Made by a program: the position numbers and the translations under genes. The notes beneath the pieces are model-generated. The model saw only the letters and a list, made by a program, of their open reading frames with translations. It did no database searches and was not told the DNA's origin. 35,150 nucleotides of DNA from a virus. Each line of letters begins with the position of its first letter. The first letter of the stretch is position 1. The stretch is from IMG/VR virus record IMGVR_UViG_3300042452_000380, positions 1-35,150 of that record. One strand, 5' to 3'. Shown piece by piece: positions 1-35,150 of this stretch.

Positions 1-99
1 GCTGTGGCGTCAGGCTGTGCTCAACAAGTGCAACTGGCAATGCGTGGACTGTAAGCGTGTGGCACACGGCAGAGAGATGCACGCGGACCACGTCGTGCC
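1..99. repeat. Terminal direct repeat, left copy (assembly overlap)
   Basis: These 99 bases are identical to 35052-35150. An exact repeat at both contig ends, lying inside one continuous gene, is what an assembler leaves when it walks around a circular or terminally redundant molecule. The length 99 equals a common assembly k-mer, so a k-mer overlap is more likely than a true phage terminal repeat. The unique genome is then 35,051 bp. Confidence 0.95.
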
Positions 100-235
100 C
101 ATCAGCCAAGGTGGGGCACGGTATGACGTGGCGAATGGCGAGGCCAGGTGCGTGCGATGCCACAGCAGGAAGACGGCGAAGGAAAACGCCGCAAAATGCA
201 ACAGTGGGAGGGGCGGTTTGGATCATGGGGGCTAA
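1..235 (+). CDS. HNH endonuclease, C-terminal part (gene continues from 34939)
   Basis: This is the 3' part of an HNH nuclease whose start is at 34939, across the circular junction; the joined protein is 115 aa. In joined numbering it has a CxxC pair (C52, C55), the catalytic HADH (H65-H68), an Asn (N83) and a second CxxCH (C88, C91, H92), giving a zinc-braced beta-beta-alpha-metal fold. HNH proteins directly upstream of terminase genes are known in cos-type phages (HK97, phi-SLT type) to act with the terminase in cutting concatemers. The terminase small subunit follows 71 bp downstream, which fits that role. Identity as HNH is secure; a packaging role is inferred from position. Confidence 0.93.
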   Translation, partial: LWRQAVLNKCNWQCVDCKRVAHGREMHADHVVPISQGGARYDVANGEARCVRCHSRKTAKENAAKCNSGRGGLDHGG

Positions 236-306
236 CGCCGTAACAAACCACCCGGTTATCCCATAAAAACACACGGCCGAAACTGGAACTTTGGTGAGGT
301 GCCTTG
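236..306. other. Short intergenic gap before terminase; possible cos region
   Basis: This non-coding gap between the HNH and small terminase genes is locally A-rich (a run of five A at 266-270) with an imperfect TAAC/GTTA inverted repeat near 240-260. In HK97-like cos phages the cohesive-end site lies near the HNH/terS genes, so this is the natural place to look. I see no decisive cos signature, so this is positional inference only. It also supplies the ribosome binding site (GGTGAGG) for the next gene. Confidence 0.25.
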
Positions 307-765
307 ATGGGTAAGGGCCGCAAGCCGACGCCTAAGTCGATCCTTAGCCTGCGTGGCTCTCGCGTTAGGGGGCCGCACAAGGCCGGGATCGAAGCCCCGC
401 CTGGCGTTCCGCCCGCCCCGGCGTGGCTCGCAGACATTGCCCGCGCCGAGTGGGAGCGGATCGTGCCGATGCTCGAGGCGTCGAAGGTGATGAGCCCGCG
501 CCACCAGCAGACGCTTGCAGCTTACTGCGATTCGTTCGCCGATATGGTGCAGGCCGACCAGGAGCTGAAGACCAGCGGCACCACGCTGATGGACGATAAG
601 GGTAGGGTGAGTAATCACCCGGCATGGAACCGGAAGCGCGACGCGAGAAATCAGATGCTGAAGTTTGCGGCCGAGTTTGGCCTGACAGCGTCTGCCCTGG
701 CGAGAGTGTCAGCCGTTGACCAAGGCCCGCAAGAAGACGAAGACGACGCTCGCATGTTCGCTTGA
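307..765 (+). CDS. terS: Terminase small subunit, P27 family
   Basis: DNA-recognition subunit of the packaging motor, which binds phage DNA and hands it to the large subunit. The 152-aa protein opens with the GRKPTPKSILSLRGS signature typical of the P27 family, followed by the family's proline-rich linker (PPGVPPAPAWL) and helical body. A TTG lies directly before the ATG at 307; I choose the ATG because the family start is M-x-GRKP. The 3' end overlaps the large terminase by 50 nt in another frame. Family membership is well supported by motif and by position before terL. Confidence 0.9.
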   Translation: MGKGRKPTPKSILSLRGSRVRGPHKAGIEAPPGVPPAPAWLADIARAEWERIVPMLEASKVMSPRHQQTLAAYCDSFADMVQADQELKTSGTTLMDDKGRVSNHPAWNRKRDARNQMLKFAAEFGLTASALARVSAVDQGPQEDEDDARMFA

Positions 766-2278
766 TGCGAAGGCTGCGGCCATCGCGGTGCGGTTCTTTG
801 AGGAGAACCTGACGCACGCAAAGGGCGAGCTCGGCGGCAAGCCGTTCTTGCTTGAGCCGTGGCAGAAGGCGTACGTCGGCCGTCTCTTCGGCACGATGAA
901 GGGCGACGTGCGGCAGTACCGCACGAGCCTGTTGGCCATTCCTCGCAAGAACGGCAAGTCGACGCTGTGTGCCGGCATCGCCCTGAAGCTGATGTTCGAC
1001 GGCGAGCCTGGGGCTGAGATCTATTCATGTGCCGCCGACCGCGACCAGGCCCGGCTCGTCTTTGAGATGGCTAAGGTGTGCGTTGAGAACTCGCCCAAGC
1101 TGCGAAGCCGGCTTCGTGTGTTTCGCAATTCGATCGTGCGGGAGGACACGCACAGCACCTACAAGGCACTGTCGGCCGAGGCGTTTACGAAGCACGGCCT
1201 GAACGCTCACGGGATCATCTTTGACGAACTGCACGCCCAGCCCGACCGTGAGTTGTGGGACGTTATGACCACGAGCACCGGGGCCAGGCGGCAGCCGTTG
1301 TGCGTGGCAATCACCACGGCAGGCTTCGACCGCAAAAGCATCTGCTGGGAAATCTGGCGGTATGCCTTGGCCGTGCGAGACGGAGCCATCAAGGATGACA
1401 CGTTCCTGCCGGCGATCTACGCCGCTGATCCCGAGGACGATTGGACTGCGGAAGCGACTTGGCGTAAGGCAAATCCGAACCTTGGCGTGAGCGTGAAGCT
1501 CGATGATCTGCGGGTGCGGTGCAAGCGTGCCCAGGACATGCCGAGCGAGGAGAACACTTTCCGCCGGCTGCACTTGAACCAGTGGACTGAGCAAGACACG
1601 CGATGGCTGCGGATGGAGCACTGGGCACAGGGCAACAAGCCCTGCCCCGTGATGCTCGACGGGCGGGAGTGTTTCGCGGGCCTTGATCTCGCAACCACGT
1701 ACGACACTACGTGCCTGTGCCTGCTGTTTCAGATGGACGATGGCACGTTCTGGGCTGAGCCACACTTCTGGATCCCAGAGGAGAACATGCGGGACAGGGT
1801 GAAGCGTGACCGCGTGCCGTATGACCAGTGGGCGAAGGAGGGGAAGCTGCACCTGACGCATGGGAACGTCACGGACTTCGACAAGGTGCGGGCCGACATT
1901 CTTGCGATCACGAAGAAATACAACGTGCGGCAGGTGGCGATCGACCGCTGGAACGCCACGCAGCTAGCCACCCAACTGCAAGGCGATGGCGTAAATGTCT
2001 TAGGTTTTGGTCAGGGCTACGGCTCGATGAGTTCGCCCGCCAAGCAGCTCGAGGCCCTGGTGGTGGGCGGCAAGTTGCTCCACGGCGGGCATCCCGTCCT
2101 GGCGTGGCAGGCGTCGAACGTGGCGATACAGCAGGACCACGCCGGAAACATCAAGCCCAGTAAGGCAAAGAGCAACGAACGTATTGACGGCATCGTGGCG
2201 CTAACGATGGCCCTCGGCATCCACGCTACGGCGACGGCCCCGGCCCCTGAGCAAAACTGGGACATCATCTCGTTATGA
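716..2278 (+). CDS. terL: Terminase large subunit (ATPase/nuclease)
   Basis: Motor and nuclease of DNA packaging, 520 aa, Terminase_1 (HK97/phi-SLT) type. The ATPase half shows the adenine-binding LEPWQ (46-50), Walker A PRKNGKS (76-82) and Walker B IIFDE (167-171). The RNase H-like nuclease half shows its expected acidic residues at D323 (GLDLA), D410 (VAIDRW) and D491 (RIDGIVAL). The start is TTG at 716, inside terS. The next in-frame ATG (near 896) would remove the conserved LEPWQ segment, so the TTG or a start near it is needed. It ends in an ATGA overlap with the portal gene. Confidence 0.95.
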   Translation: MTKARKKTKTTLACSLDAKAAAIAVRFFEENLTHAKGELGGKPFLLEPWQKAYVGRLFGTMKGDVRQYRTSLLAIPRKNGKSTLCAGIALKLMFDGEPGAEIYSCAADRDQARLVFEMAKVCVENSPKLRSRLRVFRNSIVREDTHSTYKALSAEAFTKHGLNAHGIIFDELHAQPDRELWDVMTTSTGARRQPLCVAITTAGFDRKSICWEIWRYALAVRDGAIKDDTFLPAIYAADPEDDWTAEATWRKANPNLGVSVKLDDLRVRCKRAQDMPSEENTFRRLHLNQWTEQDTRWLRMEHWAQGNKPCPVMLDGRECFAGLDLATTYDTTCLCLLFQMDDGTFWAEPHFWIPEENMRDRVKRDRVPYDQWAKEGKLHLTHGNVTDFDKVRADILAITKKYNVRQVAIDRWNATQLATQLQGDGVNVLGFGQGYGSMSSPAKQLEALVVGGKLLHGGHPVLAWQASNVAIQQDHAGNIKPSKAKSNERIDGIVALTMALGIHATATAPAPEQNWDIISL

Positions 2279-3567
2279 GCGAACACGCCGCCGCCGATTT
2301 CAAGATGTTCGACCTGCGTGGCATCGACTGGCCCGAGGTTTCGTCCAGCCGCACGCCTTCGGGCATCCGCGTGAACGCCGACAACTCGATGGCGTGCTCG
2401 GCCTACACGGCCTGCATTCGCGTCATATCGGATGCGGTATCAGCCCTGCCGCTCCACGTCTACGAGCGGATGGCTAACGGCGGCAAGGCGAAGGCGACTA
2501 GCCACCCGGTGTATCGGCTCCTGCACCAGCAGCCCAACCCGTGGCAGACGGCCCAAGAGTTCCGCGATTGGATGACGGGCATGTACCTGCACTACGGTGC
2601 GAGCTACGCCGAGATCCGCCCAGGTGCTCGAGGTGCGGTGTCTGAGCTGTGGCCCCTACACAGCAGCCGCATGGAAGTCGACCGGCTCTCTGACGGCACG
2701 CTGCGGTATCGCTACCGCGAGCCGAGCGGGCGGGAGACGATCTATCCCCAGGAGCAGATATTCGCCCTGCGGTTCACGACCGAGGACGGCATCAAGGCGA
2801 TCCCGACCTACAAGATTTTCCAGAACGCCATCGGCCTGGCCCAAGCGTTGGAGGCTCACGGGTCCACGTACTTCGGCAACGGTGCCCGGCCTGGCATCGT
2901 GCTGGAGTCAGAGAACCCGATTCCCGTGGAGGCTGCCGAGCGGTTGCGTGAGCAGTGGGAGCGGATGCACCGGGGCGCTGATCGAGCGTTCCGCACGGCG
3001 GTCCTCCCGAACGGCGTGAAGGCTCACGAGCTCAGCGGCAGCAACGAGGCGGCCCAGTTCCTGGAGACGCGGCAGTATCAAGTCATCGAGATCTGCCGGG
3101 CGTTCCGCGTGCCGCCGCACATGATCCAAGACCTGACACGTTCGACCTACTCAAACATCGAAGTGCAGGGCACGGAGTTCGTCCAGCATTGCCTGCTGCC
3201 GCACCTGAAGCGGTGGGAGGCAGCCATCAGCCGCGATCTGATCGTGGACGATGAGACTTACTTTGCTGAGCACAGCGTGAGTGGCCTGCTGCGTGGTGAC
3301 CACGCGAGCCGGTCGGCCTACTACGTATCTGCCCTTCAGAACGGGTGGATGACTATTAACGAAATCCGCGAGCTCGAGAACCTGAACCCGATTGGGCCAG
3401 ACGGCGATCGGCACTTCGTGCAGTTGAACATGACCACGCTGGATCAGATGGGCCAGCAGCCGCCGGCACCGGAGCCGATGCCCGAGCCGCCCGCCGAAGT
3501 AGAAGACAGCCCGGCCGATGCAGCCGGGGACCAGGCCGAACAGGAGGAGTACACCAATGGAAATTGA
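2275..3567 (+). CDS. Portal protein, HK97 family
   Basis: Dodecameric ring at the capsid vertex through which DNA enters and leaves and to which the connector attaches. The 430-aa protein follows the HK97 portal pattern: N-terminal ACIRVISDAVSALPLHVYER, then HPVYRLLHQQPNPWQTAQEF, the YAEIRPGARG strand, and the RAFRVPPHMIQD segment in the C-terminal half. The C-terminus is acidic and proline-rich, as is common. Translation is coupled to terL by an ATGA overlap, and the last 11 nt overlap the protease start. Confidence 0.95.
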   Translation: MSEHAAADFKMFDLRGIDWPEVSSSRTPSGIRVNADNSMACSAYTACIRVISDAVSALPLHVYERMANGGKAKATSHPVYRLLHQQPNPWQTAQEFRDWMTGMYLHYGASYAEIRPGARGAVSELWPLHSSRMEVDRLSDGTLRYRYREPSGRETIYPQEQIFALRFTTEDGIKAIPTYKIFQNAIGLAQALEAHGSTYFGNGARPGIVLESENPIPVEAAERLREQWERMHRGADRAFRTAVLPNGVKAHELSGSNEAAQFLETRQYQVIEICRAFRVPPHMIQDLTRSTYSNIEVQGTEFVQHCLLPHLKRWEAAISRDLIVDDETYFAEHSVSGLLRGDHASRSAYYVSALQNGWMTINEIRELENLNPIGPDGDRHFVQLNMTTLDQMGQQPPAPEPMPEPPAEVEDSPADAAGDQAEQEEYTNGN

Positions 3568-4213
3568 ACGCCGCGATTTCGCCTTCGAGGAAGACAACGA
3601 GCTGGTCGTGGAAAGCCGGGCCGATGGCCGGGCTGCCATCATCGGATACGCCGCCGTGTACAACCGGCTTTCCCTCGACCTCGGCGGGTTCCGGGAAGAG
3701 ATCATGCCGGGTGCGTTCGACAAGATCCTGAGCCGCCAGCGTGGCAAGGGCGACGTGGTGGCGCTGTTCAATCACGACAGCAACATCGTGCTGGGCCGTT
3801 CCTCGTCTGGCACGCTGGAACTCTCCTCAGACGAGAAGGGCCTGAAGTACGTGGTGACGCCGCCCGTGAGCCGGGCCGACGTGCTCGAGCTGATCCAGCG
3901 GCGCGACGTGCGGGGCTCGTCGTTCGCATTCACGGTGGAGCCCAAGAATGAATCCTTCCGCACTGGCGAGGACGGCAAGGCCATCCGCCAGATCCGCGAG
4001 GTATCGGGCCTCTACGACGTGGGGCCTGTGCTGAACCCGGCCTACCCTTCTACGTCTGCGTCCGTGGCCATGCGTTCGTACGAAGCCTGGCTGGCAACGC
4101 AGGCCGCAGCCGTCGAGGCCGATGCGGATGCCGAGCCCGAAGTGAAGAAAGCCATGCGTTCGCTGGTCCGTGACGCCGCAGCGGCGTGGGCTCTGAGGCT
4201 TCGCCGTGTCTGA
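3557..4213 (+). CDS. Prohead maturation protease, HK97 family (peptidase S78)
   Basis: Serine protease that trims capsid and scaffold during prohead maturation; 218 aa. Visible are the GYAAVYNRLS opening, catalytic His in FNHD (H73), the serine in GSSFAF (S122 by family alignment) and the downstream LNPAYPST segment that the family carries after its last catalytic region. I place the start at ATG 3557, nine nt after AGGAGG at 3542-3547. A start at 3518 would add 13 residues unlike the family and would lie further inside the portal gene. Position between portal and capsid is standard. Confidence 0.93.
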   Translation: MEIERRDFAFEEDNELVVESRADGRAAIIGYAAVYNRLSLDLGGFREEIMPGAFDKILSRQRGKGDVVALFNHDSNIVLGRSSSGTLELSSDEKGLKYVVTPPVSRADVLELIQRRDVRGSSFAFTVEPKNESFRTGEDGKAIRQIREVSGLYDVGPVLNPAYPSTSASVAMRSYEAWLATQAAAVEADADAEPEVKKAMRSLVRDAAAAWALRLRRV

Positions 4214-4376
4214 AGCACGCTGCACCTGCGGCGAAAAACTCCGGTGCCGATCCAGCCGTCCATGTGGCGACGAACGGCAGCGGTATCTGCGTTGCCCGAG
4301 GTGCGGGGCTCGCGCCGTGGCGTTTGTAAAAACAACGCTTTCGCAAATCCGCTTCTGCAAGGTGCCACGCCCGTAA
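4206..4376 (+). CDS. Small cysteine-rich zinc-finger protein (56 aa)
   Basis: This GTG-started frame begins at the end of the protease gene and encodes a 56-aa basic protein. An N-terminal CTCGEKLRC segment is followed by a CPRCG knuckle, so four to six cysteines could bind one zinc. The layout (Cys pair, short basic loop, RCPRCG) resembles the Com-type zinc-ribbon proteins of Mu-like phages, which act in translation control, but the likeness is short and the role here is unknown. There is no strong Shine-Dalgarno; translation would rely on coupling to the upstream stop. It fills most of an otherwise empty 210-bp gap before the capsid gene. Confidence 0.5.
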   Translation: MSEARCTCGEKLRCRSSRPCGDERQRYLRCPRCGARAVAFVKTTLSQIRFCKVPRP

Positions 4377-4425
4377 GGGCAGAGTGGACTCCATCGGCAA
4401 TACCGCCGCAGGAGTCTCACCGAAC

Positions 4426-5739
4426 ATGGACAATCTCAAGAAGCTTCAGGACGAGGCGGCAACCCTTGCCAACCGGATCGACGCCGTGCGTGCGATCGAG
4501 GCCGAAGACACGACCGCCCGCGATGTCGAGCTCATCGACCTCAACAAGCGTGCCGACGAACTCACCGCCAAGATCGACTTCGAGAAGAAGGTGGTCGAGT
4601 CGGCCAAGAATCTCCGCAGCGTGGTCGAGCGTTGCTCGCCGGCTCCCGAGGTGCGTGCCGAAGAGCCCAAGACCCGGATCGAGGCGGTTCCGTTCTCGGG
4701 CCGGCTCCGTGCGTTTGAGAACGCGAAGGACGCCTACTCGGTGGGCATGTGGTTCAAGAGCAAGAGCGGCGACGCCGAAGCCAAGCGGTGGTGTCAGGAT
4801 CACGGCGTCGAGGCTCGTGCTCAGGGTTCGACCGGCAGCACCACTGGTGCGGCCTTCGTGCCCGATGTGCTCTCCTCGACCGTCATCCGGCTCGTGGATG
4901 AGTACTCGGCATTCGCTCAGAACGCCACCAACGTGGTGATGCCGAGCGACGTGCTCCTGTTCCCCCGCCGGACTGCCGGTGCCACCGCGTACTGGATCGA
5001 CGAAAACGTGGCGATCACTCCCAGCGATCCCACCAGCAATCAGGTGACGCTGACGGCGAAGAAGGTCACGGGTGCGGTGACGATTGCGAGCGAGCTCCTT
5101 CAGGACTCAATCGTGTCGATCGCTGACTGGATCGCTGCTGAACTGGCTTTGACGCTTGGCAACGCCGTTGAGGCTGCCGCGTGGGAAGGCAACCCCAGTA
5201 ACGCCCCGGCTGTTGCTGGTCTTGTGACCACCCACACTGGCGGTCTTCTGGCTGCTGCTGGTGCCACCTATGCCGCCTCGCTGGTGACGGCTGCCGGTGA
5301 CACGCCTGACGAGGTGACGAAGGCGAACCTGCTGGCCATGATGGCTAAGGTTCCGCAGCACTCGCGTCAGGGTGCCAAGTGGTTCTGCTCGCCGTTCTTC
5401 TTTGCGTCCTGCATGCAGTCGCTCGATCTCGCCCAGGGCGGTTCGGTCGGACTCTCGCAGGGCATGGGCCTCACCTTCCTCGGCAGCCCGGTGGTTCTCA
5501 CCGATCGCCTGCCGAGCGGGTCGGATTCCTCGGGTGTCATCATGGCGCTGTACGGCAACATGGCCAACAGCTCCTACTACGGCATCCGCCAGGCCATCGA
5601 GATCGCCAGCTCGGATCAGGTGAATTTCCTGTCGGATCAGACCGTGATCCGTGCGGTGGCTCGCGTGGCGATTAACCACGCCAACCTCGGCAGCTCGACG
5701 GTCGCCGGCCCGATCATCGGCCTGGTCGGTGCGGCCTAA
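4426..5739 (+). CDS. Major capsid protein, HK97 fold
   Basis: Forms the icosahedral shell. The 437-aa precursor has an N-terminal charged helical delta/scaffold domain (about residues 1-65, heptad-like LQDEAATLANRIDAV). A linker follows, then the HK97-fold core opening near residue 135 (GSTTGAAFVPDVLSSTVI), with the E-loop region around TAYWIDENVAITPSD and the AWEGN segment of the A-domain side. Cleavage by the neighbouring protease just before the core is expected from the family. The start is ATG 4426 with a GGAG site 11 nt upstream; an in-frame GTG at 4384 is less likely. Confidence 0.94.
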   Translation: MDNLKKLQDEAATLANRIDAVRAIEAEDTTARDVELIDLNKRADELTAKIDFEKKVVESAKNLRSVVERCSPAPEVRAEEPKTRIEAVPFSGRLRAFENAKDAYSVGMWFKSKSGDAEAKRWCQDHGVEARAQGSTGSTTGAAFVPDVLSSTVIRLVDEYSAFAQNATNVVMPSDVLLFPRRTAGATAYWIDENVAITPSDPTSNQVTLTAKKVTGAVTIASELLQDSIVSIADWIAAELALTLGNAVEAAAWEGNPSNAPAVAGLVTTHTGGLLAAAGATYAASLVTAAGDTPDEVTKANLLAMMAKVPQHSRQGAKWFCSPFFFASCMQSLDLAQGGSVGLSQGMGLTFLGSPVVLTDRLPSGSDSSGVIMALYGNMANSSYYGIRQAIEIASSDQVNFLSDQTVIRAVARVAINHANLGSSTVAGPIIGLVGAA

Positions 5740-5768
5740 GCCTGACGCCTTGACTCGTGTGCGACTCT

Positions 5769-5808
5769 GAGCGGGCGGCTTCCAAGCGGGGGCCGCCCGC
5801 TCTCTTTT
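5769..5808 (+). terminator. Intrinsic terminator after the capsid gene
   Basis: A perfect 11-bp GC-rich stem (GAGCGGGCGGC at 5769-5779 with GCCGCCCGCTC at 5792-5802), a 12-nt loop and a TCTTTT tail at 5803-5808. It lies 29 bp after the capsid stop codon. It would cap the high-abundance capsid message and reduce, not abolish, transcription into the connector and tail genes. Confidence 0.85.
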
Positions 5809-5819
5809 GCGAGGCACGC

Positions 5820-6587
5820 ATGATCGTCAAGGTTGGTGGCACCGAGGCCGACATTCGGGTGGAATGCGTTATGAGCGTTCCACGGCTCGGGTTTATGTCG
5901 AACTTCTACACGTGGGCTCAGGCGCTGATGCCGCTCGGCATTCGACCAACAATGATGCAAGGGGCATTCTGGTCCCAATGTTTGTCGAGGGTCTGCGAGA
6001 AGTTTGTAGATAAATGTGAATACCTGCTTGTCGTAGATTACGACAGCGCGTTCAGTCGCGACGATCTTGAGCAGCTGTTCGCCCTCGCCATGGCTTTTCA
6101 GTGCGACGCCCTTGCCCCGCTTCAGACGAAGAGGGAGGACGGCCGCCCGATGCTCACGCTTAAGGGCACGCTGGAAAATCCGCCAGAGGGCGGCACCACG
6201 AGCCTGCCTATGTCGTGGTTTGCCGAGCCAGTGCAGGAGGTGGACACTGCGCATTTTGGCTGCACCATCCTGAGCACTGCCGCCCTAAAGCGGTGCAAGC
6301 TGCCGTGGATGCAGGAAGTGCCCAACAGCGATGGCACATGGGAGGAAGAGCCGAGGACGCCAGGTGATCCGAACTGGCGGCCCCGTCGAGATGCCGACAT
6401 AGCTTTTTGGGTCAACTGGCGAGATAGCGGAAATCGCTTGTTTGTCACGCCACGGGTGTGCATCGGCCACGGCGAGTACGTCTTCACATGGCCCGGCAAA
6501 GACCTCGGCAAGCCCGTCTACCAGCACGCCACGGAATACTGCAACACGATGAAAAAGCCGGAAACTGCATGGAGTGTGCCGCAATGA
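5820..6587 (+). CDS. GT-A-fold glycosyltransferase-like protein
   Basis: A 255-aa protein with a nucleotide-sugar transferase pattern: a helix with W-x-x-x-LSRV, then KCEYLLVVDYDSAFSRDDL, where D73-Y-D75 is the metal-binding DxD motif, and a later segment resembling an acceptor-loop His (VCIGHGEYVF). Such enzymes move a sugar from a nucleotide donor to protein, lipid or DNA. It sits within the head genes, just after the capsid terminator and before the connectors, so a virion protein such as the capsid is one possible acceptor (inference). The start at ATG 5820 follows GCGAGG; upstream in-frame codons run into the terminator hairpin. Donor and acceptor cannot be told. Confidence 0.72.
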   Translation: MIVKVGGTEADIRVECVMSVPRLGFMSNFYTWAQALMPLGIRPTMMQGAFWSQCLSRVCEKFVDKCEYLLVVDYDSAFSRDDLEQLFALAMAFQCDALAPLQTKREDGRPMLTLKGTLENPPEGGTTSLPMSWFAEPVQEVDTAHFGCTILSTAALKRCKLPWMQEVPNSDGTWEEEPRTPGDPNWRPRRDADIAFWVNWRDSGNRLFVTPRVCIGHGEYVFTWPGKDLGKPVYQHATEYCNTMKKPETAWSVPQ

Positions 6588-6820
6588 GGAAAATCAGATT
6601 TACCCGCGCGTGGCGCGGCTACCGCAAGGGGCAGACCGTGGAGATTTCCGGCGGCCTGGCCACGCAGCTGCTCGCCCAGCGCGTGGCGGTTGAGGACACG
6701 CAGGGCCAACTTATCGAGACGGCAGCCGTCGAGCACGAAGCCGAAACGGCCGACGCCACACCCAGGAAACGCCGCCGTGCAATATCGAAGCCTGACTCGC
6801 CAGACCGCACCAGCCGTTGA
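6584..6820 (+). CDS. Small hypothetical protein in the head-connector region
   Basis: A 78-aa protein starting with an ATGA overlap on the upstream glycosyltransferase. The first 36 residues (RFTRAWRGYRKGQTVEISGG followed by ATQLL) resemble a small beta-rich domain often found between capsid and connector genes, with a consensus of the type W-x-G-Y-x-x-G-x. The C-terminal half is charged and likely disordered, ending in PRKRRRAISK. Function is unknown. Its last 44 nt overlap the next gene's start. Confidence 0.7.
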   Translation: MRKIRFTRAWRGYRKGQTVEISGGLATQLLAQRVAVEDTQGQLIETAAVEHEAETADATPRKRRRAISKPDSPDRTSR

Positions 6821-7385
6821 GCCTGTGACGCTCGCAGATGCCAAGGCCCACCTACGGGTTGATACGGCCACTGACGACGCCTACATCGGGTCGCTTATCA
6901 CGGCGGCCCGCGAGTGGGTCGAGCAGTATCTGGACCGCACGCTGGTGCATACGCAGTGGGTGATGCGGTTCGACCGCTTCCCACCTGACGGCACGCACGA
7001 CATTGAGCTGCCACGCCCGCCGATGGCAACGGCTGGCACGACCACGGCGGTGGCCCTGACGTTCACCTTCGAGAACGGCACCACGGCGACCTACTCGACG
7101 GCCAGCTACCGCGTGGACCGCGACGGCGTGCCGGGCACCGTGAAGACTTTGTACGGCCAGACCTGGCCGCCGCACCTGCAGGATGACAACGCCATCAGCG
7201 TGACCTGGTGGGGCGGATACGGGGCCAGCGGCACGAGTGTGCCGGCTGCGATCCGGCACGCCATGCTGATGCTCGTGGGCATGTGGTACGAGCGCCGGAT
7301 GGCGGCCGACTCCATGAGCGGCAACGAGATTCCGTTTGGCGTGAAATCCCTGCTCGACTCACAACGCTGGGGCTCTTACCGATGA
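6777..7385 (+). CDS. Head-tail connector protein (gp6-like)
   Basis: A 202-aa protein matching the gp6/YqbG-like connector family: it opens VEPVTLADAKAHLRVD, continues YIGSLITAAREWVEQYLDRTLV, then a beta-rich middle, and ends with PAAIRHAMLMLVGMWYERR, the last family helix. In HK97 and SPP1 this protein forms the first ring under the portal. The start is GTG 6777 with AGGA eight nt upstream; longer in-frame versions would be embedded in the preceding gene. It ends with an ATGA overlap. Confidence 0.87.
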   Translation: MQYRSLTRQTAPAVEPVTLADAKAHLRVDTATDDAYIGSLITAAREWVEQYLDRTLVHTQWVMRFDRFPPDGTHDIELPRPPMATAGTTTAVALTFTFENGTTATYSTASYRVDRDGVPGTVKTLYGQTWPPHLQDDNAISVTWWGGYGASGTSVPAAIRHAMLMLVGMWYERRMAADSMSGNEIPFGVKSLLDSQRWGSYR

Positions 7386-7807
7386 GCAACACTGTATCCG
7401 GCACGATTTCCGTAAACGTCGAGTTCCGCGACACGACCACGTCTACCGGTGTGCAGTCACTGAAGACAGTCACGCTGCGTGATGCTACGGAGTACACCAC
7501 AGGGAAGGTGGCGATCATCACCGGCACGGCTGGCACTTCTGCCGTGAACCTGGGAACGCTCGGCACCACCACATACAGGAACGCCAGCGGCAGCGTCGTT
7601 TCATTTAGTGCGGTGACACGGCTTGCGTTTTCATGGAGCGGCAGCAGCGAGCGTGTTTTGAACGAACAGGGCGGCACGTACTTTGTTCTGCGTTCTAAGG
7701 CTGGCAGCGTGGCCGTCACAGATGTGCCTGCGTCCACTGTTACCCCTGAGATCAGCACCGGCACAGGCACAGGCACCTACACCATTGTGCTATACGGCCC
7801 GACATGA
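7382..7807 (+). CDS. Predicted beta-rich virion protein, unknown function
   Basis: A 141-aa protein rich in Thr, Ser, Val and Gly, with alternating polar and hydrophobic stretches (VSGTISVNVEF, KVAIITGTAGT, TYTIVLYG). This is a beta-sandwich-like composition with no Cys and no catalytic motif. ATGA overlaps on both sides place it firmly in the connector operon. It may be a decoration or connector-associated protein. Near the 3' end a CAGGCA repeat encodes GTGTGT. I do not recognise a family. Confidence 0.72.
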   Translation: MSNTVSGTISVNVEFRDTTTSTGVQSLKTVTLRDATEYTTGKVAIITGTAGTSAVNLGTLGTTTYRNASGSVVSFSAVTRLAFSWSGSSERVLNEQGGTYFVLRSKAGSVAVTDVPASTVTPEISTGTGTGTYTIVLYGPT

Positions 7808-8124
7808 TTGACCCCGGCAAACTCCGCGAGCGGGTGACGGTGCAGCAGGCGTCTGCGGCGCGCAACAGCCTAGGCGAAGCCGTGCTGTCGTGGAGCGACT
7901 TTGCCGAAGTGTGGGCAAGCGTTGAAGGCGTCTCGGCCCGCGAGGCGTTGATCTCTGGCCAACAGGAAACGACCGTGAGCCACCGCGTGCGGCTCCGCTA
8001 CCTGCCGGGCCTGACGAGCCAGCACCGTTTCTCGTGGCGTTCCCGCACGCTGGAGATTGTCAGCCTGCTCGAGCACGGCAACCGCAGCGAGCACGAGGCT
8101 ATTTGCCAGGAGCAGGTGGCGTAA
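7804..8124 (+). CDS. Head-tail joining protein (SPP1 gp16-type stopper)
   Basis: A 106-aa protein of the phage head-tail joining family. It opens IDPGKLRERVTVQQ, has LSWSDFAEVWASVEGVSARE in the middle and closes with the beta strands RVRLRYLPGLTSQHRF and LEIVSLLEHGNRSE. The order L-R-x-R-V-T-[VI]-Q-x then W-A-x-V is diagnostic. The protein closes the head after packaging and provides the tail docking surface. It starts in an ATGA overlap and its stop overlaps the next start. Confidence 0.92.
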   Translation: MIDPGKLRERVTVQQASAARNSLGEAVLSWSDFAEVWASVEGVSAREALISGQQETTVSHRVRLRYLPGLTSQHRFSWRSRTLEIVSLLEHGNRSEHEAICQEQVA

Positions 8125-8897
8125 TGGCGATCGTCGCAGGTGAGCCGCTCATCAAGTTGGCCGTGGGCCGTGGCAAGTCTGCCAAAGCTCTGTACGCGCT
8201 CGCGCCGCTAGATGACGTGATTACTGAGTTGAAAAAGCTAGACGATGACATTTCCAACAAGTACCAGCGCAAGGCCCTGAAGAAAGCCGCCGTGCCAGGC
8301 AAGCAAGCCCTAGAAGCCAACGTGCGAGCGATTGGCCAGGTGACGGGCAACCTTCTGGCCAGCATCACCGAGAAGGGCAAGAGCTACACGAACAACAAGT
8401 TCAAGGTGCCGGTGTCGGTCATCGTCATCGGATTTCGACGCCCTGTCGGTGGCGGTGCTCAGCGGACGGCCGAGACGGCTTTCGGTGGCTCTGTGATGAA
8501 GGGGCCGAACCGGGCCTATCACTCGCACCTGGTCGAGTTTGGAACGAAGGGCCGCCGCACGCCTGGCAAGAGCCGAGTGGTGAAGCGCCGCCGCGTGATC
8601 CTTGACGGGCGGATCATCACGCAGCGCGAGCGCCGCAAAGAGCAGCCGCAGAACAATCCACGGCAGATCCTGTCGTCATTCAACTACCGGCGTGGCAAGG
8701 GCTCTTGGCAGGGACGCTACCCCATCGACTTCATTGCCACGGGCTCAGTGGCCCCGATGCCTGCCCTTCGTCCACTGGAGCGAGCATTTAATCAATCCCG
8801 TGGAGCGATGAAAAGCATTCTGGACGTTGAGATGCGCAAGGCTTTGGCGGCTGGGCTTCGTGCTCAGGAACGCCGAAACAAGGCAGGCGACAAATGA
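8124..8897 (+). CDS. Tail completion protein, HK97 gp10-like
   Basis: A 257-aa protein of the HK97-gp10 family, which sits at the head-tail interface. Seen are a basic helical N-terminus with KALKKAAVPGKQALEANV, then the family landmark YHSHLVEFGTKGRRTPGKS, and the PMPALRPLERAF segment before the C-terminal helix. It is longer than usual (often 120-170 aa) because of a basic insert of about 60 residues (KRRRVILDGRIITQRERRKE) between the landmark and the PALRP segment. The start at ATG 8124 overlaps the preceding stop TAA. Confidence 0.87.
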   Translation: MAIVAGEPLIKLAVGRGKSAKALYALAPLDDVITELKKLDDDISNKYQRKALKKAAVPGKQALEANVRAIGQVTGNLLASITEKGKSYTNNKFKVPVSVIVIGFRRPVGGGAQRTAETAFGGSVMKGPNRAYHSHLVEFGTKGRRTPGKSRVVKRRRVILDGRIITQRERRKEQPQNNPRQILSSFNYRRGKGSWQGRYPIDFIATGSVAPMPALRPLERAFNQSRGAMKSILDVEMRKALAAGLRAQERRNKAGDK

Positions 8898-9304
8898 AAA
8901 GCCCCGAAGCCGTTCTCCGTAATGCACTCGTGACCACGACGGCCGTATCGTCCGTGGTGTCGAACCGCGTGTATCCGCTGCTTGCCCCGCAGGCCGCGCC
9001 GCTGCCCTTTATCACCTACCGCCGCACGGGCATCCGCCGGGCACAGACGCTAGGCGGCCCGATGGGTGTGCCGCAGGTGAGCGTGGATTTCGACGTGTAC
9101 GCCACGACCTACGAAGGGGCTCGTGACCTGGCCGACCGCTGCCGCTCCGTTCTGGATGGGTACGGGGGAACCTTCGACAATACGGTGGTACAGCAGACTT
9201 CGCTCGAAAACGAACAAGACGATTTCGTGCAGCTGGCCGGGGCGGACATGCCGCCTGTGTACAGCGTGAAACTTTCCTTCGACATCTGGTGGCAGGAGAC
9301 ATAG
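8894..9304 (+). CDS. Tail terminator/completion protein (DUF3168 type)
   Basis: A 136-aa protein with the DUF3168 pattern: N-terminal helix (SPEAVLRNALVTTTAVSSVV), the NRVYPLLAPQAAPLPFITYRR strand region, VSVDFDVYATTYEGARDLADRCRSVLD and a final beta strand (PVYSVKLSFDIWW). Lambda gpU and HK97-like relatives cap the tail tube at the head-proximal end. It follows gp10-like protein and precedes tail tube candidates, exactly the expected place. An ATGA overlap couples it to the upstream gene. Confidence 0.87.
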   Translation: MKSPEAVLRNALVTTTAVSSVVSNRVYPLLAPQAAPLPFITYRRTGIRRAQTLGGPMGVPQVSVDFDVYATTYEGARDLADRCRSVLDGYGGTFDNTVVQQTSLENEQDDFVQLAGADMPPVYSVKLSFDIWWQET

Positions 9305-9308
9305 GCAC

Positions 9309-9680
9309 ATGAGCACCCCGCATGCCGGCTCGGGTACATTGCTGACGTTCCCAGGTTTCACTGGCAGCGTTACAAACATCACGTACACCCTGAACGACGT
9401 TACTGGCGATGACACCATCGACATCAGTCACCTTGGGCTAAGTGCCGGTGCTTCAGTGTTGACGCTCTCTCGCCCGCTGAAGGGTTCCGCGACCGACACT
9501 GGCCGTGAAGTGCAAGTGGATTATATCGGCACTGGATTTCTTTCAGACGGCGCTACCGGAACGCTCGGCATCACTGGTGGACTGGCGTTGTCTGCAAGTG
9601 CCACGGTGCAAAGCTCGTCTGTGACGCTTGCCGTAAATGACGTTATCCGGGGCAGCGTTACCTTCCGGGTTGCCCGCTAA
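9309..9680 (+). CDS. Tail protein, candidate major tail tube subunit
   Basis: A 123-aa Thr/Ser/Gly-rich protein of alternating beta character, opening STPHAGSGTLLTFPGFTGSV and including GDDTIDISHLGL and a closing RGSVTFRVAR strand. Its place between the tail terminator and the chaperone genes is where the tube protein lies in siphophages, and the D-x-I-D-[IV]-S-H-L segment resembles short tail tube proteins. The next gene is an equally small beta-rich protein, so which of the two forms the tube is not certain. Confidence 0.65.
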   Translation: MSTPHAGSGTLLTFPGFTGSVTNITYTLNDVTGDDTIDISHLGLSAGASVLTLSRPLKGSATDTGREVQVDYIGTGFLSDGATGTLGITGGLALSASATVQSSSVTLAVNDVIRGSVTFRVAR

Positions 9681-9698
9681 CCCACGGGAGGCCATCCC

Positions 9699-10019
9699 GT
9701 GGCGACTTATAGCACCAGCGTCTCGGTGACTTGGGGCGTCGTGCCCTTCACTGAAGTTGTTGGCCTAGATTGGACCTACGGCGGCGGTGCTCCCAAGGGC
9801 CGCAGCGTCGTGTGGACCGATGACGCTGGCAGCGTCTCCGTCACCACGCTGGCGGGTGCCAACACGAGCACGGACGAGTACGGCCTGCGCAAGCAGCTGG
9901 TGATTTCCGGCGGCGGCCAATCCTTGACGAGCCAGGCAGTATGGGAGTCGCTGAGCGTCTCGAATGAAGTCAACGGCGTGACCCGTTACACGGTGACGTT
10001 CAAACTTTTGGACAACTGA
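9699..10019 (+). CDS. Beta-rich tail protein, unknown
   Basis: A 106-aa protein beginning at GTG 9699 after a GGGAGG site at 9685-9690. It is beta-rich (STSVSVTWGVVPFTEVVG, YTVTFKLLDN at the end) with no Cys and no catalytic motif. It could be a second tail tube or tail-associated protein. It is not obviously a duplicate of the preceding gene. Expressed with the tail operon. Confidence 0.65.
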   Translation: MATYSTSVSVTWGVVPFTEVVGLDWTYGGGAPKGRSVVWTDDAGSVSVTTLAGANTSTDEYGLRKQLVISGGGQSLTSQAVWESLSVSNEVNGVTRYTVTFKLLDN

Positions 10020-10022
10020 CAC

Positions 10023-10364
10023 ATGCCACTGACACGGGAACAGATCGACGCAGCCGACGACGCCAAGATCATCAAGGTGCAGGCATTCGGCGGCGAGTGC
10101 TGCCTGAGGCTGATGAGCGTAGGCGAACGAGACTCCTACGAACTCAAGCTAGTCGAGGCCGGCGGCAAGGCCATCCCAGACTTCCGCTCGGAGCTCTTGA
10201 GCCGCACGCTGTGCGACGAAAAGGGCAACCTGCTGTATCCAGGCGACGAAGGCGTGGAAGCCTTGAAGCGCCGCAGTAGCGACCAGATGCACAAGCTGTG
10301 GCAGGCGGCCATGAAGCACAACGCACTGACAGAGGAGGAGATTAAGAGACTAGCGGGGGAATGA
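10023..10364 (+). CDS. Tail assembly chaperone, G-type
   Basis: A 113-aa protein in the place of lambda gpG: after the tail tube candidates and before the T-type frame and the tape measure. It reads as a small alpha/beta domain (KIIKVQAFGGECCLRLMSVGERDSYELKL) followed by FRSELLSRTLCDEKGNLLYPGDEGVEAL, a pattern shared by many phage tail assembly chaperones. It coats the tape measure protein during tail assembly and is absent from the virion in known cases. Its stop overlaps the ATG of the T-type frame. A candidate frameshift site at the 3' end could extend it. Confidence 0.82.
   Translation: MPLTREQIDAADDAKIIKVQAFGGECCLRLMSVGERDSYELKLVEAGGKAIPDFRSELLSRTLCDEKGNLLYPGDEGVEALKRRSSDQMHKLWQAAMKHNALTEEEIKRLAGE
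10332..10364 (+). promoter_or_regulatory. Candidate -1 ribosomal frameshift signal
   Basis: In frame, the last codons of the G-type gene read GCG GGG GAA TGA, so the heptamer G GGG GAA lies at 10355-10361 immediately before the stop. A purine-rich SD-like tract GAGGAGGAG (10332-10340) sits 14 nt upstream, the arrangement that stimulates -1 slipping in dnaX. The downstream T-type gene is in the -1 frame. The heptamer is not an ideal X-XXY-YYZ: after slipping, GGG re-pairs perfectly and GAA only partly. Confidence 0.5.
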
Positions 10365-10669
10365 ACGCCCGTCCGACGCTTCAATTCAAAATGCGTCTGG
10401 CGGGCCACCTGGGAAAGACACTCGCCGAAATCGACCAGATGGATTCGCGGGAGTTCTCTCGGTGGCTAGCGTTCTCCAGGTGGTTCTCTCCGCTGGCTGA
10501 CAGTTGGACGCAAACCGGGATGCTGGCAAGCGCGATGCTTGCACCGTACTGCCCACGTGGCAAGGTGCCATCGGCAAGCGACTTCATCCCGATCGAAGAC
10601 AAGGCACCGAAGCATCCGAATCAGATACGCGAAGTGCTCGAGCAGATGAAGCGAGACTTGGAAGGCTGA
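10361..10669 (+). CDS. Tail assembly chaperone, T-type extension
   Basis: A 102-aa frame in the -1 register to the G-type gene. It matches the gpT-like pattern: FKMRLAGHLGKTLAEIDQM, then SREFSRWLAFSRWFSPLAD, a hydrophobic helix and a PSASDFIPIED segment near the end. In lambda the T domain is made only as a G-T fusion by frameshifting and binds the tail tube protein. Here it also has its own ATG at 10361, overlapping the G-type stop. No Shine-Dalgarno stands at a normal distance from that ATG; the only strong one is about 20 nt away, which favours a fusion. Confidence 0.85.
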   Translation: MNARPTLQFKMRLAGHLGKTLAEIDQMDSREFSRWLAFSRWFSPLADSWTQTGMLASAMLAPYCPRGKVPSASDFIPIEDKAPKHPNQIREVLEQMKRDLEG

Positions 10670-10670
10670 G

Positions 10671-12884
10671 ATGGCAACCGTAGGACTAGGCTTTCAACTA
10701 TCGGCGAATGCCACGCAGATGTCTGCGGGCATCAACGCTGGCGTAGTGGAGTTGCAGAAGCTGGGGTATGCCGCCAAGAGAACGCAGCAAGATGTCTCGA
10801 CGCTGAAGACCATCGAGCTGTCGCGGGTCTTCGTCTCTGCGATCCAGTCTGTGGCCGGCTCGTTCACGTCGTTTGTGGCCGGGGCCGCGTCTGCTGTGGC
10901 CGCCGTGGACGATCTCAGTAAGCGCACTGGCGTGTCTACGCAGACGCTCCAGTCATATCAGTTCGCAGCCGAGCAGTCTGGCGTGAGCGTCGAGGCGTTC
11001 GGCAAGGGCATTCAGAAACTCGGCATCAACCTCGGCGAAGCCCAGACGGGAAACAGGTCTGCGATTAAATCCTTCGCGGACCTTGGGCTGTCGATTCGTG
11101 ATCTGGCCCAGCTTTCTCCAGAACAGGCATTTGAAAAGGTGGCGGCGGCGATTTCGCAGCTGCCTAACCCGGCGCAGCAGGCAGCGGCAGCCGTCAGCCT
11201 GTTCGGCAAGAGCGGCGCAGAGCTCGCGCCTCTGTTTGCTGAGGGCGCTGGCTTTCTCGCCGAGATGCGAACGCAGGCTGAGGGGCTTGGCCTGGTGCTC
11301 GGCGACACGCAGGTGCAAAACCTCGCCCAGCTCGATGATTCCTTCGGCGTGCTGAGTGCCACCGTGCAGGCGTTTAAGCAGCGGGTGACGGCTGATCTGG
11401 CCCCGGCACTTACCGAAGCGTCGAGATCTGCGGCCGAGTTCATCGCGGCCATTGACGTGCAAGCCGTAGCCAAGGCAGCCGAGGGTGCGATTGCCAGCCT
11501 GGCTGACGCAGGCCGGGTGCTCGGTGAATCGTTCCTCATCATCTACAAGGCCGCAGCCCCGCTGGCCAGCGCCGTGCTGCCGATTGTGGCCGACACGCTG
11601 TCAGTCATTGGCAAGAACATTCAAGGGGCTGCCGTTGGTGCGATTGCTGCGGCAACCGCGTTTGGTGCCTACAGCCTTTCGTGCGTGTCTGCGACGGCTG
11701 CCACGGCAGCCCTGTCTGCGGCTGTCACCACGCTGCTTTCCCGCACTGGCGTTGGCTTACTGGTTGTCGTTCTTGGTGCCGTCGCTGGCACGTACATCAA
11801 CATGGCGGCTGCCGCAGGTGATGCCGCTGACACAAGCACTGCAGCCGCCGACAGAATCACGCAGGCTATCGCAGAGACAAAGACGCAGATTGACGCTGCC
11901 ACAGGTGCGGCAAAAGAGTTTGGCGTACAAGCGGAGTTGGCCTTCAAGCTGCCTGCCGAGATCACCGACGCCACAATCATTCAAGGAACGGTAGACGAGG
12001 CTACGGCAGCGTTTCGCAAGTTAGCCCAAGAGGCTGGCGGCCTTGCGGCTGTGCCGCAGGAAGTCGTTGACGCTTTCGACACGCTCACGACAGACGTTGA
12101 AAACATCAACGCCGGCCTGGTTGAAAGCGCCGCCGGCCAGCAGTTCGTGGCTCAATCGGCAAGCGAGTTGCTGACGACCATCAACAACATCACTGCGGCA
12201 CGGGCGGAAGAGAAGAAGGCCACCGATGCCGTTGCGGACTCAGCCCGCAAGGCCAGCGAAGAGGCGAGCAAGCGCGTGCAAGGGCTTGTTGACTCAGGCA
12301 TCACAGACGCGGAAAAGTCTCGGTTTGAATACACCAAAGACTTGCTGGCGATTCAGCAGACCATTGCCGACGCTGAAAAGGCATTGGCAGACGCTAGGAA
12401 AACCGGAGACGCACAGGCAATCTCTGCGGCGCAGCAACGGCTCGCGCTCACGCAACAGACAGCTGCAGCAGCCACCGACGCTGCCAAGCAGCAGGCCCGC
12501 CAGCGCGAGCTCTCGGCCCTAGGCCTTGACCAGGGCCTGCTCAAGCCCGTGCAGACCGTCACGGATGAATTTAAGAAGGTCCGCACGGCGTTTGATCGCG
12601 GGCTGATCGACGGCGGCCAAGCTCGCACGGCGCTGCAGAACCTTGCATCCGAAGGCATTGCGATTCGCAAAGAGATTGCCGCCGAGTTGGCCCGGCCTTC
12701 TACGCAGGCCCTGCAGGCCAACGACCTGCGAACGCAGCAAGGGGCTTCGCAGTTCCTTAGTCTGGCCACAGGCCGGGCCGATCCTGCCATTGAGCAGCGT
12801 GCCCAGCAGCTGGCCAAGCTCGAGGAGATCCGCCGTGGCATCGTTGCCGTTGGTGCCAACCCTGTTGAAATCCTTGGGGCGTAG
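10671..12884 (+). CDS. Tail tape measure protein
   Basis: A 737-aa Ala/Gln/Thr-rich, mostly helical protein that sets tail length. The N-terminus has the typical GLGFQLSANATQMSAGINAG opening, then DDLSKRTGVSTQTLQSYQFAAEQSG, the signature of TMP_1 type tape measures. Hydrophobic segments lie near residues 285-310, 320-350 and 360-385 (VGLLVVVLGAVAGTYINMAA). A long coiled coil follows, from EEKKATDAVADSARKASEEA to the end. By the known length relation (about 0.15 nm per residue) the tail would be near 110 nm. It starts one base after the previous stop. Confidence 0.95.
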   Translation: MATVGLGFQLSANATQMSAGINAGVVELQKLGYAAKRTQQDVSTLKTIELSRVFVSAIQSVAGSFTSFVAGAASAVAAVDDLSKRTGVSTQTLQSYQFAAEQSGVSVEAFGKGIQKLGINLGEAQTGNRSAIKSFADLGLSIRDLAQLSPEQAFEKVAAAISQLPNPAQQAAAAVSLFGKSGAELAPLFAEGAGFLAEMRTQAEGLGLVLGDTQVQNLAQLDDSFGVLSATVQAFKQRVTADLAPALTEASRSAAEFIAAIDVQAVAKAAEGAIASLADAGRVLGESFLIIYKAAAPLASAVLPIVADTLSVIGKNIQGAAVGAIAAATAFGAYSLSCVSATAATAALSAAVTTLLSRTGVGLLVVVLGAVAGTYINMAAAAGDAADTSTAAADRITQAIAETKTQIDAATGAAKEFGVQAELAFKLPAEITDATIIQGTVDEATAAFRKLAQEAGGLAAVPQEVVDAFDTLTTDVENINAGLVESAAGQQFVAQSASELLTTINNITAARAEEKKATDAVADSARKASEEASKRVQGLVDSGITDAEKSRFEYTKDLLAIQQTIADAEKALADARKTGDAQAISAAQQRLALTQQTAAAATDAAKQQARQRELSALGLDQGLLKPVQTVTDEFKKVRTAFDRGLIDGGQARTALQNLASEGIAIRKEIAAELARPSTQALQANDLRTQQGASQFLSLATGRADPAIEQRAQQLAKLEEIRRGIVAVGANPVEILGA

Positions 12885-12886
12885 GC

Positions 12887-13783
12887 ATGTCCATCCTCAA
12901 TTTCCGCGAAGTCCTGCCCCGCACTTTCGCGCACAAGTTTGGCGAGAGCCCAACGGCCGAGCGCAAATTCGTGGTGACAGTCACGGAGCCTGTCGGCCAC
13001 CAGCAGCTGCTTGATGCCGTTGCAATTTACCATGGGTCGATACACCCAGAGTTCACGTATCTGCTCTGCACCGAGGGCAGCGTCACGGAGCCCGATCGGC
13101 AGCACGCCGAGATCACGTATCGCTACGAAGTTCCAAATGTCGGCACGCAGGACAACCAGCCAAACCCACTTGCACGCAAGGACGTGTGGAGTTTCAGCAC
13201 TGGCGGCGCTGCGATTCCTGCGCTGGTCTACTACCACGGCAGTGGCAACGCTAACAAGAAAGCGTTAATCAACACGGCCGGCGATTTCTTTGAGTCGGCC
13301 ATGACTGAGGAATCAGAACTTCGGTGCAGCATCAGCGGCAACCGCTCTGTGTTTCCTGTCGCAATCGCTGCCCAAGTGACAAACTGCGTGAACTCTGATC
13401 CGTTTATGGGGGCGGCCCTGCATCAGTGGAAGTGCCAAGGCATTAGTGGCCAGCAGCAAGTCGAAGTCGTCAACGGCGTGGAGATCAAATACTGGAGCGT
13501 GACCGTCGAGCTCGTGTATCGCCAAAGCGGCTGGAATCTTTTGCTGCCGAACGTCGGCTGGAACTACATCAGCGGCTCAGGCAGCAGCGCCAAAAAGAAG
13601 CGGTGCTACGTGTTCAGCGAAGAAGATGAAAAGGTGGCGTCAGCCAACGTCATGGCCCTGAACGATGACGGAAGCATCCGATTCAACACCGACTTCACCG
13701 GCTCAGGAGCCCCGACAATCTTGAACCGTCGAGTACACCCAGAAGTCGCTTTTACACCGCTATTCGGAACCCCGCCGTTCTAA
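12887..13783 (+). CDS. Distal tail protein candidate, unknown family
   Basis: A 298-aa protein directly after the tape measure, the position of distal tail/baseplate proteins. It reads as mixed beta structure (KFVVTVTEPVGHQQLLDAV, AEITYRYEVPNVG, VVNGVEIKYWSVTVELVYRQ). A YRYEVP strand is followed by a segment typical of proteins describing a bounded ring (NLLLPNVGWNYI). It contains four cysteines and no protease or glycosidase motif. I do not recognise the family with certainty; baseplate role is inferred from order. Confidence 0.7.
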   Translation: MSILNFREVLPRTFAHKFGESPTAERKFVVTVTEPVGHQQLLDAVAIYHGSIHPEFTYLLCTEGSVTEPDRQHAEITYRYEVPNVGTQDNQPNPLARKDVWSFSTGGAAIPALVYYHGSGNANKKALINTAGDFFESAMTEESELRCSISGNRSVFPVAIAAQVTNCVNSDPFMGAALHQWKCQGISGQQQVEVVNGVEIKYWSVTVELVYRQSGWNLLLPNVGWNYISGSGSSAKKKRCYVFSEEDEKVASANVMALNDDGSIRFNTDFTGSGAPTILNRRVHPEVAFTPLFGTPPF

Positions 13784-13793
13784 GGAGCCCGCC

Positions 13794-14162
13794 ATGCCCG
13801 ACGTGAACTACACAATCAACGCCCAGGTTCAAAAGGGCGCACTTTCACAATCCTTTGCTGCCTCGGGCATCACTGCCGACATCGCCACGGCTGGCATGCT
13901 GGCCGTTACGCTGAACCTCGGCACGGCCGTCACGCAGATCAGCACCGCCACGATGGGCAGCCTCGGCCTGTGCTTCGCCCGTTCGCTCGCCACGGAGACA
14001 ACGCACACGGTGTCCTTCGGCCGATTCGACGGCACGAACCTGCACGAGACTGTCAGCCTGCGCGCCGGCGAGGCTGCGATCCTGCGGCTGGCGGCTGGCA
14101 ACTACGCCGCAAATGCTGCCGTGGGTGCCTCCCGCCTGGTGCTCACCGTGCTCGAGGACTGA
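13794..14162 (+). CDS. Small virion protein, unknown
   Basis: A 122-aa Ala/Thr-rich beta protein with a clear AAGGAG site upstream. It opens PDVNYTINAQVQKGALSQSF and ends LAAGNYAANAAVGASRLVLTVLED. The phrase FGRFDGTNLHETVSLRAGEAAILRL resembles the small tail-associated or decoration proteins of several siphophages. No enzyme motif. Lies in the distal tail block, so likely part of the virion. Confidence 0.68.
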   Translation: MPDVNYTINAQVQKGALSQSFAASGITADIATAGMLAVTLNLGTAVTQISTATMGSLGLCFARSLATETTHTVSFGRFDGTNLHETVSLRAGEAAILRLAAGNYAANAAVGASRLVLTVLED

Positions 14163-14164
14163 CC

Positions 14165-14815
14165 ATGGCCCAGAAGCCAGACGGCAAGCCTGCCCGCACA
14201 GAGCGCGTCACGTTTACGAAGCCAGCCGCTGAGCGGATCGCCAAGGTGGTGCGAGCCGTCGAGGGCGGCGACCGGGACGCTGGGCCGCTGACGTTTGGCA
14301 ACCGTGGCGTGAGTGGCAATCCCAAGGCGTTCCGCGTCGCCACCTTCACCGGCGCGTGGTCGATCGGCGACACGAAGACGGTGACGTTCAAGTATCAGAC
14401 GGCCACGCCGAATACGGTGGTGGCGACGAATCTGTTTTTCCCTGTCACGTCTACGGCGGCGGGCAACACCGACTGCGGGATCGCCAAGGACGGCACGGCG
14501 TGGTTCTTGATTGACGTGCCGTTCGAGACGGCGACGGCGGTTTTTGTTGGGGAAGTAACAACAGGAATCCGCGTTGTTTCGGCGGCAACAGCGATCGTTC
14601 TATCAAGCGTCGCAAGCAGTTCCGTGCTTACAGACGTCACGCTCTCCGCATCGCTCAATACATCAAACTGCACAATCTCTATCGGCAAGACGCTAGTGAC
14701 TGCATCGCGCACATTTGTGTCTAGCACATCGACGGCAACAGTCATCGGCAGCACAGCCACCAGCGTCTTCGTGCAGTCCACGTTTACGTCCACGTTCCTG
14801 CGGTTCAAGGTGTAG
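14165..14815 (+). CDS. Ser/Thr-rich tail-associated protein, unknown
   Basis: A 216-aa protein with a basic N-terminus (AQKPDGKPARTERVTFTKPAAERIAKVV) and a long, repetitive Ser/Thr/Val-rich beta part (SSVASSSVLTDVTLSAS, STSTATVIGSTATSVF). This composition is common in phage tip fibres and decoration proteins. The start is ATG 14165 just after the upstream stop. No catalytic motif and no named domain seen; placement suggests a tail tip component. Confidence 0.68.
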   Translation: MAQKPDGKPARTERVTFTKPAAERIAKVVRAVEGGDRDAGPLTFGNRGVSGNPKAFRVATFTGAWSIGDTKTVTFKYQTATPNTVVATNLFFPVTSTAAGNTDCGIAKDGTAWFLIDVPFETATAVFVGEVTTGIRVVSAATAIVLSSVASSSVLTDVTLSASLNTSNCTISIGKTLVTASRTFVSSTSTATVIGSTATSVFVQSTFTSTFLRFKV

Positions 14816-14817
14816 CC

Positions 14818-15450
14818 ATGGCGTGTTGTTGTAATCAGTGCAACAATCCCAGGCCGACATCAATAACGGCAGATGTGACGCGACCCGAAGGGCTTTACGA
14901 TTACTATAAGCGCATTGCATCAACCCCAGGCTGCTCATTTTTGTATGAGAGGCAATATGCGCTGTGGAGGGATTGCAGCGGCACGTATTCTTTAACGTCA
15001 TTGGGGCTTGACAACAGCGGCAGAGAGGTGTGGAGGTATTATTTTAATGACTCTGCCTACATTGAACTGCGTGTGCCCTGCCCGGCATCTGCGGACGGCG
15101 CTGGCCTTACCTATTCTTTTGTGGCTGGATTCCCTGTAGAGTTTTTTGAGCCAGTGACTGCTTGTAGTGCTTTGCCAGCAAAACCAAGCGTTTCTCTCGG
15201 TGAGGGCGTATGGAAGCCGTACAGCGGAGGTTTGGTTGGAAGCACGCCGCTTCCGCACTCATTGACCTTTAGCACTACGTTTTTGTCAGGGGTTTCCAGG
15301 GTAGACAATCAATACCCAGGCGACAGCACGGCATGCAACGCAGATCCCTTTGAATATTTTGAGCGAAAGCCACCAGTGTTTGTTGATCCTTTTACTTTTA
15401 ATTTCCGTTGTCCGAGATTTGACTGGTCTGTCACGTTCAACATTTCATGA
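14818..15450 (+). CDS. Cysteine-rich tail-region protein, AT-richer than its surroundings
   Basis: A 210-aa protein with an N-terminal cysteine cluster (ACCCNQCNNP) and about ten cysteines in all, unusual for a cytosolic phage protein. Aromatic-rich strands follow (EVWRYYFNDSAYIELRVPC, GLTYSFVAGFPVEFFEP). The gene is visibly richer in A/T, with codons such as TTT, TAT and ATA, than the genes on either side, suggesting more recent acquisition. Its place near the tail tip makes receptor binding possible, but this is inference only. No family recognised. Confidence 0.65.
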   Translation: MACCCNQCNNPRPTSITADVTRPEGLYDYYKRIASTPGCSFLYERQYALWRDCSGTYSLTSLGLDNSGREVWRYYFNDSAYIELRVPCPASADGAGLTYSFVAGFPVEFFEPVTACSALPAKPSVSLGEGVWKPYSGGLVGSTPLPHSLTFSTTFLSGVSRVDNQYPGDSTACNADPFEYFERKPPVFVDPFTFNFRCPRFDWSVTFNIS

Positions 15451-15863
15451 TAAAAGATTGCGAGTTTGATGAGTCACTTGCGTGCATTCGCTGCGGATGG
15501 AAATCCCCGTCGCGCGTGATAAAAAGAAATTGCATTGTTTCCATTGAGCCGACTCAAGCGACTGCACGTCAGTGCCATGCTGGCACTGAACTCAAGCAAC
15601 TTCTCGCCGGCTGGCCCTTCCGCATAGTCGCCACGCCCGACTGTAAATGCACGACCCGCGCCGCCTACATGGACGCCAAGGGCTGCGATTGGTGCGAGAG
15701 CGAGGAAGGCATGGCCGAGATCATGGGCTTTCTCCGCGAGTCGGCCGCAGAGCGCGGCCTGCCCTTCCTTGACGCCGCCGGTAGGTTGCTCGTGAAACGG
15801 GCGATCAGTAACGCCCGCAAAGCGGAGGCCCGCCGTGCCATCGGATCACAGCGTCACGATTGA
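15447..15863 (+). CDS. Cysteine-rich protein of the tail module, possible zinc binding
   Basis: A 138-aa protein coupled by ATGA to the previous gene. Its N-terminal part has CIRCGW, and the middle has ATPDCKCTTRAAYMDAKGCDWC, so two Cys pairs that may bind zinc. The C-terminal helix ends LLVKRAISNARKAEARRA. The first 150 nt share the AT-rich composition of the upstream gene, after which the base composition returns to normal, suggesting a composition boundary inside the gene. Function unknown. Confidence 0.68.
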   Translation: MIKDCEFDESLACIRCGWKSPSRVIKRNCIVSIEPTQATARQCHAGTELKQLLAGWPFRIVATPDCKCTTRAAYMDAKGCDWCESEEGMAEIMGFLRESAAERGLPFLDAAGRLLVKRAISNARKAEARRAIGSQRHD

Positions 15864-16122
15864 CGGCCGCCGCTGGCTGCTGCGGTTCACTCGATTGAAG
15901 GGCGATGCTGCCGGGTGGACGTTTTTCCCTAACGCGGCACGGCCGCGAATCCTCATTGACGAGAGGCTCCGTGGCGGGGCTCGACTTGAAACGATTGTGC
16001 ACGAGCTGCTGCACGCCAGCCTGGGTCCGACGATCTCGGAAGAGAGCGTGACCGAGGCGGCGCGAGTCATCCGGCGGACGTTGACCACGCTTGGCTACAA
16101 GGAGGTGCGGGATGGCGGGTGA
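15835..16122 (+). CDS. Minimal HExxH metallopeptidase-like protein
   Basis: A 95-aa GTG-started protein whose centre reads ETIVHELLHASLG: H56-E57-x-x-H60 is a zinc metalloprotease active site, followed by SEESVTEAARVI that can give the third (Glu) ligand near residue 69-74. Flanking strands (PRILIDERL) fit a minigluzincin-like fold with only the core. It overlaps genes on both sides and shares the ribosome binding site region of the phosphoesterase. Substrate unknown: candidates are a tail or host protein. Family is inferred from the motif alone. Confidence 0.7.
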   Translation: MPSDHSVTIDGRRWLLRFTRLKGDAAGWTFFPNAARPRILIDERLRGGARLETIVHELLHASLGPTISEESVTEAARVIRRTLTTLGYKEVRDGG

Positions 16123-17113
16123 TCCAATCACGGAGATGGCCCGGCGGCTTGCGCAGAAGCACCCCGACGCACCGGCACAGACGCTGGCCCGCCGGCTCGT
16201 TAAAGAGGCCAACGGAGCCATCACGCTGCACCAGGCCCGCATGAGGATGCAGAGGCAGTTTGGTGTGCACGGGAAAACGCACCGCAAACGGATCAAAGCT
16301 GCAGCACCTCGAGCACCTCGCAAGTCTGGCGAGATCCTGGCCATGCCAAAGTCGATGGCCGAGACGTGGACGCCGCACCGAATGAACGTCATCGGCAACG
16401 TCGGCATCTTGTCGGACGTGCATGTGCCGTATCACTCAGAGATCGCAGTGGCTGCGGCCGTGGGCTTTCTCAAAGACCAAGAGCTATCGGGCCTGCTGCT
16501 CAATGGCGACATCGCAGATTTCTATGCCATTTCGAGGTACATGAAAGACCCGAAGCAGCGGGACTTCAAAGGCGAGCTCGAGGCGGTGCGTGACTTCCTC
16601 GCCTACCTGCGGCAGGAGTTCCCCGACATCCCCATCGTCTACAAGACTGGCAACCACGAAGAGCGATGGCAGCACTGGCTGTGGCAACACGCCGCCGAGA
16701 TCTCCGACGATCCACGCATGAGCCTGACGGCCTGGCTCGGGTTCACTGAGAACAACATCGAGCTGGTTGAGGACAAGCGGCCTGTGCTGCTCGGGAAGCT
16801 ACCCGTGCTTCACGGCCATGAACTGCCCAGCGGCATGGCCGCGCCGGTCAACGTGGCCCGTGGTGCGTTCATGAAGACGCTATCGACGGTGATGGTGGGC
16901 CACTCGCACCGTACCAGCAACCATGCCGAATCGGACATGTGGCACAAGGAAACGGGTTGTTGGTCTACCGGCTGTCTGTGCGACTTGCGTCCCGACTACG
17001 CGAGAGTGAACCGTTGGAACTGGGGCTTCGCCACGGTGACGGTTCACAAGGGCGGGGCATTTGACGTTCACAACTATCGTGTGATGCAGGACGGCACAGT
17101 GAGAACGGCATGA
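16112..17113 (+). CDS. Calcineurin-like metallophosphoesterase
   Basis: A 333-aa protein with all five metallophosphoesterase motifs: SDVH (101-104), NGD (131-133), GNHE (180-183), HGH (234-236) and GHSH (263-266), so a two-metal hydrolase of phosphoesters. The first 60 residues are an added basic helical segment (ARRLVKEANGAITLHQARMRM). The start is ATG 16112 behind AAGGAGGT, the strongest site in the region. In phages such enzymes serve as nucleases or phosphatases in DNA or RNA repair; the substrate cannot be read from sequence. Confidence 0.88.
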   Translation: MAGDPITEMARRLAQKHPDAPAQTLARRLVKEANGAITLHQARMRMQRQFGVHGKTHRKRIKAAAPRAPRKSGEILAMPKSMAETWTPHRMNVIGNVGILSDVHVPYHSEIAVAAAVGFLKDQELSGLLLNGDIADFYAISRYMKDPKQRDFKGELEAVRDFLAYLRQEFPDIPIVYKTGNHEERWQHWLWQHAAEISDDPRMSLTAWLGFTENNIELVEDKRPVLLGKLPVLHGHELPSGMAAPVNVARGAFMKTLSTVMVGHSHRTSNHAESDMWHKETGCWSTGCLCDLRPDYARVNRWNWGFATVTVHKGGAFDVHNYRVMQDGTVRTA

Positions 17114-17128
17114 ACAGAAAGGGACCAG

Positions 17129-17563
17129 ATGACAGCAGCACTCTTGGACAAAGCCAACGAAGACCTACGCCACGCAGTTGAGCAGCGACGCGCCGCCCAG
17201 GACGCAGGCGTGCCACACGAGCAGTGGTATGAACAAGCCACAACGACTGCCGAGCCAGCCCGCCACCCAAGCAGCGCCGCATTCGTGCGACTGCTCAACG
17301 AGATGCAGCAGCTCCACGAATCCAAGAGCGCCGACTACGGGAGCGAGGAAGACCCGCTGGCGAACATTCGCCAAGGGGCCAATTTCGTGTGCATTGAGCC
17401 GTGGCGTGGGTGCATGGTGCGAATCGCCGACAAGGTGCAGCGCTTGCGGACGTACTGCCGCACGGGCCGCCTTGTGCACGAAGGCGTCATCGACACGTTG
17501 AAGGATCTGGCGGCCTATAGCCTGTTGGCGATCGTCTTATTTGAAGAGGGCCGCGATGGCTGA
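17129..17563 (+). CDS. DUF1599 / nucleotide-modification-associated domain protein (MazG-like)
   Basis: A 144-aa mostly helical protein. Its C-terminal 90 residues carry the pattern K66-x-x-D69-YG, then N79, R98-x-x-D101-K, R104, and E118 with D122 and D126 in a helix, as in DUF1599 (Nmad1) proteins. These are related in layout to all-alpha NTP pyrophosphatases and are often found beside phage nucleotide-modifying enzymes. The acidic residues could bind Mg-NTP. Neighbours are a phosphoesterase and a small coiled-coil protein. Function stays tentative. Confidence 0.65.
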   Translation: MTAALLDKANEDLRHAVEQRRAAQDAGVPHEQWYEQATTTAEPARHPSSAAFVRLLNEMQQLHESKSADYGSEEDPLANIRQGANFVCIEPWRGCMVRIADKVQRLRTYCRTGRLVHEGVIDTLKDLAAYSLLAIVLFEEGRDG

Positions 17564-17762
17564 GCCACTGACGCTCGAATACATGACGAAGGCTGAGCAG
17601 GACGCACGCCGTTTCAGCGGCGCGTACACAGGCACGAGCGGCACGCTGGCGGCCCACGTCATGCGGCTGCTGGCCGAGATCGCCAGGCTGAACGGCGAGC
17701 TGGCCCTGCAGCGGGCGCGATACGAGGAGCAGATCTACCACTCGGCGTCGTGGTATCCATGA
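17556..17762 (+). CDS. Small coiled-coil protein
   Basis: A 68-aa protein starting at ATG 17556 inside the end of the upstream gene, with AAGAGG upstream. The second half is an amphipathic helix (LAAHVMRLLAEIARLNGELALQRARYEEQIY) that looks like a coiled coil. It is the last gene of the long rightward operon, followed by a GC-rich hairpin region. No function can be given. Confidence 0.65.
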   Translation: MAEPLTLEYMTKAEQDARRFSGAYTGTSGTLAAHVMRLLAEIARLNGELALQRARYEEQIYHSASWYP

Positions 17763-17763
17763 G

Positions 17764-17832
17764 CCGGGCGGCGGGTTGAGTGCGGCGCAGGGTTTTCTCC
17801 CTTTCCCCCGCGCCGTCTCCCCGCTTGCCCGG
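17764..17832. terminator. Convergent terminator region between late operon and integrase
   Basis: Between the converging stop codons lie GC-rich inverted repeats. An outer stem pairs CCGGGC plus CGGG (17764-17775) with CCCGC-TT-GCCCGG (17819-17832), with a small bulge; an inner GCGGCGC/GCGCCG pair lies within. Runs of pyrimidines (TTTTCTCCCTTTCCCCC) lie in the loop. No long T tract follows either side, so termination may be partial; convergence of genes makes a terminator likely. Confidence 0.5.
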
Positions 17833-17833
17833 T

Positions 17834-18727
17834 TCAGCCGATGTCTAGTGGCGGCATCACGTCTACGCTGCTCTGTTCGCTGGGGCAAATCGCTGAATCG
17901 ACGTATCGTTCCTGAAGCTTAGGGTCGCTGTGGTCGAGCACCTGGGTGGCCGCAGCGGTTCCGCCGGCCAAGGCAGCGTAGGAAGCCCGCGTCCTCCGCA
18001 GCCCGTGGAAGCCTCGGTATTTCACGTCGGCCAGCCGGCAAAGCAGTTGAAGGCTCGTCCACAGGCTGGCCTGCTGGCGGTCCCATGGCCACACCAGTTC
18101 TTCCGGCTTGCCCTCCCGAGACGCCAGCATGTCCGCCAGCTGCTGGGTGAAGTCCCGCTCGATGTCGTGCGTGCGGCCCTTGCGGGTGTCGCCGAGAAAC
18201 CGGACGCGCCGCCGCACTAGATCCACCTCGCGCCACCGTAGGGCGAGCAAGGCCGACAGGCGCTCTCCCGAGCAGTACGCCATGTAGATGAGCGTAGACC
18301 ACCACCAGCACGACGGCTTACCACCTGTGCGGCCCTTGCGGAGCCGCGCCCGTCTCACGAGTTTGGCCACGTCATCAGCCGTGTAGGCCCGGCCCGTTGG
18401 CAGGCTCTTGGCCACCTTGATCCTGGGAAGCTCTGGGAACTCTGCCGCCCATCGCTTGCGGGCTGCCAGATTCCACGCAGCCTGGATCATCACCTTGTCC
18501 TTCTGGACTGTGGCCGGCCGCACCTGCTTCCCACGGCAGGACTGCGTGGCACGGTCCCTGAGGTAGCGACTGATGACCAGGTCATCTAGGTCGGCCACTG
18601 TGGGCTCGTGTCCTAGAAACGCTCGTAGGCGTTCTAGGAGCATGCCGTACAGCCTCATGGTCTTGGCGTCGAGGTTCCGCAGATCGCCGTATCGTTCAAA
18701 CAGTTCCGCCAACTTCATAGGTTCCAT
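17834..18727 (-). CDS. int: Tyrosine recombinase (phage integrase)
   Basis: A 297-aa site-specific recombinase that inserts the phage genome into the host chromosome. The catalytic set is complete: R156 (GERLSAL), K183 (DTRKGR), H241-x-x-R244 (HGLRR), H266 (LDHSD) and the nucleophile Y275 (QERYVDS). The N-terminal SAM-like core-binding domain is about residues 5-105; there is no extra arm-binding domain, so it is short for a lambda-type integrase. The start is the ATG whose first base is 18727, behind AAAGGAGAG on the minus strand. It is the only minus-strand gene here. Confidence 0.95.
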   Translation of the reverse strand: MEPMKLAELFERYGDLRNLDAKTMRLYGMLLERLRAFLGHEPTVADLDDLVISRYLRDRATQSCRGKQVRPATVQKDKVMIQAAWNLAARKRWAAEFPELPRIKVAKSLPTGRAYTADDVAKLVRRARLRKGRTGGKPSCWWWSTLIYMAYCSGERLSALLALRWREVDLVRRRVRFLGDTRKGRTHDIERDFTQQLADMLASREGKPEELVWPWDRQQASLWTSLQLLCRLADVKYRGFHGLRRTRASYAALAGGTAAATQVLDHSDPKLQERYVDSAICPSEQSSVDVMPPLDIG

Positions 18728-18751
18728 GCTGCCTCTCCTTTGGTGCGTAAG

Positions 18752-18767
18752 TGTACACCAGTATACA
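18752..18767 (-). promoter_or_regulatory. Palindrome and -10 region upstream of integrase
   Basis: TGTACACCAGTATACA is a 16-bp imperfect palindrome (6 of 8 pairs) about 25 bp before the integrase start. On the minus strand it contains TATACT (18765 down to 18760), a good -10 hexamer; no matching -35 is at the right distance. An operator overlapping the integrase promoter is a reasonable reading, and an integrase or excisionase binding site is an alternative. Confidence 0.45.
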
Positions 18768-18856
18768 ACCCTGTGAGGGGAGCCGCCTCCACTCAAACAT
18801 TGACCTTTGCCAATCGATCGTATGGGCGGTCGGAGGGCTGGGGCAAATTGCGTGGT

Positions 18857-18885
18857 TTGACGCCGAACTATCGGCAGCCTAGTAT
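18857..18885 (+). promoter_or_regulatory. Sigma70-type promoter with operator-like spacer, leaderless
   Basis: TTGACG (18857-18862), a 17-bp spacer and TAGTAT (18880-18885). The spacer begins with the inverted repeat CCGA-ACTA-TCGG (18863-18874), a likely operator. The expected transcription start is about 18892, exactly at an ATG, so the message would be leaderless. Confidence 0.72.
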
Positions 18886-18891
18886 TTGGGC

Positions 18892-19158
18892 ATGGTTTCA
18901 ATGGCATACAACATCGACGGCGTCGAATACTTGACTGTCCCTGAGGCGGTCGAGTTCATCGGCTGCACCGACGGCTGGGTGCGACATCTCTGCCGCGAGG
19001 ACAAGCTCAAGAGCCGGATGCTTGGCAAAAGGCTGCGACTCGTTGAAAAGCGGTCTGCTGCCCACGTTCGAGACACGTTGACCACCAGGTCCGTTGGCAA
19101 AAAGCATCTCGCCAAGCGGCCAGCTGCCAACCGCAAGAAGTCGCGGTCGAAGAAGTAG
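18892..19158 (+). CDS. Excisionase-like helix-turn-helix protein (HTH_17 type)
   Basis: An 88-aa DNA-binding protein. Residues about 12-58 follow the MerR/excisionase-like winged helix plan: VEYLTVPEAVEFIGCTDGWVRHLC then the wing LKSRMLGKRLRLVEK. The C-terminus is very basic (AANRKKSRSKK). Divergent from the integrase, it is a natural excisionase or directionality regulator. I chose ATG 18892 because it coincides with the predicted transcription start; a second ATG at 18901 is possible, and neither has a Shine-Dalgarno. It probably controls its own promoter (inference). Confidence 0.8.
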   Translation: MVSMAYNIDGVEYLTVPEAVEFIGCTDGWVRHLCREDKLKSRMLGKRLRLVEKRSAAHVRDTLTTRSVGKKHLAKRPAANRKKSRSKK

Positions 19159-19204
19159 CGACTCCTGCCAGGAAACGGCATTTTGGAAAATCGGATTTAT
19201 GGGC

Positions 19205-19233
19205 TTGACGCCCAAATACCGATAGACTACAGT
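19205..19233 (+). promoter_or_regulatory. Sigma70-type promoter for a small early gene
   Basis: TTGACG (19205-19210), 17-bp spacer, TACAGT (19228-19233). The spacer contains CCGATA, the complement of the TATCGG half-site in the promoter at 18857, so the two promoters may share a regulator. A GGAGG site at 19246-19250 and ATG at 19258 follow. Confidence 0.65.
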
Positions 19234-19257
19234 GCCCACGTCACTGGAGGACACGTC

Positions 19258-19401
19258 ATGCAACGCCAATGGAACGCCGCCTTGCACTCGCTGCTCTGCG
19301 TCCGACTTGGACAAGAGCTTGGCACCGCAAGTGAGCTGGCCCAGACAGTCGCCCACTGCATCGACTTTTTGATCGGCACGTTAGCGCGGCTGATCGCTTG
19401 A
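19258..19401 (+). CDS. Small hypothetical early protein (47 aa)
   Basis: A 47-aa frame with a good GGAGG site eight nt before its ATG and its own promoter. The sequence is largely one or two helices with a hydrophobic C-terminus (AHCIDFLIGTLARLIA), so it may be membrane-attached or bind a partner. The own promoter and strong ribosome binding site argue that it is real despite its size. Function unknown. Confidence 0.6.
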   Translation: MQRQWNAALHSLLCVRLGQELGTASELAQTVAHCIDFLIGTLARLIA

Positions 19402-19467
19402 CGAAATACCGCTACCTATCACAGGTGTACAGAAGTTTGAGTCCCCTCATTTTGACGATCCGCCCCC

Positions 19468-19495
19468 TTGACTCTGGCCTATACGGCCGTACATT
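19468..19495 (+). promoter_or_regulatory. Promoter upstream of the early operon
   Basis: TTGACT (19468-19473), 16-bp spacer, TACATT (19490-19495). The spacer holds GGCC-TATAC-GGCC, an inverted repeat that could be an operator. A further TTGACG lies 14 bp upstream. It probably drives 19523 and the recombination/replication genes that follow. Confidence 0.6.
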
Positions 19496-19522
19496 GCCCC
19501 ACCAACACGAAAGGGAATTGCC

Positions 19523-19747
19523 ATGAACGCAGACGCACATAACGCCGAATACCTCGCCGCTGCCGCCGCTATCCACGAGCAGACGCCACGCAGCCGATGC
19601 CAAGAGCCCGCCGTAGGCGACTTTATTTCTGGAGTCACTAAGGGCCGCCCCTGGAGCGGCCACGTCGAGTGGGTTGAGCGCGGGTTCGCCTGCGTCAACG
19701 TCGGCGGCGCTTGGGTGAGCGTGCCGCTCTACGACATCACGCATTAG
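19523..19747 (+). CDS. Small hypothetical early protein (74 aa)
   Basis: A 74-aa protein with AAAGGGA ten nt upstream of its ATG. Residues 30-70 read as a compact beta barrel (GDFISGVTKGRPWSGHVEWVERGFACVNVGGAWVSVPL), as in small SH3-like or KOW-like domains. First gene of the early operon and upstream of the recombination protein, so an early regulator is possible; no family recognised. Confidence 0.65.
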   Translation: MNADAHNAEYLAAAAAIHEQTPRSRCQEPAVGDFISGVTKGRPWSGHVEWVERGFACVNVGGAWVSVPLYDITH

Positions 19748-19841
19748 GAGCCCGGTGGAACCGGGATTGCCAAGGAAGGGACTCTGCCGCCGAGCCAGGA
19801 TGGGGAAGCGGCTTTCACATCACGCAAGAAAGGGACGCGAG

Positions 19842-20510
19842 ATGACCACGACGATTGCAAACACGCAGGACCGCAAGAGCATTCTGCTTTCAATGGCTAC
19901 GAAGTTTGGCATGGAGCCCGCTGCCTTCGAGCAGACGGTGCGGGCCACGTGCGGGTGCGACAAGGCGACAAAGGAGCAGTTCGCTGCCTTTCTCCTGGTC
20001 GCAAACGAGTACGGGCTGAACCCCGTGACGAAGGAGATCTACGCTTTCCCGACTCGGGGCGGCGGCATCCAGCCCATTGTTGGAATCGACGGTTGGATGA
20101 CCATGGCCAACAACCACCCGGCCTACGACGGCATCACGTTCGTGGATCGGCTGAGCGATGACGGGCAGCTGCTTGCCATCACGGCCCAGGTGCACCGCAA
20201 GGACCGCAGCCACCCAGTGGAAGTCACTGAGTACCTGGCCGAGTGCCGCCAGGGCACGGAGCCGTGGAAGAAGTGGCCCGCCCGCATGTTGCGGCACAAG
20301 GCGGCCATTCAGGCGATCCGCTACGCCTTCGGGTTTAGCGGCATCGTCGATCCAGACGAGGCCGACCGCATGCGGCCCAGCGTCAACGTGGCCGTGAACG
20401 TGCAGCAGGCTCGCCAGCAGGTGGCCCGCATAGCTCACACGGTCGAGCCGGAGGACACGGACGTGGAGCACTTCGACGCAGGAGAAATCGCAGCGGAGGC
20501 CAGAGCATGA
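19842..20510 (+). CDS. bet: Single-strand annealing protein, Bet/RecT family
   Basis: A 222-aa homologue of lambda Bet. The core is diagnostic: FLLVANEYGLNPVTKEIYAFPTRGGGIQPIVGIDGW (about residues 50-85), then NNHPAYDGITF, and late in the protein RHKAAIQAIRYAFGFSGIVDPDEADRM. It anneals complementary single strands during recombination-dependent replication and repair. The start is ATG 19842 after AAAGGGA; a longer frame from 19755 adds residues unlike the family. No partner Exo nuclease is recognisable nearby, so it may work with a host nuclease. Confidence 0.93.
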   Translation: MTTTIANTQDRKSILLSMATKFGMEPAAFEQTVRATCGCDKATKEQFAAFLLVANEYGLNPVTKEIYAFPTRGGGIQPIVGIDGWMTMANNHPAYDGITFVDRLSDDGQLLAITAQVHRKDRSHPVEVTEYLAECRQGTEPWKKWPARMLRHKAAIQAIRYAFGFSGIVDPDEADRMRPSVNVAVNVQQARQQVARIAHTVEPEDTDVEHFDAGEIAAEARA

Positions 20511-20752
20511 ACGACGAACCAGACGAAGACCGCATGCAAGCCCAGCGCCGCCGCTGGAAAGAGCTTGACCACGTCGCCGCCGAGATTGCAGCGGAGCGGG
20601 CGACGATGCAGACCGACATCGGCAAGGTGCTCGAGGACGGCCCGCCCTCGCCGTTCATCGTGGATCGCGGGATCTACACCTCTCGGCGTGACCGCGAGGC
20701 GATCCAGCGAGAGGAAGACCGCATCACACGACTGGAGCAAATGGGCAGATAG
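20507..20752 (+). CDS. Small charged coiled-coil protein
   Basis: An 81-aa, highly charged helical protein (DEDRMQAQRRRWKELDHVAAEIAAERATMQ) linked to the Bet gene by an ATGA overlap. The end (RDREAIQREEDRITRLEQMGR) is also coiled-coil-like. Close coupling with the annealing protein suggests a role in recombination or replication. No domain is recognisable. Confidence 0.65.
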   Translation: MNDEPDEDRMQAQRRRWKELDHVAAEIAAERATMQTDIGKVLEDGPPSPFIVDRGIYTSRRDREAIQREEDRITRLEQMGR

Positions 20753-20870
20753 ATCACAGCCGGCACACCCTTGCTTGCGGCTTGCATCGGGGCCGCATGG
20801 GTCGCCTACCGGGAGTGGCGAGTAACCACCGGCGTGAGCCCACGAGACGGGCCAATACATGGAGGTTGGG

Positions 20871-21185
20871 ATGTCCGACTACTACAGCGAATCGCTCGAC
20901 ACGCTGCCGCTCTTTCGCCGCACCGACCCGGTGACGAGCAAGGCCGCAGCGGCTGACGCGAAGACGTTTAGGGGCGAGCACCACGCGGCGATCCTCGAGG
21001 CGCTGAGCCAAGGCCCGGCTGGAGCCAGTGGCATCGCGGCCCGCTGTGGCCTGCTCGCCCACCAGGTCAACAAGCGGATTCACGAGCTCGCAAAGTGCGG
21101 GCGGATTTCCGAGACCGGGAACATCGTCACCAGCGCGAGCGGGCGCGGCGAACGTGAATGGAAAGCAACGGCGGCGTCTCGTTGA
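20871..21185 (+). CDS. Winged-helix DNA-binding protein
   Basis: A 104-aa protein with an N-terminal segment TDPVTSKAAA, typical of a widespread phage family, followed by a winged helix: HHAAILEALSQGPAGASGIAARCGLLAHQVNKRIHELAKCGRISETG. The recognition helix is about LAHQVNKRIHEL. I place the start at ATG 20871, five nt after GGAGG; an in-frame ATG at 20859 lacks such a site. Likely a transcription or replication regulator. Confidence 0.78.
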   Translation: MSDYYSESLDTLPLFRRTDPVTSKAAAADAKTFRGEHHAAILEALSQGPAGASGIAARCGLLAHQVNKRIHELAKCGRISETGNIVTSASGRGEREWKATAASR

Positions 21186-21227
21186 CGTGCGGCCGAGAGT
21201 GGTGGACGCAAACGAAAGGAGGCCGCG

Positions 21228-22013
21228 ATGCGGCTACTGAAGACAGAGAACCGGAAAATCAACGTCGACGAACTGAACATCTCGGACGCGTACCAGAGGA
21301 CGATTGTCGCTGCGAGAGTGAACAGGATTGCCAAGAATCTCGACCAGGACGCCTTTGGCTCGCTTACGGTGGGCCAGCGGCGAGACGGCTCTCACTGGGT
21401 CGTGGACGGCATGCAGCGACTGACTGCCGCGCGAAAGCTCGGCATCGGCATGGTGCCGTGCGACGTTTTCCAGTCTGAAGGCCAGGAACATGAGGCCCGC
21501 GTGTTTCGGCTGAAGAACCGCGAGCGCACGAACGTTTCTGCCTGCGCCCTGTTCAGAGCTCAGCTGACTGAAGGCGACGAGCAGTCGCTGAAGATTGCTC
21601 AGGTTGTGAAGGATGCTGGCCTAAAGCTCGCCCTGCGAGACGAAGGAAGCCACTACCCGTACCTAAAGGCAGTGAAGGCGCTGGAAAGATCTTTTCAGCG
21701 TGTCGGTGCTGAGGGGCTGGCTGCTGCCTTGTCCATCTTGATTGATGCTTGGCCTGGCGAGGGCGGCTCGCTGCAGGGCGACATGATCGAGGGCATGTGC
21801 TGGTTCATCAAGAAGTGCCCGGAGTTTGATAGGTCGCGGCTTGTAGCTCGTCTCGGAAAGAAGTCGGTGACGAGCGTGGTTCGTGCTGCTGACGCCAACC
21901 TGAAGCTCGGCCGTGACCGCGACAGCTCGTCATATGGCCGATCGCTGGCGACGTATGACGCAATCGACCTGATCTACAGCAAGGGTCTGCGGCGCAAGCC
22001 TGCAGCCGTCTGA
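21228..22013 (+). CDS. ParB-like nuclease-domain protein
   Basis: A 261-aa protein whose first 90 residues follow the ParB/sulfiredoxin-like fold: INVDELNISDAYQRTIVAARVNRIAKNL, then DGSHWVVDGMQRLTAARKLG, the D-G-x-Q-R-L-x-A motif that binds nucleotide in this superfamily, and MVPCDVF. The rest is a helical domain unlike chromosomal ParB, lacking its HTH. Phage members of this group are thought to act as regulators or nucleases. AAAGGAGG precedes the ATG. Not a sign of a partition system, since no ParA gene is present. Confidence 0.82.
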   Translation: MRLLKTENRKINVDELNISDAYQRTIVAARVNRIAKNLDQDAFGSLTVGQRRDGSHWVVDGMQRLTAARKLGIGMVPCDVFQSEGQEHEARVFRLKNRERTNVSACALFRAQLTEGDEQSLKIAQVVKDAGLKLALRDEGSHYPYLKAVKALERSFQRVGAEGLAAALSILIDAWPGEGGSLQGDMIEGMCWFIKKCPEFDRSRLVARLGKKSVTSVVRAADANLKLGRDRDSSSYGRSLATYDAIDLIYSKGLRRKPAAV

Positions 22014-22082
22014 CCGACGCCGCCCTCGTGATAGGCACGAAGCCGCTTCGACGCGGCGGGGCGGAATGGAAAGGAGGCCAGC

Positions 22083-22307
22083 ATGCCAAACAAAAGCACT
22101 TTCACGCAGCTGCTTCTGCGAGAGATCAGAGCTCACTTCGAGCACAAGGCCGCGAGCGGCTCCGTGCCGGGCCATCACGCGGACGTTTACTACGCCGTCT
22201 CGCGTGAGATTGGCCGCATGACGCCGCAGTTCGTCGCCGAGGCCCGCCGCAAGCTCGGGTGGCAGGAAGCCGTTGACACACACCAGGAGGCGACAAGTGG
22301 CCGCTGA
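22083..22307 (+). CDS. Small hypothetical protein upstream of the initiator
   Basis: A 74-aa protein with AAAGGAGG six nt before the ATG. It is mostly helical (FTQLLLREIRAHFEHKAASG, ADVYYAVSREIGRMTPQFVAEARRKLGW). It overlaps the initiator gene start by 11 nt, so the two are co-translated. No domain recognised; a replication accessory role is possible by position. Confidence 0.65.
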   Translation: MPNKSTFTQLLLREIRAHFEHKAASGSVPGHHADVYYAVSREIGRMTPQFVAEARRKLGWQEAVDTHQEATSGR

Positions 22308-23190
22308 GGACAAGGTAGACGTGTACATGCCGCTTTATGTGCGCGACTTCCTGACATCTACGATTGGATGGACGGCCTGCGAGCGTGGCCACTATCTCAC
22401 GCTGCTAATGCTGCAGTGGGATCGGGACGGCCTACCTGCCGAACTTGATGCTCTGGATCGACTGTCGCCTGGCGTTGGCGATGTGTGGGCCATGCTTCAG
22501 GACAAGTTTCCGATAGAGGCAGACGGCCAGCGGCGAAACTCCAGGCTCGAGGACCACCGCGACCGGGCCGTGGAGCTGCGCCGAAAGCGATCCCAGGCTG
22601 GAAAGGCTGCGGCGGCTGCCCGAGTTTGTTCCATCAATCGTTCATCAAACGTTGAGCAAACGTTCAACGATCGTTCATCAATCGATAACCATCCACCTTC
22701 ACCTTCACCGTCACCTTCAGATGCAGGGATTTCTTCTAGCGAAGAAATTAATCAACCGGCTGCGCCGGTTGTTGCTACGAGCGATCCGCCGAAGCGTCGG
22801 AAACGCTCGCAGCACCACAACGCTGTACGCTGGTCAGATTCTGCAGGGTGGGAGGGAATCAGCCAGGAGGACAGGAAGACCTGGGCAGAGGCATACCCGG
22901 CCTGCGTGCTCGACATCGAGCTTGTGCGTGCCTCTGAGTGGCTCAAGGCCAACCCGACGCGAGCCCACAAATCCAACTGGCGGCGGTTCGTGGTGTCGTG
23001 GCTGACCAGGTCGCAGGACAGGGGCGGCACGAACCGCAGCGCGGGCAAGACGCCAGAGGATGCCGCGAAGCGCGCAGCCCTAGAGCGTAAGGCAAGAGAG
23101 TTTGCCGAGTACCGCCCAGCCCAATACCGCACCCCGAAGGAAGTCGCCGCGCTTGCGGCCGGGTTGAAACTCACGGAGGAGAGCACATGA
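22297..23190 (+). CDS. Replication initiator, DUF1376 (YdaU) type, with internal origin
   Basis: A 297-aa protein starting at GTG 22297 after CAGGAGG. Residues 6-80 match DUF1376: DVYMPLYVRDFLTSTIGW, ERGHYLTLLMLQWDRDGLP, a winged-helix domain found in phage replication proteins. Residues around 110-160 form a low-complexity Ser/Pro linker encoded by DNA full of iterons and hairpins. The C-terminal part (SDSAGWEGISQEDRKTWAEAYPA) resembles the helicase-loading ends of such initiators. Lambda O carries its origin in the same way inside its gene. Role: origin binding and recruitment of host helicase. Confidence 0.8.
   Translation: MAAEDKVDVYMPLYVRDFLTSTIGWTACERGHYLTLLMLQWDRDGLPAELDALDRLSPGVGDVWAMLQDKFPIEADGQRRNSRLEDHRDRAVELRRKRSQAGKAAAAARVCSINRSSNVEQTFNDRSSIDNHPPSPSPSPSDAGISSSEEINQPAAPVVATSDPPKRRKRSQHHNAVRWSDSAGWEGISQEDRKTWAEAYPACVLDIELVRASEWLKANPTRAHKSNWRRFVVSWLTRSQDRGGTNRSAGKTPEDAAKRAALERKAREFAEYRPAQYRTPKEVAALAAGLKLTEEST
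22628..22771. other. Predicted origin of replication (iterons plus hairpins)
   Basis: Five 11-bp tandem units start at 22628, 22639, 22650, 22661 and 22672: GTTCCATCAAT, CGTTCATCAAA, CGTTGAGCAAA, CGTTCAACGAT, CGTTCATCAAT. They keep exact 11-bp register, about one helical turn. CACCTT-type repeats follow. Then come two perfect hairpins: ATTTCTTC-TAGC-GAAGAAAT (22729-22748, AT-rich) and CAACCGGC-TGC-GCCGGTTG (22753-22771). The block is clearly AT-richer than the genome. Iterons beside an AT-rich unwinding region inside the initiator gene are the lambdoid origin plan. Confidence 0.8.
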
Positions 23191-23429
23191 CCACCACGAC
23201 CCCAATCCGCCCGCTGACCGATCGCCAGCGCGAGATCTATCGCTGGATCGTGAACTACATCGCAGCCCACGGCTACTCGCCCACGGTGCGCGAGCTCTGC
23301 TTAGCGTTCCGGTTCGACTCGCCCAACGGTGCCATGTGCCACCTGTTGCCGCTTCGGAAGAAAGGCTACTTGGTGTGGAACGAGCGTCAGTCTCGCACCA
23401 TTCGCCCGCTTCAAGAGGTGGACGCATGA
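23187..23429 (+). CDS. LexA-type DNA-binding domain protein without protease domain
   Basis: An 80-aa protein consisting only of the LexA N-terminal winged helix: LTDRQREIYRWIVNYIAAHGYSPTVRELCLAFRF, then a recognition helix region SPNGAMCHLLPLRKKGYL, and a wing. The C-terminal autoproteolytic domain (Ala-Gly cleavage site, Ser-Lys dyad) is absent, so it cannot self-cleave. It may act as a repressor or compete with host LexA at operators. It starts in an overlap with the initiator stop. Target sites are not identified. Confidence 0.87.
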   Translation: MTTTTPIRPLTDRQREIYRWIVNYIAAHGYSPTVRELCLAFRFDSPNGAMCHLLPLRKKGYLVWNERQSRTIRPLQEVDA

Positions 23430-23620
23430 GCTGCGAAAACCCGTACGAGCTGCCGCCCCCGTCGATCGTGGCTGACCTGTGCGCTCAGCGCGCGTGGGAT
23501 GACGAGATTGACGACGACACGCGGCTGCGTCTGGAGTTTGCGGCAGACACGATCCGGCACTTGATGGGCCGGCTTGTCCGCCAGGCGTTGCACCTCGAGC
23601 GAGCGGAGGCTGCCCGATGA
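23426..23620 (+). CDS. Small acidic hypothetical protein (64 aa)
   Basis: A 64-aa protein joined by an ATGA overlap to the LexA-like gene and again to the next small gene. It is acidic in the middle (WDDEIDDDTRLRLEFAADT) and ends in a helix (HLMGRLVRQALHLERAEAAR). No domain recognised. The continuous coupling makes it a real operon member. Confidence 0.62.
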   Translation: MSCENPYELPPPSIVADLCAQRAWDDEIDDDTRLRLEFAADTIRHLMGRLVRQALHLERAEAAR

Positions 23621-23760
23621 CCGTGCGCGACTTCGTGATGTTGAGCCTCGGAGAGATTGTCCTGCTGCTGACGTTCGGCACCGGGATTTTGGTGGGTTGT
23701 TCTTTGAAACGAAGGGAATCTGACAATGGCAACCGCGACGAAGAAGAGAACCGGAATTGA
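23617..23760 (+). CDS. Very small single-span membrane protein (47 aa)
   Basis: A 47-codon frame starting in the ATGA overlap at 23617. It reads TVRDFVMLSL, a membrane span GEIVLLLTFGTGILVG, then CSLKRRESDNGNRDEEENRN. The span followed by basic residues predicts an N-out, C-in topology. Its 3' end overlaps the sliding clamp start by 35 nt. Short, but coupled to neighbours and with a coherent membrane segment, so probably real. Function unknown. Confidence 0.6.
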   Translation: MTVRDFVMLSLGEIVLLLTFGTGILVGCSLKRRESDNGNRDEEENRN

Positions 23761-24829
23761 ACTGGCGGCGTTGGACCTAAAGGCGGCGCTCGCCGCAGTC
23801 TCGCCAGCCGTGCCGACTCGAGCACCGAAGCCCATCTACCAGGCCGTGCGTCTGGGCGACGGCGTGCTCACTGGATCGGACGGCGAGGTGCGGATCGACG
23901 TGGCGATCGACTACCACGGGGATGCGCTGCTGCTGCCACACGGCAGGCTTTCGCAGATTCTCGGGGCAGCGACGGGCGATACGGTGACACTCCAGCCGGG
24001 CGACACGTCGTGCGTTGTGAAAGCTGGGAGCGGTACGTGGACGCTGCCAACGGAGTCGGCGGCGGAATACCCCATGTGGGAGCCGGCCGACGCCAAGCCG
24101 GTGACGCGACTGCCTGCCGATCAGTTCGTGCGGGCGGTGCGTGGCGTGGTGTTCGCCACCGACGATGACTCCAGCCGTTTTGCCTTGGGCGCGGTGCTCA
24201 TTGAGGTGAAGGGCGAGACGGTGTCATTCGTTGCCACGGACGGGCGCAGGCTCTCGCTCGTGGAGTGCGAGCATGACCTGGCGGTGGACGATTCCACGAC
24301 GCTGGTGCCAAGCCGGGCGATGGCGATCCTGTCGCGGCTGGCGTCAGCCGACTCGGACGGTTCCGTGCAGCTCGAGGCGACGGCCAAAGAGATCATTGCC
24401 ACGGTGGGCACGGCGACCGTCACGGCCAGGCTCATTGAAGGACGCTTCCCCAGGTGGCGCGACGTGGTGCCGGATCTGGACTGCGAGCCCACTACCGTGC
24501 TCGCGGAGCAGCTGCTCAGCGCCGTGAAGGCGGCGGCGATCGTGACCACCGAGCAGTCGAGGGGCATCGACTTTGCCTTCTCCGAGAAGGGGCTGTGGCT
24601 CCACGGTCAGTCGAGCGAGGCCGGCGAGTCCAGCGTGACGTGCGATCTCGTGGAGGCTGGCACTGCATGCAGCGTGAAGTTGGACCCGCGCTACGTCCGG
24701 CAGTGGCTGGAAGGGCTGCCGGCGGACGGCGAGCCAACAGTCAGCGTACAGGCTAAGGACGGGCAGTCGGCGGTGATCCTGCGAACGGATTGCCACACGG
24801 GCGTTGTGATGCCCATGGCAGCGGAGTGA
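23726..24829 (+). CDS. dnaN: DNA polymerase III sliding clamp (beta subunit)
   Basis: A 367-aa protein of full DnaN length. Three repeated clamp domains are visible: domain 1 (ALDLKAALAAVSPAVPTR...LPHGRLSQIL), domain 2 (QFVRAVRGVVFATDDDSSRFALGAVLIEV, then VATDGRRLSLVE) and domain 3 (EGRFPRWRDVVP, closing TGVVMPMAAE, matching the C-terminal MPMRL of E. coli). As a dimeric ring it tethers polymerase and repair enzymes to DNA. No polymerase gene is recognisable in the genome, so it must work with host or unknown partners. AAGGGAATC precedes its ATG. Confidence 0.93.
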   Translation: MATATKKRTGIELAALDLKAALAAVSPAVPTRAPKPIYQAVRLGDGVLTGSDGEVRIDVAIDYHGDALLLPHGRLSQILGAATGDTVTLQPGDTSCVVKAGSGTWTLPTESAAEYPMWEPADAKPVTRLPADQFVRAVRGVVFATDDDSSRFALGAVLIEVKGETVSFVATDGRRLSLVECEHDLAVDDSTTLVPSRAMAILSRLASADSDGSVQLEATAKEIIATVGTATVTARLIEGRFPRWRDVVPDLDCEPTTVLAEQLLSAVKAAAIVTTEQSRGIDFAFSEKGLWLHGQSSEAGESSVTCDLVEAGTACSVKLDPRYVRQWLEGLPADGEPTVSVQAKDGQSAVILRTDCHTGVVMPMAAE

Positions 24830-24833
24830 CGCC

Positions 24834-25166
24834 ATGGCAAAAACAGAACGCCCGGTGGACGTTGTGCAGTTATGCGCCCTGTGGGCTGACGCGTCCGTGC
24901 CACGAAAGGAAGTGGCAAGGCGGCTAGGCGTCAGCGCGTCGCAACTCGTTCGATTGGTGCGTCGGTACAAGCTGCCGCACAGGCCGCCAGAGTATCAGCA
25001 GGCCACGGCTGATCCGACGCCTGCCGAGATCGCCGAGCGTGCCAGGCAGTGCCGAGAGCGGCACTACGCACAACGGCGGGCCGAGGTTGAGGAAACCACG
25101 CGCACGAAAATCTGGAAGTGGAATACCGGCATCTGTCAGCCATCGGCTGGCCGGCATATGTCGTAA
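24834..25166 (+). CDS. HTH protein of a small phage family (paralogue of 28190)
   Basis: A 110-aa protein. Residues about 10-45 form a helix-turn-helix (LCALWADASVPRKEVARRLGVSASQLVRLVRRYKLPHRP). Next come ADPTPAEIAERARQCRERH and a basic end. The order HTH, short loop, D-P-T-P-x-E-I, helix is repeated in the gene at 28190 and is shared by GcrA-like phage proteins. It may bind DNA as a regulator. It follows the clamp by four bases. Confidence 0.72.
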   Translation: MAKTERPVDVVQLCALWADASVPRKEVARRLGVSASQLVRLVRRYKLPHRPPEYQQATADPTPAEIAERARQCRERHYAQRRAEVEETTRTKIWKWNTGICQPSAGRHMS

Positions 25167-25169
25167 CGT

Positions 25170-25194
25170 TTGACACGCAGTTCATCCTGTGAAC
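25170..25194 (+). promoter_or_regulatory. Palindromic operator candidate with TTGACA
   Basis: TTGACA (25170-25175) is followed by the perfect 15-bp palindrome GTTCA-TCCTG-TGAAC (25180-25194). The TTGACA is a full -35 match, but no good -10 lies 16-18 bp downstream (ACGTGC there). The palindrome occupies the spacer, so a repressor bound there would block the promoter. A binding site for the LexA-like phage protein is a possibility. Confidence 0.5.
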
Positions 25195-25225
25195 GTGCAA
25201 TGTCGCACAGTCACAGGAGGACTAC

Positions 25226-25528
25226 ATGCGTTGTTTCATTTGTTTGCTCGCTCTCGTGTTCGCCGCGCCGGCCTTGGCCGACGTGAACGTGTACGCCAGG
25301 CGTGTTGTGATCTCGTCGGCTCAGGATGACGCCGAGGAGATGGCCCGCACCGGAGTGCTTCGCCACTGCGGCCGCGCTGGTGGCCGCCGTGAAGGGATCG
25401 GCATGGGCAGCACGCCCGACCAGGCGTTGAGAAACTGCTGCTTCTACGGCCGCTACCGAATCGTCGAGCGTGGCGTTGCGTACTCGCCTACACGACGCAC
25501 CTACTTCGCCGTGATTCGGTACGAGTGA
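25226..25528 (+). CDS. Secreted small protein with signal peptide
   Basis: A 100-aa protein behind ACAGGAGG. The N-terminus is a signal peptide, MRCFICLLALVFAAPALA, with cleavage likely after ALA. The mature 82 residues contain a HCGRAGGRREGIGMGSTPDQALRNCC segment that resembles a small domain with paired cysteines, and a final beta part (TYFAVIRYE). It would be exported, so a lysogeny or superinfection role is possible (inference). No family recognised with certainty. Confidence 0.7.
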   Translation: MRCFICLLALVFAAPALADVNVYARRVVISSAQDDAEEMARTGVLRHCGRAGGRREGIGMGSTPDQALRNCCFYGRYRIVERGVAYSPTRRTYFAVIRYE

Positions 25529-26037
25529 TGCACCTCGTCCAGCGCCTCCGTGAGAGCGTCAGGGCGTGTCGTGCGCTCGACCGCTCGGCGCTTCTCGCGG
25601 AGGCCGCTGACGAGCTGGAGCGGCTGACAACGCCAATGAACGCCATCACGTTTTCAGTTCCCGGCGATCCTGTGCCGCAGCCTCGAGCTCGCGTCTCGAC
25701 TGCGGGCGGGTTCGCTCGCGCGTACGTGCCAAAGAAGCACCCGGTGCATGCGTACCGCCACTCGATCCAGATGGCGGCCATCGACGCCGGGCTGCGCAAC
25801 GAAGGCTTGCCCGTGGCGGTCGTGATCGACGCCGTCTTCGCCAGGCCGAAATCGCACATGCGGAAGTCTGGCGTTAAGCCAGACGCACCGCAGCTGCCAC
25901 GGCCAGACGTGGACAACCTGGCGAAAGCGGTGCTCGATGCAATCGGCCCGATCCTTGGAGATGACACGCAGGTGAGCCGCCTGGTGGTGGAGAAGTCATA
26001 CGGCACGGAGGCACGCACCACGGTGCGAATCACATGA
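25528..26037 (+). CDS. rusA: RusA-family Holliday junction resolvase with N-terminal extension
   Basis: A 169-aa endonuclease that resolves four-way junctions, useful with the Bet protein. The RusA domain begins at about residue 37 (NAITFSVPGDPVPQPRARV). It shows the catalytic pattern RPDVDNLAKAVLDAI (125-139) and DD145-146 (GDDTQV), whose aspartates bind metal. Residues 1-36 (HLVQRLRESVR...LAEAADELERL) form a helical extension not part of RusA. The in-frame ATG at 25636 would start the domain alone. The chosen start overlaps the upstream stop, as TGATG. Confidence 0.9.
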   Translation: MHLVQRLRESVRACRALDRSALLAEAADELERLTTPMNAITFSVPGDPVPQPRARVSTAGGFARAYVPKKHPVHAYRHSIQMAAIDAGLRNEGLPVAVVIDAVFARPKSHMRKSGVKPDAPQLPRPDVDNLAKAVLDAIGPILGDDTQVSRLVVEKSYGTEARTTVRIT

Positions 26038-26555
26038 CCTGGCAAGAGTACCTGGCAACGGTGGACTGCTCGCACCAGATGACCACGGCCCGCGATCACA
26101 TCGGCGAATTGTGCGAGATCGTGCAGGTCCGAGAGTGGCGGGTGCTCGAGCTCGGTAGCCATGCCGGGATCTCGACGGCCGCCATGGCAATCGCCGCCCC
26201 TGAGTCCACTATCGTGAGCGTCGATCTCTGCGACACGATGCCCGAGGCAAGCCGCGTGGCGTATTGGGAAACTCTTGGCGTGGCAAACATTCAGCCGGTG
26301 GCCGATGACGCCGGGCGGTTCCTGCGGGATTGCCACCTGCATCTCGATTGGTGGGATTTGATCTTTCACGACGCAGCCCACGGCGACGCTGTGCTGCCTG
26401 AGTACCTGACGGCTGCCGGCATCGCCACAATCCTGGCGATCCACGACTGGGAGCAGCTTTCGAGCTTGTCGCAGGACGCCGTGGCTAGACGCTTTAAACG
26501 GCACACGGTGACAACCGACACACAGGGGCGGGCGTTGTTCGTCGGCCATGCCTGA
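26034..26555 (+). CDS. Class I SAM-dependent methyltransferase
   Basis: A 173-aa protein with motif I VLELGSHAGIS (residues 37-47), post-I VSVD (61-64) and a later D/H segment LIFHDAAHGD and AIHDWEQL. This pattern is that of O-methyltransferase-type small-molecule or sugar methylases (compare family members with LELGSxxGxS and HDxxH). It is coupled by ATGA on the left and overlaps a glycosyltransferase on the right, so methylation of a transferred sugar is plausible. Substrate not known. Confidence 0.8.
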   Translation: MTWQEYLATVDCSHQMTTARDHIGELCEIVQVREWRVLELGSHAGISTAAMAIAAPESTIVSVDLCDTMPEASRVAYWETLGVANIQPVADDAGRFLRDCHLHLDWWDLIFHDAAHGDAVLPEYLTAAGIATILAIHDWEQLSSLSQDAVARRFKRHTVTTDTQGRALFVGHA

Positions 26556-27165
26556 CCTGGTGCTGACCGGCTGGGCTGGCGTGGAGTTTGCCCAGATCGC
26601 AGCTCACACGCTGCCACGCATCCACGCCTACGCTGCCCGGCACGGGCTGGCTTGCGGGTGTGCGAACCTGGCCGGCGAGCGGCCGGCTTCCTGGATGAAG
26701 GTGCGTGCGATCATGCAGGCGCTGCAGACGCACGAGCGTGTAGCGTGGATCGACGCTGACGTGGTGATCCTCGACGGCTCAGCGAACATCGTGGACGAGC
26801 TGGGCAGTGCGTGGCAGGGGATCGTAGAGCACGAGACAGAGTGCGGCCTGGTGCCGAACTGCGGCGTGTGGGTTGTCGCTCGGCCAATGCTGCCAGTGCT
26901 TGTGGACGTGTGGAACGCCGAGCATTGCGTCGATCATCCGTGGTGGGAGCAGGCGGCGCTGCTCGAGCAGATGGGCTACCGGGTCAACGGCGTACGCTCC
27001 ACGCTTGACACGCCGACCACGCTGTACGAGCTGACGAAGTTCTTGCACCCGACGTGGAATCATCACCCGGCCGATCGGCGGCGAGTCGATGCGCCACGGT
27101 TCCTACACGTGACGCAATATGCCGACCGACTCGGAAAAATCCGCTCGCTCTGTGCCGGTGCCTGA
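26548..27165 (+). CDS. Glycosyltransferase with GT-A DxD motif
   Basis: A 205-aa protein of the GT34/GT-A-like type. W-I-D69-A-D71-VVILD is the metal-binding motif; the upstream PASWMKVRAIMQALQTHERVAW is the typical K-x-x-A-x-x-x-A helix. A donor-side segment GVWVVARPMLPVL and a later WWEQAALLEQMGY, close to the NWEQ-like catalytic region of this clan, follow. It overlaps the methyltransferase by eight nt. It probably adds hexose to a glycan or to a phage or host target. Confidence 0.82.
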   Translation: MPDLVLTGWAGVEFAQIAAHTLPRIHAYAARHGLACGCANLAGERPASWMKVRAIMQALQTHERVAWIDADVVILDGSANIVDELGSAWQGIVEHETECGLVPNCGVWVVARPMLPVLVDVWNAEHCVDHPWWEQAALLEQMGYRVNGVRSTLDTPTTLYELTKFLHPTWNHHPADRRRVDAPRFLHVTQYADRLGKIRSLCAGA

Positions 27166-27210
27166 TCGCTTCGTGTAGCTCTGAAGTCTTAATTCCAGGA
27201 GTCACTCAAA

Positions 27211-28215
27211 ATGGTGGACATTGCTAGCGAGTTTGATGGCATCTCTGTTCGGAAAGACATCTGCGACCTGACGAAGGAAACAGCGGCCTCCCTTTCAAGA
27301 TTTGAAAAGGGACGCACGCAGCAGGCAATCGAGCTCGATCAATCAATCACGCCGGATAAAGTTCTGCCCGTCGATCATGAGTTCGCTGCCCAGTATGCCG
27401 ACGTGACGTGCGAGGGCGCGACGATAGCCGCTCGGTCCAAGGTTGTGTTTATCGGGATGGCCCGGCAACTCGGAGGCATCCTGCCGCTGACGCTGAGCCG
27501 ACTTTCAGATCTCAGCAAACACTTCAAGACGACCTGCGTAGTGGTGGTTGAAAACGACTCGACAGACTCAACGAAAGAGATCCTCAGTACGTTTGCGGCC
27601 GACAACCCCAAGACGGTGGTTGTGGATTCCAGCGACAACGGCAGGCCGCACCTGCATGGCTTTGAGCCGAGCCGAGTCCAGGCGTATGCCGAGTATCGCA
27701 ATCGAGGCAGAGAGCTTGCCCTGGAACACTTCGGCGACGCTGACTATGTGATCGTCGTGGACCTCGACGCATGGGGAGGGTGGAGCACTCACGGGCTAAT
27801 CAACGGTATCGGCTGGCTCGAAAGAATTAAGGACGCCGCGTGCATGGCGAGCACCTCGCTCTTTCAGCACCCTGGAAACTTCGTAGATGGCAAGCAGGTG
27901 TGGTGCCACTATGACCAATGGGCCTTCCGTTGGCATGGGTGGAAAGCACGCATGGAAGCCTGGTTTACGTTCTGGCTTCCGCCGCCTGGGGCGCATCCGA
28001 TTCGCGTCTTGTCTGCGTTTGGTGCTGCGGCGATTTACAAGGCAGAGCCGTTCTTCGCCTGCAAATACGAGTCGATCAACGGAGACATCGAGCACGCCGG
28101 CCTGCACAACAACATGATTGCCAAAGGCTGGTCTATCTGGCTCAACCCTGCACAACGGACGCTGATGCAATGGACGCCGGAGACCACGGATGGCGGGCAA
28201 CACGGCGGCAATTAG
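27211..28215 (+). CDS. Glycosyltransferase, CAP59-like GT-A fold
   Basis: A 334-aa protein with an N-terminal region of about 70 residues and a GT-A core. It shows FIGMARQLGGILPLTLSRL (79-97), VVVENDSTDSTKEIL (111-125), YRNRGRELALEHFGDADYV, and VVDLDAWGG with D184-L-D186 as the DxD motif. This order matches cryptococcal CAP59-type mannosyltransferases and related bacterial capsule proteins. CAGGAG precedes the ATG after a 45-bp gap. With the preceding genes it forms a surface-glycan or virion-glycan cassette. Confidence 0.82.
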   Translation: MVDIASEFDGISVRKDICDLTKETAASLSRFEKGRTQQAIELDQSITPDKVLPVDHEFAAQYADVTCEGATIAARSKVVFIGMARQLGGILPLTLSRLSDLSKHFKTTCVVVVENDSTDSTKEILSTFAADNPKTVVVDSSDNGRPHLHGFEPSRVQAYAEYRNRGRELALEHFGDADYVIVVDLDAWGGWSTHGLINGIGWLERIKDAACMASTSLFQHPGNFVDGKQVWCHYDQWAFRWHGWKARMEAWFTFWLPPPGAHPIRVLSAFGAAAIYKAEPFFACKYESINGDIEHAGLHNNMIAKGWSIWLNPAQRTLMQWTPETTDGGQHGGN

Positions 28216-28549
28216 CGTGACGGCGTTTCGCGCCGATTGGAACACGCACATGCCCATGCGGGCACTGTGCGAGCGCTACACGATTACCCGTGACCAGGTC
28301 ATACGGCTGCGTGACGTGTGGCACCTGCCGTTGCGCAATGACCGGCGGCTGCGGTTCAAGCCGAAGCGCTGCGACATGCGCGACCCGACGCCACGCGAGA
28401 TCATCCAGGCGTGCAAAGAGATTCAGGCCAAGTGGGACGCTCGCACCCGTGAGGAGCGGGCGGTCATCAAGACGCAGTACGTGAGCCTGCGGCGTGTCGA
28501 GATGACCGACGAAGCCCGCGAAGCTCTTGGACAGTTCGAGGACGAGTGA
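28190..28549 (+). CDS. HTH protein, paralogue of 24834
   Basis: A 119-aa protein with a homeodomain-like HTH: WNTHMPMRALCERYTITRDQVIRLRDVWHLPLR. It then has a basic stretch, MRDPTPREIIQACKEIQAKW, and a final helix. The plan and the D-P-T-P-x-E-I box repeat the gene at 24834. A GGAG site lies seven nt before ATG 28190, which overlaps the glycosyltransferase end by 26 nt. Probably binds DNA; target unknown. Confidence 0.72.
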   Translation: MAGNTAAISVTAFRADWNTHMPMRALCERYTITRDQVIRLRDVWHLPLRNDRRLRFKPKRCDMRDPTPREIIQACKEIQAKWDARTREERAVIKTQYVSLRRVEMTDEAREALGQFEDE

Positions 28550-28818
28550 TGCAGCACCAGGACCACATTGAGCGGCGGATCGTGGTCGAGTACGGCCGGC
28601 GTTACGTGTATCTCACGATGCAGGACGCCAGCGGCAAACTGATACCCGGCTTTGAGGAAGTGTTTTCGCAGCCGTTTTTGCTGGATCGTAAAGACGCTTG
28701 GGACGAGGCCGGGGATTGCTGGCAGGACGTGTACCAGTTCGTCAGTGATACCTGCGTGTGGCCTCTGCCAGAGGCGGGAGGCGACGCGGCAGAATCGGGT
28801 GAGGAGGACGCAACATGA
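28549..28818 (+). CDS. Small acidic hypothetical protein
   Basis: An 89-aa protein beginning at an ATG overlapped by the preceding stop. It has a beta-like N-terminus (RRIVVEYGRRYVYLTMQDASG) and a strongly acidic C-terminus (EAGGDAAESGEEDAT). It contains Trp-rich WQDVYQFVSDTCVW. No family recognised. Tight coupling to neighbours supports it as a gene. Confidence 0.65.
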   Translation: MQHQDHIERRIVVEYGRRYVYLTMQDASGKLIPGFEEVFSQPFLLDRKDAWDEAGDCWQDVYQFVSDTCVWPLPEAGGDAAESGEEDAT

Positions 28819-29126
28819 CTCTGCCCAACTATGAAGGCACGGCGGACGAATACGCACGCTACGGCAACCGGCTTAGCATTTGGCAGCAGCTCGCCCTGCT
28901 GCAGGCTTGGGCTCCGCTGATTGGTTTTGCTCAGCGATTTGTCAACGAAACCGATCCCTACAAAAAGGGAATCGTGGTAAGCGACGCTTGCGAGTGGCTG
29001 GCCAGCAAGACTTCTGCCCAGGCCGACGACGAGCTGGTGCGTCACGTGGCCACGTTGCTGCGTACGAAAGAGGGTGAGGCCCTCGTGCGTTGGGTGCTCT
29101 TGCAAATCGAGGGCATGCAACGGTGA
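28815..29126 (+). CDS. Small hypothetical helical protein
   Basis: A 103-aa helical protein starting in an ATGA overlap. It has an aromatic helix (IWQQLALLQAWAPLIGFAQRFV) and a C-terminal helix ending LVRWVLLQIEGMQR. It is not membrane-spanning by hydrophobicity. Stop and next start overlap as GTGA. No known domain; it lies before the membrane proteins of the presumed lysis region. Confidence 0.65.
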   Translation: MTLPNYEGTADEYARYGNRLSIWQQLALLQAWAPLIGFAQRFVNETDPYKKGIVVSDACEWLASKTSAQADDELVRHVATLLRTKEGEALVRWVLLQIEGMQR

Positions 29127-29737
29127 GCCATGATTTCCTTTTTCGCGCCGCTTGTGTCGCTGCAGCGGTTGCTGTCGGCGCTTGGCCGTACCGGGCCGAG
29201 ATCCGATCTGCGGCCGAGCGCGCCGCCGAAGCCCTCCGTGCCCAGTGGGGCTTGATCGGCCGTCTGCTTGTCATCGGCCTGCTGTTCGCTGCGGCTTGGG
29301 GCAAGCTGCCGGCGTTGCCGGCGTTGCCCGCGTCGGTACCGTCGATGCCTATCACCGTGGAGGTTCCGACAGTGGAGATGCAGGCGAAGGTGCGCGAGGT
29401 GCAGGCTGCCCTGGCTACGGCGAATCCCGTGGACCGTGCCGTATGGGCGAGTGTGTGGGAAAAGGCCGCCACAGTCGTGACGTGCCCAGAAAGCGACCCG
29501 GTGATATTCACGGACACCCGCAGCCTGCGGGGCTTCACCGTGCTGTCTCTCGACATCGCCTGGAGGCGGCTGGCCGGCAATCCGCCCGGCAAGTACGTGG
29601 GTTTGCGTGAGGCCGTCGAGAAAGTCATGGGCGAGGCCATCGGCCTCGAGGTGAAGCCTGTCACGCCAGAACTTCGGAAGGCTTACTCCGAGGCTTGCCG
29701 GGCAATCGCATGGGCTGGCGTTGGCAAAGGAGGCTGA
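29123..29737 (+). CDS. Membrane protein with two predicted spans
   Basis: A 204-aa protein, GTG start in a GTGA overlap. Two membrane spans are visible near the N-terminus: LFRAACVAAAVAVGAWPY and GLIGRLLVIGLLFAAAWG. Between the spans lies a charged linker (RAEIRSAAERAAEALRAQ). After a PALPALPASVPS proline run comes a soluble C-terminal part of about 130 residues. It immediately precedes the papain-like protein, so it could be a holin-like or anchoring partner, but the large soluble tail is unlike small holins. Confidence 0.68.
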   Translation: MSHDFLFRAACVAAAVAVGAWPYRAEIRSAAERAAEALRAQWGLIGRLLVIGLLFAAAWGKLPALPALPASVPSMPITVEVPTVEMQAKVREVQAALATANPVDRAVWASVWEKAATVVTCPESDPVIFTDTRSLRGFTVLSLDIAWRRLAGNPPGKYVGLREAVEKVMGEAIGLEVKPVTPELRKAYSEACRAIAWAGVGKGG

Positions 29738-29739
29738 TC

Positions 29740-30651
29740 GTGGCCGACTTTCTGCCGCTCATGGGATACGTGCCCGACCGTAAGGGCACGGATGATTTCC
29801 TGGCCTCGTTGCCCAGGCCGACGCTGGCACAGGCAGGGCCTGATCTCGTGCTGGACGAAAGCCGCGACGTGTTCCTCGGCAGCTACCTACTGAAGTGCGA
29901 TCCGACGTGGAAGCGTGGAGCCCAGAAGATCGGCAGCTGCGTGGGCTGGGGCTGGGCCTTGTCGTGCGACATACTCGCCGCATGTGACATTCACCTGCGG
30001 GGCGAAGCTGAGAGCTACGGCGGCCGTGTGCTTGAGGCCAGCATCTACGGCTTCTCTCGCGTCGAAGTGCGTGGCGGCCGAAACCTCGGAGGCGACGGCT
30101 CCTATGGCGGTGCTGCGGCCAAGGCCGTCACGAAGTACGGCACGCTGCACTACGGGCAGAACTATGACGGCGTGACGTTCACCGACAACAACGGCAGCCG
30201 TGAGAAGGAATGGGGCCGCGATGGCGTGCCCGACGAGCTCGAGCCCTACGCCGCGAAGCACAAGGTGCAGAGCACGGCCCTCATTCGGTCTTTTGAGGAC
30301 TGTGCAAAGGCTTTGCAGTCTGGCTATCCAACGGCCGTCTGTAGCTCAATGGGCTTTTCTATGACGCTGCGTGATGGCTACATGTCGCCCATGGGCACTT
30401 GGATGCACTGCCAAATGGCAGCGGGCGTGAAATGGAACCCCGAGCCCGCCATCTTGGTTGTGAACAGCTGGGCGGATTGCTACGGCGGGACGGTCGATAA
30501 GAACCTGCCGCCGCAGTTCCAGAAGTCTGCGGGCTGGGTGCGTGCCAAGGATTTCACGCGCATGGTCAACGGGGACGATTCATTCGCCCTGAGCGGCTAC
30601 CAGGGCTTCCCGCCCCGCATGCTGCCCGACTGGACGGGGGTGACGCTGTGA
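29740..30651 (+). CDS. Papain-fold (C1-like) cysteine peptidase; lysin candidate
   Basis: A 303-aa protein behind AAAGGAGG, GTG start. It carries papain landmarks in order: Q62-K-I-G-S-C67-V-G-W-G-W-A (oxyanion Gln and nucleophile Cys), H223 in TWMHCQMAAGV and N242 in VVNSWADCYGG. There is no signal peptide and no prodomain of papain type. Known endolysins mostly use amidase, lysozyme, NlpC/P60 or CHAP folds, none of which I see here. Its place among membrane and lipoprotein genes suggests a lytic or tail-entry role. Could instead be a virion protease. Confidence 0.78.
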   Translation: MADFLPLMGYVPDRKGTDDFLASLPRPTLAQAGPDLVLDESRDVFLGSYLLKCDPTWKRGAQKIGSCVGWGWALSCDILAACDIHLRGEAESYGGRVLEASIYGFSRVEVRGGRNLGGDGSYGGAAAKAVTKYGTLHYGQNYDGVTFTDNNGSREKEWGRDGVPDELEPYAAKHKVQSTALIRSFEDCAKALQSGYPTAVCSSMGFSMTLRDGYMSPMGTWMHCQMAAGVKWNPEPAILVVNSWADCYGGTVDKNLPPQFQKSAGWVRAKDFTRMVNGDDSFALSGYQGFPPRMLPDWTGVTL

Positions 30652-30896
30652 AGAACTCGCACGCCTTGCTCTTGGTGCTCGTCATTGGCTGCGTCAGCTC
30701 AGCCGCCAGTGACCGGCCAGACATCGTTGCGGATCTCGCCTGCGAGACGGCACGCATGGCCGTGCGGCTCAGCCAAGAGATGGCACCGGCCCCAGCCAGC
30801 GACAAATGCACCAACTGCGACGGCACAGGCAAGCTGGGCGACGGCCGCATTGTGACGGTGTGCCCAATTTGCAAAGGCACTGGGAAAAAGCCATGA
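30648..30896 (+). CDS. Lipoprotein with DnaJ-type CxxCxGxG repeats
   Basis: An 82-aa protein from GTG 30648. The N-terminus is a lipoprotein signal (KNSHALLLVLVIGC) with lipobox VIGC, so it is lipid-anchored after Cys15. The C-terminus has two CxxCxGxG knuckles (CTNCDGTGK and CPICKGTGK), as in the zinc domain of DnaJ. Secreted zinc-knuckle lipoproteins are unusual for phages. In lysis operons a lipoprotein in this place might be a spanin component, but spanins lack zinc knuckles. Confidence 0.75.
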   Translation: MKNSHALLLVLVIGCVSSAASDRPDIVADLACETARMAVRLSQEMAPAPASDKCTNCDGTGKLGDGRIVTVCPICKGTGKKP

Positions 30897-31234
30897 GCGT
30901 CACCGACCTCGAGGACTACGTGTGGTCCAACCTCCCAGCCATGCGGTTACTGGCTGGCCGGCGGCTCGTGGCCCGGCTCACGCGCCGCTGTGCCAAGCGG
31001 TTCCCGTGCGGCGTGCTTGCTGAGGCATCTCCCGAAGGCCAGGCCACGGTGCTCGAGGAGATACACCGGGCGGTCGAACGAACCGAGCGGGCCAATTACC
31101 AGATGGGCGTGATCCTCACGCTGATACTGTCGGCACTGCTCACAGAGATCGTGAAGGCTTTGTTTCAGTGGTGGAGGCAATCTGCCAGCAATCGTGCACT
31201 ACTAATAGGCTGGCAAATGGAGAACGTGCTGTGA
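30893..31234 (+). CDS. Single-span membrane protein, holin or accessory candidate
   Basis: A 113-aa protein in an ATGA overlap with the lipoprotein gene. Basic N-terminal half (RRLVARLTRRCAKRF), a charged helix (EEIHRAVERTERANY), then one membrane span (MGVILTLILSALLTEIVKALF). The C-terminal tail has no signal. Such single-span proteins in lysis regions can be holins or spanin-like, but the evidence is only topology and position. Confidence 0.65.
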   Translation: MSVTDLEDYVWSNLPAMRLLAGRRLVARLTRRCAKRFPCGVLAEASPEGQATVLEEIHRAVERTERANYQMGVILTLILSALLTEIVKALFQWWRQSASNRALLIGWQMENVL

Positions 31235-31506
31235 CAGACGCCACAAAGGAAACATTCTTTGCCATCATTGAGCGGTGGGGTTTCCCGACGCTCGTTGCCA
31301 TTGCCTTCGGCTGGGTGCTCCGCCAAGACGTGTTGCTGCCACTGGTAGAGTCACATCAGAAGTTTGTCGAGCAGCTCGGCGCAACGCAGAAGGACATCAG
31401 CGAGGCGATCCGCGAGCAGACCCGCCTGCTCTATGCCCTGCAGCCGAAGGCCGCAGGCACCTACACCTCGAGCGTGACAGTGCCAGACGACACGCCGAAG
31501 AACTAA
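31231..31506 (+). CDS. Holin-like small membrane protein
   Basis: A 91-aa protein from GTG 31231 in a GTGA overlap. It has one N-terminal span (WGFPTLVAIAFGWVLRQDVLLPLV), then a helix FVEQLGATQKDISEAIREQTRLLYAL. This layout (span, then charged coiled helix with Q/E) is that of BhlA-like and similar phage holins. With the preceding genes it forms the likely lysis cassette. Last gene before a 33-bp gap. Confidence 0.7.
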   Translation: MTDATKETFFAIIERWGFPTLVAIAFGWVLRQDVLLPLVESHQKFVEQLGATQKDISEAIREQTRLLYALQPKAAGTYTSSVTVPDDTPKN

Positions 31507-31539
31507 ATTTCTCTCTTTCACCTACAGTAGCGCACTCCC

Positions 31540-32295
31540 ATGAGCCCAATGTCACCGAGATTGCTTCGCCCCCGCGCAGGCGGCATCAGCACCGGCCAAC
31601 TGCGCCAGAGCCTCGCGCTTTATCTACCGCTAGATGAGACGGCGACCAGCGGCAACGTGACCGCCGTAGACAATAGTGGCAATGGCTTCAATTTCACCAG
31701 TGTGAACTCTGTGCTGTCCACCACCGGCAAGGTTGGCAACGCTCGCGAGTTCATCAAAGCGAACCAGACGCACCTTCTCGGCGGCAGCACCAGTTCGCTG
31801 TTGGCATTTGGCGGGGGGAATTGGTCGCTCCAGTTTTGGTTGAATCTGACCGGCCCGCTGCCGACAACCGTAACGAACGCAACGATACTGTCGCGCAACG
31901 TGGACAGCAGCGGCAGTTTTGCGGCTGGCGAATTTTCGGTAGCGTTGTTTTTCAACAGCGGCGTGACGAATCTCAGCGTCAACGGTGCGAACACCATTTC
32001 TTTCAGTCAGTTCGGCTCGTTGCTTGCGAACACTTGGCACCACATCGTTTTGACAAACAGCGGCACAACCGTTTCGTACTACCGCGACGGCAGCCTTATC
32101 TCCACCGGCACCCGCACCGGCACATGGGCGACGGGCGCGAGGCATACGGTTATCGGTATTCCAAATACCAACGCAATGGCAACACAGGCGATAGATGCCA
32201 AGATCGACGAACTCGGGAAATGGAATCGCACGCTATCCGCCAATGAGGTTTCCGCCCTGTGGAACAAGGGCAACGGCAGGAGCCTTGTGGTATGA
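31540..32295 (+). CDS. LamG/concanavalin-like domain protein; receptor-binding candidate
   Basis: A 251-aa protein. From about residue 25 it follows the LamG_3 (laminin G-like) pattern: ALYLPLDETATSGNVTAVDNSGNG, GNWSLQFWLNLTGPLP, WHHIVLTNSGTTVSYYRDG, and IDELGKWNRTLSANEVSALW at the end, the standard closing phrase of the family. It is a jelly-roll that binds sugars or proteins, often used in tail fibres. It sits far from the tail genes but after the lysis block. No Shine-Dalgarno is visible; TACAGT at 31523-31528 may be a -10. Confidence 0.85.
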   Translation: MSPMSPRLLRPRAGGISTGQLRQSLALYLPLDETATSGNVTAVDNSGNGFNFTSVNSVLSTTGKVGNAREFIKANQTHLLGGSTSSLLAFGGGNWSLQFWLNLTGPLPTTVTNATILSRNVDSSGSFAAGEFSVALFFNSGVTNLSVNGANTISFSQFGSLLANTWHHIVLTNSGTTVSYYRDGSLISTGTRTGTWATGARHTVIGIPNTNAMATQAIDAKIDELGKWNRTLSANEVSALWNKGNGRSLVV

Positions 32296-32657
32296 GCGTG
32301 ACCGAGCATATCGACGCCACGCTGGCCGCGCTTTTGCCGTCTGTGACGGCGCAGCAAGAAGCGTACTTCGCGGAGCATGGCGTGTTCTACCAAATGCTCT
32401 GGACGCACACCGCACCGCCGACCGGGCCAGCCGCACCGGATAATCTGTCGTCCGTTCCCGTTGGTCAGGCTCCCGCACCTGTCGCGGGATTGCCTGCGAC
32501 GATGCGGAGCCGCATGCGGATAGACACCTACGGCAAGCCCGATGGGTGGACGATGACGCTCCAGGCGAGCATCGACGGCGAGGTGTGGCAGCGGTCGATT
32601 GACTGCGGCGTGAACACATCGCGGTCTACGGCGTGGGCGGTGCCGCCGTCGCCGTAG
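32292..32657 (+). CDS. Hypothetical protein coupled to the LamG gene
   Basis: A 121-aa protein in an ATGA overlap with the LamG gene. The N-terminal half is helical, followed by a Pro-rich linker (TAPPTGPAAPDN, PVGQAPAPVAGLP) and a beta part (RSRMRIDTYGKPDGWTMTLQASIDGEVWQR). Coupling suggests a partner, for example a fibre tip or chaperone. No domain recognised. Confidence 0.62.
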   Translation: MSVTEHIDATLAALLPSVTAQQEAYFAEHGVFYQMLWTHTAPPTGPAAPDNLSSVPVGQAPAPVAGLPATMRSRMRIDTYGKPDGWTMTLQASIDGEVWQRSIDCGVNTSRSTAWAVPPSP

Positions 32658-32716
32658 GTGCGCTCTACACCTTAGAGAGAGTCTTTTGCGGCGTTTGAGG
32701 GCATTTCAGAAATTGA

Positions 32717-32737
32717 CTCCGCGCGTAGGCTGCGGAG
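32717..32737 (+). promoter_or_regulatory. Hairpin covering the methyltransferase ribosome binding site
   Basis: CTCCGC (32717-32722) pairs perfectly with GCGGAG (32732-32737), with a 9-nt loop, ending directly before the ATG at 32738. The GGAG of the ribosome binding site is inside the stem, so translation may be self-limited, or the palindrome may be an operator for the methyltransferase, as is known for some C5-methyltransferases. TTGACT overlaps the left arm. Confidence 0.5.
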
Positions 32738-33796
32738 ATGCGATACGCCAGCGTGTGCGACGGGATCGGTGCGGCTCATGTGGCTTGGAAGCCGCTGGGC
32801 TGGCAGTGCTCATGGACGAGCGAGATCGAGCCGTTCCCGGCCGCCGTAGTCGATCACCACTTTGGATTCGCCAACGTGGGCGACATGACCAAGATCACGG
32901 AGGAGATGCTAGATGAGCACGGCCCAGTTGACCTTCTGGTCGGAGGCACCCCTTGCCAATCATTCTCCGTCGCAGGGCTTCGAGGAGGATTGGCTGACCC
33001 GCGTGGCAACCTGGCCCTCCGATTCGTCCAGCTTGCTGCGGTCATGCAGCCCAAATGGATCGTATGGGAAAACGTGCCGGGCGTCCTCAGTAGCGGCAAA
33101 GGACGGGATTTTGGAACCTTCCTCGGGGCGTTGGGCGAACTCGGGTATGGGTTCGCCTACCGCGTTCTTGACGCTCAATGGTTTGGAGTCGCCCAGCGTC
33201 GCCGCCGTGTGTTCGTTGTCGGCCACCTTGGAGACTGGCGACGTGCCGCAGCGGTACTATTTGAGCCCGAAAGCGTGTTCGGGAATCCTCCGACGCGCGG
33301 AGCGAAGGGGCAAGGAGTTGCCGGCTGCGTTACGGCTCGCTTTGGCCGCAACGGCGGATCAGCCAACGATGACATCGACGGGAATCGGCTCGTAGCCTTC
33401 CACCCCACGCAAGACCCGATCAGCAGCGTTGACGGCTCGACGCACGCGATGGGCTGCGGCTCGAAAGGCGGGTGCTGCACGCAGGCGGTGGCGTTCTCAC
33501 ACTCGGCCGCCGCCAACTCGCACGGCGTCGCGTATGTCGAGGAAGGCACTCCTCCTCTTCGTGGAGGTGGTGCTGGAAACTCAATGCCAGCAGTTGCCCA
33601 GGCAATGGCCGTTCGCCGCCTCACGCCCCGCGAGTGCGAGCGTCTGCAAGGCTTCCCAGACGATTACACGCTGGTGGAGTATCGGAAGAAGCCAGCCGCA
33701 GACGGGCCTCGATACCGGGCGCTGGGCAACTCAATGGCCGTGCCGGTCATGCGGTGGATCGGGGAGCGGATTGCGATGGTCGATCGGATGGTGTGA
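32738..33796 (+). CDS. dcm: C5-cytosine DNA methyltransferase
   Basis: A 352-aa protein with the conserved C5-methyltransferase motifs: I (SVCDGIGAAHVAW), IV with the catalytic Cys in TPCQSFSVAG (C73), VI (W-ENVPGVLSS), VIII (FGVAQRRRRVFVVG), IX (RRLTPRECERLQGFPDDY) and X (GNSMAVPV). It transfers a methyl group to C5 of cytosine and probably protects phage DNA against host restriction. The target-recognition region lies between about residues 165 and 290. No partner restriction enzyme is adjacent. It contains a nested frame (see next entry). Confidence 0.95.
   Translation: MRYASVCDGIGAAHVAWKPLGWQCSWTSEIEPFPAAVVDHHFGFANVGDMTKITEEMLDEHGPVDLLVGGTPCQSFSVAGLRGGLADPRGNLALRFVQLAAVMQPKWIVWENVPGVLSSGKGRDFGTFLGALGELGYGFAYRVLDAQWFGVAQRRRRVFVVGHLGDWRRAAAVLFEPESVFGNPPTRGAKGQGVAGCVTARFGRNGGSANDDIDGNRLVAFHPTQDPISSVDGSTHAMGCGSKGGCCTQAVAFSHSAAANSHGVAYVEEGTPPLRGGGAGNSMPAVAQAMAVRRLTPRECERLQGFPDDYTLVEYRKKPAADGPRYRALGNSMAVPVMRWIGERIAMVDRMV
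32913..33395 (+). CDS. Nested overlapping reading frame inside the C5-methyltransferase
   Basis: A 160-codon frame in a different register from the methyltransferase, fully inside it. It has its own ATG at 32913 with GGAGGAG (32899-32905) seven nt upstream, a near-ideal ribosome binding site. The product opens STAQLTFWSEAPLANHS and has near its end ETGDVPQRYYLSPKACSGIL and RRAERRGKELP, a segment I recall being annotated as a separate protein in other phages. It may be a true dual-coding gene, or its conservation may be only a shadow of the conserved methyltransferase. Function unknown. Confidence 0.5.
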   Translation: MSTAQLTFWSEAPLANHSPSQGFEEDWLTRVATWPSDSSSLLRSCSPNGSYGKTCRASSVAAKDGILEPSSGRWANSGMGSPTAFLTLNGLESPSVAAVCSLSATLETGDVPQRYYLSPKACSGILRRAERRGKELPAALRLALAATADQPTMTSTGIGS

Positions 33797-33937
33797 AGTG
33801 CGCTCTTGCACCAGAGTACGGCAATCGCAGTTTGCGATACCGGCCAACGAACCGGCCACGCCTGTTACGGAACCTATGCTGTGCCGCGTCTCTGGCAGAG
33901 GATTCGTAACGGCCACCAACCCGGCCGCGAAACGGCA

Positions 33938-33965
33938 TTGCGCCCGCTAGGCAAGGCGGTAGAAT
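33938..33965 (+). promoter_or_regulatory. Promoter with leaderless start
   Basis: TTGCGC (33938-33943), 16-bp spacer, TAGAAT (33960-33965), and then seven bases before the ATG at 33973. The predicted transcription start falls at or next to the ATG, the same arrangement as at 18857-18892. There is no Shine-Dalgarno before 33973. The 130 bp upstream (33797-33937) hold no convincing gene. Confidence 0.6.
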
Positions 33966-33972
33966 CTGACCC

Positions 33973-34179
33973 ATGCCAACCGTCACCCTCCGATTCACGC
34001 TGCCCGACGAACAGGCTGAGTTCGACGCCGCGAGGCTGGGCCGCGAGGCTCTGTCAACGCTCTGGGAGATTGACCAGCATTGCCGCTCGCTGCTCAAGCA
34101 TGGCAGCCCAACGGCAGAGCAGCGGGAACTAGCGGAGGAGATTCGGCGGCTGATCCCGGCGGAACTACTGGAGCGATAA
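33973..34179 (+). CDS. Small acidic helical protein
   Basis: A 68-aa protein: a beta start (PTVTLRFTLPDEQAEFDAAR) then helices rich in charged residues (LSTLWEIDQHCRSLLKHG, AEQRELAEEIRRLI). The phrase DEQAEFDAARLGREALSTLWEIDQ has the look of a conserved small phage protein, but no function is known to me. Expressed from the leaderless-type promoter just upstream. Confidence 0.68.
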   Translation: MPTVTLRFTLPDEQAEFDAARLGREALSTLWEIDQHCRSLLKHGSPTAEQRELAEEIRRLIPAELLER

Positions 34180-34228
34180 GTGTCATTTTTGATACACACA
34201 CTGGCGAAAAGTGACAGTTTTTGCACAC
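34178..34228. repeat. Operator-like direct repeat pair
   Basis: Two related 20-22 bp units start 31 bp apart (three helical turns): AAGTGTCATTTTTGATACAC (34178-34197) and AAGTGACAGTTTTTGCACAC (34209-34228). Each has a GTG...CAC partly palindromic frame around a TTTTTG core. They precede the gene at 34275. A binding pair for a dimeric repressor is the simplest reading. Confidence 0.55.
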
Positions 34229-34248
34229 TCCGCACATGCGGCATTGTG
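34221..34248 (+). promoter_or_regulatory. Weak promoter candidate
   Basis: TTGCAC (34221-34226), 16-bp spacer, CATTGT (34243-34248). The -35 overlaps the second operator-like repeat. Two small palindromes (CCGCA-CA-TGCGG and GGCA-TTG-TGCC) occupy the spacer and -10 region. The -10 matches the consensus poorly. Confidence 0.35.
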
Positions 34249-34274
34249 CCGTACTGAAATCAGAGAGGGACGCG

Positions 34275-34472
34275 ATGGACAAGTGGCCGCTGCTAGAAGT
34301 TTTGAGGAATCGCGGCGACCGCGAGGAATGGTGCGAGGAGGCCGCAGACTTCATCGAAGGGCTGCTTGCCGAAAACGCCGACCTGCGGGCGGCGATCAAG
34401 CATCTCGGCCACAACCCCGTGACGTTCATCAACAGGGCCAAGCGGAATCGCGAACGGGAATTGCGCTCTTGA
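34275..34472 (+). CDS. Small hypothetical protein (65 aa)
   Basis: A 65-aa acidic helical protein (WCEEAADFIEGLLAENADLRAAIKHLGHN) with a basic C-terminus. I place the start at ATG 34275, behind GAGGGA, not at an in-frame TTG near 34221 that would lie in the operator repeat. It is followed by a 105-bp gap in which I see no convincing gene. Function unknown; the operator-like repeats upstream suggest regulated expression. Confidence 0.62.
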   Translation: MDKWPLLEVLRNRGDREEWCEEAADFIEGLLAENADLRAAIKHLGHNPVTFINRAKRNRERELRS

Positions 34473-34577
34473 GCGAACCTAGCGTCTGGCCCGGTGCGCT
34501 ACAGCGGCGAGAGACGGCCGCGCCCACTGCAAGGATTGCGGCCCCCATGCCTAGCCTAGAAGCACAGGAGACAACGC

Positions 34578-34934
34578 ATGCCCGACGCCATTCTGTTTCG
34601 CAAGTGCCGCGATCTCGACATCACACTGCACACGGCCACGAGCCTGGCCACCACGCTCGATATGCGTGACGTGGCTGGCGCTGTGCTCTCCATTGGCACG
34701 ATCTCGACAGCGGCCACCACGCTCCAGATGTGGACGGGGCCGACGCCTACAGGTGCGTTCCGCCGGTTGTACAAGGCTGATGGCAGCGTGGCTGATCTGA
34801 CGATCGCCGCCTCGAGCACGGAAGGCCGGGCGTATTCGCTGCCCGATGAAGTGTTCGGCACGGAATACCTAAAGATCGTGTCGGCCACCACGAACAGCAC
34901 GGGCACGACTGGGTTTGTGATGTTCAAGAGCTAG
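34578..34934 (+). CDS. Beta-rich protein before the HNH gene, unknown
   Basis: A 118-aa Thr/Ser/Ala-rich protein with AGGAG seven nt upstream. It alternates polar and hydrophobic residues like a beta sandwich: LDITLHTATSLATTLDM, LSIGTISTAATTLQMWTGP, EYLKIVSATTNSTGTTGFVMF. The pattern resembles small virion or carbohydrate-binding domains. It directly precedes the HNH/terminase genes, so it is probably a late gene. No Cys besides one; no catalytic motif. Confidence 0.68.
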   Translation: MPDAILFRKCRDLDITLHTATSLATTLDMRDVAGAVLSIGTISTAATTLQMWTGPTPTGAFRRLYKADGSVADLTIAASSTEGRAYSLPDEVFGTEYLKIVSATTNSTGTTGFVMFKS

Positions 34935-34938
34935 GGCC

Positions 34939-35150
34939 ATGCCCGCACGCATTCCAGCGTTTAGGCCGCCACGGTTGCGGACTGCTGCCAGGCGTGATGA
35001 GTCAGGCAGGCCCAACGCAGCTGCACGAGGCTACTGCGACAAAGCCCACAAGCTGTGGCGTCAGGCTGTGCTCAACAAGTGCAACTGGCAATGCGTGGAC
35101 TGTAAGCGTGTGGCACACGGCAGAGAGATGCACGCGGACCACGTCGTGCC
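34939..35150 (+). CDS. HNH endonuclease, N-terminal part (continues at position 1)
   Basis: The gene starts at ATG 34939, four bases after the previous stop, and runs off the window end; the last 99 bases repeat positions 1-99. It gives a basic N-terminus (RIPAFRPPRLRTAARR) and a helix KAHKLWRQAVL before the first zinc Cys pair. Joined to the part at 1-235 the protein has 115 aa with no frame break, which confirms circularity. Role as given for the other part. Confidence 0.93.
   Translation, partial: MPARIPAFRPPRLRTAARRDESGRPNAAARGYCDKAHKLWRQAVLNKCNWQCVDCKRVAHGREMHADHVV
35052..35150. repeat. Terminal direct repeat, right copy
   Basis: Exact copy of positions 1-99; see the left copy. The genome unit is best taken as positions 1-35051, closed into a circle. 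Confidence 0.95.

What the first reader, a model, noticed from the sequence alone, without database searches (positions are those of the whole stretch)
22628..22771. Origin of replication built into the initiator gene: five 11-bp iterons in register plus two perfect hairpins
Units of consensus CGTTCATCAAA start at 22628, 22639, 22650, 22661 and 22672, exactly 11 bp apart. CACCTT repeats follow, then an AT-rich hairpin with 8-bp stem (ATTTCTTC/GAAGAAAT) and a GC hairpin with 8-bp stem and 3-nt loop (CAACCGGC/GCCGGTTG). The block encodes only a Ser/Asn/Pro linker, so coding constraint is low. Iterons within the initiator gene recall lambda O, but the 11-bp register and the DUF1376-type initiator are different. 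This may be an origin type not described for this group.
Basis: partly seen in the sequence, partly recalled or inferred. Interest (0 to 1): 0.85.

Follow-up and report, generated by a model that had tools for sequence, protein, structure and literature searches.

The report
Phage replication origin inside initiator gene
Inside the gene for a phage's replication-starting protein lies a DNA signal, an 11-base repeat array plus three hairpins, that evolution preserves letter by letter although the protein there is floppy filler; it is very probably where the phage starts copying its DNA, and a similar layout recurs in other phages.

Summary
The DUF1376-type initiator gene (GTG 22297 to 23190) carries an 11-bp repeat array at 22628-22693 (four good units, two degenerate edge units), a CACCTT array and three hairpins, not two (22729-22748, 22753-22771, 22773-22814). 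No codon-permuted version of the gene reached the repeat score (0/2000). In relatives, synonymous codons are about 90% identical across 22627-22815 against about 52% elsewhere in the gene; no comparable block was found in the shared genes examined. Stem changes that keep pairing are all compensatory (5 pairs, 12 cells). The element encodes a predicted disordered linker. A sister class has a different 11-bp repeat (CGCATAGCAAA) together with a different putative recognition helix, but the same hairpins and C-terminal domain. All 35 class-fixed residues lie in positions 35-136. This indicates that the N-terminal domain reads the iterons. Best reading: a lambda-O-like in-gene origin with one-helical-turn direct iterons and a folded single-strand landing zone. 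Cultured phages (Pseudomonas UFJF_PfDIW6, Ruminococcus phiRgIBDN1) also have in-gene 11-bp arrays. New variant of a known kind. No binding or replication was tested.

The parts
22285..22290 (+). AGGAGG ribosome-binding site of the initiator gene
   Evidence: sequence
22297..23190 (+). initiator / replisome-organiser gene (GTG start, 297 aa): DUF1376-like N-terminal domain, disordered linker, C-terminal domain EWLKANPT...NWRRF..WL. Residue numbers in this report count from the Asp at 22309 (add 4 for the full-length protein)
   Evidence: Pfam PF07120 E 1.5e-6 (28.9 bits, cut-off 30.1) and PHROG 3992 'primosomal protein' E 2.8e-11; AlphaFold
22474..22506 (+). codes for predicted helix 56-66 of the N-terminal domain, the putative recognition helix; class-specific residues 58, 59, 61, 62, 64
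22628..22693 (+). iteron array, 11-bp period: good units at 22639, 22650, 22661, 22672; degenerate edge units at 22628 and 22683
22694..22719 (+). CACCTT hexamer array (4.3 copies), pyrimidine-rich on the + strand; class-specific (CAACGT in the sister class)
22729..22748 (+). hairpin 1, AT-rich: ATTTCTTC-TAGC-GAAGAAAT; 3 of 8 pairs with compensatory changes in relatives
22753..22771 (+). hairpin 2, GC-rich: CAACCGGC-TGC-GCCGGTTG; one compensatory pair; also kept where the N-terminal domain is replaced (L014, L037, L038)
22627..22815 (+). whole origin element: block of near-complete synonymous conservation

Best explanation
The block 22627-22815 is the phage's origin of replication, embedded in the gene for its own initiator. 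Inferred mechanism: one DUF1376 winged-helix-like N-terminal domain binds each 11-bp direct repeat, so protomers stack head to tail on one face of the helix, one per turn. This strains the adjacent strand-asymmetric hexamer array and the AT-rich hairpin-1 region, which open. The exposed strand folds into three hairpins that, with the C-terminal domain, form the landing zone for the host replicative helicase and primase; the phage shows no recognised helicase, loader or primase but does encode its own DnaN clamp. Shown here: the repeats, synonymous constraint, covarying stems, cassette exchange of N-terminal domain with cognate iterons, and predicted disorder of the encoded linker. Inferred: binding, unwinding, helicase loading, and that replication starts here.
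For: (1) The repeat score is not reached in 2000 codon permutations. (2) Synonymous identity in class-A relatives is 0.93 (iterons), 0.89 (hexamers), 0.94 (hairpins 1-2) and 0.86 (to 22815), against 0.53 and 0.52 in the flanking domains. Among the shared genes tested, the best sliding windows all fall in this block. (3) Three hairpins: 99.4% of cells paired, 5 pairs and 12 cells with both-side changes, no one-sided paired changes, 0/500 shuffles as high on covariation score, nothing comparable when partners are slid. (4) A sister class keeps the 11-bp register with another sequence, CGCATAGCAAA; the 35 class-fixed residues all lie in residues 35-136, none in 1-34 or in the C-terminal domain. 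L010 equals the window at 0.94-0.98 from 22753 on but 0.33-0.78 upstream: a junction at hairpin 2. (5) A third repeat class (CAAACTCCCGA, 11 bp) goes with a weakly Lin1244-like domain. (6) Other cases in cultured phages: Pseudomonas UFJF_PfDIW6 (DUF1376-type gene followed by DnaC) and Ruminococcus phiRgIBDN1 gp42. The Pseudomonas lineage has two in-gene synonymous-constraint blocks with 11-bp repeats. (7) The neighbourhood holds RecT, DnaN and RusA.
Against: No binding, footprint or replication data. GC skew does not switch at 22.7 kb. The DUF1376 hit in the window is just below Pfam's cut-off, although a close relative passes. Foldseek finds no significant solved structure, so the winged-helix reading of the N-terminal domain and the helicase-loading role of the C-terminal domain are inferred. 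Only 10 distinct sequences support the covariation. The absence of helicase, loader and primase rests on Pfam and PHROG scans of most but not all window ORFs.
Confidence: 0.85

Rival explanations
1. The hairpins act in the messenger RNA: a structured element inside the coding sequence (attenuation, translational pausing, or antitermination like phage HK022 put sites), with the repeats a separate operator.
For: The covarying stems fit RNA as well as DNA; the genes around the initiator lie on the + strand, so the block is presumably transcribed.
Against: No G-U intermediates on either strand among 10 distinct sequences, though that is a small sample; no Rfam match; iterons and hexamers show no pairing constraint of that kind; the element sits in the initiator linker also where the N-terminal domain is replaced.
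Confidence: 0.12
2. The array is an operator or a centromere: the protein represses its own operon, or the ParB-like DUF6551 protein encoded at 21228-22013 uses the repeats for partition.
For: A ParB-like gene is close by; iterons often double as autoregulatory sites (general knowledge).
Against: The array is about 330 bp inside the gene, not at a promoter; no sigma-70-like promoter in 21200-23700, though the host's promoters are unknown. Iteron sequence changes with residues of the initiator's own domain. A DUF6551 homologue was found in only two of the 11 relatives searched.
Confidence: 0.08
3. The DNA is conserved because it is a recombination junction: frequent exchange at the hairpins homogenises the sequence without a function.
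For: Mosaic junctions do fall there (L010 at 22753; L013 after the hexamers).
Against: Homogenisation does not create compensatory double changes, nor keep the 11-bp pattern while individual units and amino acids change, nor readily give high synonymous identity with both flanks at about 0.5.
Confidence: 0.05
4. The GC hairpin is an ordinary intrinsic terminator for antisense transcripts.
For: A terminator-like hit on the - strand at 22771-22753.
Against: Fewer such hits than shuffles give (1 against 1.9), poor T tail, no obvious minus-strand gene to terminate nearby, and it does not explain the iterons or the other two hairpins.
Confidence: 0.02

Closest known systems
Phage lambda ori inside gene O (lambdoid O-type origins)
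   Same: Initiator gene carries its own iterons in the middle of the gene, next to an AT-rich region (PMC7466680 for lambda)
   Different: Lambda iterons are 19-bp imperfect inverted repeats (PMC7466680); here they are 11-bp direct repeats, one per helical turn. The protein is DUF1376-like, not Phage_rep_O; no P-type loader follows; a trio of covarying hairpins is present
DUF1376 / 'primosomal protein' phage genes (E. coli Rac ydaU, Pseudomonas phage UFJF_PfDIW6)
   Same: Same N-terminal family; PfDIW6 also has in-gene 11-bp repeats under synonymous constraint
   Different: PfDIW6 and phage 683R6 genes are followed by DnaC-like loaders; the window's C-terminal domain is not shared; PfDIW6 relatives have purine repeats where the window has hexamers and hairpins
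Lin1244-type replisome organisers (e.g. Ruminococcus phage phiRgIBDN1 gp42, annotated 'replisome organizer')
   Same: In-gene 11-bp array in the linker (CAACCANNTGT)
   Different: Different N-terminal domain and iteron sequence; family assignment of gp42 was not tested here
Single-strand initiation sites (G4 oric, RSF1010 ssiA/ssiB; from general knowledge)
   Same: Hairpins beside an origin that could serve priming on single-stranded DNA
   Different: No sequence relation was shown; the phage encodes no recognised primase; function untested

Membership tests
Lambda-O-type in-gene origin | Iterons lie inside the initiator gene | tested here: met
Lambda-O-type in-gene origin | Iterons are 18-19 bp imperfect inverted repeats | tested here: not met
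   11-bp direct repeats; lambda feature from PMC7466680
Lambda-O-type in-gene origin | Initiator belongs to Phage_rep_O | tested here: not met
   Pfam finds only DUF1376
Lambda-O-type in-gene origin | AT-rich region beside the iterons | tested here: met
   22729-22752 is 18 of 24 A/T in a genome of about 62% GC
Lambda-O-type in-gene origin | Helicase loader gene follows | tested here: not met
   next recognised genes are a LexA-type DNA-binding protein and DnaN; no loader found in Pfam scans
Lambda-O-type in-gene origin | Initiator binds the iterons and opens the AT-rich DNA | not testable with these tools
   only indirect: class-specific residues travel with iteron class
DUF1376 (PF07120) | Matches the curated profile above its cut-off | tested here: inconclusive
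   window 28.9 bits against 30.1; relative L010 32.4; BFVD fold matches to DUF1376 proteins at E 1.8e-4 and 2.6e-4
Single-strand initiation site (ssi) | Stable hairpins on one strand, kept by selection | tested here: met
Single-strand initiation site (ssi) | Primase, RNA polymerase or primosome starts synthesis there on ssDNA | not testable with these tools
   needs an in vitro or ssDNA-vector assay

The most novel reading that the evidence does not exclude
A two-part origin inside one gene: an exchangeable cassette (recognition helix + cognate one-turn iterons + hexamers) that sets specificity, joined at a hairpin to a constant cassette (DNA hairpins + C-terminal domain) that acts as a folded single-strand site for loading host helicase and primase without a phage loader. 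Helically phased 11-bp in-gene iterons would be a common design of several different phage initiator families.
Probability: 0.35. Interest if true: 0.78.

Novelty: new variant of a known kind. Interest (0 to 1): 0.62.

Why it matters
If right, a protein family still labelled 'unknown function' (DUF1376) is a phage origin-binding domain whose DNA site can be read from its own gene. That gives a way to find origins in uncultured phages by computation. Class A and class B form a natural domain-swap experiment, so specificity can be tested with a few proteins and DNA fragments. The covarying hairpin trio raises a testable question: how a phage without a recognised helicase loader recruits the host replisome.

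Tried and rejected
Low-complexity protein artefact: rejected by codon permutation. Chance repeat: control ORFs: 151 ORFs, 14 above their null; nine of the 14 were themselves initiator-type genes my filter had missed (L045, L049-L051, L053, L054, L138, L142, L148), the other five had no lag-11 signal. Solved-structure searches with the whole model, the profile and the C-terminal domain were uninformative. Rfam found nothing. GC skew uninformative. Iteron-like sites elsewhere in the window do not exceed chance (42 hits at up to 2 mismatches against 35 +/- 7). Some DUF1376 genes of other phages (Bradyrhizobium, Rhizobium TM3, Acetobacter) show no 11-bp array, so the layout is common but not universal. 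In the window's own family, L014, L037, L038 and L039 have no convincing 11-bp array either, but they also have another N-terminal domain.

Full report
What is there. The window is a 35,150-bp virus record whose ends overlap by 99 identical bases, so it is probably a complete circular or terminally redundant phage. The gene in question starts at GTG 22297 behind AGGAGG (22285-22290) and ends at 23190. Its product has a DUF1376-like N-terminal domain and matches PHROG 'primosomal protein' profiles. Neighbours include RecT, a LexA-type DNA-binding protein whose ATG overlaps the initiator's stop, a DnaN-like sliding clamp and RusA. No helicase, helicase loader or primase family was found in the ORFs scanned.

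The observation. The 11-bp array, the CACCTT array and both hairpins are present. Four repeat units are good (22639, 22650, 22661, 22672); the unit at 22628 and a sixth slot at 22683 are degenerate edges. Permuting the gene's synonymous codons 2000 times never reached the observed repeat score, and no other region of the window reaches it. Folding the strand revealed a third, bulged hairpin at 22773-22814.

Conservation. About a dozen distinct relatives in IMG/VR carry the gene at 69-88% protein identity. Outside the block, synonymous codons agree in about 52% of cases; inside 22627-22815 they agree in 86-94% within class A. Sliding windows over the shared neighbouring genes put the top values in this block. 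The relevant protein stretch is predicted disordered (residues 111-169). So selection here acts on nucleotides, not amino acids. The iteron pattern persists while the encoded residues change: the same unit reads ACGTTCAACGA, ACGTTCATCAA, ACGTCCATCAA, TCGTTGAGCAA or ACGTTGAGCAA in different relatives.

Hairpins. Among 12 sequences (10 distinct), 32 pairs give 99.4% standard pairing. All stem changes that keep pairing are two-sided: five pairs, twelve cells, in all three helices, with no one-sided changes. Column shuffles and slid partners do not reproduce this. L009, for instance, changes CCGG to CAGG and the opposite arm to match, altering Pro to Gln in the protein. A covariance model finds the element in L014, whose N-terminal domain is different (E 2e-10), and only weakly in L038 (E 0.7). 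Hairpin 2 itself is plain in L037 and L038, with a compensatory outermost pair in L038.

Specificity cassette. Class B relatives (L010-L013, L028, L029, L031) keep the 11-bp register but with CGCATAGCAAA and CAACGT hexamers. All 35 residues fixed differently between classes lie at 35-136, none in the 157 residues after that or in the first 34; five fall in predicted helix 56-66, the likely recognition helix. Seventeen of the 35 lie in the linker and simply mirror the DNA repeats; the other 18 lie in the folded domain. L003 looks class-B-like in its first 30 residues yet has class A iterons, placing specificity after residue 30. L010 is nearly identical to the window from 22753 on and diverged before it: recombination exchanged domain plus iterons as one unit, with the junction at hairpin 2. 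A third class (L017, L018) with a weakly Lin1244-like N-terminal domain has CAAACTCCCGA repeats, again 11 bp. Units of all three classes contain CAAA or CAAT.

Generality. Cultured phages with related genes include Pseudomonas UFJF_PfDIW6 and Ruminococcus phiRgIBDN1, both with in-gene 11-bp arrays. Of 39 non-redundant initiator genes from three searches, 21 have a best repeat at lag 11 above their codon-permuted null; these are dominated by the Pseudomonas lineage, so they are not 21 independent events. Among 151 control ORFs only two had this, and both were initiators that my filter missed. In 20 Pseudomonas-type genes, synonymous identity rises to 0.82-0.90 at codons 55-74 and 0.83-1.00 at 115-147, both with 11-bp repeats, the second followed by AGAAG or GATACA repeats. 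Not all DUF1376 genes show it.

Mechanism. The simplest account is an origin read by its own initiator: head-to-tail N-terminal domains, one per helical turn, then melting of the hexamer and AT-rich stretch, then use of folded single strand plus C-terminal domain to bring in the host helicase and primase. The first half is supported by co-inheritance; the second half is inference. The hairpins could instead work in RNA; the lack of G-U intermediates leans towards DNA but is weak with ten sequences.

Comparison. In-gene iterons next to AT-rich DNA are the lambda O plan (PMC7466680), but lambda iterons are 19-bp inverted repeats and the protein family differs. I found no paper in the library on DUF1376 proteins as origin binders or on 11-bp in-gene phage iterons; subscription literature, including reviews of phage replication modules, is mostly not covered. 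I therefore call it a new variant of a known kind.

Noticed in passing
window 1-99 and 35052-35150: Identical 99-bp ends: the record is probably a complete circular or terminally redundant phage genome.
   Followed up: partly
window 23726-24829: Phage-encoded DnaN-like sliding clamp (all three Pfam clamp domains; third just under cut-off), with homologues near the initiator in many relatives.
   Followed up: partly
window 23187-23429: LexA DNA-binding domain alone, without the protease part, overlapping the initiator stop codon (ATGA).
   Followed up: no
window 21228-22013: DUF6551 / ParB-like protein upstream of the initiator.
   Followed up: no
L047 and relatives L055-L084, codons 55-74 of the DUF1376 gene: A second in-gene block of synonymous constraint with 11-bp repeats inside the folded N-terminal domain, so these phages may have two iteron arrays in one gene.
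   Followed up: partly
L037, L038, L014 linkers: Where the N-terminal domain is replaced, the 11-bp iterons are gone and short purine repeats (AAGAC, AGGAG, ACAGA) sit before the same GC hairpin.
   Followed up: partly
L138-L139: Genes of another lineage related to the Ruminococcus replisome organizer, with 12-bp in-gene repeats containing AACGGTT/AACCGTT.
   Followed up: no
window 26034-28215: Methyltransferase and glycosyltransferase-like genes downstream of RusA; role unknown.
   Followed up: no
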